Source of the DNA: Winogradskyella epiphytica
GTDB taxonomy: Bacteria; Bacteroidota; Bacteroidia; Flavobacteriales; Flavobacteriaceae
Assembly (NCBI RefSeq): GCF_003217215.1
Contig: NZ_QJTD01000001.1
Location: 868,001-932,000, forward strand
DNA length: 64,000 nucleotides
Direction: 5' to 3'
Both the position numbers and the translations under genes were made by a program. Below, piece after piece: positions 1 through 64,000 of the stretch. The notes beneath the pieces are model-generated. The model did not search any database and was not told the origin of the DNA. It saw nothing but the letters and a program-made list of their open reading frames with translations. Every line of letters begins with the position of its first letter. Position 1 is the first letter of the stretch.

Positions 1-12
1 ACAAGTAAAACC

Positions 13-44
13 AAGCCTTTACAGAAATGTAGAGGCTTTTTTTT
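13..44 (+). terminator. Intrinsic terminator of a gene upstream of the window
   Basis: A 10-bp stem (14-23 with 28-37) closed by a GAAA tetraloop is followed by a run of eight T. No gene for it lies inside the window, so it probably ends a plus-strand transcript that begins before base 1. Confidence 0.8.
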
Positions 45-181
45 ATGATGATTTTTTTGTTTTTTCTACTTAATCACTTCTGGTATTACTAAAAAAAATC
101 AGCTTATAATTTTGGAGGAGCTTCTCTTATTATTAATATTGTGATTTTCAGTCTTTAAATTGTGAAATTTTAAATAAATAG

Positions 182-2281
182 ATGACAAAATATACTTTTT
201 GTGCCTTTTTGGCATTGTTTTTCGTTTTTTCTAATAATACTATAGCTCAAGTTCAATCTACTGATGAACTAGTTGTGAACGTAGAATTTCTCAATCCTTC
301 TTCTGAAATTAATGATGGAGTAGCTAAGGTTGAAGTTCAAGGCGGAAAACCTCCTTATCAGTATAAATGGAGTAATGTTGAAACCTCTTTGAAATCTAAA
401 GAATCTGATGGTTTAATTGAAGGTATGAAGCATTCAGTCCTTGTGAGCGATGCTAATGGAAATAGTGTTTCAAAAGAATTTAAAATTCCAGCCGAATCAA
501 TTACGGAAATTTTCAATAGTAAGGTACAGCCTGCTGTTGATGTATTAGGCGCTATTCTATTTTGGGACCCTTTTGCAGCCCTTGGAGTATACGACCCTGT
601 GGTTTATTCTTCTTCAATAAACATTAAGCTTCCTCTTAAAAATAAAGTTACCAACTTAGACTATGAAGTTGAGAAGTGGTTAGTTGCGGATGGTAGTTCT
701 GTTAAAAAGGGAGAAGACATCGTTGTACTTTTAAGTAATCAAAATGAAAAATCTACAGTAGTCGCTTTGGCAGATGGAACTATAAATCACATAACTAAAG
801 AAGGTGAATTTATTTCAAGAATACCTGAAACAGGCTCATTCAAAGCCCCACTTTTAGGAGTCATTAGTTTCGATTCCGCCAAACCACTTTTACATCCTAA
901 CGGTGAGGTTAAAACAAACACCATTCCTTTTATTGTAATTTGGCTTATCCTAGGTAGTATATTTTTTACACTTCGATTGAAGTTTGTGAATATTCGAGGA
1001 TTTAAACACTCTTTAGAATTAGCACGGGGTAAGTATGACGATCCAGACGCACCAGGAACAATTACGCATTTTCAGGCTATGGCAACGGCTGTTTCCGCTA
1101 CAGTGGGATTGGGAAATATCGCTGGAGTTGCAGTAGCAATTTCTTTAGGAGGAGCAGGTGCTACCTTTTGGATGTTTCTGGCAGGATTTTTCGGGATGTC
1201 TTTAAAATTTGCCGAATGTACACTTGGTGTTAAATATCGTTTTATAGATGAAGAGGGACGTATTTTCGGTGGACCTATGAATTATCTACGCTACGGATTG
1301 GAAAAACAAAACTTAAAGAAATTAGGTAAGTTTTTAGCTATCCTTTTTGCTGTACTTGGAGTAGGAGCTTCATTTGGAGGAGGAAATATGCTACAATCTA
1401 ATCAAGCCTTTAAAATTGTTTCTGAACAAATTCCATTTTTGCAGGGGCAAGGGTTTTGGTTCGGAATCGGGTTTGCGCTTTTAGTAGGAGCGGTAATTAT
1501 TGGTGGAATTAAGAGTATAGCTAACGTTACCGCGAAAGTGGTGCCTATTATGGCCATTTTTTATGTAGTAGGTTGTTTAGTTGTAATAGGATATCATATA
1601 GAATATATTGGAGGAGCTGTCCTTGCTATTGTTGATGGTGCCTTTTCTGCCGAAGCCTTAAAAGGAGGCTTTATTGGGGTGCTAATTATAGGATTACAAC
1701 GTGCAGCATTTTCTAGTGAGGCAGGAGTTGGATCTGCGGCAATTGCACATAGTGCCTCTAAAACCAATCACCCAATTGCTGATGGCTTTACCTCTTTAGT
1801 AGAGCCGTTTATAGATACTATGTTAGTTTGTACAATGACCGCTCTTGTGTTAATTTTCACCGGAATGCATGAATCTAATAGTGGATTAGGTGGCGTAGAA
1901 TTAACAGCCGATGCTTTTGGTTCTGTTGTGTCGTGGTTCCCTGCGGTTCTAGCTATAGCTGTTTTTCTTTTTGCATTCTCTACAATGGTATCGTGGTCGT
2001 ATTACGGTATGCGCTCATGGACTTATTTGTTTGGGAGAAGTAAAAAATTAGAGTTAGTTTATAAAGTCATGTATTTGGTATTTGTAGTATTAGGAGCTTC
2101 AGTTAGCTTAGGGGCGGTACTGAGTTTTGCTGATATGATGATACTAGCGATGTCTTTTCCTAATATAATTGGCTTATATATAATGGCCCCAGAAATAAGT
2201 GCCGATATGAAAGTGTATTGGGATAAATTAAAAACAGGTAAACTGTATATCAATCCAAAATTTATAAAATCTGATGATTAG
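182..2281 (+). CDS. Sodium:alanine symporter (AGCS) family protein with exported N-terminal domains
   Basis: Predicted inner-membrane Na+-coupled (or H+-coupled) amino-acid symporter. Residues from about 285 onward carry the AGCS signature (TAVSATVGLGNIAGVA and neighbouring glycine-rich helices), and many hydrophobic segments follow to the C terminus. The first 250 residues are unusual. There is a cleavable-looking signal peptide (1-22), a segment at about 50-65 with the GGKPPYQYKWSN pattern of SprB-type repeats, and a region at about 155-225 (DGSSVKKGEDIVVLL, then ADGTINHITKEGEFI) that reads like a biotinyl/lipoyl-type beta-barrel half. A hydrophobic segment near 245-265 joins this part to the transporter. 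Ordinary AGCS proteins have about 450-550 residues, so this one has an added extracytoplasmic portion. Substrate is inferred from family only. Confidence 0.88.
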   Translation: MTKYTFCAFLALFFVFSNNTIAQVQSTDELVVNVEFLNPSSEINDGVAKVEVQGGKPPYQYKWSNVETSLKSKESDGLIEGMKHSVLVSDANGNSVSKEFKIPAESITEIFNSKVQPAVDVLGAILFWDPFAALGVYDPVVYSSSINIKLPLKNKVTNLDYEVEKWLVADGSSVKKGEDIVVLLSNQNEKSTVVALADGTINHITKEGEFISRIPETGSFKAPLLGVISFDSAKPLLHPNGEVKTNTIPFIVIWLILGSIFFTLRLKFVNIRGFKHSLELARGKYDDPDAPGTITHFQAMATAVSATVGLGNIAGVAVAISLGGAGATFWMFLAGFFGMSLKFAECTLGVKYRFIDEEGRIFGGPMNYLRYGLEKQNLKKLGKFLAILFAVLGVGASFGGGNMLQSNQAFKIVSEQIPFLQGQGFWFGIGFALLVGAVIIGGIKSIANVTAKVVPIMAIFYVVGCLVVIGYHIEYIGGAVLAIVDGAFSAEALKGGFIGVLIIGLQRAAFSSEAGVGSAAIAHSASKTNHPIADGFTSLVEPFIDTMLVCTMTALVLIFTGMHESNSGLGGVELTADAFGSVVSWFPAVLAIAVFLFAFSTMVSWSYYGMRSWTYLFGRSKKLELVYKVMYLVFVVLGASVSLGAVLSFADMMILAMSFPNIIGLYIMAPEISADMKVYWDKLKTGKLYINPKFIKSDD

Positions 2282-2337
2282 TTGTTAAGAATTGCGACAT
2301 GTCTTAAAATTTAATACACTAAGAATGCTGTATCTTG

Positions 2338-2410
2338 ATTTTCAGCACTTAGTACTTAAGAGTGTCTTTTAAAATTATTAGTTACTTCAAAGACATTTAT
2401 TGCTGAAAAT
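2338..2410. repeat. Nested inverted repeats in the 300-bp gap 2282-2581
   Basis: The gap between the symporter and the 69-residue protein holds a 10-bp inverted repeat (2338-2347 with 2401-2410). This encloses a second stem (2361-2369 with 2389-2397, one G-T pair), so the transcribed strand could fold into a two-level hairpin. No T-run follows, so it is not an ordinary terminator. I see no ORF here. The role is unknown; it could be a 3'-UTR structure of the symporter mRNA. Confidence 0.4.
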
Positions 2411-2530
2411 AATTATATTTGTTATTGAGCTAACATAAAAATTGTAGGTGTTTTCCCAATTCAATCTTATTTTTTTTTTGCGTTTTATCGATAAAACTTA
2501 CCTTTCGTAGATGTTTTTTATCGTGATTAA

Positions 2531-2561
2531 TTTTGTTAACTCAGTTTTTTTTATAAATTTA
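2531..2561 (+). promoter_or_regulatory. Probable promoter of the 69-residue exported protein
   Basis: A TTTTG -33-like element (2531-2535) lies 18 bases before TAAATTTA (2554-2561), close to the Bacteroidota consensus TTG-N17-23-TAnnTTTG. The ATG at 2582 lies about 15 bases after the expected start point. Assigned by consensus only. Confidence 0.45.
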
Positions 2562-2581
2562 CACATTATCTAATATATAGA

Positions 2582-2791
2582 ATGCAGAACAATAAAATGT
2601 TAGCCTCAGCTTTGCTTTTTCTCGTAGGTTTCGCATCTATGTCTCAGAATGTTGGTGAAGGCGTGCCTCAACCACCAGCGCCACCGCCACCGCCGGGTCT
2701 ACCGATTGATAGTGGTATTGTCTTACTTATTGTTGTAGCATTGACTTACGGTGCCTACAAGACTTATCAGTTATCTAAAAAAACGGCTTAA
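2582..2791 (+). CDS. Small exported proline-rich single-pass protein (PID-CTERM-like)
   Basis: A 69-residue protein of three parts: a signal peptide (1-21, ending near SMSQ), a short proline-rich linker (PQPPAPPPPPG), and a C-terminal block in which GLPID precedes one hydrophobic helix and a basic tail (KTYQLSKKTA). The order GLPID-helix-YGAYK-basic tail resembles the small Bacteroidota proteins that carry a so-called PID-CTERM sorting-type domain; I make that match from memory. It has its own likely promoter. Its stop codon overlaps the convergent ribE stop in the shared palindrome TTAA (2788-2791). Function is unknown. It may be an envelope anchor or a substrate of a sorting enzyme, but nothing in the window shows which. 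Confidence 0.72.
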   Translation: MQNNKMLASALLFLVGFASMSQNVGEGVPQPPAPPPPPGLPIDSGIVLLIVVALTYGAYKTYQLSKKTA

Positions 2792-3378
2792 TTACGTAAT
2801 TCATTTAATCGAGTTACATACTTACCAATGACATCAAACTCTAAATTTACGGTATCACCGACTTTTAATGTTTTAAATGTTGTGTGTTTAAAGGTATAAG
2901 GTATAATTGCCACAGAAAAACTATTTAACTTTGAGTTTACGACAGTTAAGCTCACTCCGTTAACTGTTATAGAACCTTTCTCTATTGTAATATTGTTGAG
3001 CGCTTTATCATATTCAAAGGTGAATATCCAACTGCCATCTTCTTCAGTTACATTAATACAAGTAGCAGTTTGATCGACATGACCCTGAACAATGTGGCCA
3101 TCTAATCTATCACCAAGTTTCATTGCTCTTTCTATATTTACTAACTGACCTTCTTTGAGTGTACCAAGATTTGTCTTGTCTAAAGTTTCTTGAATCGCTG
3201 TGACAGTGTAGGTATCTCCGTCAATAGCAACAACCGTTAAACATACGCCGTTATGAGCTACACTTTGATCTATTTTTAATTCGTTTGTAATCGACGTGTG
3301 CATCGTAATATGTAAATTACTACCTTCTTTAACAAGATTGTTTATTGTACCCAAATCTTCAATTATACCTGTAAACAT
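2788..3378 (-). CDS. ribE: Riboflavin synthase, alpha chain
   Basis: Converts two 6,7-dimethyl-8-ribityllumazine molecules into riboflavin and the pyrimidinedione co-product, in the cytosol. The protein starts with the family hallmark MFTGIIEDLG. It consists of two tandem lumazine-binding barrels: VAHNGVCLTV in the first half is echoed by GSITVNGVSLTV in the second. At 196 residues it has the usual length. It stands alone here, convergent with the 69-residue protein and divergent from pdxA across a 261-bp spacer. No FMN riboswitch-like structure is visible upstream, so regulation by that route is not supported. Confidence 0.95.
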   Translation of the reverse strand: MFTGIIEDLGTINNLVKEGSNLHITMHTSITNELKIDQSVAHNGVCLTVVAIDGDTYTVTAIQETLDKTNLGTLKEGQLVNIERAMKLGDRLDGHIVQGHVDQTATCINVTEEDGSWIFTFEYDKALNNITIEKGSITVNGVSLTVVNSKLNSFSVAIIPYTFKHTTFKTLKVGDTVNLEFDVIGKYVTRLNELRN

Positions 3379-3584
3379 AAATTGTGCTTTATTTAGTTAA
3401 ATTTGCAAAGACAAAGTTAAGTCCAAATTATGAAATATAACTTTGTTCAATGAATATATAACGAGCGACTATATTTTTCAATTAAACGAAATTTTAGGAG
3501 CTTAAGTTTGAAATGAAGCATTACTAAAACAGTTGTGTTTATTTATTTAGGACTAATTTTCATTTGCCTTAAAGGGCGTAAGGT

Positions 3585-3600
3585 TGACCTTAATTGGTCA
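3585..3600. promoter_or_regulatory. TGACC inverted repeat in the pdxA upstream region
   Basis: The perfect arms TGACC and GGTCA are separated by 6 bases and are followed at once by TATAATTTA (3601-3609), about 40 bases before the pdxA start. The layout would suit a dimeric regulator bound across the promoter. It is a short palindrome in AT-rich DNA and could be chance. Confidence 0.25.
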
Positions 3601-3639
3601 TATAATTTATAGTATTTTAGAAAAAGTTAGCATAATCAT

Positions 3640-4680
3640 ATGAAACAAAAAGAATCGGTCATTGTTGGAATATCAGTTGGAGATCTTAATGGAATTGGAC
3701 CAGAAATTATTATAAAAGCTTATGAAGATCCTAGGACTTTAGAGCTACATACACCCGTTATCTTTGCTTCGGGTAAAATAATGCAGTTTTTTAAGAACCA
3801 CTTTAAGAGTAAAATTAATTTTTTCAATATCGACTCTCCTGATAAAGTAGTATTAGGAAAAGTGAATGTAGTTAATGTTTGGAACGAAGCTGTAAAAATT
3901 GATTTCGGAAAAGAAAATAAAAAGATAGGAGAATACTCAATTAAATCACTTGAAGCAGCAACTAAAGCTTTAAAGGATGGTGATATTGATGTTTTAGTAA
4001 CAGCCCCAATTAACAAGCACAATATACAGTCTGATAAATTTAATTTTCCTGGACATACCGACTATTTAGCAAAAGCATTAGAAGGAAAAAGTCTTATGTT
4101 TATGGTTTCTGATGCTTTACGTGTTGGATTGCTTACTGATCACGTTCCACTTAAAGATGCAAGTAATGCTATTACGGAAGAGCTTATTAAAGAAAAAGTG
4201 GCTACCGTTATAACTTCTTTAAAACAAGATTTCGGAATTAGAAAACCGAAAATAGCTGTTTTAGCCATTAACCCTCATGCTGGTGATAATGGTGTAATCG
4301 GTAATGAGGATGATACTATTCTAAAACCTACATTAGAAAAAATTAAATCTGACGGTAGTTTAGTTTACGGTCCGTATTCCGCTGATAGTTTCTTTGGGTC
4401 AAATACTTATAAAAATTTCGACGCGATTATTGCCTCATATCATGATCAAGGTTTAATTCCATTTAAGACAATCGCTTTTGGTCAAGGTGTTAATTATACT
4501 GCAGGCTTAAGTAAAGTAAGAACATCACCAGATCATGGAACAGCTTATGAAATTGCCGGAAAAGGTATTGCAGACGACAGTTCAATGAAACAAGCCATTT
4601 TTACAGCGATTCAAATTTTTAGGAAGCGCGAAGAATATGATTATTATAGTAAAAACCCTTTAAAAAAGGCTTCTCGATAG
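3640..4680 (+). CDS. pdxA: 4-hydroxythreonine-4-phosphate dehydrogenase
   Basis: NAD-dependent oxidation of 4-phosphohydroxy-L-threonine in the DXP-dependent pathway to pyridoxal phosphate. The glycine-rich N terminus (VGDLNGIGPEI, 13-23) and the divalent-metal histidines expected for PdxA are present: GHTDY (His139), the TDHVP motif (about His168), and the late YHDQGLIPFK motif. At 346 residues it is slightly longer than the E. coli enzyme. The next gene (DUF177) starts about 80 bases downstream behind its own -7 element, so the two may be separate transcription units although co-directional. Confidence 0.95.
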   Translation: MKQKESVIVGISVGDLNGIGPEIIIKAYEDPRTLELHTPVIFASGKIMQFFKNHFKSKINFFNIDSPDKVVLGKVNVVNVWNEAVKIDFGKENKKIGEYSIKSLEAATKALKDGDIDVLVTAPINKHNIQSDKFNFPGHTDYLAKALEGKSLMFMVSDALRVGLLTDHVPLKDASNAITEELIKEKVATVITSLKQDFGIRKPKIAVLAINPHAGDNGVIGNEDDTILKPTLEKIKSDGSLVYGPYSADSFFGSNTYKNFDAIIASYHDQGLIPFKTIAFGQGVNYTAGLSKVRTSPDHGTAYEIAGKGIADDSSMKQAIFTAIQIFRKREEYDYYSKNPLKKASR

Positions 4681-4729
4681 TTATAAACAAAAATTGTTGA
4701 TATCTAGGCTATAAATAATTAAAAATTTA

Positions 4730-4737
4730 TATATTTG
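4730..4737 (+). promoter_or_regulatory. -7 element TATATTTG before DUF177-rpmF
   Basis: An exact match to TAnnTTTG. With a start point expected about 5-6 bases downstream, an ATG at 4748 would leave almost no leader, whereas the ATG at 4760 would leave about 17 bases. This supports the downstream start for DUF177. No good -33 TTG is at the right spacing. Confidence 0.5.
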
Positions 4738-4759
4738 CAGGCTCAAAATGAGTGTGGCA

Positions 4760-5299
4760 ATGAAGGCATTAAAATCTTATACGATTCCTTTCGTAGGACT
4801 AAAAGTAGGAGAGCATCATTTTGATTATCAAATTGATAACACGTTCTTTGAACATTTTGAATACGATGAATTCAATGCAGTTGACGTAAAAATCGACCTT
4901 GTGTTAGTAAAGAAAGCAACTCTTTTAGAGTTCTATTTTAAAGCAAAAGGATCGGTAAATGTGAATTGCGATATTACAAATGAACCCTATGATCAAGCGA
5001 TTGATGACGAATTTAAATTAGTTGTTAAATTTGGTCACGAGTACAATGATGATAATGAAGACATATTAATTCTACCACATGGCGATTACGAAATTAATGT
5101 GGCACAGTATATATATGAACTTATTATTTTAGCGGTTCCTATAAAACGAGTTCATCCTGGTATAGAAGATGGCACATTGCAATCAGATATACTATCAAAA
5201 TTAGAAGAATTAAGTCCTAAGCAGGAATTAGAAGAAAAAACATCTGAGGATATTGATCCTCGTTGGAATAATTTAAAAAAACTATTAACGGATAAATAA
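4760..5299 (+). CDS. DUF177 (YceD-type) protein
   Basis: Conserved bacterial protein encoded next to rpmF (ribosomal protein L32); in other bacteria the family is linked to 23S rRNA accumulation, but its exact action is not settled. About 179 residues, acidic. Early motif is [16 protein letters not shown]; the centre has [18 protein letters not shown], which keeps one cysteine of the pair seen in some homologues. I choose ATG 4760 ([11 protein letters not shown]) because the promoter at 4730-4737 leaves no room for a leader before ATG 4748 and because flavobacterial homologues usually begin this way. The frame is open from 4748. rpmF follows after 8 bases, so the two are surely co-transcribed. 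Confidence 0.85.
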
Positions 5300-5307
5300 C
5301 ATTTAAA

Positions 5308-5511
5308 ATGGCACATCCAAAGCGTAAAATATCAAAAACAAGAAGAGATAAAAGAAGAACTCATTACAAAGCTTCTGTACCTCAAATAGCAACTTGCCCA
5401 ACAACTGGTGAGCCACATTTATACCATAGAGCTCATTGGCACGAAGGTAAATTATATTATAGAGGTCAAGTTTTAATTGACAACTCTGTAGAAGAAGAAA
5501 CTGCAGCATAA
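5308..5511 (+). CDS. rpmF: 50S ribosomal protein L32
   Basis: A 67-residue ribosomal protein with the invariant basic N terminus [19 protein letters not shown]. It then has the [16 protein letters not shown] region, where one cysteine of the zinc-ribbon pattern of other L32 proteins remains. It sits 8 bases after DUF177 and is followed within 20 bases by an intrinsic terminator, which separates it from fabH although the gene order is the classic rpmF-fabH arrangement. Confidence 0.97.
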
Positions 5512-5531
5512 TTACTATGCGTGCATACAAG

Positions 5532-5559
5532 AAAACGCTCCTTTGTGAGCGTTTTTTTT
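5532..5559 (+). terminator. Terminator after rpmF
   Basis: A perfect 9-bp stem (5532-5540 with 5547-5555), a 6-base loop and a run of eight T (5552-5559). Confidence 0.88.
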
Positions 5560-5570
5560 ATTAATATTTT

Positions 5571-5598
5571 TTGCTTAGCACAAAAACCACTTACTTTG
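5571..5598 (+). promoter_or_regulatory. Probable fabH promoter
   Basis: TTG (5571-5573) lies 17 bases before TTACTTTG (5591-5598), one mismatch from TAnnTTTG. This gives a leader of about 85 bases before fabH. Its place just after the rpmF terminator fits a new transcription unit. Confidence 0.5.
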
Positions 5599-5688
5599 CG
5601 TTAATATTTGCCAAAAAACAATGAAAATTGATCGAAACACATCGGATTCCTCCAATTTTCTATATTTTTAATTTTCTAAATCCTAACA

Positions 5689-6684
5689 ATGAGTAAAATC
5701 ACAGCGGCAATTACAGCTGTCGGAGGCTATGTTCCTGACTTTGTTTTAACCAACAAAATATTAGAAACAATGGTCGATACCAATGACGAGTGGATTACCA
5801 CGAGAACTGGAATAAAGGAGCGTAGAATTCTAAAGGAGGAAGGAAAAGGAACTTCTTTCTTAGCAATTAAAGCTGCCGAGGACCTAATTCAAAAATCGAA
5901 TTTAGATCCAAAGGAAATAGATCTGGTTATAGTTTGCACTGCAACACCAGATATGAAGGCTGCATCAACAGCAGCATACACCGCTACTCAGATAGGTGCA
6001 GTTAATGCATTTTCTTATGATTTGGAGGCGGCTTGTTCTAGTTTCCTATTCGGAATGTCTACTGCAGCTGCATATATAGAAGCGGGCCGCTATAAAAAGA
6101 TTCTTTTAATAGGCGCGGATAAAAATTCATCATTTATAAATTATAAAGACAGAGCGACCTGTATCATTTTCGGTGATGGAGGAGGAGCTGTATTGTTTGA
6201 ACCTAATAACGAAAACTTAGGTTTACAAGATGAGATTCTGCGAAGTAATGGCGTCGGTAGAGAATTTTTACAAGCCACTTATGGTGGATCAGCTTATCCT
6301 ATAAATGAAAACACCTTCAAAGAAGGTAAACATTATGTCTTTCAAGATGGCAAAACAGTATTTAAAAATGCTGTGTTTAATATGGCTGATGTTACGGTAC
6401 GGATAATGGAAAGAAATAATCTTAAAAATGACGATATTCAGTGGTTAGCAGCACATCAGGCGAATAAGCGAATTATCGATGCTACTGCCAATCGAATTGA
6501 ATTGGAAGAATCTAAGGTTATGATGAATATTGAGAAGTATGGAAATACAACTTCTGCAACATTACCGTTATTATTATCAAATTATGAATCACAACTAAAA
6601 AAAGGTGATAATATTATATTTGCTGCCTTTGGTGGTGGATTTACTTGGGGCTCTATTTATTTTAAATGGGCTTATAATTCTTAA
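5689..6684 (+). CDS. fabH: Beta-ketoacyl-ACP synthase III
   Basis: Starts fatty-acid synthesis by condensing an acyl-CoA primer with malonyl-ACP. The triad is intact: Cys116 in EAACSSF, His256 in AAHQANKRI and Asn286 in KYGNTTSA. Length (331) is typical. Flavobacteria make iso-branched fatty acids, so branched acyl-CoA primers are likely; that is inference. accB follows 31 bases downstream and accC after it, placing primer condensation and malonyl-CoA supply in one unit. Confidence 0.96.
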   Translation: MSKITAAITAVGGYVPDFVLTNKILETMVDTNDEWITTRTGIKERRILKEEGKGTSFLAIKAAEDLIQKSNLDPKEIDLVIVCTATPDMKAASTAAYTATQIGAVNAFSYDLEAACSSFLFGMSTAAAYIEAGRYKKILLIGADKNSSFINYKDRATCIIFGDGGGAVLFEPNNENLGLQDEILRSNGVGREFLQATYGGSAYPINENTFKEGKHYVFQDGKTVFKNAVFNMADVTVRIMERNNLKNDDIQWLAAHQANKRIIDATANRIELEESKVMMNIEKYGNTTSATLPLLLSNYESQLKKGDNIIFAAFGGGFTWGSIYFKWAYNS

Positions 6685-6715
6685 TTAAAAACTAACTAAC
6701 AAATATCTAAATATT

Positions 6716-7198
6716 ATGGATTTAAAAGAAATTCAGAACTTAATCAAATTTGTCGCTAAGTCAGGCGCAAGCGAAGTTAAGTTAGAAATGGATGACGTTA
6801 AGATAACCATTAGAACCGGTTCAGAGAACGATACTACATACGTACAGCAAGTGCCAATGCAGGCAGCTCCTGTAATGCAACAGCAAATGCCAGCACAACC
6901 AGTTGCTCCAGCTCAAGAAGCACCGGCTACTCCAGCTGCTCCGAGTGAAGATTCAAAATACATCACTATAAAATCACCTATTATTGGGACATTTTATCGT
7001 AAGCCAGCTCCTGATAAACCTGTGTTTGTTGAAGTAGGTACTGATATAAAGGAAGGTGATGTTCTTTGTGTTATTGAAGCTATGAAATTATTTAACGAAA
7101 TTGAATCAGAAGTCTCTGGTAAAATCGTAAAAGTATTGGTAGATGACTCATCTCCAGTAGAATTTGATCAGCCATTATTCTTGGTAGATCCTTCATAA
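6716..7198 (+). CDS. accB: Biotin carboxyl carrier protein of acetyl-CoA carboxylase
   Basis: Carries the carboxybiotin group between AccC and the carboxyltransferase. The N-terminal helical part (1-40) is followed by a Gln/Pro/Ala-rich flexible linker (about 44-77) and a C-terminal biotinyl domain, with the attachment lysine in EAMKLF (Lys124). At 160 residues it has the usual size. A dispersed palindromic repeat lies in the 83-bp gap before accC, so messenger stability between the two genes may differ. Confidence 0.96.
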   Translation: MDLKEIQNLIKFVAKSGASEVKLEMDDVKITIRTGSENDTTYVQQVPMQAAPVMQQQMPAQPVAPAQEAPATPAAPSEDSKYITIKSPIIGTFYRKPAPDKPVFVEVGTDIKEGDVLCVIEAMKLFNEIESEVSGKIVKVLVDDSSPVEFDQPLFLVDPS

Positions 7199-7205
7199 CA
7201 ATTGA

Positions 7206-7247
7206 AAATTCCAATCCACAAATCCCAAAACCAAAATATTGGAATTT
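7206..7247. repeat. Palindromic repeat between accB and accC
   Basis: A perfect 10-bp inverted repeat (7206-7215 with 7238-7247; arm AAATTCCAAT) encloses a 22-base C/A-rich loop and is followed by a TTTGGTGCTTGGAA tail. The composition and layout are those of the small dispersed palindromes often found between genes in flavobacteria. Only one copy is recognised in this window, so repeat status rests on memory. Confidence 0.45.
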
Positions 7248-7281
7248 GGTGCTTGGAAAATGAATTTTTTAAAGAGAAGTT

Positions 7282-8634
7282 ATGTTTAAAAAAATATTAA
7301 TTGCCAATAGAGGGGAAATAGCTCTACGAGTTATAAGAACCTGTAAAGAGATGGGAATCAAAACCGTGGCGGTTTATTCTACGGCAGATGCAGACAGTCT
7401 TCATGTGAAGTTTGCAGATGAAGCCGTTTGTATTGGACCACCAGCGAGTAGTGAATCTTATCTTAAAATATCAAATATTATTGCAGCTGCAGAAATAACA
7501 AACGCAGATGCTATTCATCCTGGTTACGGCTTTTTATCTGAGAATGCTAAATTCTCTAAAATTTGTGAAGAGCATGGAATTAAATTTATCGGTGCGTCTG
7601 AAGAGATGATTAACCGTATGGGTGATAAGTCAAATGCTAAAGCTACTATGAAAGCGGCAGGTGTACCATGTGTACCTGGAAGCGATGGCATAATTGAAAG
7701 TTTTGAAGACTGTAAAAAAGTAGCCAAAACCACTGGCTATCCAGTTATGCTTAAAGCATCTGCTGGTGGAGGTGGTAAAGGAATGCGTGCGGTTTGGAAA
7801 GCAGAAGACCTTCAAAGTGCATGGGAGTCAGCACGATCAGAAGCTAAAGCAGCCTTTGGAAATGATGATATGTATATGGAGAAGCTCATCGAAGAACCTC
7901 GCCATATCGAAATTCAAATTGTAGGCGACTCTACTGGTAAAGCTTGCCATTTATCGGAACGTGATTGCTCTATTCAAAGACGTCACCAAAAATTAACTGA
8001 AGAAGTACCTTCTCCATTTATGACCGATAAATTGAGAAAGAAAATGGGTGAAGCTGCGGTTAAAGCAGCTGAGTACATTAAGTATGAAGGAGCAGGAACA
8101 ATTGAGTTTTTAGTTGATAAGCACAGAAACTTTTACTTTATGGAGATGAATACTCGTATTCAAGTAGAACATCCCATAACGGAGCAAGTTATAGATTTTG
8201 ATTTGGTTCGTGAGCAAATATTAGTGGCTGCAGGTGTTCCAATCTCTGGAAAAAACTATACGCCAAAATTACATTCTATTGAATGTCGAATTAATGCTGA
8301 AGATCCATTTAACGACTTTAGACCTTCACCTGGTAAAATTACAACACTTCATGCACCAGGAGGTCATGGTATACGATTAGATACACATGTTTATGCAGGT
8401 TATAGTATTCCTCCAAATTATGATTCAATGATTGCGAAGTTGATAACAACTGCGCAGACTAGAGAGGAAGCTATAAACAAAATGAAGCGTGCCTTGGACG
8501 AATTCGTTATAGAAGGTATAAAAACTACAATTCCATTTCATAGACAGTTAATGGAGAATCCTGATTATTTAGCGGGTAATTATACCACTAAATTTATGGA
8601 AGACTTTGAATTGACAAAGGAAACGGAAGAATAA
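7282..8634 (+). CDS. accC: Biotin carboxylase subunit of acetyl-CoA carboxylase
   Basis: ATP-dependent carboxylation of the biotin on AccB. The N-terminal pre-ATP-grasp fold begins [14 protein letters not shown]. The glycine-rich ATP loop [13 protein letters not shown] is at about 159-171. The catalytic region [16 protein letters not shown] is complete, and the biotin carboxylase C-terminal domain follows from about residue 335. At 450 residues it is full length with no fused carrier domain. A strong terminator comes 5 bases after the stop. Confidence 0.97.
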
Positions 8635-8639
8635 TAAGG

Positions 8640-8668
8640 AACCCAAACTGCTAAGTTTGGGTTTTTTT
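8640..8668 (+). terminator. Terminator after accC
   Basis: A 10-bp perfect stem (8640-8649 with 8654-8663), loop GCTA and seven T. Ends the fabH-accB-accC unit. Confidence 0.9.
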
Positions 8669-8776
8669 ATATGCTAATTTTTATACGTTTCTAAAATCCT
8701 GCTAATTTATTTTTTTAGCTGTTGTATAAATACCTTAATTTTAGAAACTCTAAATAGAATAACTAACTAACTAATT

Positions 8777-11467
8777 ATGAAAAAACATTACATTTTACAA
8801 TTTATAATTGTAGCAATAACTTTGTTTTCGTTTTCAGCTCATTCACAAAATACTTCTCAAATATGGAAAAGTGTAAGTGATGATAGAGCGAATCAAATGG
8901 AACAGGTTGTTCGAAAAATCAGTTTAAAAAACGAAAAATTCTTTCAATTAAATATTGAAGAACTAAAAAATAGCCTGCAAAATGTTGGCAATCGTGAGAA
9001 TACTGGCAATACTTTAATTTCTTTTCCAAATTCCGATGGACAACTAAATCAATTCAAAGTTTTTGAAGCTTCCATAATGGAGCCAGAGCTACAAGCCAAA
9101 TATCCTAATATGAGAACCTACACAGGTCAAGGTATTGATAATCCTACAGAGATTATTAGGTTTAGTATCACACCTAAAGGGTTTCATGCCATGATTTTAG
9201 GAACATCAAACGGAACCCAATTTATTGATCCTTTTTCAAAAACCGGAAATATTTATACGGTTTATTCTAAGAAAAATATTGAAGCTAGAAACTTTGATTT
9301 TGAATGTGGAGTTATAGATGATCCTCTTTTAGATAACGTTAATATGGATAGCGTTGATATGGAAAGAAATGCCAATGATGGAACACTTAGAAATTACCGT
9401 ATTGCTATTGCTTGTACTGGAGAATATACTCAGTTTCATGGAGGTACAGTTGAAGGTGCTTTGGCGGCTATAATTGTAACATTAAATAGAGTGAATAGTA
9501 TCTATGAGAGAGATTTATCAATAACAATGACTTTGGTCGCTGATAATACTAATATAATTTTTACTGATCCTCAAGACGATCCATTCAATAATAATAATGC
9601 GGGTATTCTAATAAATCAGAGTCAGAGTATTATTAATGGTACTATTGGTGCTGCAAATTATGATGTAGGTCATACGTTTAGTACTGGAGCTGGAGGATTA
9701 GCAGGATTAGGAGTAACATGTAACCCTTATAATAAAGCAAGAGGGGTAACAGGTTTGTCTCAACCAGTTGGAGACTCTTATGATGTAGATTTTGTAGCTC
9801 ATGAATTAGGACATCAATTCGGTGCACCTCATACTTTTAATGGAACCGTTGGAAGTTGTAGTGGAGGAAATAGATCTGCTTTTAGTGCTTATGAACCTGG
9901 AAGTGGCTCTACTATTATGGCCTATGCAGGTATTTGTGGCTCTGATAATATTCAATACGGAAGTGATGCTTATTTTCATCAAAACAGTATTAGTAGAATT
10001 TGGTCTCACGTTTTAAGTACAGGCGTTTGTCCCGTAGATCGTGTGACAACAAATAATACAGAACCAGTTGCCAATGCGGGCATGAATTATACAATTCCAC
10101 AAGGAACACCATATAAACTAGATGGAAGTGGTTCTACAGATATTGACGGTCAAGAAACCTTAACATATACTTGGGAACAATACGACTTGGGACCAGCAGG
10201 TTTACCGTCGGAAACAAATACATCAGGACCGTTAGTTAGGTCTTTTGAAGGCACAAGTAACCCTGTTAGATATATACCAAGGCTTCCTGACGTAGTTAGT
10301 AGTGGAGGTACTTCTACAACTTGGGAAAAATTAGCCATGGTTAATCGAAATATCAACTATAAATTAACGGTTAGAGATAACGATGCTCGAGGAGGACAAA
10401 CGGATGCAGACGAAATGATAGCTACTGTTACAACAGCAGCGGGACCTTTTATCGTTACCTCTCAAAATACTAGTGGTATTACTTGGGAAGCTGGGGCTAC
10501 TGAAACTATTACTTGGGATGTTGCAGGAACAACTTCTAATAACATTAATGAAGCAAATGTCAACATTTTAATGTCAACTGATGGAGGTGAAAATTTTGAT
10601 ATCGTTTTAGCAACGAATACGCCAAATGATGGTTCTCACAATATCACTGTTCCAGATGTTATCTCTGGAAGCTGTAGAATTATGGTAGAAGCTGCGGATG
10701 GTATATTTTTTAATGTGAACACTAAAAATATAGCGATAGGCGTAGACATTTCATGTACATCTTTTGAATCAGGAGATTTAGGCTTAGCAATTCCAGATGG
10801 AACTGGACCAAATACCCAAGGTGCGGTTGTCAGTCACACTATTAACGTTCCTTCTTCTGGGACTATTACAGACCTAAGGGTCTCATTAGATATCACACAC
10901 CCATATATTGGAGACTTAGTTGTTCAATTAATGCATCCAAACGGGGTCGATTATGTGGTACTTTGGGGAAGAAATTGTACTACAGCGAGATATGGTAATA
11001 TAGATGTTGTTTTTAAAGATAACGAACCAGAAATTGCCTGTGCAAGCCCAACTACAGGGACTTATGAGGCATATGAACCGTTGAGCACATTTAACGGTTT
11101 AGATATGGCAGGAGATTGGATGATTTTAATGGCTGATTTTTATAATGGAGATTTTGGTACGTTTAACGATTGGTCAATGACATTTTGTACAGAAACTATG
11201 AGTGTTCAAGAGGACGAAATAACTAATTTAAGTATTTATCCTAATCCAAATAATGGAGAGTTTAATATCAATTTCACGCCACAATCTGGTGAAGCAATTA
11301 CTATTGATGTTTTTGATATGAGAGGTCGATCAATCTATAACCAAGTGTATAGTAGTGTTAGCCGATTTGAAGAAACTATTCAACTTCAAAATGCTCAGTC
11401 AGGAATTTATATGTTAAGAATTTCAGACGGTTCACAAAAAGTGACGAAGAAAATAGTCGTAGAATAA
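8777..11467 (+). CDS. Secreted reprolysin-type zinc metalloprotease with T9SS sorting domain
   Basis: Predicted extracellular or surface protease. It has a signal peptide (1-24), a propeptide-like region to about 200, and a catalytic domain with the extended zinc motif HELGHQFGAPH (342-352), that is three histidines plus the catalytic glutamate. From about 430 there is a PKD/Ig-like stretch (EPVANAGMNYTIPQG). A proprotein-convertase P domain follows at about 660-810 (SHTINVPSSGTITDLRVSLDI), then a type A T9SS sorting domain (about 818-896, NLSIYPNPNNGEF to KKIVVE). Length 896. It is a single-gene unit between two terminators. The leader has a short ACTA repeat before the ATG. Substrate is unknown; export by T9SS is inferred from the C-terminal domain. 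Confidence 0.9.
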   Translation: MKKHYILQFIIVAITLFSFSAHSQNTSQIWKSVSDDRANQMEQVVRKISLKNEKFFQLNIEELKNSLQNVGNRENTGNTLISFPNSDGQLNQFKVFEASIMEPELQAKYPNMRTYTGQGIDNPTEIIRFSITPKGFHAMILGTSNGTQFIDPFSKTGNIYTVYSKKNIEARNFDFECGVIDDPLLDNVNMDSVDMERNANDGTLRNYRIAIACTGEYTQFHGGTVEGALAAIIVTLNRVNSIYERDLSITMTLVADNTNIIFTDPQDDPFNNNNAGILINQSQSIINGTIGAANYDVGHTFSTGAGGLAGLGVTCNPYNKARGVTGLSQPVGDSYDVDFVAHELGHQFGAPHTFNGTVGSCSGGNRSAFSAYEPGSGSTIMAYAGICGSDNIQYGSDAYFHQNSISRIWSHVLSTGVCPVDRVTTNNTEPVANAGMNYTIPQGTPYKLDGSGSTDIDGQETLTYTWEQYDLGPAGLPSETNTSGPLVRSFEGTSNPVRYIPRLPDVVSSGGTSTTWEKLAMVNRNINYKLTVRDNDARGGQTDADEMIATVTTAAGPFIVTSQNTSGITWEAGATETITWDVAGTTSNNINEANVNILMSTDGGENFDIVLATNTPNDGSHNITVPDVISGSCRIMVEAADGIFFNVNTKNIAIGVDISCTSFESGDLGLAIPDGTGPNTQGAVVSHTINVPSSGTITDLRVSLDITHPYIGDLVVQLMHPNGVDYVVLWGRNCTTARYGNIDVVFKDNEPEIACASPTTGTYEAYEPLSTFNGLDMAGDWMILMADFYNGDFGTFNDWSMTFCTETMSVQEDEITNLSIYPNPNNGEFNINFTPQSGEAITIDVFDMRGRSIYNQVYSSVSRFEETIQLQNAQSGIYMLRISDGSQKVTKKIVVE

Positions 11468-11485
11468 GATTATAATTTATACTTT

Positions 11486-11513
11486 AAAAGCTCCTATATT
11501 AGGAGCTTTTTTT
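11486..11513 (+). terminator. Terminator after the metalloprotease, touching the next start
   Basis: A perfect 11-bp stem (11486-11496 with 11500-11510), a 3-base loop and seven T (11507-11513). The ATG of the next gene is at 11519, only 5 bases further on. Confidence 0.88.
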
Positions 11514-11518
11514 GTGTT

Positions 11519-12634
11519 ATGAATTTATCATATTGGGAAATAAAAACGTGGTTAACTAACATTGATTTTACAATCATAGGTAGTGGTATTGTAGGCCTTA
11601 ATTGTGCTTTGGAATTAAAAAAACGCTATCCTAAATCAAAAATTTTAATTCTCGAAAAAGGAATACTTCCGCAAGGTGCAAGTACAAAGAATGCAGGATT
11701 TGCATGTTTTGGAAGTCTAAGTGAGATTATAAATGATCTTAGCCGTCATTCCGAGGAAGAAGTTATGAAGCTTGTTAAAAGCCGTGTAGATGGCCTACAA
11801 ATGCTTCGAGAAAATCTAGGGGATGCATCTATTGGATATCAAAATTTTGGTGGATACGAATTGTTTTTAGAATCTGATGAACAACTTTATGAATCCTGTT
11901 TAAATAAGCGGAATGAAATTAACAAACTGCTTCACCCAATTTTTAATGCTGAAGTTTTCTCTTTCACAAAGAATAAATTTGGCTTCGAACATATAAAAAT
12001 AAATTATTGTTATAATCCATTTGAAGGGCAGATTGATACAGGTAAAATGATGAATGCTTTATTAAATAAAGTTCAGTCTCTAGGAGTGAAAATTCTAAAT
12101 AACACCATGGTTGAGTCCTTTTCTGAAAATTCAAATTCAGTAACTATTAAGACGAGTCATTTCAACTTGAACACAAACAAACTTTTTATTGCCACAAATG
12201 GCTTTTCAAGGCAGTTTGATGTTTTAGACCTCAAACCTGCAAGAGCACAAGTATTAATAACAAAACCAATACAGGATTTACAGATTAAAGGAACCTTTCA
12301 TTTAGATGAGGGATATTATTACTTCAGAAATATAGACCAAAGAATTTTACTTGGAGGCGGACGAAACCTTGACTTTAAATCGGAAGAAACTACAGAATTT
12401 AAACAAACAGATCTTATACAGAATAAACTTGAAGAGATATTGAAAACAATTATTTTACCTCATACCAATTATGAAATTGACCATCGATGGTCGGGTATTA
12501 TGGGTGTAGGTTCACAAAAAAAATCAATTATAAAGCAGTTGAGTAATAATGTGTTTTGTGGTGTAAGACTTGGTGGTATGGGCATCGCCATAGGAAGTTC
12601 TGTCGGAAAGGATTTAGCCAATTTACTTGATTAA
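11519..12634 (+). CDS. FAD-dependent oxidoreductase (DAO/glycine oxidase-like)
   Basis: Single-domain flavoprotein of the D-amino-acid oxidase type. The FAD dinucleotide fold is seen at about 17-50 (FTIIGSGIVGLNCALEL, then acidic ILEKG). GASTKNAGFACFG follows the pattern in which DAO enzymes bind the flavin pyrophosphate, and the late GVRLGGMGIAIGSSVG closes the fold. 371 residues, no signal peptide. The reaction and substrate cannot be read from sequence. It begins 5 bases after a terminator, so no room exists for a promoter between them. mtgA follows 3 bases after its stop, so it heads a three-gene unit with mtgA and a Gre-like gene. Confidence 0.82.
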   Translation: MNLSYWEIKTWLTNIDFTIIGSGIVGLNCALELKKRYPKSKILILEKGILPQGASTKNAGFACFGSLSEIINDLSRHSEEEVMKLVKSRVDGLQMLRENLGDASIGYQNFGGYELFLESDEQLYESCLNKRNEINKLLHPIFNAEVFSFTKNKFGFEHIKINYCYNPFEGQIDTGKMMNALLNKVQSLGVKILNNTMVESFSENSNSVTIKTSHFNLNTNKLFIATNGFSRQFDVLDLKPARAQVLITKPIQDLQIKGTFHLDEGYYYFRNIDQRILLGGGRNLDFKSEETTEFKQTDLIQNKLEEILKTIILPHTNYEIDHRWSGIMGVGSQKKSIIKQLSNNVFCGVRLGGMGIAIGSSVGKDLANLLD

Positions 12635-12637
12635 GGC

Positions 12638-13321
12638 ATGAAAAGTATATTTAGGTTCTTTATCAAACTATTTCTCTGGTTTGTTGTTCTTTCGGTGGGA
12701 TTCGTTGTTTTATTCAAGTATGTTCCAGTACCGATAACACCATTAATGGTGATTCGTTATTTTGAGACTACTGAGAACACTAAATTGTGGAAACATGATT
12801 GGGTTTCTATAGATAATATTTCTAAGAACATGCAACTTGCAGTTATTTGTAGTGAAGACCAAAAGTTTTTAGAACATAATGGTTTTGATATTGAAGCCAT
12901 TGAAAAAGCCTATGACTATAATAAAAAGGGAAAAAGAATTAAGGGAGGAAGTACCATCAGTCAGCAAACTGCAAAAAACCTTTTTCTTTGGCCTAATCGG
13001 AGTTGGCTACGCAAAGGTTTAGAAGCTTACTTTACATTTTTAATTGAAGCTATTTGGACTAAAGAGCGTATTCTTGAAGTTTATTTGAATAGTATAGAAA
13101 TGGGCGAAGGTATTTATGGTGCAGAAGCTGCGGCCCAGCATTGGTTCAAAAAGTCGGCTGCAGGTTTAGATACTCACGAAGCTGCTGCAATAGCTGCTAT
13201 ATTACCTAATCCAAGGAATTATCGGGCTAATCCGGCTTCAAACTATATTCAAAACCGAAAAGAATGGATTGTTAGACAGATGCAGTTTTATGGAAAACTT
13301 GATTTAAAATCTGAAAAATGA
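12638..13321 (+). CDS. mtgA: Monofunctional peptidoglycan transglycosylase
   Basis: GT51 glycosyltransferase that polymerises lipid II into glycan strands at the outer face of the inner membrane. It has an N-terminal membrane anchor (about 4-27). The catalytic motif ICSEDQKFLEHNGFD carries the first glutamate; GGSTISQQTAKNLFLW and the later ERILEVYLNSIEMG are the other GT51 motifs. No transpeptidase domain. 227 residues is typical for MtgA. It overlaps the next gene by 4 bases (ATGA at 13318-13321), which implies coupled translation. Confidence 0.93.
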   Translation: MKSIFRFFIKLFLWFVVLSVGFVVLFKYVPVPITPLMVIRYFETTENTKLWKHDWVSIDNISKNMQLAVICSEDQKFLEHNGFDIEAIEKAYDYNKKGKRIKGGSTISQQTAKNLFLWPNRSWLRKGLEAYFTFLIEAIWTKERILEVYLNSIEMGEGIYGAEAAAQHWFKKSAAGLDTHEAAAIAAILPNPRNYRANPASNYIQNRKEWIVRQMQFYGKLDLKSEK

Positions 13322-13767
13322 AGCTAAAAGAAGCCTTATATAGTTTGTGTGAAAAGTTTATTAATGATAGGCTACAAACCGTTAATAACACTATTTCTGA
13401 AATTCAAATTTCGTTACAGTCAGAAACTAAAAGTAGTGCAGGTGATAAGCACGAAACGGGAAGAGCCATGTTACAATTAGAAAGAGAAAAAGCTGGTCAG
13501 CAATTATCTGAAATTGAAAAACAAAAACAAATTCTACAGAAACTTAATCCAGAATCTGAGCATGAAAAAGTTACTTTGGGTTCTGTAGTGATAACTAATC
13601 AATCTAATTATTTTATAGCTATTAGTGCTGGAGAATTGGTGGTTGAAGACAAGCACTATTATGCAATTTCTACTATGACCCCAATAGCACAATTATTAAT
13701 TTCAAAACAAGTAGGTGACGAAATTGTGTTTAAAGAACATAAATTCATAATAAAAGAGATTCACTAG
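13318..13767 (+). CDS. GreA/GreB-type elongation factor-like protein
   Basis: 149 residues. The N-terminal half is a charged coiled coil carrying DKHETGRAMLQLEREKAG, and the C-terminal part (about 75-149) resembles the FKBP-like domain of Gre factors (HEKVTLGSVVIT, VGDEIVFKEHKFIIKEI). Close relatives are often mislabelled as 3-oxoacyl-ACP synthase in public annotation, which the sequence does not support. The acidic tip of true GreA/GreB coiled coils is not obvious here, so binding to RNA polymerase with another outcome is possible. It is translationally coupled to mtgA. Confidence 0.65.
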   Translation: MKLKEALYSLCEKFINDRLQTVNNTISEIQISLQSETKSSAGDKHETGRAMLQLEREKAGQQLSEIEKQKQILQKLNPESEHEKVTLGSVVITNQSNYFIAISAGELVVEDKHYYAISTMTPIAQLLISKQVGDEIVFKEHKFIIKEIH

Positions 13768-13820
13768 AAAGCTCAAAGTTCTTACTTATTTTATAATATC
13801 AACTTCACACTTTTAAAATA

Positions 13821-15245
<1,425 letters not shown>

Positions 15246-15495
15246 TTAAAAAGTGCTTCATCGATTAAAGAGATGTCTACAATTAGATTTTTAAAATTAT
15301 AGCGATTTAAAGTACTTAAGATAAGATACTAATCATTTTCGTCCTTAACAAATGACTGGAGAGAGAGAATGAAATGTGAAATTTTAGTGCCTTCTTAATT
15401 AGATTGAGTAGCATACACTGACCATTATTCAGGACTTAAAAATTGAATTGAGTCCAAGAACTTAATTTAAATTTCTTAGAGCTGTATGGTTAAAA

Positions 15496-16410
15496 CTACA
15501 TCAGGACAGTAAAGTAAATATCTAAATCGATATCCAATTCGTTTTCATGTTGAATAAATATAATATCCTCTTTGAACAAAGCTTCAATTAACCAAGAGCT
15601 TCCGTTAAAATAAGATTGTTTTACAATAGCTTTTAATTCGGAGTGCTCGACTATTTTTAATTGATTAGCATATACAATTCCATAAGGTTCTATGATATTA
15701 TACTCCCCAAAGAATGAAGCTATCAATGCACTTTGAGGGTTTTTATATAAATTTTGAGGTGTGTCTTTTACAATAATTTTGGAGTTGTCTAAGACAATCA
15801 TTTGGTCCGCAAAACCTAATACATCATGTTTGTCATGGGTTGCAACCACACAGGCTATATTTTTTTCTTTTAAGTAGTTAAATACATTGCGTCGTAAACC
15901 TTGCTTTTGAAAATTATCTATATGACTAAAAGGTTCGTCTAATAATAGTATTTCAGGCTCTAATGCTAATGCTCTTGCTAAAGCCACACGTTGCTTTTGG
16001 CCGCCGCTTAACAGTTTAACTTTCGTTTTAGCAAAGGCTTCCAATTCTACAACTTCGATAAGCTCTTTTGTTCGTATACGTTTTTCTTTACGAAAAAAAT
16101 TAGACAAGTATTTTCCTATGTTTTCTTCAACTGTGGTGAATGGCATCAAATCAAACTCTTGAGTCACATATTTCATAAAATCATAACCCACAACCAGGTT
16201 GTATTCTGGCCCTAAGATTTGTTCATCTTTCCAATAAATTTCACCTTGTTTTAAATCATATTCACCATAGAGGAGTTTTAATAAGGTGCTCTTTCCTGAA
16301 CCGCTTTCACCAATTATAGCGAGGTTTTCTCCTGGTTGAACCTTGAAATTAATTTCTTTTAAAACTTTAGTTCTTGAATATCCGAAGGTAAGGTTGTTTA
16401 CTTGAAGCAT
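15496..16410 (-). CDS. ABC transporter ATP-binding protein, unpartnered
   Basis: Cytosolic ATPase subunit. Walker A GESGSGKST (34-42), signature LLSGGQKQRVALARAL (about 158-173), Walker B ILLLDEPFSHID and the H-loop VVATHDKHD are all intact. The last 70 residues form a small C-terminal domain of unclear type. 304 residues. No permease or binding-protein gene adjoins it on either side, so its membrane partner must be encoded elsewhere and substrate cannot be inferred. Confidence 0.85.
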   Translation of the reverse strand: MLQVNNLTFGYSRTKVLKEINFKVQPGENLAIIGESGSGKSTLLKLLYGEYDLKQGEIYWKDEQILGPEYNLVVGYDFMKYVTQEFDLMPFTTVEENIGKYLSNFFRKEKRIRTKELIEVVELEAFAKTKVKLLSGGQKQRVALARALALEPEILLLDEPFSHIDNFQKQGLRRNVFNYLKEKNIACVVATHDKHDVLGFADQMIVLDNSKIIVKDTPQNLYKNPQSALIASFFGEYNIIEPYGIVYANQLKIVEHSELKAIVKQSYFNGSSWLIEALFKEDIIFIQHENELDIDLDIYFTVLM

Positions 16411-16446
16411 GTTACAAATATATAAGTTTCATCTAGTATTAATTAT

Positions 16447-16478
16447 AAAAAAAACTGTTAGAATTATCTAACAGTTTT
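16447..16478 (-). terminator. Terminator after the FG-GAP/ASPIC gene
   Basis: A perfect 12-bp stem (16451-16462 with 16467-16478) with loop ATTA. On the minus strand it is followed by a run of eight T. It lies 20 bases after the stop of the gene at 16498-18975. Confidence 0.9.
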
Positions 16479-16497
16479 CAACATAAAATAGAGAATT

Positions 16498-18975
16498 TTA
16501 TTTTTTAATAAACTTACGTTTAATACTTTTTCCTTCAGATTCTATTCTTAAAAAGTATATGCCACTGTTTAAATTTGCAACGTCAATAATTTTTGAATCA
16601 AGTTTTTTACTCATAACTCGCTTTCCATTGACATCAAAAACTGTAGCAACTTTGTTCACTATGTCTGCTGAGGTTGAGATATTAAGTTCTTTTTCAACTG
16701 GATTTGGATAAATAGTGACATCGACTAAGGTCTCATCTATAATACTTAAGGCTGTACCTTCTTCAATGTTATGAGTTGTATTTATTGCAGGGTTGGTAAT
16801 ATGATCTACCGTTCCAGAGGGCCAATATATGGTGATACTTTCAACACTTTCGTTGGTGCCAATTCCAAAATGTGTAGTGAGTGAACTCATAAATTCAAAA
16901 CCCTCACCACTTCTTACATCTCTTATTTGTATGCCTGAAGGTGTTTGTATTTCAACCCTTGCCCCAATTCCATTTATATTACTAAGCGTTCCAATGGTAT
17001 TAATTTTAATCCAGTTATTTGAATTGGCATTGTTAAGATAAATTTTTCCATTTCGAAAAACATCTAAAAAACCATCGTTATTAGTATCTCCAATAGCACC
17101 ACTTTGTGGCATGTAATCATTATAAGTGGTAAATGTAAAATCACCATTATTAAACAGAATATTCCCATTAGATAAAATATCTACGTAACCATCATTATCA
17201 AAATCAGCTGGCGCATTTTCCACACCTAAATTAGCGTTTAATACACCGGAGCCTGCAGTGACATCTGTAAATGTTCCATCGCCATTATTTCGCATTAATT
17301 TTGAATAGCCATTCGCCGTACTACTTGCACCAACAAATACATCCATATAACCATCATTATCAAAATCGGCCCAAGCCGAAGACCAAGTTTGTACATTGTC
17401 TCCTAAATTAGAAGAATTATCATGTCCTGCTTCAGGGTAATTATTACTATACCAATTATTACTATCTGCCACATTTACAAAGACGCCGTTTCCGTCATTT
17501 CTCCATAATTCATTAGTGCTAATCGTTGTTGAACCCCCTCTACATTTAGCTATAAATAAATCCATATCACGATCATTATCATAGTCGACCCAAGTTGTTC
17601 CATAATTTCCTCCACCTGGAACGGTACCAATACCGTTTGGAAGTACACCTTCACTAGGCCCTTGATAAAACTGTAAATTTCCTGAGCCATCGTTGATATA
17701 ATAAACATTTGCTTCAACGTCATGACAGACGAAGGCATCTAAATGCCCATCATTATTAATATCTATAAAGTGCGAGCGTTGTGAAAACACGTATTCGGAT
17801 CCAGATATTTCTGTATAACCTGTTCCTGTATCATTAGCTTTCATAAAAGTGACACCTCCTTGTCCACCGTAAAGAAGATCGTTATAACCATTGCGATCAA
17901 AATCTCCAGCAGCTAAACTCCAATTTGGAGAATACGTGGCTTGTGGTGTTGGGACATTAACCATATTAAATCCGCCTGAAGCTAATTGGTAATGGATGTT
18001 TAAATTATTAGCACTTACAGAAACCACGTCATCTAAGAAATCACCATTTAAGTCTACTAAGGCAATATCGTAATTCCCTGTTGTGTTTATAGGGTTTGTT
18101 GTAAAGGTAACTGGGTAACCAGAAGTGTCTTCTCCTGTTGTAAAGTTCTGACTTTTCCAATTACTAAAGCCTTCTGTAGGGCAAATAGCTCTAACATAGA
18201 CTTTATAATTTGTGTTTGGAGTTAAGTCACTAAGACTATACGTATTAGTCGATGTTGTTTCACCTGAACTAGGAGCGTCCTCTGTGGCAAGTAGGAGCGC
18301 TACTTCCCATGCTGTTTCTGTTCCTTCTGCTATCCAATTAACAGATGCACTATGAGAGTTTATATTACTAACTGAGATTGAAGTTACACTGGCACATGCA
18401 GGAGGTATCGATGAGCTTATTGATGGTGAGGTCACGCAAAAACCCCATCCATAAGAATAATTATCGTTATATAATATTCGGTATTTAAAATTGGACAATT
18501 GTACACTTGAAAAAGAGGATATGTCTAAATCTTCGCTGATATAATTGTTAGGGGTACCGCTACAAAAATCTGTTGATAATGCAGAATTATCTTCAAGAGC
18601 AGGTCCCCAATTTATCCATTCACTTGCATCGGCATTCCAATATTGTAACCTTAAAGATTCAGTTTGCCAAATGTTTAAGACATAAGGAAATGTTACTTTA
18701 ATGATGGATTCATTCGCATTATTAGCGGCATTTAAATTTATAACTGGAGATTCTGCCGCCACATTATTTATCGATATGCCACCTGCCAAATTATCATCGA
18801 ATGAAAAAGAGCTGCTTGAAGAGCTTCTTGGGTCGCCTATTAGATAATTAGCATTATAGTCTCCTGTAAGGGTCCACTCACTATTAGGCCAGTTGGCAGG
18901 CTGATTTAAAACTTGTGCGCCACCATGTAAGCAAAACAAGATTATAAGCGTTGAAAGGTGTAGAATTTTTTTCAT
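16498..18975 (-). CDS. Secreted FG-GAP/VCBS-repeat protein with FN3, ASPIC/UnbV and T9SS sorting domains
   Basis: Large surface or extracellular protein, 825 residues. Signal peptide (1-20). A fibronectin type III-like segment (about 195-280; LTPNTNYKVYVRAICP). At least seven FG-GAP/VCBS-type repeats with Asp-rich loops (D-x-D-x-D-G patterns such as DFDRNGYND and DNDGYMDVF) likely form a calcium-binding propeller. An ASPIC/UnbV segment follows (GIGARVEIQTPSG, VRSGEGFEFMSS, IYWPSGTVD), then a type A T9SS sorting domain (VTIYPNPVEKELNIS to the end). It lies 11 bases after the cytochrome gene in one operon, so surface exposure may be linked with an exported redox lipoprotein. No enzymatic function is visible. 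Confidence 0.87.
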   Translation of the reverse strand: MKKILHLSTLIILFCLHGGAQVLNQPANWPNSEWTLTGDYNANYLIGDPRSSSSSSFSFDDNLAGGISINNVAAESPVINLNAANNANESIIKVTFPYVLNIWQTESLRLQYWNADASEWINWGPALEDNSALSTDFCSGTPNNYISEDLDISSFSSVQLSNFKYRILYNDNYSYGWGFCVTSPSISSSIPPACASVTSISVSNINSHSASVNWIAEGTETAWEVALLLATEDAPSSGETTSTNTYSLSDLTPNTNYKVYVRAICPTEGFSNWKSQNFTTGEDTSGYPVTFTTNPINTTGNYDIALVDLNGDFLDDVVSVSANNLNIHYQLASGGFNMVNVPTPQATYSPNWSLAAGDFDRNGYNDLLYGGQGGVTFMKANDTGTGYTEISGSEYVFSQRSHFIDINNDGHLDAFVCHDVEANVYYINDGSGNLQFYQGPSEGVLPNGIGTVPGGGNYGTTWVDYDNDRDMDLFIAKCRGGSTTISTNELWRNDGNGVFVNVADSNNWYSNNYPEAGHDNSSNLGDNVQTWSSAWADFDNDGYMDVFVGASSTANGYSKLMRNNGDGTFTDVTAGSGVLNANLGVENAPADFDNDGYVDILSNGNILFNNGDFTFTTYNDYMPQSGAIGDTNNDGFLDVFRNGKIYLNNANSNNWIKINTIGTLSNINGIGARVEIQTPSGIQIRDVRSGEGFEFMSSLTTHFGIGTNESVESITIYWPSGTVDHITNPAINTTHNIEEGTALSIIDETLVDVTIYPNPVEKELNISTSADIVNKVATVFDVNGKRVMSKKLDSKIIDVANLNSGIYFLRIESEGKSIKRKFIKK

Positions 18976-18986
18976 TTTTGGTTGAA

Positions 18987-20348
18987 TTAATTACAGGTTA
19001 TATTTAGTGAGTTAATCCATGCTTCAACAAGTTCAACTCCTTCAGTATGTATAATAGTGCGCGCTAATAAAGGCATTCTGTTTGAGGGTTCTACAGAGTT
19101 AATTCTATAATGTAATACGGAGCCTCTAGCGTATCCAGGCTCTACAATATGTCCAAGACCTAAGCCAAGGTCTGTATCAGGATCTACACAAACACCTAGA
19201 TTAGTGTCATCTTCTGTCGACGAAAAATCCAAGCGAAGAGGACGATAGGCACAATGCGTTTCTTCTGAGTGACAGTGGGCGCAATTAATATCTAAATAAG
19301 CTCTTAATCTTAAGTCTAAAGGTTCAGAAGAATCATTATAATCCGGTAGTTTTAAAATAGAGGCGGGAAGAGTGTTTTCTAAATAGCCAATATCCACTAA
19401 CTTCTCTAACTGATTTGCAGTACCATCATTATAATCATAACTTAAGTTTAAATTCCTTGGCTTTGGACCAATTGGTCTCGCTGTTTCTGTAACTTTGTGA
19501 CAGGTATGACATTCAGCTCCGGAAGGGATTCTGTATTCTACGGATTTTTCTTCGTTATTTTGAAGCCATTGCACATCTACATAGCGTCCATTCATGTCTA
19601 AAATCGCTTCAGTTTGATCATTGTTCCATGCATAATTCGCAAAAACCCAACCATTTTGCTTCTTTATAATTAATCGAGTTTCTAAGATCTGAGTGCTGTT
19701 ATCTGGTAAGACATTATCGTAATAAAAGTTTTTCACCAAAATAGTTCCAACCGGAAAGTTTAAAATGTCGTCTTCGTTTACAAAGACGGCTTTGCTATTG
19801 TTGGGCATCCATATAAAACGTTTTTTCTTGGCGTAATCACTGAATAAAGTGGAATTTAAAGTATAGGGAATAACATTGAACGATGGTTCAAGGTTTTTTA
19901 AGTCTCCTTCAAACAATTGGTATTCTGAAAGCGTTGAAAAAGGCATGTTTTCTAAATCGTAAAGAACACTTGTACTTGAGGTAATTGTAACCGTTATAGT
20001 TTCTGTTTTACAATCTCCCGAATGACTACAAATTGTATATTGAAAGGTATCTACACCCACCTCATTGGAATTTGCGATATATTTTATGCTATCGTCACTT
20101 GGATTATTAGGCGTGTTATTAATATCCAAAATTGTTGCAATTCCACGCGAAGGAGAGGTTATAGTAATCTCGCCAATTGTTGGAATATTTACGTCGTTTG
20201 CGAGTATAAAAATTTCGACTTCTGAATTTTGGGTAATAGTAATATGATCTGGTTGTGTTTCAATAAGTAAAGGAGTTAATCCATCGTCCTTACCACAAGC
20301 AAACAGGAATAAAATTAAAATTAAAGCGAAAGCGTAATGTTTATTCAT
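18987..20348 (-). CDS. Di-haem c-type cytochrome lipoprotein with Ig-like domain (SO2930-like)
   Basis: 453 residues, exported as a lipoprotein (lipobox ILFLFACG, cysteine 18). Residues about 30-130 read as a tandem Ig/cadherin-like domain (NDVNIPTIGEITITSPSRG, VDTFQYTIC). The rest resembles the SO2930 family of di-haem c-type cytochromes, with two CxxCH sites: CHTCH in GAECHTCHKV and CAHCH in INCAHCHSEETHC. Upstream motifs RFIWMPNNSKAVF and FPVGTILVKNFYY are typical of that family. It is the first gene of the operon with the FG-GAP/ASPIC protein. Likely periplasmic or outer-membrane electron carrier; partner and process are unknown. Confidence 0.82.
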   Translation of the reverse strand: MNKHYAFALILILFLFACGKDDGLTPLLIETQPDHITITQNSEVEIFILANDVNIPTIGEITITSPSRGIATILDINNTPNNPSDDSIKYIANSNEVGVDTFQYTICSHSGDCKTETITVTITSSTSVLYDLENMPFSTLSEYQLFEGDLKNLEPSFNVIPYTLNSTLFSDYAKKKRFIWMPNNSKAVFVNEDDILNFPVGTILVKNFYYDNVLPDNSTQILETRLIIKKQNGWVFANYAWNNDQTEAILDMNGRYVDVQWLQNNEEKSVEYRIPSGAECHTCHKVTETARPIGPKPRNLNLSYDYNDGTANQLEKLVDIGYLENTLPASILKLPDYNDSSEPLDLRLRAYLDINCAHCHSEETHCAYRPLRLDFSSTEDDTNLGVCVDPDTDLGLGLGHIVEPGYARGSVLHYRINSVEPSNRMPLLARTIIHTEGVELVEAWINSLNITCN

Positions 20349-20673
20349 GCAGATGTCTTAAACAACTTTAAAAAGTATTTTTAGTGGCTAAAAATGTTTC
20401 TAAAGACAATAATTAGATTTAAATATAGTTGTTTTTTGTTAAACTTTAATTAGTTGTCTATAAATTAGAATGATACATTGTGAATTAACTTCCTTTTTAG
20501 GTGATGACATGAGTGGTAAAATAGGTTCAAGTATAAGCGTTATTGGTCTTTTTATTAGACAAAAGGCTAAAACGAAACTTGCCTCATAAAACAGATATTA
20601 TCTGCATTATGAGGCAAGTCTAAATTGTAGTTTCGAATTTTATTATGAAATTGATTTATTCTTCAATTTCATG
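20349..20673. other. 325-bp gap between the cytochrome and prolyl oligopeptidase genes
   Basis: Holds the upstream region of the minus-strand cytochrome gene (a TATATTTA element at the usual distance on the minus strand is possible) and the long terminator hairpin at 20577-20619. A 39-codon plus-strand frame (20470-20589) runs into that hairpin and is not convincing. Nothing else is recognised. Confidence 0.5.
20577..20619 (-). terminator. Long hairpin terminator after prolyl oligopeptidase
   Basis: A 43-base near-perfect palindrome: a 13-bp outer stem (20577-20589 with 20607-20619), a 2x2 mismatch and a 6-bp inner stem with a one-base loop (in practice a slightly larger loop). On the minus strand it is followed by GTTTCGTTTT, so it probably ends the prolyl oligopeptidase transcript. 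Confidence 0.65.
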
Positions 20674-22830
20674 TTATTTTCCTTCGATATTATTTGGAAG
20701 ATTTTCAAATCCCATATTGTAAAGTGTGAATCCGAATATATCAGCAAATTGCTCGATAATTTTACTAACAGGTGTACCAGCACCATGACCAGCATCTGTT
20801 TCAATTCGAATTAAAGTTGGATTGTTTCCAGTTTGCTTAGCTTGTAATTCGGCAGCAAACTTAAAACTATGAGCAGGAACTACTCGGTCATCATGATCTC
20901 CAGTAGTTATCATTGTTGCAGGATACTGAACGCCTTTTTTAACATTATGAACAGGAGAATAACCTTTTAAGTATTCAAACATTTCTTTGTTGTCTTCAGC
21001 GGTACCGTAATCATAAGCCCAACCAGCGCCTGCAGTGAAAGTGTGGTAACGTAACATGTCTAAAACACCAACAGCAGGTATAGCAACCTTAATTAATTCT
21101 GGACGTTGTGTCATTGTTGCACCCACTAATAATCCTCCATTTGAACCACCTCTAATGGCTAAATAATCTGAAGAAGTATACTTTTCTGAAATTAAATACT
21201 CAGCGGCTGCTATAAAGTCGTCAAATACATTTTGTTTCTGAAGTTTAGTACCTGCATTATGCCATGCTTTACCATATTCTCCACCACCTCTTAGATTTGG
21301 TACAGCATAAACTCCACCTTGTTCCATCCAAACTGCATTAGCAATGCTGAAAGATGGCGTTAAACTAATGTTGAATCCTCCATAACCGTATAGAATCGTT
21401 GGGTTTTTACCATTAAGTTCTAATCCTTTTTTATGAGTAATAATCATAGGTACTTTTGTACCATCTTTTGAAGTGTAAAATACTTGCTTACTTTCGTAAT
21501 CTTCAGGATTAAAATCTATACTTGGTTTTTTGTATAACTCTGAAGTTCCATTTTCTATATCATATTTATAGATACTTCCTGGAGTTACATAATTTGTAAA
21601 TGAATAATACAATTCTTTTTCATCTTTCTTAGCACTGAATCCAGCAGCACTACCAACACCAGGTAATTCAACTTCTCTTATTAATTTACCATCATAATCG
21701 TATTGTTTCACTTTTGAAACAGCATCAACCATATAATTAGCAAAGAAGTAGCCTCCAGCTGTGGATGGTGTTAAAACATTTTCAGTTTCAGGAATTACAT
21801 CGACCCAATTTTCAGGAGAAGGGTTGGATGCATCAACCGTAACAATTCTTTGATTTGGAGCATCTAGGTTCGTCATTATATAAAGCTTTGAGCCTACATT
21901 TTCTATAATATTAGAATCTGAATCCGTATGCTCTAATATTTCAACTAAAGGCGCATTAGCTTTAGTCAAATCTTTGATATAAAGTTTATTTCCTGATGTA
22001 GAAACACGAGGAGTAATAACTAAATAACGGTTATCTTCAGTAACACCTGCATAAATATAACGGTGTTTTTCATCTTCTGTTCCACCATAAATAAGTTTAT
22101 CTTCAGATTGTTTTGTCCCTAATTTGTGGTAATAAACCTTGTGCTGATCTGTTTTGGCAGATAACTCACTTCCTTCAGGTTTATCGTAGCTTGAATAGTA
22201 AAAGCCTTCGTTTTTGTACCAAGACATACCACTAAACTTAATGTCTACTAAAGTGTCTTCAACAATTTCTTTATTCTCAGTGTTCATGATTAGGATCTTT
22301 CTCCAATCACTTCCGCCTTCAGAAATAGAATAGGCTAATGTTTTACCATCTCTAGTAAAGCTTAATCCATCTAATGAAATTGTACCGTCTTCTTTAAATG
22401 TATTTGGGTTTAAGAATACTTCTGCTGTTTCAGGATCCGCATCATTTTTATATCTGTAAATCACTGATTGGTTTTGTAAACCATCATTTTTATAAAAATA
22501 GGTATAGTCTCCTTCAACAAAAGGAGCTCCGAATTTCTCGTAATTCCAAAGTTTTGTAAGTCGGTCTTTTAATTCTTCTCGGTAAGGAATGTTATTTAGA
22601 TACCCAAAAGTAACTTCATTTTGAGTTTTAACCCAAGCTTCAGTTTCTTCACTACGGTCGTCTTCTAACCAACGGTATGGATCGGCAACAGACTCCCCAA
22701 AATAGGTGTCAATAGTATCAACTTTTTTAGTTTCAGGATAATCAACAGTAACGGTTTTCACTTTTTTAGTTTCGTTTTTACAAGACATAAAAATACTCAG
22801 TACTACAGTAGCGAGAAGAGATTTTTTCAT
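20674..22830 (-). CDS. Prolyl oligopeptidase family serine peptidase, lipoprotein
   Basis: S9A-type peptidase cleaving short peptides after proline, here exported. The frame is open up to 22884, but I choose the ATG at 22830, which gives [17 protein letters not shown], a proper lipoprotein signal (cysteine 17); the longer version would bury it. The seven-bladed propeller region follows [14 protein letters not shown] motifs ([14 protein letters not shown]). The C-terminal hydrolase domain keeps the triad: Ser in RGGSNGGLL, Asp in [12 protein letters not shown] and His in DAGHGAG. About 718 residues, normal for the family. Single gene; a long hairpin terminator follows. Confidence 0.93.
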
Positions 22831-22904
22831 AATTAGATTTTTTGATATAAAGTAATAGTAACTCCAAAGATATGAATTATCCATTTGAGTTAAATTAAAT
22901 AGTA

Positions 22905-23894
22905 TTAGACAAGACCATTTTTAATAAGGTATTCTGCAATTTGAATAGTGTTAGTTGCGGCTCCTTTTCTTAAGTTGTCACTTACAACCCATAGATTTAA
23001 AGAGTTAGGTTGAGAACCATCTCGTCTTATACGACCTACAAAAACATCATCTTTTCCGTTTGCATACATTGGCATAGGGTAAACATTAACATCTAAATTA
23101 TCTTGAACGGTAACACCTTCGGTTTCGTTAAGTAAATGTCTCACGTCACTAAGGTTAAAGTCGTTTTCAAACTCGACATTAATAGACTCACTATGTCCGC
23201 CAGCCGTTGGTATTCTCACCGCAGTTGCTGTTACAGCAATTGTACGATCGTCTAATATTTTTTGAGTTTCTCTAACCAATTTCATTTCTTCTTTGGTATA
23301 GCCGTTTTCCTCAAAAACATCACAATGTGGAATTGCATTTTTATGAATAGGATAAGGATAGGCCATTTCGCCATTTTTACCTACGATTTCATTCTCCATT
23401 TGCTCAACCGCTTTTACACCAGTTCCCGAAACAGATTGATAGGTTGAAACAACGATGCGCTTAATTTTATATTTTTTATGAAGGGGTGCCAATGCCATGA
23501 CCATTTGTATGGTTGAGCAGTTTGGGTTGGCAATAATTTTATCGGTTTTGTTTAATTGATGTGCATTGATTTCTGGAACGACCAATTTTTTTGTCAAATC
23601 CATTCTCCAAGCTGAAGAATTATCAATTACTGTGGTTCCTCCTTCAGCAAATTTTGGTGCCCACACCTGTGATGTGGCTCCACCTGCAGAAAATAAGGCG
23701 ATGTTTGGACGAAGTTCAAGAGCTGTTGGAATACTAATTATTTCAAGGTCTTTTCCTTTGAACTTCATTTTTTTACCGACGGAACGTTCTGATGCTACTA
23801 ATAATAATTCATCTACAGGAAAATTACGCTCTTCTAAAACTTTAAGCATAACGTTACCAACCATTCCTGTTGCACCTACAATTGCTACTTTCAT
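22905..23894 (-). CDS. asd: Aspartate-semialdehyde dehydrogenase
   Basis: NADPH-dependent reduction of aspartyl phosphate, the branch point to lysine/diaminopimelate, threonine and methionine. Rossmann motif VGATGMVG (6-13), catalytic cysteine in NPNCSTIQ (Cys126), and the substrate-binding [12 protein letters not shown] region with its histidine. 329 residues, the usual size. It lies between prolyl oligopeptidase and mscL, all on the minus strand, with a terminator after mscL separating it from the upstream genes. Confidence 0.96.
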
Positions 23895-24000
23895 AAATTA
23901 AATCATTTAACTGCTCAAAATTATGTATTTCTTTATTTAAAAGGGTTTAATGGCTCTTAAAAATATGATAATATTTATGTGTAGAGGTTCCTGTTTTATT

Positions 24001-24035
24001 AAAAAGAAAAACCCAGACTTTTGGAGTCTGGGTTT
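24001..24035 (-). terminator. Terminator after mscL
   Basis: An 11-bp perfect stem (24009-24019 with 24025-24035) with a 5-base loop, followed on the minus strand by TTTTCTTTTT. It lies 38 bases after the mscL stop. Confidence 0.85.
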
Positions 24036-24072
24036 GGTTAAAGTTTAGTGTAGCGGTGTCGCTATACGTGAT

Positions 24073-24474
24073 TTATTTTTTTAAAGAATCTCTGATTTCT
24101 TTTAAGATATCAAGCTCAGTTGGACCTGCAGGAGCAGCTGGAGCTGGTGGAGTTTTCGTTTTATTGTAAGCTTTTACAATCATAAACAGTACAAAACCAA
24201 CTATGATTAAATTGATGATTGAATTTACCCATTTTCCATACATGATAGCATTTTCTGGTTTTGTAATCTCACCATCTGTACCAACGGTGGCTGGAGATAA
24301 TACGTACTTCAAATCTGCAAAATCTACGCCTCCGGCAAAATTACCAACAATTGGCATCATGATGTCTGTTACAAATCCGTTAACAACCATACCTACAGCA
24401 CCTGCAAGTATTACAGCAACCGCAAGGTCAATGACATTACCTGTCATTATAAAATCTTTAAATTCTTTAAGCAT
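24073..24474 (-). CDS. mscL: Large-conductance mechanosensitive channel
   Basis: Inner-membrane emergency valve opened by membrane tension in hypo-osmotic shock. The N terminus MLKEFKDFIMTGNVIDLAVAVILAGAVG is the first amphipathic segment and TM1. The second TM is about 88-110 (IINLIIVGFVLFMIVKAYN), and the C-terminal bundle ends LKEIRDSLKK after an Ala/Pro-rich linker. 133 residues fits the family. Upstream of it on the same strand is alr, 83 bases away. Confidence 0.96.
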   Translation of the reverse strand: MLKEFKDFIMTGNVIDLAVAVILAGAVGMVVNGFVTDIMMPIVGNFAGGVDFADLKYVLSPATVGTDGEITKPENAIMYGKWVNSIINLIIVGFVLFMIVKAYNKTKTPPAPAAPAGPTELDILKEIRDSLKK

Positions 24475-24557
24475 AATTTTGTGTTTTTTTATAGTTAGTT
24501 AATCAGTTAATAAGACACAAGTTAATCAAAAAAGTCACACGAAGAAAAAACGAATAA

Positions 24558-25667
24558 CTATTCATTTTTAAAAATTCGGGGTATGCGCTGTGAAATTGAA
24601 GTCAATATTTCATAAGAAATCGAGTTTGCAGACTCTGCGAGGTCGTTTGCACTGTGCTTAGGACCAAAGATAATAACCTCATCACCTTCTTTACAGTTTA
24701 TATCAGTAATGTCAACCATAACCATGTCCATACAAACATTTCCGAGAATAAATGCTTTTTTACCATTGATGGTAACGTAGCCTTTACCTTTACCATAGAT
24801 CCTATTAAGACCATCTGCGTGTCCAAGTGGAATAGTGGCTGTTTTTTCGTCACCCTTAGCCTTATACGCTCTATTATAACCAACAGATTCTCCCTTTTTA
24901 ATTTGATGAATTTGCGAGACTATAGATTTTAAGGTAGCGATTGGTTTTAGTTTTTGGTCTTCTTCAACCGAATTCCCATAGCCATAAAGTCCAATACCGC
25001 ATCTTACCATATCTAAATGCGCTTCGGGATAATTTATGATTCCAGAGGTATTACAAAGGTGTAACCATGGTTTATAACCTGCTTGCGTTTCAAATTTTTG
25101 GGCGATAGTTTTGAATCGACTAATTTGAAGTTTTGTGAATTCTTCTTCATTAGGATCTTCACTTGCCGCCAAATGTGAAAACATAGATTTCACTTCAATA
25201 GCTGAGGTGTTTTCTAGTTTAGAAACAACATCCCCAATTTCGTCTTCACTAAACCCAAGTCGATTAAGACCTGTGTTAAATTTAAGATGAACAGGGTAAT
25301 TATTTTGTGATAAAGATTCCGCTGTTTTTATAAACTCTTTTAAAACATAATCACTATAAATGCTAGGTTCAAGGCATCTTTCGATAATGGTTTTAAAATT
25401 AACGGATTGCGAATGTAAGACCAAAATAGGCCTCTTAACTCCAGCATCTCTTAAAGCCACACCTTCCTGCGTATAGGCGACAGCGAAATAATCAACATCT
25501 AATTTTTCAAGATGTTTAGCAATTTCAACAGAATCACTTCCGTAGGCGAAAGCTTTTATCACGCCTAAGACTTTGGTTCCAGTTTTTAATTTAGATTTGA
25601 TATAATTATAGTTGTGCGTTAGAGCACTTAAATCAATTTCGAGTTGGGTTTCGTGAGCTTTAAGCAT
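24558..25667 (-). CDS. alr: Alanine racemase
   Basis: PLP enzyme supplying D-alanine for peptidoglycan. The PLP lysine is in VIKAFAYG (Lys38), where most racemases read KANAYGHG. The C-terminal catalytic tyrosine is in SVGYNRAY. The usual P-x-GYADG motif here reads PLGHADGLNR. These deviations suit the Bacteroidota branch and leave both catalytic residues in place. 369 residues. It overlaps tdk by one base (TAATG), so the two are translated in series. Confidence 0.93.
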   Translation of the reverse strand: MLKAHETQLEIDLSALTHNYNYIKSKLKTGTKVLGVIKAFAYGSDSVEIAKHLEKLDVDYFAVAYTQEGVALRDAGVKRPILVLHSQSVNFKTIIERCLEPSIYSDYVLKEFIKTAESLSQNNYPVHLKFNTGLNRLGFSEDEIGDVVSKLENTSAIEVKSMFSHLAASEDPNEEEFTKLQISRFKTIAQKFETQAGYKPWLHLCNTSGIINYPEAHLDMVRCGIGLYGYGNSVEEDQKLKPIATLKSIVSQIHQIKKGESVGYNRAYKAKGDEKTATIPLGHADGLNRIYGKGKGYVTINGKKAFILGNVCMDMVMVDITDINCKEGDEVIIFGPKHSANDLAESANSISYEILTSISQRIPRIFKNE

Positions 25668-26308
25668 TAAATTTCTTTTTCTTTAGAATCTATTTCTTCC
25701 GCATCTTTCACCGTCATTTGTCTTAGTTTATCTCGTTGCATGCTCTTATAATATGCAGCTCTACTTAAGGGTTCGTATTCGTCAACTTCACCAAGCAATA
25801 CTAAATCGTCGCTCAAGGCTTTTCTATAGCTGTACTGTGCTAAATTTCCAGTTTTGGTACAGATGGCATGTACTTTAGTAACGTATTCAGCGGTTGCCAT
25901 AAGATTAGGCATTGGACCAAACGGATTACCTTTAAAGTCCATATCTAAACCTGCAACAATAACGCGGATACCTTTATTAGCTAAATCATTACAAACACGT
26001 ACAATCTCATCATCAAAAAATTGAGCTTCGTCAATTCCAACCACATCACATCCATCTGCTAAGATGGGAATATTGGCCGCAGCAGGAACAGGCGTAGAGC
26101 GAATTTCATTAGAGTCATGAGAGACAACCATGTCTTCATCATAACGTGTATCAACAGCAGGTTTAAAAATTTCAACCCTTTGTTGTGCAAATTTTGCACG
26201 TTTTAATCGGCGAATCAGCTCTTCGGTTTTACCTGAGAACATGGATCCGCAAATCACTTCAATCCACCCAAATTGTTCTTTATGATTTACTGTATTTTCG
26301 AGAAACAT
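25667..26308 (-). CDS. tdk: Thymidine kinase (type II)
   Basis: Phosphorylates thymidine for salvage. P-loop GSMFSGKT (21-28) and the catalytic glutamate in [10 protein letters not shown] are clear. The C-terminal zinc ribbon of most type II kinases has lost at least three of its four cysteines: the first pair reads CTKT and the second pair reads SRAAYYK. The enzyme may therefore fold without zinc. 213 residues including a charged C-terminal tail. It is upstream of alr with a 1-base overlap. The leader contains a 9-bp hairpin (26326-26348) after a good -7 element. Confidence 0.93.
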
Positions 26309-26325
26309 TTTGTAATTTTAGCACT

Positions 26326-26348
26326 AAAACAAAGACGTCCTTTGTTTT
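26326..26348 (-). promoter_or_regulatory. Leader hairpin of tdk
   Basis: A perfect 9-bp inverted repeat (AAAACAAAG with CTTTGTTTT) around a 5-base loop, between the -7 element and the tdk start on the minus strand. It could be an operator, an mRNA-stabilising hairpin or an attenuator; the sequence does not decide. Confidence 0.35.
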
Positions 26349-26361
26349 TATAAAGGTTACG

Positions 26362-26369
26362 CAAATTTA
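26362..26369 (-). promoter_or_regulatory. -7 element TAAATTTG of tdk-alr
   Basis: An exact TAnnTTTG on the minus strand about 55 bases before the tdk start. No clear -33 TTG at the usual spacing. Confidence 0.45.
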
Positions 26370-26503
26370 TTAAAAATCAAAAGTAAAACTTACGAAAAGA
26401 GGATAAAGAAATTATATTCTTATTTTATAAGGTGTATATATTGATTGTCAAAGTTGAAGAACATAAAGTCTCTCCATTATAATAGTATTAAAATTTAGAA
26501 CAA

Positions 26504-27256
26504 ATGAAAAAGAAATTAGAATCAGAGTTAGTGAGCATTGCGCATAGGATTCTAAAATTAACAGGCCGAGGAGATGTAGATAAACTTCATGCAGAAGTAT
26601 CTCAACTCTATGAAAAACTTACAGTTTTAAAATTTGCTCAAGAAAATTTTGACGATAAAATGCCAACTATCGGAAACGATTCTTCGTTTTTTGATATGTT
26701 AGATACAGCCTTCAACAATAAGGTGAGTGATAATATTGAAATCGAAAATAGAACCTATGTAAATGTAGACGAAGTTGAGGACGATGATATCATGGAACCT
26801 GTGATGGAGAAGATAAAGGATATGGTTGCTCAAATGCCAGAGGAAACACATCAGGTTGACGCTTTAATTGAAAAAGCCATTCCAGTTGAAGATAAGAAAT
26901 CGGCTTCTAATGATTTTGACGATATCACTTCGGGCTTTGGTAATATGCCAGAATTTGAACCTGTTGAAGAAGCTCAGAAACGAGAAGCGGCTGAAGAAAA
27001 GAAGTCGTTGAACGATAAACTAAAAGGTCAAGGTCTTCAAATAGGACTAAATGATAAACTTGCTTTTATTAAACATTTGTTTGACGGTCAAAATGAAGAT
27101 TACGACCGCGTAATTTCTCAAATAAATACATCACATTCATTGGAGGAAGCTAAAACCCTAATTGAACAATATGTGAAGCCCGATTATAACAATTGGGAAG
27201 GCAAGGAAGAATATGAAGAGCGATTTTTTCAGATTGTCGAAGGACGATTTAGTTAA
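26504..27256 (+). CDS. Conserved acidic protein of unknown function upstream of rsmI
   Basis: I do not recognise a named domain. 250 residues, rich in Glu/Asp and Lys. The N terminus (1-50) is helical and may be a coiled coil, the centre (about 75-165) is very acidic and probably disordered (VDEVEDDDIMEP), and the C terminus (about 170-250) is helical, with KLAFIKHLFDGQNEDYDRVISQI and NWEGKEEYEERFFQIVEGRF. No signal peptide or TM segment, so cytosolic. The C-terminal block is the most family-like part. It precedes rsmI by 119 bases in the same direction. Confidence 0.75.
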   Translation: MKKKLESELVSIAHRILKLTGRGDVDKLHAEVSQLYEKLTVLKFAQENFDDKMPTIGNDSSFFDMLDTAFNNKVSDNIEIENRTYVNVDEVEDDDIMEPVMEKIKDMVAQMPEETHQVDALIEKAIPVEDKKSASNDFDDITSGFGNMPEFEPVEEAQKREAAEEKKSLNDKLKGQGLQIGLNDKLAFIKHLFDGQNEDYDRVISQINTSHSLEEAKTLIEQYVKPDYNNWEGKEEYEERFFQIVEGRFS

Positions 27257-27375
27257 GCCATTAGTTTAAATTGATACTTTAAAATCAACCTCACTTTAGA
27301 AGAATTAAACCGAAATAATAGAGGTAATTATTTTCACTCTTATTAAAATCATTCAGATAAATATTTAAAAGATTA

Positions 27376-28047
27376 ATGAGCAAACTTTACCTCGTTCCTA
27401 CACCAATTGGTAATTTAAAAGACATCACTCTTAGAGCTATAGAAGTTTTAAAAGAGGTCGATTTAATTTTAGCCGAAGATACTAGAACTTCGGGAAAACT
27501 TTTAAAGCATTTTGAAATCTCTACGCAAATGCAGAGCCACCATATGCATAACGAGCATAAAACGGTGAATAATTTAATTGAAAAATTAAAATCAGGTTTA
27601 ACCATTGCTGTGATTAGTGATGCCGGAACGCCAGCAATTTCCGATCCTGGGTTTTTATTAGTTAGAGCCTGTGTTGAAAATAATATTGAAGTAGATTGCC
27701 TTCCTGGTGCAACAGCATTTGTTCCGGCATTAGTAAATAGTGGCTTGCCTAACGATAAATTTGTTTTTGAAGGCTTTCTTCCGGTAAAAAAAGGAAGACA
27801 GACAAGACTTTTGCTACTTGCCGAAGAAACGAGAACCATCATTTTTTATGAAAGTCCGCATAAACTAATAAAAACCCTTGGTCATTTTTGTGAGTACTTC
27901 GGTGAAGATAGATTAGTATCAGTATCGCGTGAATTAACCAAACTGTACGAAGAAACCATAAGAGGAACAGCAAAAGAAGTTTTAGAACATTATACCAATA
28001 AGCCGCCTAAAGGTGAGATTGTAATTGTGGTAGACGGGAGAAAGTAA
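27376..28047 (+). CDS. rsmI: 16S rRNA (cytidine(1402)-2'-O)-methyltransferase
   Basis: SAM-dependent 2'-O-methylation of C1402 in the ribosomal P site. Family motifs are intact: LYLVPTPIGNLKDITLRA at the N terminus, AEDTRTSGKLL, the SAM-binding SDAGTPAISDPGFLLVRA, and LPGATAFVPALVNSGLP. 223 residues, lacking the C-terminal extension of longer homologues (E. coli has 286), as usual in this phylum. Confidence 0.95.
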   Translation: MSKLYLVPTPIGNLKDITLRAIEVLKEVDLILAEDTRTSGKLLKHFEISTQMQSHHMHNEHKTVNNLIEKLKSGLTIAVISDAGTPAISDPGFLLVRACVENNIEVDCLPGATAFVPALVNSGLPNDKFVFEGFLPVKKGRQTRLLLLAEETRTIIFYESPHKLIKTLGHFCEYFGEDRLVSVSRELTKLYEETIRGTAKEVLEHYTNKPPKGEIVIVVDGRK

Positions 28048-28137
28048 ATAAGCACATTGCAAATGGACTAACTTTAAGGTCTACAGCATTATATATTCAC
28101 AACAACATTGCGTAACTTCATAGTTGAATTTAAGACT

Positions 28138-29499
28138 ATGAAACCTAAACATTACGATATATTTGTTATTGGTAGCGGAATTGCAGGACAAACGGCAGCA
28201 AAAGCTTGTGCGAAAGCTGGATTAAAGGTTGCTATTTCTGATAAGCGTGAATTTGGAGGCACCTGTGCTACACGAGGCTGCGATCCTAAAAAAGTATTAC
28301 TTCAATTTGCCGATTTTTATCAAAAGGCAAAACATTGGAATGGAATAGGAGTTTCAAAATTACCGAAATTAAATTGGGAAGCTGTTCAACAATTCAAATC
28401 CTCTTTCACCGATCCTGTACCTTTATCTACCGAAAAGAACCTCTCAAAATTAGGTGTAGACTTGTATCATCAATCTCCAAGATTTATTAGTGAATCAGAA
28501 GTTATAGTAGAAGGTAAAACTATTTCCGCTGATAAATTTGTTATCGCCACAGGTTTTGTGCCCAGGTCCTTAGATTTTGAAGGTGCTGAACTATTGAAAA
28601 TTAGTGACGATATTCTCAATATGAAAAAAATCCCCAAGTCGGCCCTATTTATTGGGTCAGGTTATGTGGGAATGGAGTTTTGCTATATGCTTTCTACCTT
28701 AGGCTGTAAAGTCACAATGATTGATATTGGCGAACAAGCACTCTCGCAATTCGATTCCTATTTAGTTGAAAAACTGACATCGGTTTTAAAGAATAATGGA
28801 GTAAAATTTATATTCAATGCTCAAGCTTCAAAAGTTGAAAAATTGAACAAAAACTTTTTACTTACTTATAAGTCGAATGGTAAAACTGAAACGATTAAGG
28901 CCAGAAAAGTGTTTAATACTTCAGGTAGAGTTCCGGCAATTCAAAAATTAGATTTAGATAAAGCCAATATAAAGTCCGATAACACCGGAGTTTTAGTTAA
29001 CGATTTTATGCAGAGTGTTAGTCATAAAAACGTATATGCTTGTGGTGACGTTTCAAGTAAATCACTGCCTTTAACACCACTTTCGGGCTTACAAGGCTAT
29101 ATTGCAGGACATAATATTATAAATGGTAATTCTAAAGTATTTACAAATCCATTAGTGCCATCTGTTGTTTTTACTCAGCCGCAATTAGCAACGGTTGGTT
29201 ATTCTGAAGAAGAGGCGAAAAGAAGATATAAGTCGGTCATTGTTTATAAAGGAGATTCCAAAAACTGGTTTAATGCTAAAAAAGAGAATGCTGAAGCTTA
29301 TGCCTATAAAATTATAGTTAATGAGCGAACTCAAAAGATTGTAGGCGCTCATATACTGAGTTCTCAAGCCAATGAAAATATTAACATTTTCGCAATGGCA
29401 ATTAATTCAGGATTAACCGTAGATCAGTTTAAAAAGCAGATTTTTACTTATCCATCATATACCAATGATTTAAAAAGTATGATGAAAGATGACGATTAG
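28138..29499 (+). CDS. Pyridine nucleotide-disulfide oxidoreductase (glutathione-reductase-like)
   Basis: FAD/NAD(P) flavoprotein with a redox disulfide. The frame extends to a TTG at 28108, but ATG 28138 (MKPKHYDIFVIGSG) places the FAD fold at the usual distance from the start. FAD motif VIGSGIAGQTAAKACAKAG, redox pair in GGTCATRGCDPKKVL, NAD(P) fold FIGSGYVGMEF and second FAD motif NVYACGDVSSK are all present. The C-terminal active-site block, normally HPTLSE-like with a catalytic histidine, reads FTYPSYTNDL, so the base is missing. It is therefore not a classic lipoamide dehydrogenase; a different acceptor is likely. 453 residues. The UDG-family gene follows after 3 bases. Confidence 0.85.
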   Translation: MKPKHYDIFVIGSGIAGQTAAKACAKAGLKVAISDKREFGGTCATRGCDPKKVLLQFADFYQKAKHWNGIGVSKLPKLNWEAVQQFKSSFTDPVPLSTEKNLSKLGVDLYHQSPRFISESEVIVEGKTISADKFVIATGFVPRSLDFEGAELLKISDDILNMKKIPKSALFIGSGYVGMEFCYMLSTLGCKVTMIDIGEQALSQFDSYLVEKLTSVLKNNGVKFIFNAQASKVEKLNKNFLLTYKSNGKTETIKARKVFNTSGRVPAIQKLDLDKANIKSDNTGVLVNDFMQSVSHKNVYACGDVSSKSLPLTPLSGLQGYIAGHNIINGNSKVFTNPLVPSVVFTQPQLATVGYSEEEAKRRYKSVIVYKGDSKNWFNAKKENAEAYAYKIIVNERTQKIVGAHILSSQANENINIFAMAINSGLTVDQFKKQIFTYPSYTNDLKSMMKDDD

Positions 29500-29502
29500 A
29501 TT

Positions 29503-30081
29503 ATGAAACAATTGCTTGAACATATTAGTCAATGCACCATTTGTAAAGCACATCTTCCATTAGGCCCAAAACCTGTAGTTACTGCAAATTCCAAATCTAA
29601 AATTGTAATTATTGGTCAGGCGCCAGGAATAAAAGTTCACCAATCTGGAATTCCTTGGGACGATCAAAGTGGAAAACGACTAAGAGAATGGCTGAATGTT
29701 ACTAACGAACAGTTTTACGATACTCGAAACTTTGCCATTATACCAATGGGATTTTGTTATCCAGGTAAAGGGAAATCAGGAGATTTACCACCAAGACCTG
29801 AATGTGCACCACAATGGCACCAGCAATTATTTGATAAGATGCCGAATGTGGAATTGATTCTTTTAGTTGGTGCTTACGCCCAAAACTATTATTTAAAAGA
29901 CAAAGCTAAAAGAACATTAACGGAAACCGTTGGCGACTATCAATCGTATTTACCAAGATATTTTCCTATTCCACATCCTTCACCAACCAATCGTTTTTGG
30001 CGAAGTAAGAATCCATGGTTTGAAGAATTGGTAGTACCTGAGTTGCGGAAGAAAATCGCTAAGGTTTTAAAATTAGAATAA
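29503..30081 (+). CDS. Uracil-DNA glycosylase family protein
   Basis: 192 residues of the UDG superfamily fold. N-terminal CTICKAHLPLG, the first active-site loop VIIGQAPGIKVHQSGIPWDDQSGKRLREWL, and the late motif IPHPSPTNRFW that corresponds to the H-P-S/T-x-x-N loop. The iron-sulfur cysteine set of family 4 is not evident beyond the N-terminal CxxC. Substrate base is not certain, and some members of this subgroup have no proven glycosylase activity. It is co-directional with and 3 bases from the flavoprotein, so probably co-transcribed. Confidence 0.8.
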   Translation: MKQLLEHISQCTICKAHLPLGPKPVVTANSKSKIVIIGQAPGIKVHQSGIPWDDQSGKRLREWLNVTNEQFYDTRNFAIIPMGFCYPGKGKSGDLPPRPECAPQWHQQLFDKMPNVELILLVGAYAQNYYLKDKAKRTLTETVGDYQSYLPRYFPIPHPSPTNRFWRSKNPWFEELVVPELRKKIAKVLKLE

Positions 30082-30106
30082 GGTTCCTTCTTTTATAGAA
30101 AACCGA

Positions 30107-30709
30107 CTAATATTTTGAACCATCATGTTTTCCTACTTCAAAACCGTGTTTTCCTAAGATTTTATTTCCGCTGTCAATAGCGTCTTCTTCAAGTGTAGTT
30201 CCCATAGAATCGTTCCAACGGTTAAGGTATCCAAACAATGAAATTACTCCCAACATTTCTACAATTTCACCTTCATCCCAATGTTGATATAATCGCGCTT
30301 TAATTTCAGCATTTACAGCATTTGGAACTTGTGAAGCAGCCAAACTAAAATCTAATGCCGCACGTTCAGCTTCGGTAAATGCAGGATGAGTTCTATAATC
30401 CCAAATGTTATCTAACTGTTCTTGCTCTGCACCATAACGTTCTGCAGCTCTAATGGCATGTGCTTGGCAATAACGACAACCGGTAGCATTACTACTCACC
30501 CAAGCTATCATACGTTTTAAGGCTGAGGTGACACGACCTTCATTGGCCATAACGGCTTTGTTTAAATTTATAAATGCCTTACTTATTGCTGGTCTGCGTT
30601 GCATGGTTAAGACTGAATTAGGGCAAAAACCAAGTGTTTCATTGAAGAATTCCGCTAGTTCTTTTGTTTCTAAATCGTGTTCCGCAGATAAAGGAGTTAC
30701 TAATGCCAT
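30107..30709 (-). CDS. AhpD-like carboxymuconolactone decarboxylase family protein
   Basis: 200 residues, all-helical CMD fold. The redox motif CRYCQAHAIRAAERYGA gives the CxxC and downstream histidine of AhpD-type peroxidase-related proteins. The C-terminal YLNRWNDSMGTTLEEDA segment is characteristic of the peroxidase-related subgroup. Likely peroxide or organic hydroperoxide handling in the cytosol; the electron donor is unknown. It stands divergent from the dipeptide epimerase gene, with about 70 bases between starts. Confidence 0.84.
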   Translation of the reverse strand: MALVTPLSAEHDLETKELAEFFNETLGFCPNSVLTMQRRPAISKAFINLNKAVMANEGRVTSALKRMIAWVSSNATGCRYCQAHAIRAAERYGAEQEQLDNIWDYRTHPAFTEAERAALDFSLAASQVPNAVNAEIKARLYQHWDEGEIVEMLGVISLFGYLNRWNDSMGTTLEEDAIDSGNKILGKHGFEVGKHDGSKY

Positions 30710-30780
30710 TGTTTTTCTGTATTAGAAGATTATAATCGATAATTTTTTTAAATTTAATGAAATTATCAATCTTTAGTAGC

Positions 30781-31791
30781 ATGAAAATGACTTTAAGGAG
30801 TTTCGATTTGCAATTGAAACACACCTTCACCATCTCAAGAGAATCTCATGACGTTCAACCTTCTTTAATTGTCGAACTCAGTGAAGATGGACATTCTGGT
30901 TTTGGTGAAGCTACTTCTAACCCCTATTATAATATATCAGTAGAAAATATGGTTAATGATTTAGAGTCATTACGAGAGATGATAGAGGGTTTGAATAATG
31001 TTACTCCTGAAGTGTTTTGGACGAAAATGCAGCCACATCTAAAGAATAATATGTTTGCACTTTGTGCTTTAGATTTAGCTTTTAACGATTTATATGCTTC
31101 TAAAAAGAAGAAGAAATTATATGAATTATGGGAGTATAATATTGACAACAATCCCTTAACCGATTATACTATAGGATTGGATACCATTGAAAAGATGGTT
31201 GCTAAAATGAAGGAGTTGCCTTGGCCAATTTATAAAATTAAGCTAGGCACCAAAGAGGATATAAAAATCATTGAAGAACTTCGTAAACATACCGATGCTG
31301 TATTTAGAGTAGATGCGAACTGTGGTTGGACAGCAGAAGAGACTATAAAAAATGCGCCTGCCTTAAAAAAGTTAGGAGTAGAGTTTATAGAACAACCTTT
31401 AAGAGCAGATGATTGGGCAGGCCATAAAGAAGTTTATGAGAAATCAGTATTACCAATTATTGCCGATGAAAGTTGCCAAGTTGAAGCAGATGTAGCTAAA
31501 TGTCATGGTCATTTTCATGGCGTTAATGTTAAGTTGACTAAATGTGGAGGTTTAACGCCAGCAAGACGAATGCTTAACGAGGCGAAAGAACTAGGAATGA
31601 AAACTATGGTAGGTTGTATGACGGAATCTACCGTTGGAATTTCGGCTATTGCACATTTATTACCTTTATTGGATTATGTAGATATGGATGGTGCTTTACT
31701 TTTAGCTAAAGATATTGCAAAAGGTGTTACTATTGAAAACGGAAAAGTTATATATAGCGATGGACTTGGAATAGGTGTTTCTTTAATTTAA
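30781..31791 (+). CDS. Dipeptide epimerase (L-Ala-D/L-Glu epimerase type)
   Basis: Enolase-superfamily enzyme likely epimerising dipeptides such as L-Ala-D-Glu released from murein. The catalytic lysine pair is in YKIKLGTK. Metal ligands are in RVDANCGW, FIEQPL and IADESC, and the opposite lysine is in VNVKLTKCGG. I favour ATG 30781 (MKMTLRSFDLQLKHTFTISR), which puts FTISR at the family distance; the frame is open from ATG 30757, which adds 8 residues. The AONS-like gene follows after 5 bases, so the two share a transcript. Specific dipeptide substrate is inferred. Confidence 0.87.
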   Translation: MKMTLRSFDLQLKHTFTISRESHDVQPSLIVELSEDGHSGFGEATSNPYYNISVENMVNDLESLREMIEGLNNVTPEVFWTKMQPHLKNNMFALCALDLAFNDLYASKKKKKLYELWEYNIDNNPLTDYTIGLDTIEKMVAKMKELPWPIYKIKLGTKEDIKIIEELRKHTDAVFRVDANCGWTAEETIKNAPALKKLGVEFIEQPLRADDWAGHKEVYEKSVLPIIADESCQVEADVAKCHGHFHGVNVKLTKCGGLTPARRMLNEAKELGMKTMVGCMTESTVGISAIAHLLPLLDYVDMDGALLLAKDIAKGVTIENGKVIYSDGLGIGVSLI

Positions 31792-31796
31792 ACTTA

Positions 31797-32825
31797 ATGA
31801 AGGTAGATGCGTTTCCAGACCGAACTATAACTGTTGATGATAAAAACTATCTCTATTTTGGAGGCACAGCTTATTTAGGTTTAGCAACACATAAAGAATT
31901 CCAAAATCACATTATAGAAGGTATAAGGAAATGGGGCGCTTTTTTTGGAAGCTCAAGAAACGCTAATGTTAAACTGTCCATTTACGATATTGCTGAAAGC
32001 GAATTAGCAGAATGGGTAAAAGCAGAAGCTACGGCAACGGTCTCTTCAGGAGCTTTAGCGGGAAAATTAGTGCTAGATTATTTGTCTAAAACATCTTCAT
32101 CATTTTTCCATTATCCTAAAACTCATCCGGCTATTGTTGCAAAGGATAGTTTACCCTTATTTGTGAATGGAAAATTACATCCTAAGCTTACAGATCAACA
32201 CAAGGAACATATTATGATTTCGGCAGATGCAATGTTGGCCCTTGAAGTTTATCCAACCTCATTCAGTTTTTTAGAAACTATTTCAGAGTATAAAACAATA
32301 ACTCTGTTATTAGACGAATCACATTCTATTGGTTTACTAGGAGAGTCCGGTTGTGGAATCTATTCTTCGATTAACTCTGCGCGGTTAAAGCAAAAAATAA
32401 TGGTCAGCTCGTTGAGTAAAGCTTTAGGATTATCTGGTGGATTAATAGCGGGTAATCGTTTAATGATAAATGATATTAAAAATGAATCAGCATTTATCAG
32501 CTCATCAAGTGCAAATCCTGCATATCTACATGCTTTTGTTAAGGGGCATGATATTTATGAGGTTCAGCAAAAGAATCTAAAATCTAATATGGCCTTTCTA
32601 TTCTCTTTACTGAAACCCGAAATTGTAGAAAGTCAAAATGAAGGGTATCCTGTTCTGTATTTTCAAAAAGAAGGGTTTTATAATTCACTTTTAAAGCGAG
32701 GAATAATAATAACAAGTTTTGAATATCCGTCCTATACTTTGCCAATGAATAGAGTTGTTATTACTGCTAATCACACTAAAGAAGATCTTAAAACATTAGC
32801 CTCAGCTCTAAATCAAATGGCATAA
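31797..32825 (+). CDS. AONS-like PLP-dependent aminotransferase class I/II protein
   Basis: 342 residues, alpha-oxoamine synthase-like fold. The PLP lysine is Lys208 in SSLSKALGLSGG, the ring-binding Asp173 and His176 lie in LLDESHSIG, and the N-terminal YFGGTAYLGLATH matches the start of BioF/Kbl proteins. It is 40-60 residues shorter than BioF (about 380-390), and no biotin gene is near. Its place directly after the dipeptide epimerase suggests an amino-acid substrate from peptide recycling, but the reaction is not known. Confidence 0.75.
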   Translation: MKVDAFPDRTITVDDKNYLYFGGTAYLGLATHKEFQNHIIEGIRKWGAFFGSSRNANVKLSIYDIAESELAEWVKAEATATVSSGALAGKLVLDYLSKTSSSFFHYPKTHPAIVAKDSLPLFVNGKLHPKLTDQHKEHIMISADAMLALEVYPTSFSFLETISEYKTITLLLDESHSIGLLGESGCGIYSSINSARLKQKIMVSSLSKALGLSGGLIAGNRLMINDIKNESAFISSSSANPAYLHAFVKGHDIYEVQQKNLKSNMAFLFSLLKPEIVESQNEGYPVLYFQKEGFYNSLLKRGIIITSFEYPSYTLPMNRVVITANHTKEDLKTLASALNQMA

Positions 32826-32852
32826 AAAAAGCCGCGAAGAATCACGGCTTTT
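32824..32852 (-). terminator. Bidirectional terminator between the AONS-like gene and susD
   Basis: An 8-bp stem (32827-32834 with 32845-32852) extended by a 2-bp inner stem. On the minus strand it is followed by a run of seven T, which suits the susD end; on the plus strand only four T follow. Confidence 0.75.
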
Positions 32853-32872
32853 AAAAATTAAGATTATACTTT

Positions 32873-34351
32873 TTATTCATCCCAACCAACTGGCGTTGTA
32901 GGCAATTGTTGATTTGCTAAAACCACATCTTCATTTCTAATTAACTCTGAAGATGGGTATGTTGCTCTTCTAAACCATTCTCCAGCGTAATCTCCTTCAC
33001 TATCATCTTCTTCTCTTATAGTTAAGCCTACAAAGACTTCATCTGAGAAATCATAACGTCTATAGTCTACAAAAGTTTCAGGATTAAGGAAATTATGAAT
33101 GTATTTTTCTTTCATAATATGATTCAACATTAACCCACCTTCACCAACAGCAACAACACCATCGGCTAAGTAGTCTGATCCGTCAACACCGTATTTATTC
33201 ATACTTGCCGAAATTCCTTCCAAATAAGCTTCATAAGCAACAGAAGTAGAACCAACACTAGTTTCATTACCGCCATTTGCTAAAAATGCAGCTTCTGCCT
33301 TTATAAATTGAGCTTCAGCATAAGTGATTAGAACCAATGGAGCGTCAATTCTAGTAAAGTATCCTCCATCAACAAATTGCGCGTTTGCAGAAGTTCCATC
33401 AGGTGCCAAACCGCCTCCACCACTTACAAATCCTTTCCATTCTTCTTCACCACCATTAGTAGCAAAAACAGGAAGACGTGGATCGATGGTTAGGGCGCCA
33501 CTTTGGAACGGGTAATAATCGCCATTCATAGTGCTTACAATTTGGCTTGCGATGTCGTGATAAAAATTACCTGTTGCTCTAGCTAAAATTTCGCCAGAAT
33601 ACCATGGGTTAATATTACGATCATCATAGTGCATTTGAAAATCATCATCATTAGATGTGAATCCGTTATTAATATTATTTAAAACCTCTGTAGCACTAAT
33701 AGAACCATTGCCAACCATACGCAGTTGATAACGCGCTTTTAGTGTATAAGCGGCTCTAAGCCATTGATCTAAATCACCTCTGTAAATTAGGTCTTCATTG
33801 CCTACAAAAATTCCAGAATCGTCAGTGGCTTGAAGGGCTGCAATGGCGTTATCTAATAAGTTGAATATTTCCGCATATATTTCCTCCTGAGTATCAAAAG
33901 CAGGAAATAAATTTTCTTGACCAAGGTTAGCTTGAGAATATGGAATATTATCCCAAGTATCCGTCGCAATTCCTAAATTTATAGCTGTCAAAACATCCGC
34001 TACAGCACCAAAATGAATAGCGTTTTCTGCAGCAGCTTTTTCCTTAATAATCTTTATATTAGGTAACACATAAAGATATATTTGAGACCATAAACCACTG
34101 GCTTGGGTTTCCCCAACAGCGCCTCCTTGTTGACTCACAAAGTTTTGAACATAGTTGCCAAAGGTTAATTCTGCAGAGTATTGGCCTTCCATTGTGCTGT
34201 GAATCACAGGCGCCAAAAGGTCATTCATTCTTAATTGGTCTTCATTTACTGTTCCGGAGGGCGTATTTACTTCGAAATAGTCCTCACTACATGCCGTAGC
34301 GCCTATCATTAAGAGTATTAGAAATAGGCTTTTTGTTATATGTTTTTTCAT
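32873..34351 (-). CDS. SusD/RagB-family outer-membrane lipoprotein
   Basis: Surface lipoprotein that captures ligand for its TonB-dependent partner. Lipobox ending MIGATAC (cysteine 21). The TPR-rich SusD core is seen in YVLPNIKIIKEKAAAENAIHFGAVADVL, DTWDNIPYSQA, and RAAYTLKARYQLRM. It looks closer to the SusD-like_2 branch than to starch SusD. 492 residues. It comes 12 bases after the SusC gene, so the two are one unit. No glycoside hydrolase or peptidase is in the unit, so the ligand cannot be read from context. Confidence 0.92.
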   Translation of the reverse strand: MKKHITKSLFLILLMIGATACSEDYFEVNTPSGTVNEDQLRMNDLLAPVIHSTMEGQYSAELTFGNYVQNFVSQQGGAVGETQASGLWSQIYLYVLPNIKIIKEKAAAENAIHFGAVADVLTAINLGIATDTWDNIPYSQANLGQENLFPAFDTQEEIYAEIFNLLDNAIAALQATDDSGIFVGNEDLIYRGDLDQWLRAAYTLKARYQLRMVGNGSISATEVLNNINNGFTSNDDDFQMHYDDRNINPWYSGEILARATGNFYHDIASQIVSTMNGDYYPFQSGALTIDPRLPVFATNGGEEEWKGFVSGGGGLAPDGTSANAQFVDGGYFTRIDAPLVLITYAEAQFIKAEAAFLANGGNETSVGSTSVAYEAYLEGISASMNKYGVDGSDYLADGVVAVGEGGLMLNHIMKEKYIHNFLNPETFVDYRRYDFSDEVFVGLTIREEDDSEGDYAGEWFRRATYPSSELIRNEDVVLANQQLPTTPVGWDE

Positions 34352-34363
34352 CTTGTCTTTTTT

Positions 34364-37300
34364 TTAAAATCCTATATTAATACCAAATGTGTAACTCTCA
34401 GAGATCGGTGTTCCTAATCCGGTAAAACCATACACATTAGAACCAGCACTATATTGGCTTCCTTCAGGATCAAATCCATCGTAAGGGGTCCATAATAAAA
34501 TATTTTGTGCACTAGCCGAAATAGCTAACTGATCAATTTTAAGTGTTTCTAATATGGTGCCTTTAAAGTTATAAGTTAAACCAATATTTCTAAGCTTTAC
34601 CCATGAAGCATCTTGTACAAGAATTTCTGAAGCTCGGTTAAACTGAGTTGAACTTCTATAGTAATTCTGGTCAATTAATGTTTCAGTTGTGTTTGGAACA
34701 AATCCGCCATTACCATCATCCATAACACCTTCTAATACGGTTGTAACGTCTCTAAACTCGGTGAATTTCGGATTACCATTTCGTATGGAGTTACGTCTTC
34801 CGGCATCATAAATATCTCCGCCTTTTTTCCACTCTAATAAAAAGTTGAATGATAAATTTTTGTAAGACAATGAGTTTCCAATAGAAGCGACGAAATCCGG
34901 GAATGCATTTCCTACCTTTTTACGTTCTGTTAAATCCACTTGTGGTTTACCATCTGCATCAATGTAGCGTTGTCCATTTTCGTATCTCCAAGTCCAACCA
35001 TATAAAGTACCAATTTCATCTCCTTCACGAACTTCAGAAGTTACACCAGCAAATCCTGAATCCGCAAAAACTACTGATTCTATATCGTCTGGTAAATCAA
35101 TTACTTCACCTTTATTGGTAGAATAGTTTAATATAAGTTCCCACCTAACATCGTCTGTTCTAATAATATCAGCACCAATTAATAATTCATGACCAGAGGT
35201 TTTAAAATCTCCAGCATTTCTATTTAAGGCAGATATTCCTGTTGAATGCGCCGTAGCCACATCAAATATTTGATCTTTAATTCTTGTGGTATAATAGGCA
35301 TAATCTACCCGTATCTTATTATCTAAAAACCTTAAATCTGTACCAATTTCAAAAGATTGATTTTTTTCAGGTTTAGTGTTAATATCACCTTCTAGAGTAC
35401 TATATCTAAAACCTCCAGAACCTCCAAAAGGAAAGTCTCCATCAGCCACAAAATATCGACCAGTTCTTCCGAAAACAGGACCTTTACCAACTTCTGCCCA
35501 AGACGTTCTAATCTTAGCAAAATTTAAAAAGTTATTATCGCCGATTAAGTCTTTAATATCATAAGCTAAACTTACAGAAGGATAAAAGAATGATCTGTTT
35601 TCCTTTGGTAATGTTGAAACCCAATCATTTCTTCCTGAAATGGTTAAGAATAGACTATTGTTATAGTCCATTTTAAGTTCACCAAATACACCCACATTTC
35701 GAAGTTGTGTAATACTATTTCCTCCAAACATATTTATAGTATTCGCTATATCATTGACTCCTGGAACATTTAAAGTTTCTCCTCTTAATGATGTGAAGTC
35801 CGTTTTAGAATCTGAAATCTGATTACCTAAGGTTAAAGTAGTTCCAAATTTATCGGACCAATCTTTTTCCATTGTGACTAAGAAGTTAGATTCTAAGCCA
35901 AGAAAATCGATGTCTTGCTCTACGATAAAACCTCCAACCTGCGTACCTACATCTAAATCTGGCGGTACAAATCTATTTCGTTGATCTGAAAAGTTATCAA
36001 CTTGGGCTGAGTATGTTACGTTAAGCCAATCTTTTGGAGCCCAATTAAAAGTCACGTTTCCTACCCAACGATTTACATCGTCTTGAAGATTACTTTTCTC
36101 TAAAAAGTATCTTGGGTTATCTGTGATTCCATTCGTATAGTTACGTTGTGATCCATCAGCATTTTGATAATCATTAATCGGAATAGTTGCAGACCAATAG
36201 GATAATGCACTAAATACGGATTTATCACCACTATTAGCACGTGTTCCTCCAGAATTTGTATATGAAATTGAAGAGTTAATCTTAAACTCAGGTGTCACTT
36301 GGTAACCTCCGTTCACTCTAAAAGAGGTTTTATTGTATTCTGAATTTGGAAGAACACCTTCTTCACTATTATTACCCATAGAAAAGAAATAATCCATTTT
36401 TTCTGTGGCGCCACTAATATTAAAATTAACCTGGGTATTGAAGCCTGTTTTAAATAAATCATAAGGATCGTAGAAACGATCATTAGATAAATCTACCACA
36501 GTACCGTCATCTAAAGTAAAGGAGTCTAAAGCATATTCTGGTCCCCAAGAATAAAAGGTAGTCCCTCCAAATCTTGTAAAACCTGTCTCCGAATCAGGGG
36601 TGTACAATAATCTAGGGGCTCCATTATAACCTTCTCTATATTTAGTTTGTAATTCTGGTGTTGTTCTAATTTCTCTAAAAGTAGAAGATGCTGTTACAGA
36701 AACTTTAGGTTTACCTAACTGTCCTTTTTTCGTTGTAATAATGATAGCACCATTCGCTGCTCTAATACCATATAGAGCTGTTGCAGCTGCTCCTTTTAAA
36801 ATGTTAAAAGATTCAATGTCTTCAGGATTGATATCTGCGGCTCTATTAGTGAATGAAAATTGCTCATTACTTCCCGTAGAGTTTGAACCAGCACTTGGCA
36901 ATACGTTACCTGCAAAAGTGTCATTGTTTAAAGCAATACCATCGACAATTATGAGCGGTTGGTTGTTTCTACTAGGGTCAATAGAGGTTACACCACGTAT
37001 TAAAATATCTACACCTCCACCAGAAGAACCTGAGGTCTGATTAACTTGTAATCCGGCAACGCGTCCTTGTAATGCCGTAATAGCATTTGCTTGACCTGCA
37101 AGTTCTAAGTCTTCAGCTTTTACTTGTGTAATAGAATAACCTAACTCACGAGTTTCTTTTTCAATACCAAAAGCTGTTACAACCACTTGGTCTAACTGAT
37201 TAAGGTCTTCTTCTAAAACAACATCTAGTTTCGTGCCAGTGACTGCCACTTCTTTTGTTTTGAAGCCTAGGTAGGAAATAACTAAAATATTTCCTTGAGA

Positions 37301-37495
37301 TGCTTTAATTTCAAATTCTCCATCAAAATTTGTAGCCGTTCCTTTGGTTGTTGATTTGATGAGAATATTCACTCCAGGCAACGGCATGCCGTTGGTGTCT
37401 TTTACGGTTCCGCTTACTGTTATCTCTTGCGCAGAGAGCGCGAACGAGAAGAGTAAGAAAAAGACCGCAAGAGATTGTACTGCGTTTTTTTTCAT
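34364..37495 (-). CDS. SusC/RagA-family TonB-dependent outer-membrane receptor
   Basis: 1043-residue TonB-dependent channel. Signal peptide (1-22), carboxypeptidase-regulatory-like domain (about 24-105; VSGTVKDTNGMPLPGVNILIKST, with YLGFKTKEV), TonB-box-like DQVVVTAFGIEKE, plug domain (AITALQGRVAGLQVNQTSG, PLIIVDGIALNN), and a 22-strand barrel ending in aromatic residue YTFGINIGF. It has no N-terminal STN domain, so anti-sigma signalling is not indicated. It is transcribed ahead of SusD. The neighbouring dipeptide epimerase hints at peptides as cargo, but that is weak. Confidence 0.94.
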   Translation of the reverse strand: MKKNAVQSLAVFFLLFSFALSAQEITVSGTVKDTNGMPLPGVNILIKSTTKGTATNFDGEFEIKASQGNILVISYLGFKTKEVAVTGTKLDVVLEEDLNQLDQVVVTAFGIEKETRELGYSITQVKAEDLELAGQANAITALQGRVAGLQVNQTSGSSGGGVDILIRGVTSIDPSRNNQPLIIVDGIALNNDTFAGNVLPSAGSNSTGSNEQFSFTNRAADINPEDIESFNILKGAAATALYGIRAANGAIIITTKKGQLGKPKVSVTASSTFREIRTTPELQTKYREGYNGAPRLLYTPDSETGFTRFGGTTFYSWGPEYALDSFTLDDGTVVDLSNDRFYDPYDLFKTGFNTQVNFNISGATEKMDYFFSMGNNSEEGVLPNSEYNKTSFRVNGGYQVTPEFKINSSISYTNSGGTRANSGDKSVFSALSYWSATIPINDYQNADGSQRNYTNGITDNPRYFLEKSNLQDDVNRWVGNVTFNWAPKDWLNVTYSAQVDNFSDQRNRFVPPDLDVGTQVGGFIVEQDIDFLGLESNFLVTMEKDWSDKFGTTLTLGNQISDSKTDFTSLRGETLNVPGVNDIANTINMFGGNSITQLRNVGVFGELKMDYNNSLFLTISGRNDWVSTLPKENRSFFYPSVSLAYDIKDLIGDNNFLNFAKIRTSWAEVGKGPVFGRTGRYFVADGDFPFGGSGGFRYSTLEGDINTKPEKNQSFEIGTDLRFLDNKIRVDYAYYTTRIKDQIFDVATAHSTGISALNRNAGDFKTSGHELLIGADIIRTDDVRWELILNYSTNKGEVIDLPDDIESVVFADSGFAGVTSEVREGDEIGTLYGWTWRYENGQRYIDADGKPQVDLTERKKVGNAFPDFVASIGNSLSYKNLSFNFLLEWKKGGDIYDAGRRNSIRNGNPKFTEFRDVTTVLEGVMDDGNGGFVPNTTETLIDQNYYRSSTQFNRASEILVQDASWVKLRNIGLTYNFKGTILETLKIDQLAISASAQNILLWTPYDGFDPEGSQYSAGSNVYGFTGLGTPISESYTFGINIGF

Positions 37496-37690
37496 AAAAA
37501 AATAATTTTGGTTGGTTTCTCTTACAAGTTATATAAAAAAATCAAATTTTGAAGTTAAATTGCTTTTTATATTAATTCTAAATTCCTGAAACTATATGAG
37601 TCCAGTCATATTTGAACAATAGAAGGACATCGAAATTCTAATTTAATTTAATAATGGTATTTTTGAAAAAGAATCTAAAAAAATAACGAT

Positions 37691-38122
37691 ATGTCACATA
37701 AAATAACAACACAATGGAAGGGTGGATTAACCTTTGAATCAGATAATCCAAGCGGAAAAACTGTAATCATGGATACAGATATTGAAGGACAAAATGAGCG
37801 TTTTGGTTTATCGCCAAAAGCTATGATGTTATCCTCATTAGCAGGCTGTTCTGCTCTTGATGTCATTTCGATTTTAGATAAAATGAAAGTTGATGTCGAA
37901 GATTTTAAAATTGATGTTTCAGGAGAATTAACTGAAGAACATCCCAAGTATTATCACTCGGTAGTTGTAGATTATCATTTCTATGGATCAGATTTAGATG
38001 AAAAAAAATATGAAAGAGCTGTGAACTTATCCATTGAAAAATATTGTGGAGTTATGGAAATGTTTAGACGATTTTCAGAAGTAAAAACAAACATATACTA
38101 CCATACTTCATTGGAAAAATAG
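37691..38122 (+). CDS. OsmC/Ohr family protein
   Basis: 143-residue cytosolic thiol peroxidase-type fold. Two redox cysteines at family positions: Cys53 in SLAGCSALDV and Cys119 in SIEKYCGVMEMF. The N-terminal WKGGLTFESDNPSG is typical for the YhfA-like OsmC subgroup, which is less clearly a peroxidase than Ohr. recJ follows 59 bases downstream on the same strand. Confidence 0.88.
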   Translation: MSHKITTQWKGGLTFESDNPSGKTVIMDTDIEGQNERFGLSPKAMMLSSLAGCSALDVISILDKMKVDVEDFKIDVSGELTEEHPKYYHSVVVDYHFYGSDLDEKKYERAVNLSIEKYCGVMEMFRRFSEVKTNIYYHTSLEK

Positions 38123-38181
38123 TCACGTGTCGTCACTATATTTAAAGTTTATAAATTGAAGATTTATTTTTAGAGAAAATC

Positions 38182-39873
38182 ATGCGTTGGACATTAAAAC
38201 CAATACCAGAACCGTCAAAGGTTGAAAGATTAAAGAATGAGCTTCAAGTCGATGACATCATTGCGACCTTATTAGTGCAACGTGGTATCGACTCTTTTGA
38301 TATCGCCAAAAAGTTTTTCAGACCAAGTTTTGAAGACCTTCATGATCCCTATTTGATGAAGGATATGGATAAGGCAGTTGCGAGGATAGAAAAAGCCTTG
38401 GAAGATGGAGAAAATATCATGGTTTATGGTGATTATGATGTCGACGGTACAACGTCGGTTGCCCTAATGTCTTCATACTTAAAAACGAGAACCGAACAGA
38501 TTGCAACCTATATTCCGGATCGATATGATGAAGGTTATGGTATTTCCTATAAAGGCATTGACTTTGCTCATGACAATGATATTTCATTAATTATTGCTCT
38601 AGACTGTGGTATTAAAGCCATTGACAAAGTTGCATATGCAAAAGAAAAGAATATTGATTTTATTATTTGTGATCACCATAGGCCAGGAGATAAGATCCCT
38701 GATGCTGTTGCAGTTTTAGACCCCAAACGAGCCGATTGTAACTATCCTTTTAAAGAGTTATGTGGTTGTGGTGTAGGATTTAAGTTGATTACCGCACTAG
38801 CCTCAAATCAAGGACAAACAGTTGAAGATTTAACGGAGTATTTGGATTTAGTAGCCACTGCAATTGGAGCGGATATTGTTCCTATTGTCGATGAGAACAG
38901 GGCTTTAGCGTATATGGGTTTAAATGTGATTAACACCAATCCGAGACCTGGCATGAAAGCTATTATTGCCGAAGTGAAAAAGGATATACTCACTATTACC
39001 GATGTGGTTTTTATCATCGCTCCAAGAATAAATGCAGCAGGTCGTATGAAACACGGTAATCATGCCGTGACACTTTTAACTGAAACTGATTTTAATCTTG
39101 CTGCTAATTTTGCTGTAGAAATTGATGAATTCAATACAGACCGACGAGAAACTGATAAGCGAATTACAGAAGAAGCCTTAGTTCAAATTGAAAATAATGA
39201 TGAACAAGAAGGTTTTACAACTGTGGTTTATGACGAAACTTGGCATAAAGGTGTGATTGGGATTGTAGCGTCACGATTAACAGAAACTTATTATAGACCG
39301 ACTTTGGTATTTACTAAAAGTGGTGATAAGTTGGCGGCTTCAGCACGTTCTGTTTCAGGATTTGATGTTTATAATGCACTGGAAGTCTGTTCAGAATATA
39401 TAGAACAGTTTGGTGGCCATAAGTATGCCGCTGGTTTAACCTTAGATCCGAAAAACTACGATGCTTTTAAAGCTAAATTTGAAAGTGTTGTTAAAGAAAC
39501 TATCGACCCGAAATTGTTAACACAAGAATTAAAAATCGATATGGCAATTGAGCTTGGACAAATCAATGAAAAGTTAATGCGAATTCTTAAGCAATTTGCC
39601 CCTTTTGGTCCAGGTAATTTATCTCCAGTTTTTATGTCTCAAAATATTAAAGATACGGGTTGGGGAAAATGTGTAGGTGAAGATGATAAGCATATTAGAT
39701 TAACGGTAACACAATCTTTCAATGATAGAATAGTGTGTATTGGATTTGGTTTGGGAGATAAATTAGATATTACTAAAAACAAACGACCATTTAGAGCAGC
39801 CTACGCTATCGATGAAAATCATTGGAATGGAGCAGTGAGTTTACAGTTAAAATTGAAGGATATCAAAGAATAA
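38182..39873 (+). CDS. recJ: Single-stranded-DNA-specific exonuclease RecJ
   Basis: 5'-3' ssDNA exonuclease of mismatch, base-excision and RecF-type repair. DHH-family metal motifs: GDYDVDGT (83-90), ALDCGIKA (139-146) and CDHHRPGD (163-170). The DHHA1 motif FGGHKYAAGL and a C-terminal OB domain follow. 563 residues, normal length. The window also encodes AddA/AddB-like proteins, so both recombinational routes seem present in this organism. Confidence 0.95.
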   Translation: MRWTLKPIPEPSKVERLKNELQVDDIIATLLVQRGIDSFDIAKKFFRPSFEDLHDPYLMKDMDKAVARIEKALEDGENIMVYGDYDVDGTTSVALMSSYLKTRTEQIATYIPDRYDEGYGISYKGIDFAHDNDISLIIALDCGIKAIDKVAYAKEKNIDFIICDHHRPGDKIPDAVAVLDPKRADCNYPFKELCGCGVGFKLITALASNQGQTVEDLTEYLDLVATAIGADIVPIVDENRALAYMGLNVINTNPRPGMKAIIAEVKKDILTITDVVFIIAPRINAAGRMKHGNHAVTLLTETDFNLAANFAVEIDEFNTDRRETDKRITEEALVQIENNDEQEGFTTVVYDETWHKGVIGIVASRLTETYYRPTLVFTKSGDKLAASARSVSGFDVYNALEVCSEYIEQFGGHKYAAGLTLDPKNYDAFKAKFESVVKETIDPKLLTQELKIDMAIELGQINEKLMRILKQFAPFGPGNLSPVFMSQNIKDTGWGKCVGEDDKHIRLTVTQSFNDRIVCIGFGLGDKLDITKNKRPFRAAYAIDENHWNGAVSLQLKLKDIKE

Positions 39874-39945
39874 TTTTCGGAGACAAGATTTTTAATTTAA
39901 AATAACAAAAAAATTAAGAGGTTTCCGTTTTCACGCAAAGTAAAC

Positions 39946-41217
39946 ATGGCAAAAAATGATCCTTACGCAGCTCTTAGAATAAAAGAATTTAATATTTTTT
40001 TATTAGTTCGTTTTGCCTTGGTGTTTGGATGGTCAATGCAATTTGTAGTTATCGAGTGGCAAGTTTATTCTTTAACGCAAGACCCATTATCACTGGGAAT
40101 TATCGGACTGTGTGAATTTGTACCAGCTTTTTTATTAGCGCCTTTCGCGGGTCATATTGTAGATAAAAAAGAAAAGCGAAACTTATTCACGCTTTGTATT
40201 GCCCTTTTTTCAATAATCAGTTTTGGTTTATTTTGGTTGACTACAAATTATATTGAAACGTCCTGGAAAACAAATACGATACTATATGGTATCTATGGTT
40301 TAGTATTTTTTGGTGGTATCTTGAGGGCGTTTTTTGGGCCTACAATTTTTTCGCTTATTGCCTTAATAGTTCCTAAGAAAATATATCCTAACGCAGCGAC
40401 ATGGAGTAGTAGTACTTGGAAAGGCGCAAGCGTTTTCGGTGCATTAAGTGGAGGTCTTTTAATTGCTTGGATAGGAGTTAACTATACCCTAGGCATAATT
40501 TTTTTACTTGTAGTAATTGCCTTTACTTTAGTTTTTCAAATTAAGAAGAAGCCGATTTTATATCAACAGACTAATGAGTCTGTTAAAGAGAGTTTAAAGG
40601 CTGGACTTCAATTTGTGTTTAGTGATAAAGTTATTTTAGGAGCACTGACCTTAGATATGATAGCTGTACTCTTTGGTGGAGCCGTTGCCATTTTTGCCGT
40701 TTTTGCAAAGGATATTTTAGATGCAGGACCAAAAGCTTTTGGTTTGCTGAATGCTGCTCTTTCTTCAGGTAGTATATTAACTATGTTTGCTACAACTTAT
40801 TTGCCAATTACTAAGAATACAGGAAAAAAGCTGCTTATTGCGGTGTTCGGTTTTGGGGTTTGTATGATGATTTTTGGTGCGTCAAAAGTGTTGTGGTTGA
40901 GTTTAGTAGCACTTTTCCTTTCCGGCGTATTTGACGGTGTATCTATGGTAATTCGTCAGACAATTTTACAAATTAAAACACCAGATGCCATGCGTGGGCG
41001 AGTAGGAGCTGTAAACTCAATGTTTGTCGGTTCCTCTAATGAGCTTGGTGCTTTGGAGAGCGGTATCGCCGCAAGGATTTTTGGTGCGCCATTAGCAGTG
41101 ATTCTTGGTGGAGCAGTGACATTACTTACTGTCACGACGATAAGCATTAAAAACAAGTCATTAAGAGACTTAGATTTGCGAAAAGATATCGCAGACTATG
41201 AAATAGGGGAGGATTAG
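39946..41217 (+). CDS. MFS transporter, EntS-like
   Basis: 423 residues with about 12 TM segments in the inner membrane. The loop motif FAGHIVDKKEKRNLF between TM2 and TM3 is the MFS signature region, and GALSGGLLIAW and the C-terminal RGRVGAVNSMFVGSSNELGALESG match enterobactin-exporter-like (MFS_3) proteins. Probably a drug or metabolite exporter; cargo unknown. The stop overlaps the convergent lpxH stop by 4 bases (41214-41217). No siderophore genes are in the window. Confidence 0.87.
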   Translation: MAKNDPYAALRIKEFNIFLLVRFALVFGWSMQFVVIEWQVYSLTQDPLSLGIIGLCEFVPAFLLAPFAGHIVDKKEKRNLFTLCIALFSIISFGLFWLTTNYIETSWKTNTILYGIYGLVFFGGILRAFFGPTIFSLIALIVPKKIYPNAATWSSSTWKGASVFGALSGGLLIAWIGVNYTLGIIFLLVVIAFTLVFQIKKKPILYQQTNESVKESLKAGLQFVFSDKVILGALTLDMIAVLFGGAVAIFAVFAKDILDAGPKAFGLLNAALSSGSILTMFATTYLPITKNTGKKLLIAVFGFGVCMMIFGASKVLWLSLVALFLSGVFDGVSMVIRQTILQIKTPDAMRGRVGAVNSMFVGSSNELGALESGIAARIFGAPLAVILGGAVTLLTVTTISIKNKSLRDLDLRKDIADYEIGED

Positions 41218-42008
41218 AATTTCTTTAACTTGAAGTTTTTCCCATCAAAAACACCATAAGTATAATACTGAATCCAGTCTCCTAGATTTATATATTTAGA
41301 ATGATCTTTAAGTGGAATTTCCAAAGGGAGGTGCCTATGACCAAACACGAAATAATCACGATGTTTTTCTTCAAGTTTACGCTTGCAATAAGCGACTAAC
41401 CATTCATTGTCTTCACCTAAAAATTTAGCATCTTCATCACCTGAAATCAGCTTGTTTTTTACAGACATATACTGTCCAACTCTAACTCCAATATCTGGGT
41501 GCACCCATTTAAATAGCCATTGAAAAAGCGGATTGGTGAATACTTTTTTCATTCGTTTATAGCCTTTGTCTTCAGGGCCTAAGCCATCACCATGACCGAT
41601 AAAAAAAGAGGTTTTAGAATTAGGTGTTCCAGCTCCAGAACTAATGATGAATTCTCTAGGCTCATGATAAACAGGAATGCCAAGTTCTTCTTCAAAATAA
41701 CCATTCATCCATAAATCGTGATTCCCAACAAAAAAATAGATAGGAATTCCAGAATCACTAATTTCTGCCAGTTTTCCTAAGGTTCGCGTGAAGCCTTTTG
41801 GTACAACTGTTTTATATTCAAACCAAAAATCGAATAAATCGCCTAGTAGAAAAATTGCTGCAGCATCCTGCTTTACTTCATCTAACCAAGCAACAAATTT
41901 TTGTTCACGTGGTTTGGAGGCTTCAGTAGTTGGAGCTCCAAGATGATTATCTGATGAGAAGTAGATTTTCTTTCCTTCGGGAAGTGTTATGTGATGCGGT
42001 TTATTCAT
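41214..42008 (-). CDS. lpxH: UDP-2,3-diacylglucosamine diphosphatase (LpxH-like)
   Basis: Calcineurin-like phosphoesterase hydrolysing UDP-2,3-diacylglucosamine to lipid X in lipid A synthesis. Five metal motifs are in order: SSDNHLGAPT, LGDLFDFW, VGNHDLWMNG, IGHGDGLG and VFGHRHLPLEI. The frame reaches back to a TTG at 42032, but ATG 42008 (MNKPHHITLPEGKKIYF) is the natural start and leaves an 8-base overlap with queD. 264 residues. It is transcribed directly after queD, so the two are coupled despite unrelated roles. Confidence 0.88.
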   Translation of the reverse strand: MNKPHHITLPEGKKIYFSSDNHLGAPTTEASKPREQKFVAWLDEVKQDAAAIFLLGDLFDFWFEYKTVVPKGFTRTLGKLAEISDSGIPIYFFVGNHDLWMNGYFEEELGIPVYHEPREFIISSGAGTPNSKTSFFIGHGDGLGPEDKGYKRMKKVFTNPLFQWLFKWVHPDIGVRVGQYMSVKNKLISGDEDAKFLGEDNEWLVAYCKRKLEEKHRDYFVFGHRHLPLEIPLKDHSKYINLGDWIQYYTYGVFDGKNFKLKKF

Positions 42009-42453
42009 TATCAGAAGCGTACCATTCAGCAAAGCTGGACGTTGTTTCTTGAAGTTTTAAAGAATGAAGCTTTATTGTTTTTGGTAATCGCTCTTTTATT
42101 TTTTCAGCAAAATCTATAACCATCATTTCACTTGTTGGTTGGTAGTCTACTAATAAAACATTGTGATCTCTCTGTTGCAGCTCCTTAGCAAGCTCAACAT
42201 GTGGCGTGTTTTTATTAAAAACCGTAGCGTGATCAAAAACATCTACAATTTCTTCTTTCACAATTTTCTTTAAATCACCAAAGTCTATAACCATTCCAAA
42301 TTTCACATTGGTATTATCGGAGATCGGTGTGCCAATTACGGTAACAAACAGACTGTAACTATGTCCATGAACATTTTTGCACTTACCGTCGTAACCATAA
42401 AGTGCGTGGCCTGTTTCAAAAGAAAACTGTTTTGTAATACGAATCTTGTTCAT
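42001..42453 (-). CDS. queD: 6-carboxytetrahydropterin synthase
   Basis: Converts dihydroneopterin triphosphate to 6-carboxytetrahydropterin on the queuosine/7-deazaguanine route. Zinc histidines in SFETGHALYG and NVHGHSYSLFV, the catalytic cysteine in DGKCKNVHGH, and the C-terminal LKLQETTSSFAEWY are all there. 150 residues. No queC, queE or queF gene is next to it. It overlaps lpxH. Confidence 0.93.
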   Translation of the reverse strand: MNKIRITKQFSFETGHALYGYDGKCKNVHGHSYSLFVTVIGTPISDNTNVKFGMVIDFGDLKKIVKEEIVDVFDHATVFNKNTPHVELAKELQQRDHNVLLVDYQPTSEMMVIDFAEKIKERLPKTIKLHSLKLQETTSSFAEWYASDNE

Positions 42454-42510
42454 GCAAATTTATTTAAGATACAAAGATATTATAAATGTAAAAGGAAATG
42501 GTTTTTAGAT

Positions 42511-42518
42511 TACATTTG
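42511..42518 (+). promoter_or_regulatory. -7 element TACATTTG upstream of the leader ORF and 2OG oxygenase
   Basis: Exact TAnnTTTG, about 36 bases before the leader ATG at 42547. Between them lies AGGAG (42536-42540), a canonical Shine-Dalgarno 6 bases before that ATG, which is unusual in this phylum and favours translation of the leader. Confidence 0.5.
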
Positions 42519-42546
42519 CGCACTTTTTTTAAAATAGGAGTATATA

Positions 42547-42579
42547 ATGAATCAAATTCTTATCTCTAGTCTAGCGTGA
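42547..42579 (+). CDS. Putative 10-residue leader peptide coupled to the 2OG oxygenase
   Basis: ATG 42547 opens a 10-codon frame (MNQILISSLA) whose stop TGA overlaps the GTG start of the oxygenase as GTGA (42576-42579). It has the only good Shine-Dalgarno in the area, whereas the GTG has none. Two readings are possible: a translated leader that delivers ribosomes to the oxygenase by reinitiation, or a one-base indel that has split the true N terminus from the oxygenase frame. Confidence 0.4.
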   Translation: MNQILISSLA

Positions 42580-43205
42580 GCAGCCTGTTTGAAGCTATTC
42601 CGTTTGTTGAAAATACGCTGTATGAATCTATCATTTCAGACATTTCGACTCAAAAATACAGTATTATAGATAACTTCTTTACAACTGAAGAGGTTTTAGC
42701 CTTGCGTGATTCTCTACTTCTTAAGTATGAAGAAGATGCGTTTAAGAAATCGGCTATAGGTAATAAAGACAATGAGGTTGTAAAAAAAGCAGTAAGAGGC
42801 GACATTATTCTGTGGATAGATGAGCGTTCTTGTAATGCGGCTGAGGAACTATTTTTTGCTAAAATTAATGACTTGAAAGATTACCTCAATCGCACTTGTT
42901 TTTTGGGTATTAATCAGAAGGAATTTCACTATGCAATTTATCCTAAAGACACCTACTATAAGCGTCATTTAGATACCTTCCAGAATGATGACAGACGAAA
43001 ACTATCATTTGTTTGTTATCTAAATAATGAGGATTGGAAACCCGAAAATGGTGGAGAACTTGTACTATATCTCAATAGTGAGGAAAAGGCTATTTACCCT
43101 TTCCCTGGAAAGGTTGTTATTTTTGAAAGTCAAGTTTTAGAGCATGAGGTTAAACCTGTTAATACACCAAGGTTGAGCATTACAGGTTGGTTGAAAACGC
43201 GATAA
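42576..43205 (+). CDS. 2-oxoglutarate/Fe(II)-dependent oxygenase superfamily protein
   Basis: 209 residues. The double-stranded beta-helix iron ligands follow the H-x-D...H pattern: His and Asp in YYKRHLDTFQ, distal histidine in VLEHEVKPV, and the 2-oxoglutarate arginine in TPRLSITGW. FVCYLNNEDWKPENGGELVLY is the strand pair of prolyl-4-hydroxylase-like enzymes. Target is unknown; a protein residue is plausible. The frame begins with GTG at 42576; no in-frame ATG is upstream. See the leader ORF for how it may be translated. Confidence 0.85.
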   Translation: MSSLFEAIPFVENTLYESIISDISTQKYSIIDNFFTTEEVLALRDSLLLKYEEDAFKKSAIGNKDNEVVKKAVRGDIILWIDERSCNAAEELFFAKINDLKDYLNRTCFLGINQKEFHYAIYPKDTYYKRHLDTFQNDDRRKLSFVCYLNNEDWKPENGGELVLYLNSEEKAIYPFPGKVVIFESQVLEHEVKPVNTPRLSITGWLKTR

Positions 43206-43212
43206 CAGAGAA

Positions 43213-43311
43213 TTAACGACGCTTGTTTCTGTTGTAGAAATACACAATAATAAGTACAAGCGCAAGTAGGAGAAAGAGACCATTGCCTCCTAAAAAACTA
43301 AGTATATCCAT
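43213..43311 (-). CDS. Single-pass membrane microprotein (32 residues)
   Basis: ATG at 43309-43311, stop at 43213-43215. The product begins MDILSFLGGNG, continues as one hydrophobic helix (about 12-25, FLLLALVLIIVYFY) and ends in a basic tail, NRNKRR. That is a clean N-out/C-in single-pass membrane protein by the positive-inside rule. It starts one base after the stop of the 58-residue gene, so the two are translated as a pair. It is too short for most gene callers. No family is recognised and there is no functional clue beyond its place behind a MATE transporter. Confidence 0.6.
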   Translation of the reverse strand: MDILSFLGGNGLFLLLALVLIIVYFYNRNKRR

Positions 43312-43312
43312 A

Positions 43313-43489
43313 TTATTCTTCTTTAAATCTGTTTTTATTATATCTATAGACGGCGTAAGCAATAGCCACTAAAAGAACAAAAGGCAAAAGTGTACCTATA
43401 AATACGCCAATCCCATAGCTGCTATCAGGTGCGTCCTTTAGCTTTTCATTTATATCTACGTCCTGTAGTAATGTAATTAAAAGGTTCAT
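43313..43489 (-). CDS. Single-pass membrane microprotein (58 residues)
   Basis: ATG at 43487-43489, stop at 43313-43315. It has an N-terminal charged, probably external segment (DVDINEKLKDAPDSSYG), one TM helix (about 29-47, FIGTLLPFVLLVAIAYAVY) and a basic C terminus (RYNKNRFKEE). Same topology as the 32-residue partner. It follows the MATE stop by 25 bases on the same strand. The layout, coding-like residue use and 1-base junction with its partner support real genes. Function is unknown; a small subunit or regulator of a membrane complex is one possibility. Confidence 0.6.
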   Translation of the reverse strand: MNLLITLLQDVDINEKLKDAPDSSYGIGVFIGTLLPFVLLVAIAYAVYRYNKNRFKEE

Positions 43490-43514
43490 CTATAAAATTG
43501 AATTTCCACCAAAT

Positions 43515-44849
43515 TTACATGTTTTCGGCAAGTGGTTTAAACGTTTTTCTAAATTTTATGATTAGAGGTAATCCTCGAGCAACCATCCATAAGGTGAAGG
43601 CAGTGAAAATTCCATATAATTTGTAATCTAAAGCATCCGTCCATAAAACTATTGGAATAAATACAACAAGTGTAGAAAAAAGTAAAACATTTCTAAGGTA
43701 TTTCATGCGTCCAAGTCCTTTAAATACACCATCGAAAATAAAGGCTAGAGCACATAATGGTTGCATGGCTAAAATAATCCAAAAGATGCTGTAAAATTCC
43801 TTTAGAACTTTGTCATCATTGCTAAAAAGATGTCCGATAGGGTAATAAAACAAGGCACCGATTACCGCGATGATTGAACCAGCAATAATGCCATATTTAA
43901 TTAATTTATTACTTAATTCAATAAGATTTTTATAGTCTTTAGCTCCTAATAATTTCCCTGAAAGAATATTTCCCGCACTCGCATAACCATCAATAAGAAA
44001 AGCACCTAAAAACCACAGGTTAATAGCAATGGTATAGGCGGCAATATAGGAAGCGCCATATTTAGTAGCAAAGCTAGTTCCGAAATATAAGGCAATATTT
44101 AAGGCAATAGTTCTTATAAACAAATTAAGAATCATCAGGACAAATCGTTTGATCTCTGGATTAAATGGAAATTTCACGATTAAAGGAATATCTGTTTTTT
44201 TTAGAATAAAATAGGCAGAAAGTCCTGCCATTAAAAGTTGGGCTATAACACTCGCGTAAGCAGCTCCTTTGATATGCATTGCAGGAATAACACCATCAAC
44301 TCCATAAACAAATGCGAAATCTAAAATTATATTGGCAAGTGCACCTGAAATAGCAATTAACATGGGATAATACGTGTTTTGAAGACCTCTAAATGTACCA
44401 AATACAGCAATGGTAAATAAGGTAAAAGGAAAGCCAAACACTCGAATACGATAATAATCTACACTATAGCTTAAAATCGTATCTGAAGCATTATAGAACT
44501 TAAAAATATGAGATGCTAGTGGGTAGGTTATGACTATAATTAATAGACTTAAAGAAGTAATTAAAAAGATAGCTTGTGCTGGGAGATTTTTAACAGCTTC
44601 AATTTTTCCAGCCCCTAAATATTGAGATACAATGGAAGATATAGCACTTCTAGTTTGTCCTAAAACCCAAATTAACATGGATAAAAAAGTAGTTACAATG
44701 CCAACAGCTGCTAATGATTCTGTTGCGTTATATTCCATATTACCAATAATAGCAGCATCTGTTAAAGACAGGATAGGTTCAGAAACGCCCGCTATTAATG
44801 CGGGTATAGCTAATTTATTAATCTGTTTTAAGGTTATCGTTGAACTCAT
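43515..44849 (-). CDS. MATE family efflux transporter
   Basis: 444 residues with 12 TM segments, Na+- or H+-coupled drug/metabolite antiporter of the DinF/NorM superfamily. The N-terminal LAIPALIAGVSEPILSLTDAAIIG and the FRGLQNTYYPMLIAISGALANIILDFAFVYG block of the DinF-like branch are recognisable. It overlaps the GNAT gene by 4 bases and is followed by two single-pass microproteins, forming a four-gene unit. Cargo is unknown. Confidence 0.9.
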   Translation of the reverse strand: MSSTITLKQINKLAIPALIAGVSEPILSLTDAAIIGNMEYNATESLAAVGIVTTFLSMLIWVLGQTRSAISSIVSQYLGAGKIEAVKNLPAQAIFLITSLSLLIIVITYPLASHIFKFYNASDTILSYSVDYYRIRVFGFPFTLFTIAVFGTFRGLQNTYYPMLIAISGALANIILDFAFVYGVDGVIPAMHIKGAAYASVIAQLLMAGLSAYFILKKTDIPLIVKFPFNPEIKRFVLMILNLFIRTIALNIALYFGTSFATKYGASYIAAYTIAINLWFLGAFLIDGYASAGNILSGKLLGAKDYKNLIELSNKLIKYGIIAGSIIAVIGALFYYPIGHLFSNDDKVLKEFYSIFWIILAMQPLCALAFIFDGVFKGLGRMKYLRNVLLFSTLVVFIPIVLWTDALDYKLYGIFTAFTLWMVARGLPLIIKFRKTFKPLAENM

Positions 44850-45346
44850 AGGACTAATTCGTAACAGTAAAATGGGTATTTGCTTTGATTGGGAAAATAA
44901 ATTTCGCCTAATCGATTATAGCCGCGAAGTTCGTAAAACTTTTGATTTCTTTTGTTTTGAGAGAAAGTATCTAATCTAATAGATGTATAGTTGTTTTCAA
45001 TAGCAAATTGTTCAGCAAAGTCCATAAGCTTTTGAGCATAACCTTTGCCTTGATGTTTAGGGTGAATAGCTAAACGATGAATATAAATATTTCTATCATT
45101 TTTGGTCAGCCAATCTATTGATTCGTATTCAGAATCCATAAATGTGGAAATAACAATACAGCCTTGAATAGTTTTATTGTTTTCTAGTACAAAAAGCTCA
45201 TGTCTGTTGATATCATTCTGAAAAGCTGCCCTATTTGGGTAGGTTTCATTCCACTGATATATTTTATTATCAACCATTGATTTAGCACAGGCTTGAGTAA
45301 TACTAAGAATTATTTCAATATCTTTTTCTTCTGCTTTACGTATCAT
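44846..45346 (-). CDS. GNAT family N-acetyltransferase
   Basis: 166 residues of the Gcn5-related acetyltransferase fold. The acetyl-CoA binding motif A is IHRLAIHPKHQGKGYAQKLMDFA, and the C-terminal strand reads SIRLDTFSQNKRNQKFYELRGYNRLG. Acceptor unknown. The 4-base overlap with the MATE gene means coupled translation; an acetylation-plus-efflux resistance pair is a conjecture only. Confidence 0.87.
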   Translation of the reverse strand: MIRKAEEKDIEIILSITQACAKSMVDNKIYQWNETYPNRAAFQNDINRHELFVLENNKTIQGCIVISTFMDSEYESIDWLTKNDRNIYIHRLAIHPKHQGKGYAQKLMDFAEQFAIENNYTSIRLDTFSQNKRNQKFYELRGYNRLGEIYFPNQSKYPFYCYELVL

Positions 45347-45400
45347 TTTTAATGTTTACTTTTGAAGGATTAACCTTGTAATGAATAAAAATATTAGCAC

Positions 45401-46198
45401 ATGAAAACAATTTTAGTTCCTGTTGGTACTTCGACTAATGCGCAATCGCACTTAAAATATGCTATAGATTTTGCAAGAGCCATTAGTGCTAAAGTTTTTG
45501 TGGTTCAAATATATAATGTTTATAGTAAAGCAGGTTCAATGATTAAGGTTGATCAAATCTTAGAAGCAGAATCTAAAGCCTTTTTAGAAAAGCATGTGGC
45601 TTCAATAAACACAGAAGGGGTTGAGGTGCATACTAAGACCTATAAGGGAAAGTTAATTAAGACCTTAGAAAGAGTTTGTCAGGATTTAGAGGTAGACTTA
45701 GTGGTATTAGAACCTAGAACTAACTCAATTAAAGATGAAGTGTATTTAGGAAAAACCTCAGGTAAGATTATTAAGCGAACTCATATTCCCGCTTTAATTG
45801 TTCCTGAAGGTTGTGAATTTAAACCCTACTCTAATATTTTAATGGCTGTTAAATCTGCTTTGATAAAAAAAGACAGAGTTTTACAACCTTTAAAAACTAT
45901 AAAAGCGCATTTTAAATCGGTAGTAACCTTGTTATTGGTGAAAACACCACATCATAAGGAGTCAGATTTTGAAATAAATAAGGAATTAGAATCTATTATT
46001 TCAACCACTCAAATTACCGAAAGTCCTACAACCTTTATGGCTGTTTTGGAGCATCACAAAGAAAATGAAGCTGATTTATTATGCGTAGTAAGACGCAAAC
46101 GTGGATTTTTTAATAAGCTGTGGGAAAAGGATACTATTTTAAAGAAAGATTTTTATACGAAGACGATGCCCGTTTTGGTGTTAAGTGAATTGAAATAA
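45401..46198 (+). CDS. Universal stress protein (tandem UspA domains)
   Basis: 265 residues. The first UspA domain (about 1-145) has ILVPVGTSTNAQSHLKYAIDFARA and DLVVLEPRTN. The second (about 146-265) is more divergent: it starts SNILMAVKSALIKKDRVLQPL and lacks the usual ATP-binding G-x2-G-x9-G set. Cytosolic stress-linked protein, exact role unknown. It is divergent from the GNAT-MATE unit, 54 bases apart. Confidence 0.8.
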   Translation: MKTILVPVGTSTNAQSHLKYAIDFARAISAKVFVVQIYNVYSKAGSMIKVDQILEAESKAFLEKHVASINTEGVEVHTKTYKGKLIKTLERVCQDLEVDLVVLEPRTNSIKDEVYLGKTSGKIIKRTHIPALIVPEGCEFKPYSNILMAVKSALIKKDRVLQPLKTIKAHFKSVVTLLLVKTPHHKESDFEINKELESIISTTQITESPTTFMAVLEHHKENEADLLCVVRRKRGFFNKLWEKDTILKKDFYTKTMPVLVLSELK

Positions 46199-46247
46199 TA
46201 ACTTCTTCAAAATGGTCTTTTAGGATAATAGTTCTATTAAATAAGTC

Positions 46248-46255
46248 TATATTTG
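46248..46255 (+). promoter_or_regulatory. -7 element TATATTTG of tRNA-Ala
   Basis: Exact TAnnTTTG ending 10 bases before the mature tRNA 5' end, the expected distance for a short leader. Confidence 0.6.
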
Positions 46256-46265
46256 AAGCATATTT

Positions 46266-46339
46266 GGGGATGTAGCTCAGTTGGCTAGAGCGCTTGACTG
46301 GCAGTCAAGAGGTCGTCGGTTCGAGCCCGATCTTCTCCA
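46266..46339 (+). tRNA. tRNA-Ala (GGC anticodon)
   Basis: 74-nt cloverleaf. The acceptor arm GGGGATG pairs with CTTCTCC and keeps the G3-U70 wobble that is the main alanine identity element; it has one U6-U67 mismatch. The anticodon stem CTTGA/TCAAG encloses loop CTGGCAG with anticodon GGC. T arm is GTCGG-TTCGAGC-CCGAT. Discriminator A73 is followed by C, A, so CCA is not fully encoded. A terminator follows directly. Confidence 0.95.
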
Positions 46340-46340
46340 C

Positions 46341-46370
46341 AAAAAGCGTGTTTAGAGCACGCTTTTTTTT
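46341..46370. terminator. Bidirectional terminator between tRNA-Ala and the alpha/beta hydrolase
   Basis: A 10-bp stem (46341-46350 with 46358-46367), a 7-base loop and a run of eight T on the plus strand, with five A at the base serving the minus strand. It overlaps the hydrolase stop codon by two bases, so both convergent units end on it. Confidence 0.88.
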
Positions 46371-47208
46371 ATGGAATAAAGTCAGTGATAGTATTTATTA
46401 CAGACTGCAATTCCTTAGATAGTTTCTTATCGTTCCAAGGATGTTTCGTATTAAAAACATGATCTGCATTTTCAATAATTTTCAATTCGCTATTGGGATT
46501 CCATTGATGCAATTCTTCTGCTTCGCTTAGATTAACAGAGGTATCCTTTGAACCATGAATAATTAACCAAGGGATATTAATCCGTTTTGCTGCCGATTCA
46601 ATATGAAGACGGTTTTCATTCGCTTTAAAATCTTCATAAAATTGGAAAAAATGTGGCATTTTCTGCTTGGTTCTACCATTCAAAATATATTTCACACCAG
46701 TTTCTTTCCATTCTTTTAAATCGCCAATCGTAGAAGTGCGACGCCCAAAATCACTCACACTAGCTAAAGTTATAAGATTAGTAATTCTAGGGTCTTCTGA
46801 TGCTTTTAGAATAGCAATACCACCGCCTCGGCTATGACCTATCAAACAAATCTTGTTGGTGTCTATATTAGAATTGGTTTTAAAGTGCATTTGAATCCAT
46901 TCTATTACATCATGGAGGTCGTCAAGCTCTTTTGTATAGTTGTTGTTTCCGAAAGCATCTAGGTCAGGGAAATCTATAGGATTATCTACCGTACCACCAT
47001 TATGAGAAAAATTAAATTTTACAAAACAAAATCCTGTATTAGTGATATGTTCTGCCATTATATTCCATGAACCCCAATCTTTAAAACCTTTGTACCCATG
47101 ACAAAATATAACGATACGTTGATTGGTCCGTTCTCTAGAATAAAACGTATCAATGAGAATTGGTTTCTTTCCTTCTCTTTCTAAAACTATGTTTTTATCA
47201 ATGTGCAT
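46369..47208 (-). CDS. Alpha/beta hydrolase
   Basis: 279 residues, cytosolic serine hydrolase. Oxyanion region FCHGYKGFKDWGSW, nucleophile elbow IGHSRGGGIAIL, acid in HGSKDTSVNL and histidine in NADHVFNTKHPW form a complete triad. It is of the YbbA/dienelactone-hydrolase-like type, but the substrate is unknown. It shares one base with the AddB-like gene, so it is expressed from the same transcript. Confidence 0.86.
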   Translation of the reverse strand: MHIDKNIVLEREGKKPILIDTFYSRERTNQRIVIFCHGYKGFKDWGSWNIMAEHITNTGFCFVKFNFSHNGGTVDNPIDFPDLDAFGNNNYTKELDDLHDVIEWIQMHFKTNSNIDTNKICLIGHSRGGGIAILKASEDPRITNLITLASVSDFGRRTSTIGDLKEWKETGVKYILNGRTKQKMPHFFQFYEDFKANENRLHIESAAKRINIPWLIIHGSKDTSVNLSEAEELHQWNPNSELKIIENADHVFNTKHPWNDKKLSKELQSVINTITDFIP

Positions 47209-49967
47209 TAGTCGAGTTCTTTTTCAATAAAATTTGTATCAGGATTACAGATTTCTGCAATGAGTTTTTTTAGTTCTATCTCAAAATTGTCAAGCGTTTC
47301 TTCTGTAATCATTTGGTTTTTTAAACGACCTCCAGGTTTTTCCTTTTTACCAAATTTAAGAAAACCTCCATTTAAATTTTTAAAAGAGATAATTCCGGCT
47401 TCAATAGGTAATTCTATTTGGTTCTGTTGGCGCATCATATAGGCATAACACAGAATCTGAAATGGCTTACTGTATTTTTTATAATCTGTAGTGATGTCTT
47501 CCCAATCAACGATTTCAACTTGGTTCTGTGAGACCTTGCCAGATTTGTAATCTATAACCCTTGTAATACCATTACACATGTCAACCCTATCTACCTTACC
47601 TTTTATCTTAATAGGAAAGTCTAATTCTTCTATTTTAATTTCAATGGCCTCATCTGCTTCTATAGAAAGGATTTTTATTTCATTACCCTCTTTAAGGCTT
47701 TGTATTTCTAGATTTAAAAAATTTAAAATATAACGTTGGGCAATTTCAAAGATGATGAGATTTTTCCCTTTAGAGAATCCGCCTTTATTGTATAAGTCTT
47801 CAAAATGCTTTGTAACCATTGGCTTTATCTGACTTTTGAATCCTTGAAGGTGTTCAATAGTTAAAAAAGCTCCCTCCAATGGTTTGTAAAAATCTTCTAA
47901 AGAATTATGAATAACAGAGCCCAAGGTGTTTGCTGCGATGTTTTCTTCTACTTCTTCAAATTCTTTAATGCCAAGTACTTTTTCATAATAGAAATCCATA
48001 GGGTTTCTGATATAATTAGTTAATGAAGATGGAGAAAAACCTTTTACTGCAAGAGTTTTCAATTGTTCAATAACTAGAGGAGTTTTTGAGATTTGTTTTA
48101 AACTTTTTTCTATTATTGGAACCTCTGGAGAAACAATACTGTGTTTAACATCATGAATGCCTTCAATTTCTAATTGGGTTAAAAATCTACTTTTTTCACC
48201 ACCTTTTAAGGCGTCAATCTCTGTATTGTATAAAATATAGACGTTTTTCGCGCGTTGCAAAAGTCTGTAAAAGTGATAGGTATATACGGCGTCTTTATCT
48301 TTAAAAGTAGGTAGTTTGTTTTCAATCTTTACATCGAACGGAATAAAAGAATTGTTCGTTTTTCCGGAAGGTAGAATTCCCTCGTTTACAGAACTTATGA
48401 TGACGGTTTCAAAGTCGAGTACACGAGACTCTAACATTCCCATAATCTGAAGACCTTCTAATGGCTCTCCTTTAAAATCTAATGTTTCTGAACTTAATAG
48501 CTCTCTATAGATAGTTTGTAGGGCATCTATAGAATTTAGGTAGTCGTATTTACTGTTTAATTCAGAGAGTTGATTGAATAATATATTAAATCGGTAGAGA
48601 TACTCTAATTCTAATGCGTTATGTTGTTTATTAGTGTCTAGGTGCTCTTTCATCTTAAATATAAGGTCTGAGCACTGTTTTAAAGTCAGAGTAGGACTAT
48701 TATTCCAAGATTGAAATAATAAGGTGATAAGTTCTTTATGAGACTTCGATAAAGTTTCTAGTTCATTAACACTTATATAAACTAAATTGTTTTTCTGAAT
48801 ATGCGCTACTAATTCATTCGAAATATTTGAGGTTTTGGTTTCGAACAAAGGATAAATTGAAGGATGTGAGAGTAACCCGATAACATCTTTATAATAAAAA
48901 TGCTCCGGATTGTTTTTATGTAAAGTTAAGAGTTGTTCGAAAAATGAAGCCAATGGTACAAACTGCAATGACAGTCCCATGGTGACATTGAGTTTAGTTA
49001 TGTGTTCAGGAATAGAATTTAAAACTGGAAGTAATAAGTGTTCTTCACCTAAAACAACGGCAATATTAGATAAATTGGTTTCGTCTTTAGTAAGATCTTC
49101 TAACAATTGCCCAATATATTTTGCCTGCCCTACTAATTTGGGAATTCCAATAGCTTGGATATTTTTTGGCTCGGTATACAATGAAGTTGTCCAATTAAAT
49201 GGATGTGTATTGAAATAGTTCCATTGTGTTCGATGTTGTCTTGTAAACCAACCGGCATCATGAATGGGGTCATCAATAAATGATTTATCTATATCCCAAT
49301 AAATATGGGCACGATTATTTTCTAATAAACTTTGAATAATTTCTGATTCAGCGGTATTGAGGGCGTTAAACCCTAAAAACACATGGGTTTTATTTTGTGA
49401 AAGTTGAATATAGTTTTCTATTCCCTTAGCAGCTTCTCTATAGATAAGTCCTTGATAGCCTTGTTTAGATTGTATAAGACTTTCGGAATATTCAGCATAG
49501 TAGTTTTTTAGATGCTTCCAAAACTTTAAATGATTCTTAATCAATTCTGTTTGATTGGCCTCGAGTGACCAATGGTCGAGTTCCTTTATATCGCTGAGGT
49601 AATCAAATATTTGTTCTTGAGGTATAAGATAGCGATCTATTTCGTTAAAGTCTTGTAATAATATTTGAGCCCATTTTGAAAAAGACTCGAAGGGCTCTAG
49701 ATCTTGACTATGAGTATTGTTTTTATACGTCTCGTAGAGCTTAAATATTAAGTCTGTATTTGGAATATTTTTCAACCCAGAGAGGTCTTCAACAAACTCT
49801 TCGATACTTTGAATTTCTGGAGCAAAGATAGGTTGGTCTAATAAAGTTGAAAGGTGATGTTTAAGAAATACACCAGCTCGTTTACTAGGAAGTATAAATA
49901 TGAGTTCTTCTAAGTTGAGTTGTTTCTTTTGAAGATCTACTAGTACGGATTTTATAAAAGTTGTCAT
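47208..49967 (-). CDS. AddB-like PD-(D/E)XK nuclease/inactivated helicase
   Basis: 919 residues. Probable partner of an AddA-type helicase-nuclease in processing double-strand breaks. The N-terminal part lacks a Walker A (ILPSKRAGVFLKHHLSTLL), as is seen in Bacteroidota AddB-like subunits. The C-terminal nuclease domain has GSVIHNSLEDFY (about 680), RVDMCNGITRVIDYKSGKV with the D and D-x-K residues, and QILCYAYMM downstream. The AddA-like gene is about 2.8 kb upstream on the same strand, beyond ompA and kbl, and is not in the same operon by the terminator at 49981-50007. Confidence 0.82.
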   Translation of the reverse strand: MTTFIKSVLVDLQKKQLNLEELIFILPSKRAGVFLKHHLSTLLDQPIFAPEIQSIEEFVEDLSGLKNIPNTDLIFKLYETYKNNTHSQDLEPFESFSKWAQILLQDFNEIDRYLIPQEQIFDYLSDIKELDHWSLEANQTELIKNHLKFWKHLKNYYAEYSESLIQSKQGYQGLIYREAAKGIENYIQLSQNKTHVFLGFNALNTAESEIIQSLLENNRAHIYWDIDKSFIDDPIHDAGWFTRQHRTQWNYFNTHPFNWTTSLYTEPKNIQAIGIPKLVGQAKYIGQLLEDLTKDETNLSNIAVVLGEEHLLLPVLNSIPEHITKLNVTMGLSLQFVPLASFFEQLLTLHKNNPEHFYYKDVIGLLSHPSIYPLFETKTSNISNELVAHIQKNNLVYISVNELETLSKSHKELITLLFQSWNNSPTLTLKQCSDLIFKMKEHLDTNKQHNALELEYLYRFNILFNQLSELNSKYDYLNSIDALQTIYRELLSSETLDFKGEPLEGLQIMGMLESRVLDFETVIISSVNEGILPSGKTNNSFIPFDVKIENKLPTFKDKDAVYTYHFYRLLQRAKNVYILYNTEIDALKGGEKSRFLTQLEIEGIHDVKHSIVSPEVPIIEKSLKQISKTPLVIEQLKTLAVKGFSPSSLTNYIRNPMDFYYEKVLGIKEFEEVEENIAANTLGSVIHNSLEDFYKPLEGAFLTIEHLQGFKSQIKPMVTKHFEDLYNKGGFSKGKNLIIFEIAQRYILNFLNLEIQSLKEGNEIKILSIEADEAIEIKIEELDFPIKIKGKVDRVDMCNGITRVIDYKSGKVSQNQVEIVDWEDITTDYKKYSKPFQILCYAYMMRQQNQIELPIEAGIISFKNLNGGFLKFGKKEKPGGRLKNQMITEETLDNFEIELKKLIAEICNPDTNFIEKELD

Positions 49968-49980
49968 ATTATAAAAATAA

Positions 49981-50007
49981 AAAACGCCCCGAATATCGGA
50001 GCGTTTT
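49981..50007 (-). terminator. Terminator after ompA
   Basis: An 11-position stem with one mismatch (49981-49991 with 49997-50007) and a 5-base loop. On the minus strand it is followed by a T-rich run. It separates ompA from the AddB-like gene. Confidence 0.82.
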
Positions 50008-50030
50008 TCTGAATTATATTTTAGATGTGA

Positions 50031-51428
50031 TTAGTTTTTCAACTTCACCTCTACACGTCTGTTTTCTTTTCTTCCAGCTGCAGTTTTGTTGTTTGCGATA
50101 GGATTATCTTCACCGTAACCTTTAGCTGTTAATCTTTCAGCTTTAATTCCGTTAGCGATTAAGTAATCTCTTACAGCATTAGCTCTTCTGTCAGATAACG
50201 CTAAGTTACTTGATTTAGAACCTACACTATCAGTATGACCTTCGATTGAGAAGTTAGCTTCTGGGTAATCTTTAAAGATTGCAACCATTGCTTGTAATAC
50301 TTGATCAGCTGATTTTTGGAAACTAGCTTTACCAGTTTGGAATAAAATAGTTCTTGCGTAGCTATTTAATGTTTCCATAACTTCTTCAGTTGGCTTAACT
50401 TCTGGACAACCGTGATTAGCAACAGTACCAGCTTCATTAGGACACTTATCGTCTTTATCTAATACACCGTCACCGTCAGTATCTGGCCAAGGACATCCGT
50501 TGTTAGCTACAGGACCTGCTTCGTTAGGACATTTGTCATCAACATCAGCAACACCGTCACCATCTGAATCTGGACAACCAGCTAATTCTTTTAAACCTGG
50601 AGTGTTTGGACATTTATCATCTTTATCCATTACACCGTCACCATCAGTATCAGGACAACCGTTAAATTCAGCTAAACCTGGAGTGTTAGGACAATCATCT
50701 TTAGAATCTTGGATGCCATCACCGTCAGTATCAGGACAACCGTTAAAGATTGCTAAACCAGCTTCTTCTGGACAAGCGTCTTCATGATCGTAAACACCGT
50801 CACCATCGGTATCAACACCACCAAACTTGAAAGTAAGTCCAACTGAATGTTGGAAATGCTTTGGTAAGTAGTCTTCGAAAGCGTGCTTGTAAGTAGACTG
50901 TACATCAAGGCCTAAGTTTTCAGATAACCAAAATTTGAAACCTAAAGTACCGTTTAAAGTACCAGCTCCTATGTCATCTAACCAAGTGTAACCACCACCT
51001 ACTCCTAAGTAAGGATCGATTGTTTTTGAGTTAATTACATTCATAAAACTGTAAGAAACTCTACCGTCAATACCATAGTAAGTTAAATCGTCAACTTTGT
51101 TAGTTGTCTCTTCACCAGTCATTGGGTTAGAGTTTGAACCAAATTTGTCAATTTTATTTATAGAACCTTTCGCAGTAAAGGTAAAACCATCACTAAGGTA
51201 TCTTGAAACTGATACTGTAGAAAGAGATGGGAAGATATTCCAATGATCTTCTAAGTTGAAGTATTCATCAAGAAACTCTCCTTGTGGTGCATCTTCTCCT
51301 ACTGGGTAGAAGTCAACTGCATTGGCTCCAATAGTAATAGCCCATGGATTGTTCTTGTCTTGAGCGTTAGATGTGCTAAAGCTCGCGATAAGCACTGCGA
51401 CAAAAAATAATCTGCTAAGATTTTTCAT
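50031..51428 (-). CDS. OmpA family outer-membrane protein with thrombospondin-3 repeats
   Basis: 465 residues. Signal peptide (1-22), an N-terminal 8-stranded barrel to about 210, then five or six calcium-binding TSP3-type repeats (DTDGDGVxDxxDxCPNxxG, about 210-340) and a C-terminal OmpA peptidoglycan-binding domain (about 350-465, with [14 protein letters not shown] and [13 protein letters not shown]). Links the outer membrane to the cell wall. It has its own near-consensus promoter and terminator and codon-biased sequence, so it is probably highly expressed as one gene. The repeats are also near-identical DNA. Confidence 0.95.
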
Positions 51429-51467
51429 ATTCTAATTAATTTTTAGTTTTTAAGTGTTAATTATCTG

Positions 51468-51498
51468 CAAAAGTAAGTTGTTATACTTTATTAACAAA
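51468..51498 (-). promoter_or_regulatory. Consensus promoter of ompA
   Basis: On the minus strand TTTG (51495-51498), then 19 bases, then TACTTTTG (51468-51475): both Bacteroidota elements at ideal spacing. This fits an abundant envelope protein. Confidence 0.75.
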
Positions 51499-51565
51499 GG
51501 CAAATATATAAAATTATTGTTATAATGCCCTAAATTAGAGCGATTGAGTCAACTTTAAAATCATA

Positions 51566-52759
51566 TCAGATAACATTTAATTCCTTTCCAACCTTAATGA
51601 AAGCTGCGATGGTCTTATCAAGTTGTTCCTTTGTGTGTGCAGCAGATAGTTGTACTCTTATTCTTGCTTTATCTTTAGGTACCACTGGGTAAAAGAAACC
51701 TATTACATAAACACCTTCCTCTAGAAGTTTGTTCGCCATATTCTGAGAAAGTTTGGCGTCATAGAGCATTACAGGCACAATGGCAGAGTCACCGTCAACA
51801 ATATCAAACCCAGCTTCTTTAATTCCTTTTTTGAAATACTTTGTATTCCAGTCTAACTTATCTCTAAGAGTTGTATCATTCTTAAGCATGTCAAAAACTT
51901 TGATTGACGCGCCTACAATTGCTGGAGCTAAAGAATTTGAAAACAAATATGGTCTAGAACGCTGGCGTAAGATTTCGATAATTTCTTTTTTTGCAGTTGT
52001 ATACCCTCCCATAGCACCACCCATAGCTTTTCCTAGGGTTCCGGTAATGATATCGATTCGACCAAGTACACCTTTTTCTTCAAGTGTTCCGATTCCTGTT
52101 TCTCCAATGAATCCTGTTGCGTGACATTCGTCAATCATAACCATAGCATCATACTTATCTGCTAAGTCACAAATCTTATCCAATGGAGCTAATAAGCCAT
52201 CCATAGAAAATACACCGTCAGTTACAATAATTTTAAATCTAGCACCTGCTTCATTTGCAGCAATTAGTTGTTTTTCTAAATCGGCCATATCATTATTTTG
52301 ATAACGATATCTCGCCGCTTTACATAATCTTACACCATCTATAATAGAGGCATGATTTAATGAATCGGAAATTATGGCATCTTCTGCAGTTAATAATGGT
52401 TCGAATACACCGCCATTTGCATCAAAAGCAGCAGCATATAAAATGGTATCTTCTGTACCGTAAAAATCTGCAATCTTTTGTTCTAACTCTTTATGGATAT
52501 CTTGAGTACCACAAATGAATCTTACAGATGACATTCCAAAACCATGTGAATCTAAAGTGTCTTTAGCGGCTTGAACTACATCTGGATGTGATGATAAACC
52601 TAGGTAGTTATTGGCGCAGAAATTTAAAACCTTCTGACCTGTATTTAAGGTTATTTCAGCACCTTGAGGTGATGTGATAATTCTTTCTTCTTTATAAAGC
52701 CCAGCGTCTTTAATAGATTCTATTTCTTCCTGTAAATGATATTTAATATCTCCGTACAT
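51566..52759 (-). CDS. kbl: Glycine C-acetyltransferase (2-amino-3-ketobutyrate CoA ligase)
   Basis: PLP enzyme of threonine breakdown: 2-amino-3-ketobutyrate plus CoA gives glycine plus acetyl-CoA. The PLP lysine is in [15 protein letters not shown], with [13 protein letters not shown] (Asp, His) and [11 protein letters not shown] in the expected places. 397 residues matches the E. coli enzyme. No threonine dehydrogenase gene is adjacent. It has its own promoter, whose -33 element lies within the last codons of the AddA-like gene. Confidence 0.94.
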
Positions 52760-52781
52760 AATATTAATATTGGTTATTTAA

Positions 52782-52809
52782 CAAAGATACTATGAAAATT
52801 AGACTTCAA
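52782..52809 (-). promoter_or_regulatory. Promoter of kbl, overlapping the end of the AddA-like gene
   Basis: On the minus strand TTG (52807-52809), 17 bases, TATCTTTG (52782-52789). The -33 element lies inside the AddA-like coding sequence. Confidence 0.65.
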
Positions 52810-55800
52810 GAACTTCAATAGTATCATTTATATAAACTAATAGTTTTTGAGTTACCTTCAAATTCATACGATTTAATACGAGCTCATAATCATTAAGCTG
52901 ATTAGCGTGAAAGGCTTTAGCATCACCAGTTTTATAATCAATAATGACAGCTTCATTCTTTAAGTTCACATTTAATCGATCTGGTCGTAAGAGTTGACCT
53001 GAATGGGTAATGATATCACGTTCGTTAAAAATTTTAAAACCATCTTTATAGAATTCGGCCAATTTTGGATGTTCTATAACCTTTAATACTAAAGTTTTTA
53101 ATGCTACAGTATGGTCTTTTGTTATTTCTCCTGAAATAATTAATTCGCTAAACGCATGGTCTAAATCTTCTATTGTTTTAATTTTTGAAAGTACTAAATG
53201 CACTAAATTCCCGCGTTCTATAGCGGCTTCTTGTTGTGTGTCCCATAGTAATCCGGATTTAGTAACGATATTAAGGTTATGTGCTTCCTTAGGTACAGAT
53301 ATAAAATTCAGAGGTTTCGATTGCGTTTCTTTTTCCGACTTATTATTATTGTAATTCAAAGTGCCAAAACTGTAGTTTAATTGCCCCTCAGTCCATTTAT
53401 TATGGTATTGTAAAAAGTTCATTAATAGACCAGCATAGGATTTCTTTTTTATTTCTCCTTTTGTACTTTCTTGTAGTTTAGATATTATGTACAGTTGTTC
53501 CACGGCACGTGTTAATGTCACATATAGCAAGTTGATATTATCTAATTCTAATTGTGAATTATGAGTGTTATATATTAGAGTTCCGTTGTCACTATAGAAC
53601 TCGATTTCTTTCTTGTAATTAAGAAGTAGTAAATTGAAGCCATTGTGTTTTTCTGGGTCAACTGGATACCAAACTTTAGGCTCGATTTCATTATATATAT
53701 CTAAATCTGCATAGGGGAATATAACGACAGGAAATTCTAAACCTTTCGATTTGTGAATGGTCATAATTTGCACAGCGTTCATGTTTTCGGGCGTAACTAC
53801 GCTTAAACTATCTTGCTTTTTTTCAAAATAATTGATGAATGCCGATAAATCTGAATTTTGCTTTTGCGTAAACTCTAACACAACATCTAAATAAAATTGC
53901 AGATAAGCATCAGAGACCTCATTCAAATTAAAAATCCTAACAAGGTGTTCCACTAATTCGTATAATGGTAATTGAAGACAATTTTTTCTGTCAATATAAA
54001 TCTCTAATTTTTGCAGAGCAGAAAACATTTCGTCGAGATTCTTCTTGAGATAGGTGGTAAAGAAGAGATGTCTATCTTCAATAGTTTTTTGTGTTGCCAA
54101 ATAGGAAAGAACTTCAACTTTTAAGCTGTCATTTTCGGGCTGTATTAGTAATGCTAAAAGTGAATTAATGAAATTAACTTTATCTGAATTTTTTAAAAGT
54201 AAAGTTTCAGACGATGTGATTTTAATGCCATTTTCATTGAGGAAATTAGCAATGGCCACTCCATCTTTTTTTCGTCTTACTAAAACACAAATATCATCTA
54301 ATGGATAACCGTTTTCTTGACATTGCTTGATAGTTTCTAAGACCGAAGTTGTATACATTTCATCTTTATCGTCTTCTTTCTGAATATCCAAAAACTCAAT
54401 GTTTACATAGCCCTCTGAAGCACTATGCGTATTTTGCTTTGCATTTTTATACAACTCAGCATAAGCGGTTTCACTAAACGCGTTCTCACTTAAATAATCG
54501 AAAAAGGCGTTATTAAATTCAATAATTGCTTTTGCACTTCTATAATTGGTATCTAAAGCTAATACATCCGCTTCAACTTGAAAGGGGTTATCGAACTTAT
54601 TATAAAGTTTTATGAACTGTTCAGCCTCTCCGCCTCGCCATCTGTAAATGGCTTGTTTAGCATCGCCAACCAGCATAGCAGAACCTTTAACTGTTGAAAG
54701 TGCATTGTCAAGTAGGGGTACTAAGTTTTCCCATTGGAGATTAGAGGTGTCTTGAAACTCATCGATGAAGAAATGTTTGAATTTTTCACCTAAGCGTTCA
54801 TAAATAAAGGGTGTCGGTTGGTTTTTAATTTCATGACTAATAATTGTGTTGAATTCTGAAATCAACATTTTATTTTGATCTGCTTTTAACTTGTCTAACT
54901 CGTTTTTAATAGCAGTTAAAACAGAAAGTGGTGTGATGTTTTTATAAAGCCCTTTTTTGAGTTGTAGTTTATAAAAAAGTGCTTTAGTTTCCAAAAAAGC
55001 TTCCGCTAAACGTGGTTGTAAATTGTCTATAGTTGCTGCGTCGTCTCCTTTAATTCGTCCAGGATATAATTTTCCACCTTCAACGAGAGCAGTTTGCCAA
55101 GCAGAATCAAAACTAGTTGGATTCTGTTTTGTGCTTAACTTTATAAAATAATTTGGCAGAGAGCTCCTATTAAAGGCTTTGTGATCTATGTTGGCTTCGT
55201 CTATTAATGTCAAAGCCAAATTCGCGGTATTAACAAGACTACTTTCTGTTTCTTTTACGTCTAATGCTAATTGCTTTTTTAATGCTTTAAAATCATCTAA
55301 AGATTTTTCTTTTAAAGTTTGAATAGCGAATAGATCATTTTCATTTACTAATAATTTTGAAATTTTATTAAAATCGAAACTAATATCCCAGCTTTTGTCG
55401 TCATCTGCTTTTTCTATGGCAAAATCAACCAAAAGTTTGGTAAGTGTTTTGTCGCTTCCAGCTTTAGCGATAAGACTATCTACAGCTTCATTTAAAAGTC
55501 GTTCTTGATCTAATTCGACTTCAAAGTTGATGGGTAATTTTAAATCGTGCGCAAAAGTTCTTATAACACGATGTGTAAATCCATCTATCGTCGAAATATC
55601 AAACGCTCCATAATTGTGAATAATATGATTAAGGATATGTTTAGATTTATCATGTAGATGTTTTGGATCTATATCTAATTCGTTGCAAATAGCTACAAAC
55701 ATTGGGTGTGGATCCGTAAGACTTTTTTCTGAAGAGAAAGACTTTAGCATATCTACAATTCGCTCCTTCATTTCTCCAACAGCTTTGTTAGTGAAGGTTA

Positions 55801-55930
55801 TAGCCAATATAGACTTGAATTGATTGTAGCTATTTGATTGAATTAAAATTTTTAAATAGGCTTTTGCTAGTGTAAACGTTTTTCCACTACCAGCAGAAGC
55901 ATTGTAAATTTGAAAGGCTGAATTTTGCAA
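52799..55930 (-). CDS. AddA-like UvrD/Rep helicase with C-terminal nuclease domain
   Basis: 1043 residues, the ATP-driven subunit of an AddAB/RecBCD-type repair nuclease. Walker A is NASAGSGKTFTLA (about 10-22), motif II FIDEFQDTSNLQW, motif III GDAKQAIYRWRG, and motif VI region YVTLTRAVEQLYI with IHKSKGLEFPVVIFPYA ahead of it. The C-terminal nuclease domain has ERGNLVHLVLSKI and EAVIIDYKTGDAKAFH, so it is nuclease-active by motif. Its AddB-like partner is at 47208-49967, with kbl and ompA between. Single-gene transcript divergent from sodA. Confidence 0.9.
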   Translation of the reverse strand: MQNSAFQIYNASAGSGKTFTLAKAYLKILIQSNSYNQFKSILAITFTNKAVGEMKERIVDMLKSFSSEKSLTDPHPMFVAICNELDIDPKHLHDKSKHILNHIIHNYGAFDISTIDGFTHRVIRTFAHDLKLPINFEVELDQERLLNEAVDSLIAKAGSDKTLTKLLVDFAIEKADDDKSWDISFDFNKISKLLVNENDLFAIQTLKEKSLDDFKALKKQLALDVKETESSLVNTANLALTLIDEANIDHKAFNRSSLPNYFIKLSTKQNPTSFDSAWQTALVEGGKLYPGRIKGDDAATIDNLQPRLAEAFLETKALFYKLQLKKGLYKNITPLSVLTAIKNELDKLKADQNKMLISEFNTIISHEIKNQPTPFIYERLGEKFKHFFIDEFQDTSNLQWENLVPLLDNALSTVKGSAMLVGDAKQAIYRWRGGEAEQFIKLYNKFDNPFQVEADVLALDTNYRSAKAIIEFNNAFFDYLSENAFSETAYAELYKNAKQNTHSASEGYVNIEFLDIQKEDDKDEMYTTSVLETIKQCQENGYPLDDICVLVRRKKDGVAIANFLNENGIKITSSETLLLKNSDKVNFINSLLALLIQPENDSLKVEVLSYLATQKTIEDRHLFFTTYLKKNLDEMFSALQKLEIYIDRKNCLQLPLYELVEHLVRIFNLNEVSDAYLQFYLDVVLEFTQKQNSDLSAFINYFEKKQDSLSVVTPENMNAVQIMTIHKSKGLEFPVVIFPYADLDIYNEIEPKVWYPVDPEKHNGFNLLLLNYKKEIEFYSDNGTLIYNTHNSQLELDNINLLYVTLTRAVEQLYIISKLQESTKGEIKKKSYAGLLMNFLQYHNKWTEGQLNYSFGTLNYNNNKSEKETQSKPLNFISVPKEAHNLNIVTKSGLLWDTQQEAAIERGNLVHLVLSKIKTIEDLDHAFSELIISGEITKDHTVALKTLVLKVIEHPKLAEFYKDGFKIFNERDIITHSGQLLRPDRLNVNLKNEAVIIDYKTGDAKAFHANQLNDYELVLNRMNLKVTQKLLVYINDTIEVLEV

Positions 55931-55997
55931 GAGATATTTTTTATACCAAAATAGGTAATCTTAATAGTTTATTAAGAATATATTACGTACAAAATTG

Positions 55998-56005
55998 TAA
56001 CTTTG
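55998..56005 (+). promoter_or_regulatory. -7 element TAACTTTG of sodA
   Basis: Exact TAnnTTTG, about 40 bases before the superoxide dismutase ATG. No strong -33. Confidence 0.6.
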
Positions 56006-56045
56006 GGTAGAAACAATTTATTAACCAATTAAAAATATAAATATT

Positions 56046-56654
56046 ATGGCTTTCGAATTACCGAAATTGAAATATGCATATGATGCTTTAGAACCACATA
56101 TTGATGCTCGTACAATGGAGATTCATCATTCTAAGCACCATCAAGGATACACTAACAATCTTAATGCTGCAATAAAAGGAACAGATTTAGATGGAAAAAC
56201 TATAGAAAACATTCTTATTAACTTAGATATGGATAATAAGGCTGTTAGAAATAATGGTGGCGGATTTTATAATCACTCATTATTTTGGGAAGTTATGAAT
56301 CCAGAAGGAAAAGGACGTTTATCTGGAGAGTTAAAAGATGCTATTGAGGCAGCTTACGGTTCTTTTGATGCCTTTAAAGATGCTTTTTCTAAAGCAGCGG
56401 CTACACAGTTTGGTTCTGGTTGGGCATGGCTATGTGTGCACAAAGGTGGAAAAGTTGAAGTTTGTTCTTCTGCAAACCAAGATAACCCATTAATGCCAGG
56501 AATTGGTTGTGGTGGTACACCTATCTTAGGTTTAGATGTATGGGAGCATGCTTATTATTTAAATTACCAAAACAGAAGACCAGATTATATTGAAGCTTTC
56601 TTTAATGTAATTAACTGGAATGAAGTTGAAAGACGTTATGCTGAAGCAAAATAA
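56046..56654 (+). CDS. sodA: Superoxide dismutase [Mn/Fe]
   Basis: Dismutates superoxide to peroxide and oxygen in the cytosol. Metal ligands: the first histidine in [13 protein letters not shown], the second in FYNHSLFW, and Asp/His in [19 protein letters not shown]. The NNGGGFYNH and SSANQDNPL contexts have the glycine and glutamine seen in Mn-type enzymes, so Mn or cambialistic use is more likely than strict Fe. 202 residues. Own promoter and terminator; divergent from the AddA-like gene. Confidence 0.96.
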
Positions 56655-56673
56655 TAGCTTAAGTAAATAAAGT

Positions 56674-56707
56674 AAAAATCCGAGTCTTAAAAGGCTCGGA
56701 TTTTTTT
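56674..56707 (+). terminator. Terminator after sodA
   Basis: An 11-bp stem (56674-56684 with 56695-56705), extended by two inner pairs, and a run of seven T. Confidence 0.9.
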
Positions 56708-56761
56708 ATGCCTTAAAATCAATTCATAATAAAATGAGAGGCCTACTTTTGTAGATATAAA

Positions 56762-56836
56762 ATGAAAAAGGATGAACTAGATGTTCATCCTTTTTGCCCC
56801 AAATCTACCATAAACTTAACCTACTTATGTTATGGT
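56762..56836 (-). ncRNA. Putative small RNA, copy A of a tandem pair
   Basis: This copy and copy B share a near-identical 43-base block. On the minus strand the order is: -7 element TATATTTG (56841-56848), 4 bases, ACCATAAC (start at 56836), a 7-bp stem (ACCATAA with TTATGGT), a G-rich single-stranded GATTTGGGGC, then a perfect 8-bp stem (56770-56777 with 56783-56790) extended by A5/T5, ending in a T-run. This gives a transcript of about 75 nt with an intrinsic terminator. Minus orientation is favoured because both copies have a -7-like element at the same distance. The plus strand also contains a 32-codon frame, which I consider accidental. It lies in the 531-bp gap 56655-57185, where I see nothing else. 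Confidence 0.5.
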
Positions 56837-56998
56837 GGCTCAAATATAAGTGGACCATAAGTTAAATAATGAATTTTATGGATAAACGACGTATTTATTA
56901 GTCTAAGAGTGAAAAGTGACGTTTTTCATACAAAACTAAGATGAAGAGCTTTGTTGAGTAAGGAGTGATCTAATGCACTAATACTTAATAATAGAGCA

Positions 56999-57072
56999 TA
57001 AAAAAAGGTGAACAGAAGTTCACCTTTTTTTGCCCCAAATCTACCATGAACTTAACCTACTTATGTTATGGT
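56999..57072 (-). ncRNA. Putative small RNA, copy B of a tandem pair
   Basis: Same structure as copy A, 236 bases away. The shared block differs by one base (a G-U instead of an A-U pair in the first stem). The terminator stem has a different sequence but the same place and form (7 bp, 57007-57013 with 57018-57024, extended by A7/T7), which is compensatory change in a hairpin. The -7-like element TACATTGG (57077-57084) sits at the same 4-base distance from ACCATAAC as in copy A but is a weaker match. It may be less expressed or differently regulated. Confidence 0.5.
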
Positions 57073-57185
57073 AGTACCAATGTATATTTAATTTATTAAA
57101 TAACATGCAAATAATAGATGAAATGCATAAATCTTTGATAATGAGCTTGCTTTTTCGGACAAAGTGTTTTTTTGCCAATTTAAAT

Positions 57186-59084
57186 CTAATAAGCTCTTTC
57201 GTTTTTACCTTCATAAAAATTAATAAAGGCTCTGTTAACAACTCTGTTTCCTCCAGCTGTTGGATAGTCACCTGTAAAATACCAGTCACCTAAATTATCC
57301 GGACAAGCCTTATGTAAGTTTTCTACTGGTTGAAAAATGATTTTCACCTCGGCGTTTATATCTTCACTACTTAACATTTCTGAAATTTTATCAGAAATTT
57401 GCTCATTTGTAAAGTTGGAGTAAATTTCCTTGACGTAGTTTACGACATTCTTATCTTTCATATTGACCTGTTTCAGGCATTTCTCGTAAACTTCTTCTAC
57501 AATATGATATAGGTTGTTGTCTTTCAATAATTCTAATGCTGCTCTGAAAGCAACAAGAGTATCAAGGTTGGCCATATCAATTCCGTAACAGTCAATATAA
57601 CGTATTTGAGGAGCAGAAGAAACCACGACTATTTTCTTTGGGTTTAATCGGTCCATCATTTTAATAATACTTTTCTTAAGCGTTGTACCTCTTACAATAC
57701 TATCATCGATAATTACTAAATTATCTTTTGGTTTAATAACGCCGTAAGTAACATCGTAAACATGCGCTACTAAATCATCTCTACTACTATCTTCAGTAAT
57801 AAAGGTTCTAAGTTTAACATCTTTAATTGCTATTTTTTCTATTCTTGGTCTTTCTGCTAAAATTTCCGTAACCCTTTCAGCAGATAGTTTACCGTTTCCT
57901 GCAAGAATAGAGTTTGTTTTCTTTTCATTTAGGTAGTCTTCAATAGTTTCAATCATTCCAAAAAATGACGTTTCTGCCGTATTAGGAATATATGAAAATA
58001 CTGAATTTTTGGTATCATAGTCTATGGCTTCAAGAACTTTAGGCATTATCAGTCTTCCTAGCATTTTTCGTTCTTTGTAGATTTCAGCATCACTACCACG
58101 CGAAAAATAGACGCGTTCGAAAGAACAGGCTTTTCGTTCTAAAGGCTCTAAAATTTTCTTTATTTTAGTTTCTCCAGATTTCTTAGTAATGATAGCGTGG
58201 CCTGGTTTTAATTCTTTTACGGATTCAAATGGAATATTAAAAACAGTTTGAATTACCGGACGCTCTGAAGCAACTACAACAATTTCATCATCTTTATAAT
58301 AATAAGTTGGTCGAATTCCAGAAGGGTCTCTTAATACAAAAGAATCACCATGACCCAATAAGCCAGCCATTGCATAACCACCATCCCAGTTTTTTGCAGC
58401 TCTTTTTAAGATTTTAGCAACATTTAAACGCTCTGCAATTAAAGGTGAGCATTCCACTTTACTATAACCTTCTTTTTTAAGGTCTTTATAAATTTTACCA
58501 ACGGAATCATCTAAAAAATGTCCGATTTTTTCCATAACAGTAACGGTGTCAGCTTTCTCTTTTGGATGTTGACCAATTCTTATGAGGTCATCAAAAAGTT
58601 CATTGACATTCGTCATATTAAAATTACCAGCGACAATTAAATTTCTGTGCATCCAATTGTTTTGTCTTAAAAACGGATGAACACTTTCTACGCTGTTTTT
58701 ACCAAAAGTTCCATAACGAACATGCCCTAATAATACTTCTCCTATATATGGAATGTTCTGTTTTTGTAAGGCAACATCATCTTGGTAATGCGGATTCTTA
58801 GTCAACTCATCGTTTATGCGTTCGTTGATTTGAGCAAAAATATCTTGTATAGGTTGCTGTGCAATAGATCGTACTCTACTTATATAGCGCTCACCAGGTT
58901 TAACGTCTAATTTAATACTTGCAAATCCAGCACCATCTTGACCGCGATTATGCTGTTTTTCCATCATTAAATACATTTTATTAACACCATAAAAAGCACT
59001 ACCATACTTTTCCTTGTAGTATTCTAATGGTTTTAAAAGTCTAATAAGTGCAATTCCGCACTCATGTTTTAAAGCGTCACTCAT
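57186..59084 (-). CDS. purF: Amidophosphoribosyltransferase-type glutamine amidotransferase
   Basis: First committed step of purine synthesis: PRPP and glutamine give 5-phosphoribosylamine. The N-terminal nucleophile glutaminase has its cysteine at position 9 (HECGIAL), so an 8-residue propeptide must be removed. QHNRGQDGAGF is the conserved glutaminase motif, and the PRPP site NLVIIDDSIVRGTTLKKSI is complete. 632 residues, longer than E. coli PurF (505), with a C-terminal extension ending WYFTGDYPTAGGNRVVNRAF that looks like a Bacteroidota feature. Lies downstream of the PfkB kinase on the minus strand, with a terminator between. Confidence 0.9.
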   Translation of the reverse strand: MSDALKHECGIALIRLLKPLEYYKEKYGSAFYGVNKMYLMMEKQHNRGQDGAGFASIKLDVKPGERYISRVRSIAQQPIQDIFAQINERINDELTKNPHYQDDVALQKQNIPYIGEVLLGHVRYGTFGKNSVESVHPFLRQNNWMHRNLIVAGNFNMTNVNELFDDLIRIGQHPKEKADTVTVMEKIGHFLDDSVGKIYKDLKKEGYSKVECSPLIAERLNVAKILKRAAKNWDGGYAMAGLLGHGDSFVLRDPSGIRPTYYYKDDEIVVVASERPVIQTVFNIPFESVKELKPGHAIITKKSGETKIKKILEPLERKACSFERVYFSRGSDAEIYKERKMLGRLIMPKVLEAIDYDTKNSVFSYIPNTAETSFFGMIETIEDYLNEKKTNSILAGNGKLSAERVTEILAERPRIEKIAIKDVKLRTFITEDSSRDDLVAHVYDVTYGVIKPKDNLVIIDDSIVRGTTLKKSIIKMMDRLNPKKIVVVSSAPQIRYIDCYGIDMANLDTLVAFRAALELLKDNNLYHIVEEVYEKCLKQVNMKDKNVVNYVKEIYSNFTNEQISDKISEMLSSEDINAEVKIIFQPVENLHKACPDNLGDWYFTGDYPTAGGNRVVNRAFINFYEGKNERAY

Positions 59085-59121
59085 AATTGTTTATCCGCAG
59101 TTAGTTGTGTTATTATAAAAT

Positions 59122-59150
59122 AAAAAAACGCGCTCAGTTTAGAGCGCGTT
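59122..59150 (-). terminator. Terminator after the PfkB kinase
   Basis: A 9-bp perfect GC-rich stem (59127-59135 with 59142-59150), a 6-base loop, and a T-run on the minus strand (A7 at 59122-59128). It separates the kinase from purF. Confidence 0.88.
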
Positions 59151-59153
59151 GGT

Positions 59154-60080
59154 TTATGATAGTTCAATATCAAATTGGGTTAGACTTTTAAATTGGTCTA
59201 ATCGATTATAAATTTCTTTGTCCGTTAAACTAAGCATTCGTTCTGTGCCGAATTTCTCGACGCAAAAGGAGGCTAAAGTAGAACCATATATTACGGCTGT
59301 TTTCATATTTTCAAATGAGAAGTCACCTGTTTTTGCCAGATAGCCAGCAAATCCACCAGCGAAGGTATCTCCAGCACCTGTTGGATCAAATACTTCTTCT
59401 AAAGGAAGTGCAGGAGCGTAAAACACATTATCATCATGAAATAATAAAGCGCCGTGTTCTCCTTTTTTAATTACAACATATTTAGGACCCATTTCATGAA
59501 TCTTTCTAGCGGCAACAACTAAAGAGTATTCTCCAGTTAATTGTCTCGCCTCTTCATCGTTGATAGTTATAACGTCAATATGCTTAATAGTATTGTGTAA
59601 ATCTTCTAATGCGCAATCCATCCAAAAATTCATGGTATCTAAAATCACTAACTTTGGCTTGTTGGCCATCTGATTTAAAACACTCATTTGTGTTAAAGGA
59701 TGTAAGTTACCTAGCATAACCACTTCAGCATCTTTGTAATTCTCAGGAACTACAGGTTCAAAATCTGCAAGTACATTTAATTCGGTGGCTAAGGTATCGC
59801 GAGAGTTCATATCGTTGTGGTACTTACCACTCCAAAAGAAGGTCTTACCATCTTTAACGATTTCTATTCCAGAAACATCAATATTTCGGTCAGACATCAA
59901 GTCTAAATATTCTTGAGGGAAATCGCCCCCAACTACAGAAACTACAGCAGAATCGACATTAAAATTCGATGCAGCAAGACCTATAAAAGTTCCAGCGCCA
60001 CCTAAGATTTTGTCTGTTTTTCCGAATGGTGTTTCAATAGCATCAAAGGCTACCGTACCAACAATCACTAATTTACTCAT
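59154..60080 (-). CDS. PfkB-family carbohydrate/nucleoside kinase
   Basis: 308 residues of the ribokinase fold. The second PfkB signature DPTGAGDTFAGGFAGYL contains the catalytic aspartate and anion hole, and GGAGTFIGLAASNF is the N-terminal substrate-side signature. ITINDEEARQLTGEY is a usual nucleotide-side segment. The sequence does not fix the substrate; ribokinase or adenosine/nucleoside kinase are both possible, and the PurF neighbour would suit a nucleoside, but that is weak. It has a clear -7 element (60103-60110) and a terminator, so it is a single unit. Confidence 0.85.
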   Translation of the reverse strand: MSKLVIVGTVAFDAIETPFGKTDKILGGAGTFIGLAASNFNVDSAVVSVVGGDFPQEYLDLMSDRNIDVSGIEIVKDGKTFFWSGKYHNDMNSRDTLATELNVLADFEPVVPENYKDAEVVMLGNLHPLTQMSVLNQMANKPKLVILDTMNFWMDCALEDLHNTIKHIDVITINDEEARQLTGEYSLVVAARKIHEMGPKYVVIKKGEHGALLFHDDNVFYAPALPLEEVFDPTGAGDTFAGGFAGYLAKTGDFSFENMKTAVIYGSTLASFCVEKFGTERMLSLTDKEIYNRLDQFKSLTQFDIELS

Positions 60081-60102
60081 AAAAGAATTTTGAATTACGG
60101 TG

Positions 60103-60110
60103 CAAAAGTA
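60103..60110 (-). promoter_or_regulatory. -7 element TACTTTTG of the PfkB kinase
   Basis: Exact TAnnTTTG on the minus strand, about 22 bases before the kinase ATG. Confidence 0.6.
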
Positions 60111-60120
60111 CGTGAAATAT

Positions 60121-60165
60121 AATTGAAATTGAAACCCAAATTGAACTTGAACTAGAAATTGAAAA
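60121..60165. repeat. Degenerate AATTGAA tandem repeat
   Basis: Four or five imperfect copies of an AATTGAA-like unit in a row (AATTGAAATTGAAACCC, AAATTGAACTTGAAC, AAATTGAAAA). Low-complexity intergenic repeat upstream of the PfkB promoter. I see nothing else in the gap 60081-60352. Confidence 0.4.
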
Positions 60166-60352
60166 AAGACAATTTAGATCCTTTAATAATTAAACTAGGA
60201 TTTTAAAGGTGGTACATCAAACATTCAATTCAACAATGAGTAATTTTTAGAAAAAAAATAAAGGTGTCACCAATTAAGCTTGTGGATTATTAAGAGTAGA
60301 TTTCATCAAATAATTCTTTGTGAAATACGACAAGAAGCTACAACTGCTAGAA

Positions 60353-60994
60353 TTATTTTCTTCCAAAATCAGCAGGAATTTCTCCCCAGGCCTTGGTTTC
60401 CCATTTTACAATCGTCGTAGAATACTCATTTGTTTTTAGCCATTGCACGGCACGATCTACCAAATCATATACTGGTTTATTTTTAGCATTTCGCGGAAGT
60501 TTAGAATTACATGTTTTTTTTCGAACCCAGCTCATTGCTGTTTTTGAGTCCGTATACATTATTCTGTCACTATTATGTTGTTTGAGAAATGCTAAGCCAT
60601 GAACTAAAGCTAAAAATTCTCCAATATTGTTGGTGCCTTCTTCAAACGGACCTTGAATAAAAAGTTGCTTTTTTGTTTTAGTATCCACGCCTCTATACTC
60701 CATAATGCCTGGATTTCCGCTTGAAGCAGCGTCTACCGAAATAGAATGGTAGTTAGGTTGACCAATTTTTTTGAGTTGTTCATTAGAAAGATCGCTTTTA
60801 AAGGATTTATTCTTTCCTATATAGTCAAAATAATTACCCTTAAGAGCTTCTTTAGCCGCGGCAAAAGTAGTAAAGGATTTATATTGGGCGCCTTCGTAAT
60901 CTTTAATTTGAGCTTTACAGTCGTTCCAAGAGTCGAAGACTCCTGTCTTATGACCTTTCCAAACCGCGTAATATTTCTTTTTCTTTTTAGACAT
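60353..60994 (-). CDS. Ribonuclease H with N-terminal viroplasmin (RHBD) domain
   Basis: 213 residues. The N-terminal RNA-DNA hybrid-binding domain (about 5-55; YYAVWKGHKTGVFDSWNDCKAQI, KSFTTFAAAKEAL) is fused to a type I RNase H core. Catalytic acids are in SVDAASSGNPG, NNIGEFLALVHG, MYTDSKTA and the C-terminal EIPADFGRK. It removes RNA from RNA-DNA hybrids. It is like eukaryotic RNase H1 in layout and common in Bacteroidota. A palindromic repeat lies upstream of its start. Confidence 0.92.
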   Translation of the reverse strand: MSKKKKKYYAVWKGHKTGVFDSWNDCKAQIKDYEGAQYKSFTTFAAAKEALKGNYFDYIGKNKSFKSDLSNEQLKKIGQPNYHSISVDAASSGNPGIMEYRGVDTKTKKQLFIQGPFEEGTNNIGEFLALVHGLAFLKQHNSDRIMYTDSKTAMSWVRKKTCNSKLPRNAKNKPVYDLVDRAVQWLKTNEYSTTIVKWETKAWGEIPADFGRK

Positions 60995-61028
60995 CGTTAG
61001 TCTTCACAAAAGTGAGTGTCTTTTTACT

Positions 61029-61048
61029 ATTCCTACGATGGTAGGAAT
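61029..61048. repeat. REP-like palindrome ATTCCTAC-N4-GTAGGAAT
   Basis: A perfect 8-bp inverted repeat around GATG. The minus-strand form AGATTCCTACCATCGTAGG resembles dispersed palindromes of the ATTCCTGCnnnnGCAGGAAT type, which I recall as frequent in flavobacterial genomes. Only one copy is present here. Confidence 0.5.
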
Positions 61049-61106
61049 CTATATTATGATTAATTTCTCTCTGAGACATTTAACTGTACTCGAAGTAACA
61101 GGTCGT

Positions 61107-61670
61107 CTATTTTAATAATTCATCCACAATCTTCGGAAAATACTCCATCTCTAACAAATGAATTTTTTCAGCGACATCTTCGGCCGTGTCGTTTGCTGAA
61201 ACATCACATTTTGCTTGAAATATAACAGCGCCTTCATCATAATTCTCATTTACATAGTGAATAGTGATTCCTGTTTCTTTTTCTTTATTTTTAACCACTG
61301 CTTCATGAACATTCATTCCGTACATTCCTTTTCCTCCGTAGTTTGGCAATAAGGCAGGATGAATATTAATTACTTTATTCGGAAACTCTTTTAATATGAA
61401 TTCAGGAAATTTCCATAAAAATCCAGCTAAGACAATTAAGTCGGGTTGTGTAGCTTTTAAAATATTTAAAACATCATTGGTCTTTGTAAATGCTATTCTA
61501 TTGAAAGATAAGGCGCTTATATTTAGGTTTTTACATCGATCTAAAACTTTGGCACGAGGATTGTTAGTTAGAACCTGAATAACAGACGCATTATCGCTGT
61601 TGTGAAAAAACTTAATTAAATTTTCAGCATTAGATCCACTTCCGGACGCAAAAATTACAATACGTTTCAT
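61107..61670 (-). CDS. purN: Phosphoribosylglycinamide formyltransferase
   Basis: Transfers a formyl group from 10-formyl-THF to GAR in purine synthesis. N-terminal FASGSGSNAENLIKFF binds the phosphate. NIHPALLPNYGGKGMYG contains the catalytic asparagine and histidine region, and ITIHYVNENYDEGAVIFQ the catalytic aspartate. 187 residues, slightly shorter than the E. coli enzyme (212). It is divergent from acpP. With purF it is the second purine gene in the window, though not in one operon. Confidence 0.95.
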   Translation of the reverse strand: MKRIVIFASGSGSNAENLIKFFHNSDNASVIQVLTNNPRAKVLDRCKNLNISALSFNRIAFTKTNDVLNILKATQPDLIVLAGFLWKFPEFILKEFPNKVINIHPALLPNYGGKGMYGMNVHEAVVKNKEKETGITIHYVNENYDEGAVIFQAKCDVSANDTAEDVAEKIHLLEMEYFPKIVDELLK

Positions 61671-61813
61671 TTACAGTTATATTTGTTTCTTATATTCGAA
61701 CAAAAAAAAGAATAATAATTAACAATTAGAGGTTAAAATCAAATACTTCTATCGATTTTCAGTAATTAACTGCACATTTTATCGGTAAAGGTGTTTTTTA
61801 AAATAAAGTTTTT

Positions 61814-61821
61814 TATTTTTG
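61814..61821 (+). promoter_or_regulatory. -7 element TATTTTTG of acpP-fabF-rnc
   Basis: Exact TAnnTTTG about 30 bases before the acpP ATG, in a very T-rich stretch. Drives the acpP operon by position. Confidence 0.55.
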
Positions 61822-61852
61822 CCTACTAATTAAAACTTAAAATTAAAAAATT

Positions 61853-62089
61853 ATGTCAGACATTGCATCAAGAGTAAAAGCGATTATCGTAGACAAGTTA
61901 GGTGTTGATGAAAACGAAGTTGTAACTGAAGCAAGCTTCACAAACGATTTAGGAGCGGATTCATTAGATACTGTTGAATTGATAATGGAATTTGAAAAAG
62001 AATTTGATATTCAGATCCCAGACGATCAAGCTGAAAATATTGCAACAGTTGGTCAAGCTATTTCTTATATAGAGGAGGCGAAAAAATAA
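61853..62089 (+). CDS. acpP: Acyl carrier protein
   Basis: Carries growing acyl chains on 4'-phosphopantetheine. The attachment serine is Ser37 in [10 protein letters not shown]. 78 residues, strongly acidic, with helices I-IV as in E. coli ACP. fabF follows after 10 bases, so they are co-transcribed; with FabH and AccB/C elsewhere in the window they are the core of type II fatty-acid synthesis. Confidence 0.98.
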
Positions 62090-62099
62090 TTCAATTTTT

Positions 62100-63350
62100 A
62101 TGGAATTAAAGCGAGTCGTAGTTACAGGTTTAGGTGCACTTACACCAATAGGAAATACCAAAGATGAATATTGGGATGCTCTTGTTAGTGGCAAGAGTGG
62201 TGCTGCTCCCGTGACACATTTTGATGCTGAGAAGTTCAAAACACAATTCGCTTGTGAAATAAAAAACTTTGAGGTTACTGACTTTATTGATAGGAAGTTA
62301 GCGCGCAAGATGGATAAGTTTTCGCAGTACGCAATGGTGGCTTCAGATGAAGCTATTATAGACTCAAAACTTGATCTTGATAAACTAAACAAATTAAGAG
62401 TAGGAGTCATTTGGGGAGCCGGAATAGGTGGTTTAGAAACATTTCAGGATGAGGTGTTAAACTTTGCCGCTGGTGATGGAACTCCACGATTTAACCCATT
62501 CTTCATCCCCAAAATGATTGCGGATATAGCACCAGGAAACATATCTATAAAATATGGTTTCATGGGACCAAACTATACCACAGTATCAGCATGTGCCTCT
62601 TCTGCCAACTCAATGATCGACGCATTAAACACTATTCGTTTAGGGTCTTGCGACGTGATTATTACAGGTGGAAGTGAAGCAGCAGTTACTATAGCTGGTA
62701 TGGGAGGTTTTAATGCTATGCATGCTATGAGTACTCGAAATGAAAGTCCTCAAACAGCCTCAAGACCATTTGATGCTAACCGTGATGGTTTTGTATTAGG
62801 TGAGGGGGCAGGAGCGATTGTCTTAGAAGAGTATGAACATGCAAAAGCAAGAGGAGCGAAAATCTACGCAGAAGTTGTAGGTGGAGGCTTATCTTCGGAT
62901 GCGTATCATATGACGGCACCACATCCTGATGGAATAGGTGTTGTAGCGGTGATGAAAAATTGTTTAGAGAATGCAGGTTTAAAACCAGGAGATGTAGATC
63001 ATATTAATACACACGGTACATCGACACCTTTAGGTGATGTTGCCGAATTAAAAGCTATATCAGAAGTGTTTGGAAGCCATGCTAAGAACATTAATATTAA
63101 TTCAACAAAGTCTATGACAGGTCACCTGTTAGGTGCTGCTGGAGCTATTGAGGCTATTGCTTCTATACTAGCGATGGAACATGGTATTGTTCCTCCAACA
63201 ATTAATCACGAAACAGCTGACGAAAACATAGATCCCGAATTAAATTTAACCCTCAATAAAGCTCAGAAACGAGATATTAAAGTCGCAATGAGTAATACCT
63301 TTGGATTTGGCGGTCACAACGCCTGCGTATTATTTAAAAAATTAGATTAA
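62100..63350 (+). CDS. fabF: Beta-ketoacyl-ACP synthase II
   Basis: Elongating condensing enzyme using malonyl-ACP. Triad Cys165 (VSACASSAN), His305 (HINTHGTSTP) and His342 (MTGHLLGAAGA), with Lys337 in STKSMTGH. 416 residues. It sits between acpP and rnc in the widely conserved acpP-fabF-rnc order. The next ATG (rnc) is 7 bases after its stop. Confidence 0.97.
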   Translation: MELKRVVVTGLGALTPIGNTKDEYWDALVSGKSGAAPVTHFDAEKFKTQFACEIKNFEVTDFIDRKLARKMDKFSQYAMVASDEAIIDSKLDLDKLNKLRVGVIWGAGIGGLETFQDEVLNFAAGDGTPRFNPFFIPKMIADIAPGNISIKYGFMGPNYTTVSACASSANSMIDALNTIRLGSCDVIITGGSEAAVTIAGMGGFNAMHAMSTRNESPQTASRPFDANRDGFVLGEGAGAIVLEEYEHAKARGAKIYAEVVGGGLSSDAYHMTAPHPDGIGVVAVMKNCLENAGLKPGDVDHINTHGTSTPLGDVAELKAISEVFGSHAKNININSTKSMTGHLLGAAGAIEAIASILAMEHGIVPPTINHETADENIDPELNLTLNKAQKRDIKVAMSNTFGFGGHNACVLFKKLD

Positions 63351-63357
63351 ATCCCGA

Positions 63358-64000
63358 ATGAGCTTCATTCGTAACATATTAAATTCCCGCTCTCAAGAGG
63401 ACGGGAATTTTTTTTTACAACTTAAGGAAATTTTGGGCTTTAAACCTAAGTCAAAGTTTCTTTATATCACTGCATTTACACATCGTTCAATGAACCTTAC
63501 GGACGAAAAAGGAAACGCTATGAATTATGAGCGTTTAGAGTTTGTTGGTGATGCTATTCTTGGTTCAGTCATTGCTGGTTATCTTTATGAAAAAGTACCA
63601 CATGGTGATGAAGGTTATCTCACTAAAATGCGTTCTAAAGTTGTCAGTAGAGAACATCTCAATAAATTAGGTGAAGAATTAGGTCTTATTGATTTAGTTC
63701 AAAGTAAAATACCAAAATCTAATTTTGGTAGCAATATTCATGGTAATTTGTTCGAAGCCTTAGTGGGTGCTATATACTTAGATAGAGGCTATAAGGCTTG
63801 CGAAAAGTTTGTTTATAAACGTGTAATAAATCCTCATGTAGATATTGAGGCCTTAGAGGGAAAGGTCATTAGCTATAAGAGCTTACTTATTGAATGGTGT
63901 CAAAAAGAGAAAAACACATTTGATTATCAGATTTATGAAGATACGGGTAATGACGAATTAAAACACTTCTCGGTGAAGCTGATTATCAATGATAAGGTCA
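63358..64000 (+). CDS. rnc: Ribonuclease III, 3'-truncated by the window end
   Basis: Double-strand-specific endonuclease for rRNA processing and mRNA decay. About 214 codons are in view and the frame is still open at base 64000. The signature NYERLEFVGDAILGSVI carries catalytic acids, with THRSMNL before it and HGNLFEALVGAIYLDRG after it as the second acidic pair. The double-stranded RNA-binding domain has just begun (SYKSLLIEWCQKEK). The start ATG 63358 fits flavobacterial homologues (MSFIRNILNSRSQEDGNFF). A perfect terminator-like hairpin lies inside codons 8-20. Confidence 0.95.
   Translation, partial: MSFIRNILNSRSQEDGNFFLQLKEILGFKPKSKFLYITAFTHRSMNLTDEKGNAMNYERLEFVGDAILGSVIAGYLYEKVPHGDEGYLTKMRSKVVSREHLNKLGEELGLIDLVQSKIPKSNFGSNIHGNLFEALVGAIYLDRGYKACEKFVYKRVINPHVDIEALEGKVISYKSLLIEWCQKEKNTFDYQIYEDTGNDELKHFSVKLIINDKV
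63381..63416 (+). terminator. Intrinsic-terminator-like hairpin inside the rnc coding start
   Basis: A perfect 9-bp stem (63381-63389 with 63402-63410) with an inner TCTC/GAGG extension and nine T (63408-63416). By form it is a strong rho-independent terminator, yet it lies in codons 8-20 of rnc. Either fabF transcripts partly end here, lowering rnc, or the hairpin is a target for RNase III itself. Effect is inferred. Confidence 0.55.

Follow-up and report, generated by a model that had tools for sequence, protein, structure and literature searches.

Analysis of the region between sodA and purF of Winogradskyella epiphytica revealed two near-identical elements on the minus strand which, judged by their sequence, are almost certainly tandem small RNA (sRNA) genes. 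The two sRNAs are predicted to control the mRNAs of exported proteins by base-pairing in trans, a reading to which we assign a probability of about three in four. Repression is the likely sign of this control because the start codon would be covered. To our knowledge, little is known about posttranscriptional control in the Flavobacteriaceae, which are abundant polymer degraders and fish pathogens. A first-pass annotation of the window (the whole stretch of 64,000 nucleotides that was analyzed) had proposed duplicated minus-strand sRNA genes with a G-rich patch facing C-rich leaders. Both proposals are borne out at the sequence level, the latter by CCCAAA leaders. Added here are the hairpin loop as a predicted second seed on start codons, the synteny of the locus across the family, and a set of predicted targets that are mostly of exported type and often have an upstream box in common with the sRNAs.

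The gap between sodA and purF comprises 531 bp and harbors both copies, whose starts lie 236 bp apart (Table 1). Copies A and B are 90% identical across 58 nt and have a common 45-nt core with a single T/C difference, in agreement with the repeat described before. On the minus strand, each -7 box ends 4 nt before ACCATAAC, exactly as annotated earlier, and is followed by a 5' stem-loop, the single-stranded stretch GATTTGGGGC, and a hairpin with a T-run. The predicted RNAs have the form of a small RNA and are slightly shorter (72 and 73 nt) than the 74 to 75 nt given in the first-pass annotation. Their predicted folds reach -20.1 kcal/mol (z = -4.2) and -27.6 kcal/mol (z = -5.7), each better than 200 of 200 dinucleotide shuffles. 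The arms of the terminator hairpins are fully complementary within each copy and differ in sequence between the copies. An intergenic position, an own promoter, and an intrinsic terminator, as expected of a trans-acting sRNA, are thus all predicted for both elements.

Table 1. Positions in the window of the predicted sRNA genes, their parts, and the flanking genes.
Feature	Positions	Strand	Basis or remark
Predicted sRNA gene copy A, T type (...GTTTATGG...)	56765..56836	-	72 nt, ACC to end of T-run
Predicted sRNA gene copy B, C type (...GTTCATGG...)	57000..57072	-	73 nt, ACC to end of T-run
-7 box of copy A, TATATTTG	56841..56848	-	Sequence; TAnnTTTG type
-7 box of copy B, TACATTGG	57077..57084	-	Sequence; TAnnTTGG type
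Seed 1 of copy A: hairpin loop CATAAGTAGGTT, complement of AACCTACTTATG	56818..56829	-	Exact complement match
Seed 1 of copy B: hairpin loop	57054..57065	-	Exact complement match
Seed 2 of copy A: single-stranded TTTGGGGC, complement of GCCCCAAA	56796..56803	-	Fold and leaders
Seed 2 of copy B: single-stranded	57032..57039	-	Fold and leaders
Terminator hairpin of copy A, T-runs on both strands	56765..56795	-	Inspection and family comparison
Terminator hairpin of copy B, T-runs on both strands	57000..57031	-	Inspection and family comparison
Upstream box of copy A, TTTATCC	56880..56886	-	Sequence; position kept in other genomes
Weaker upstream box of copy A, TTAGACT	56900-56906	-	20 bp upstream of the TTTATCC box
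Upstream box of copy B, TTTCATC	57117..57123	-	Sequence; position kept in other genomes
sodA (Fe/Mn superoxide dismutase)	56046..56654	+	Pfam superoxide dismutase domains
purF (amidophosphoribosyltransferase)	57186..59084	-	Pfam glutamine amidotransferase domains; name from the first-pass annotation and motifs

The hairpins carry T-runs on both strands and both neighboring genes read toward them, so that the repeats might represent terminators and conserved DNA between the convergent sodA and purF genes, without any RNA gene. This explanation is extremely improbable, since a separate hairpin belonging to sodA lies at 56674-56705, apart from the sRNA hairpins, the -7 boxes lie at a fixed distance, and the core shows a conservation that a terminator would not require. 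For a 32-aa ORF at 56762, plus-strand coding was considered and set aside because the ORF spans the terminator, the length of which varies between species. The Rfam scan proposed in the first-pass annotation was performed on the locus with 4227 families, and none matched at the gathering score; permissive matches (STnc, mir, and similar) lay on or around the terminator and were taken as chance.

The distribution of the tandem sRNA genes was determined by BLAST in 60 genomes, comprising the genome itself, 36 others from its genus, and 23 from other families of its order. All 36 genomes of the genus contained matches, one of them (G022) solely at the second locus described below. Short matches of 20 to 34 nt were present in 4 of the 23 genomes from other families, and none of these 23 had a full-length match. 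A search for the block in related genomes had been proposed as a check in the first-pass annotation, and the block does recur: at an E value of ≤1e-4, matches were present in 312 of the 397 genomes of the Flavobacteriaceae and in 193 of the 237 genera, mostly at two places per genome, which is a lower bound since at most two candidates were scored in each. A scan of named genomes yielded at least 117 stretches with the sRNA from Flavobacterium, Aquimarina, Algibacter, Lacinutrix, Salinimicrobium, Aequorivita, and others; these were selected by AGTAGGTTAAGNNNNTGGTAGATTTGGG, which therefore cannot vary in them. Among the matches listed, each stretch held one to five copies, and sodA and/or purF were found within the same stretch in 107 of 117 cases (both genes in 61, neither in 10), where a short protein motif at any position of the stretch sufficed to assign a neighbor; the stretches covered ≤8 kb, and some were clipped at the edge. 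Some Flavobacterium loci (L106, L191, and L194) contain four or five tandem copies. Both copies are present in 29 of 30 Winogradskyella loci, which places the repeat far beyond chance; the order is C type and then T type in 28 of these 29 and T type twice in the remaining one.

Comparison of 192 distinct copies with their promoters, all with a CATAAG loop, selected by ATAAGTAGG and leaving out Flavobacterium-type copies, showed that the first 46 nt come in just 13 versions, two of which cover 167 copies. The -7 box of T-type copies reads TAnnTTTG in 65 of 77 cases. The 114 C-type copies carry TAnnTTGG (40 copies), TTAG (26), TTTG (25), TTCG (4), or other forms (19). The -7 types of the two copies persist across genera. 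Different use of the two copies, proposed in the first-pass annotation, is merely hinted at by these differing -7 types, which suggest that the promoters are used differently. Motif SM5 of F. psychrophilum is given as TAnnTTGY in the excerpted text of PMC9723704; the TTGG box of C-type copies has the same TA-TTG spacing and differs in the last base. Different sigma use by the C-type copies is only a thought. Further boxes recur at about -50 and about -70 from the RNA start upstream of both types.

Selection on RNA form had also been claimed. This holds for the terminator: all 262 distinct 3' regions (40 nt) fold into a hairpin of at least 8 pairs followed by a T-run, with 65 different 5' arms. 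It is not supported for the 5' stem, which is paired in 92.9% of cells among 42 diverse sequences with one both-sided change; covariation in these 42 sequences was not above that of shuffles, and the stem is nearly invariant. A diverged single-copy sRNA-like element, ACCAGAACTTAAGTAGGTTAAGATCTGGTAGATTTGGG, was observed at L044 (G028:C58:97681-97718); its 5' stem is altered on both sides and compensated (ACCAGA/TCTGGT), and its loop is kept. This is a single case.

Inspection of other matches near gene starts revealed CTTAACCTACTTATG, which is complementary to the sRNA loop and includes the start codon. The loop CATAAGTAGGTT is complementary to AACCTACTTATG including the start codon, and the G-rich patch is complementary to CCCAAA. 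The pattern AACCTACTTATGA, whose final A keeps the sRNA genes themselves out, gave 50 matches in 29 of 41 Winogradskyella genomes, and the reversed pattern gave 10. All 50 were inspected; an ORF with a length of 40 aa or more begins at 46 of them and at none of the other 4. The 46 leaders precede a membrane-type protein of 56 to 59 aa (T1, 15 leaders), a lipoprotein-like protein of about 126 aa (T2, 9 leaders), a lipoprotein-like protein with a CAP domain (T3, 13 leaders; PF00188, E = 2.4e-10), a secreted-type protein of 244 to 290 aa whose named relatives are all Winogradskyella hypothetical proteins (T4, 6 leaders), and other proteins (3 leaders), one of which is a PorP/SprF protein (PF11751, E = 1e-66). 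The second seed match, CCCAAA within 40 nt upstream, played no part in picking these leaders and was found in 33 of the 46, which represent few gene families of one genus and are not independent, compared to 2 of 161 control leaders, which came from the window and from loci that had in part been retrieved via sRNA matches.

The distance from the C run to the ATG is 15 to 36 nt in 69 leaders. A -7 box is readable in 24 of these and begins 9 to 12 nt before the C run, so that the mRNA 5' end would be at or near CCC. Computed duplex energies for 29 leaders, preselected by seed 1, were equaled by 0 to 5 of 100 shuffles. By sequence, complementarity to the translation initiation regions of several unlinked mRNAs is conserved, with the exception of exact matches in Flavobacterium (see below). 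Two Winogradskyella genomes (L240:1304-1326 minus; L242:1249-1266 plus) also have a loop-seed complement, TTAACCTACTTAAGTTAT, between genes recognized by eye as apparent gldK and gldL, where a link to type IX secretion is possible. At L235-L239, TTTTGCCCCAAATCTTAAATCTTAACC follows directly after the gene of an apparent type IX-secreted protein, convergent with hisS (both named by eye), and is possibly a 3' untranslated region site or a sponge.

In the W. epiphytica genome itself, the exact sequence AACCTACTTATG occurs three times; two of these occurrences are the complements of the sRNA genes, and the third is located where the T1 ortholog begins (MENNILGGLVIF). In the T3 ortholog, which shares 65% identity, the leader reads TCCCAAACC...AACCTACATTATG and is longer by one base. 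For the duplexes with the leaders of these T1 and T3 orthologs, 0 to 6 of 200 shuffles were as good. Taken singly and with two mismatches allowed, neither seed was enriched in this genome over its reversed control (419 versus 505 matches for seed 1 and 46 versus 54 for seed 2).

The leader pattern extends across the family in the form CCCAAA, 0 to 25 nt, and ACCTACTTATG, mostly followed by ORFs with exported-type N termini. The search pattern CCCAAAN{0,25}ACCTACTTATGA gave 54 matches in 47 of 397 genomes and 36 genera. The reversed pattern gave 1 match, and a permuted seed with the ATGA retained (CTACCATT) gave 3 matches in the same 397 genomes. All 54 were inspected; 52 precede ORFs of at least 60 aa. 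According to a home-made hydrophobicity test, which 15 of 50 ORFs of at least 120 aa in the window also pass (the 50 may include spurious ORFs), 49 of these 52 have an exported-type N terminus; 22 have a lipobox-like motif. The 5 leaders without an exported-type ORF of at least 60 aa comprise 3 that precede cytoplasmic-looking and 2 that precede short ORFs. One of the 3 permuted-seed matches also begins a lipoprotein-like ORF, which indicates that a little chance background is present. A recurrent predicted target is a lipoprotein-like protein of at least about 300 aa with the sequence ...SCSKDTDLL..., which was seen in several genera (L407, L409, L410, L422, L424, L305, L306, and L323).

All 47 genomes with the leader carry the sRNA, as matched by eye from the two lists (hypergeometric P = 5e-6, to which the often small size of the sRNA-less genomes may contribute). 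The exact leader was found in just these 47 of the 312 sRNA-bearing genomes; the other 265 had no exact leader, mismatched leaders not being counted across the family. This scarcity, together with a core that hardly varies in stem and loop (the 13 versions among 192 CATAAG-loop copies), would suit sRNAs that are real and mainly bind a protein, in the manner of 6S or CsrB, with the leader matches being secondary. Such a role is unlikely, because sequestration predicts no joint complementarity of two sRNA stretches at start codons, as found here in 54 matches versus 1 and 3 in the controls. The leader motif could instead be the site of an RNA- or DNA-binding protein, the complement of which is held by the sRNA locus as a decoy or otherwise; its position in promoter-proximal leaders beside a common box would fit. 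If it were a protein site, both places should carry the motif in the same sense, whereas the sRNA has the exact reverse complement of both halves, on a strand fixed by the terminators and -7 boxes, which makes this alternative very unlikely. Control by base-pairing in trans remains the preferred reading.

The pairing model was confronted with the loop of Flavobacterium. Among 77 copies from 42 loci with Flavobacterium titles (sorted by hand), the loop reads CATT (CATTAG) in 55, CATA (CATAAG) in 5, and otherwise in 17; outside Flavobacterium, CATA was found in 102, CATT in 7, and others in 2 copies. In the 397-genome sample, the CATTAG loop occurs in just two genomes, both of genus g147. Pairing with a CATTAG loop predicts AACCTACTAATG leaders in Flavobacterium. 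The leader CCCAAA...ACCTACTAATGA gave 2 matches (control, 0) in 150 genomes of that genus, one before a long ORF of exported-type appearance and one before a 9-aa ORF. A leader search free of the start codon gave 131 matches versus about 115 in the control (hand tallies), and 0 of 30 inspected were located at a start codon. Compensatory leaders are therefore nearly absent from Flavobacterium by exact-match and start-codon-free searches, which weighs against universality of the pairing model; either Flavobacterium uses the sRNA otherwise or the targets have diverged there.

In Winogradskyella, BLAST of the sRNA also revealed a further locus, at which the match lies antisense to a small ORF flanked by genes encoding an ABC transporter ATPase and a CoA-transferase. 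The ORF belongs to a family of 39 to 42 aa that is present in 18 of 20 retrieved stretches; the exceptions are L044, which represents another locus, and L047, which did not pass the ORF rule. The conserved peptide, MKTKSNLPEPTLNEN...LKLTKKIFML, is encoded at L038:2125-2250 minus (G000:C1, about 748124-748249) and in L039-L057. Its leader and first codons contain several sites complementary to the sRNA, with TTTTGCCCCAAATCTACCATAAACTTA-like sites in the leader and CCAAATCTACCAGAACCTACTT in the first codons. The computed duplex with the sRNA reaches -54.4 kcal/mol in L041. In the W. epiphytica genome, copy A reaches -41.5 kcal/mol (equaled by 0 of 200 shuffles) and copy B reaches -32.7 kcal/mol (7 of 200). 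With the strongest and longest duplexes, at several sites, formed with the peptide mRNA, the sRNAs might be the antitoxins of this 41-aa peptide in a type I toxin-antitoxin system. We consider this highly improbable: the sRNA is family-wide, whereas the named ones among 38 database matches of the peptide, many of which are unnamed, are all from Winogradskyella; the peptide gene lies about 177 kb from the sRNA genes; and the seeds are common to other mRNAs.

Analysis of the regions upstream of the predicted targets of base-pairing revealed the box [AG]TCGA[AT]T at -130 to -40 from the start codon in 34 of the 46 target leaders and in 4 of the 161 controls. Measured from the C run in 69 leaders, the box peaks at -55 to -57 (23 leaders) and -99 to -100 (14 leaders). 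Fuller forms in the targets are ACCGTTCGTCGAATAAAT and GCATTTCATCGAATAAAT; the forms in the sRNA promoters are GTTTATCCAAAAATT, GCATTTCATCTA, and CCGTTCGTCTAAAAAAT. The excerpts of PMC4064291 and PMC6193735 describe the AlgR core site as CCGTTCGTC and LytTR sites as direct repeats about 12 bp apart. The target box ACCGTTCGTCGAATAAAT resembles this AlgR core, and the boxes step by about 21 bp here; compared with the LytTR regulons of these excerpts, the resemblance is one of motif only. A LytTR activator common to the sRNAs and their targets, acting in a feed-forward manner, is put forward as a tentative possibility with odds somewhat below even.

The proposed mechanism is as follows. The loop CATAAGTAGGTT would pair with AACCTACTTATG and thereby cover the start codon. 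Near the putative 5' end of the mRNA, the single-stranded TTTGGGGC would pair with the C-rich beginning of the leader. The short leader (15 to 36 nt from C run to ATG) would be held at both points, and ribosomes could then not load. The LytTR-like upstream box would switch on the sRNAs together with many of their targets, forming an incoherent feed-forward loop, and two copies with different -7 boxes may provide extra dose or timing. This entire scheme, in which a two-point clamp (loop on the AUG and G patch on the leader 5' end) and a LytTR-type promoter code for sRNAs and exported targets constitute an incoherent feed-forward loop over the flavobacterial cell surface, is possible and falls a little short of even odds.

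In the main texts of the open-licence literature, supplements aside, no paper recognizably dealing with this sRNA was found, and the 28-nt core string was absent from the texts searched. According to the excerpts of PMC3634460, OmrA and OmrB are similar sRNAs with tandem genes that regulate outer membrane proteins via mRNA 5' regions, are controlled by the two-component regulator OmpR, and have only the 5' 21 nt in common. Tandem similar sRNAs and (predicted) surface protein mRNAs are found here as well; in contrast to that description, the common core here spans 45 nt and holds two predicted seeds, one of them in the loop, and OmpR is set against a box that is only LytTR-like. The likeness is one of logic only, and no sequence relation to OmrA/OmrB was detected, with no Rfam match at the gathering score. 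FopS (RF04319) of Bacteroides is described in the excerpts of PMC11697453 as multicopy sRNAs with a single-stranded 5' stretch and a terminator, encoded in 12 to 15 dispersed copies and binding near the start codons of susC mRNAs. Common to both are multicopy sRNAs of Bacteroidota with a terminator hairpin and surface protein mRNA starts as targets (predicted here); compared with the FopS of that text, the present sRNAs differ by a 5' hairpin with a predicted loop seed and by mostly two tandem copies. FopS was the only Bacteroidota sRNA model that appeared under permissive Rfam settings, and its covariance model scored 22.8 and 23.2 bits, below the gathering threshold of 56. By analogy, the sRNA pair may work like OmrA/OmrB and FopS, and we file it under neither.

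The Rfp sRNAs (e.g., Rfp18 and Rfp11) are likewise conserved flavobacterial sRNAs. As described in the excerpted text of PMC9723704, deletion of Rfp18 in F. psychrophilum lowered two metalloprotease mRNAs, and a third stem-loop is presented as the pairing site, in contrast to the two hairpins found here. One of the 85 new Rfp RNAs of that paper may, as far as the excerpts go, be identical to this sRNA.

These results provide a syntenic sRNA locus that occurs in the majority of the family, together with predicted targets open to individual testing. The target grammar CCCAAA ... AACCTACTTATG names candidate exported proteins. If the proposed pairing is true, it also illustrates how translation could be blocked by an sRNA in bacteria lacking Shine-Dalgarno sites, namely, with the start codon and the leader front covered at the same time.
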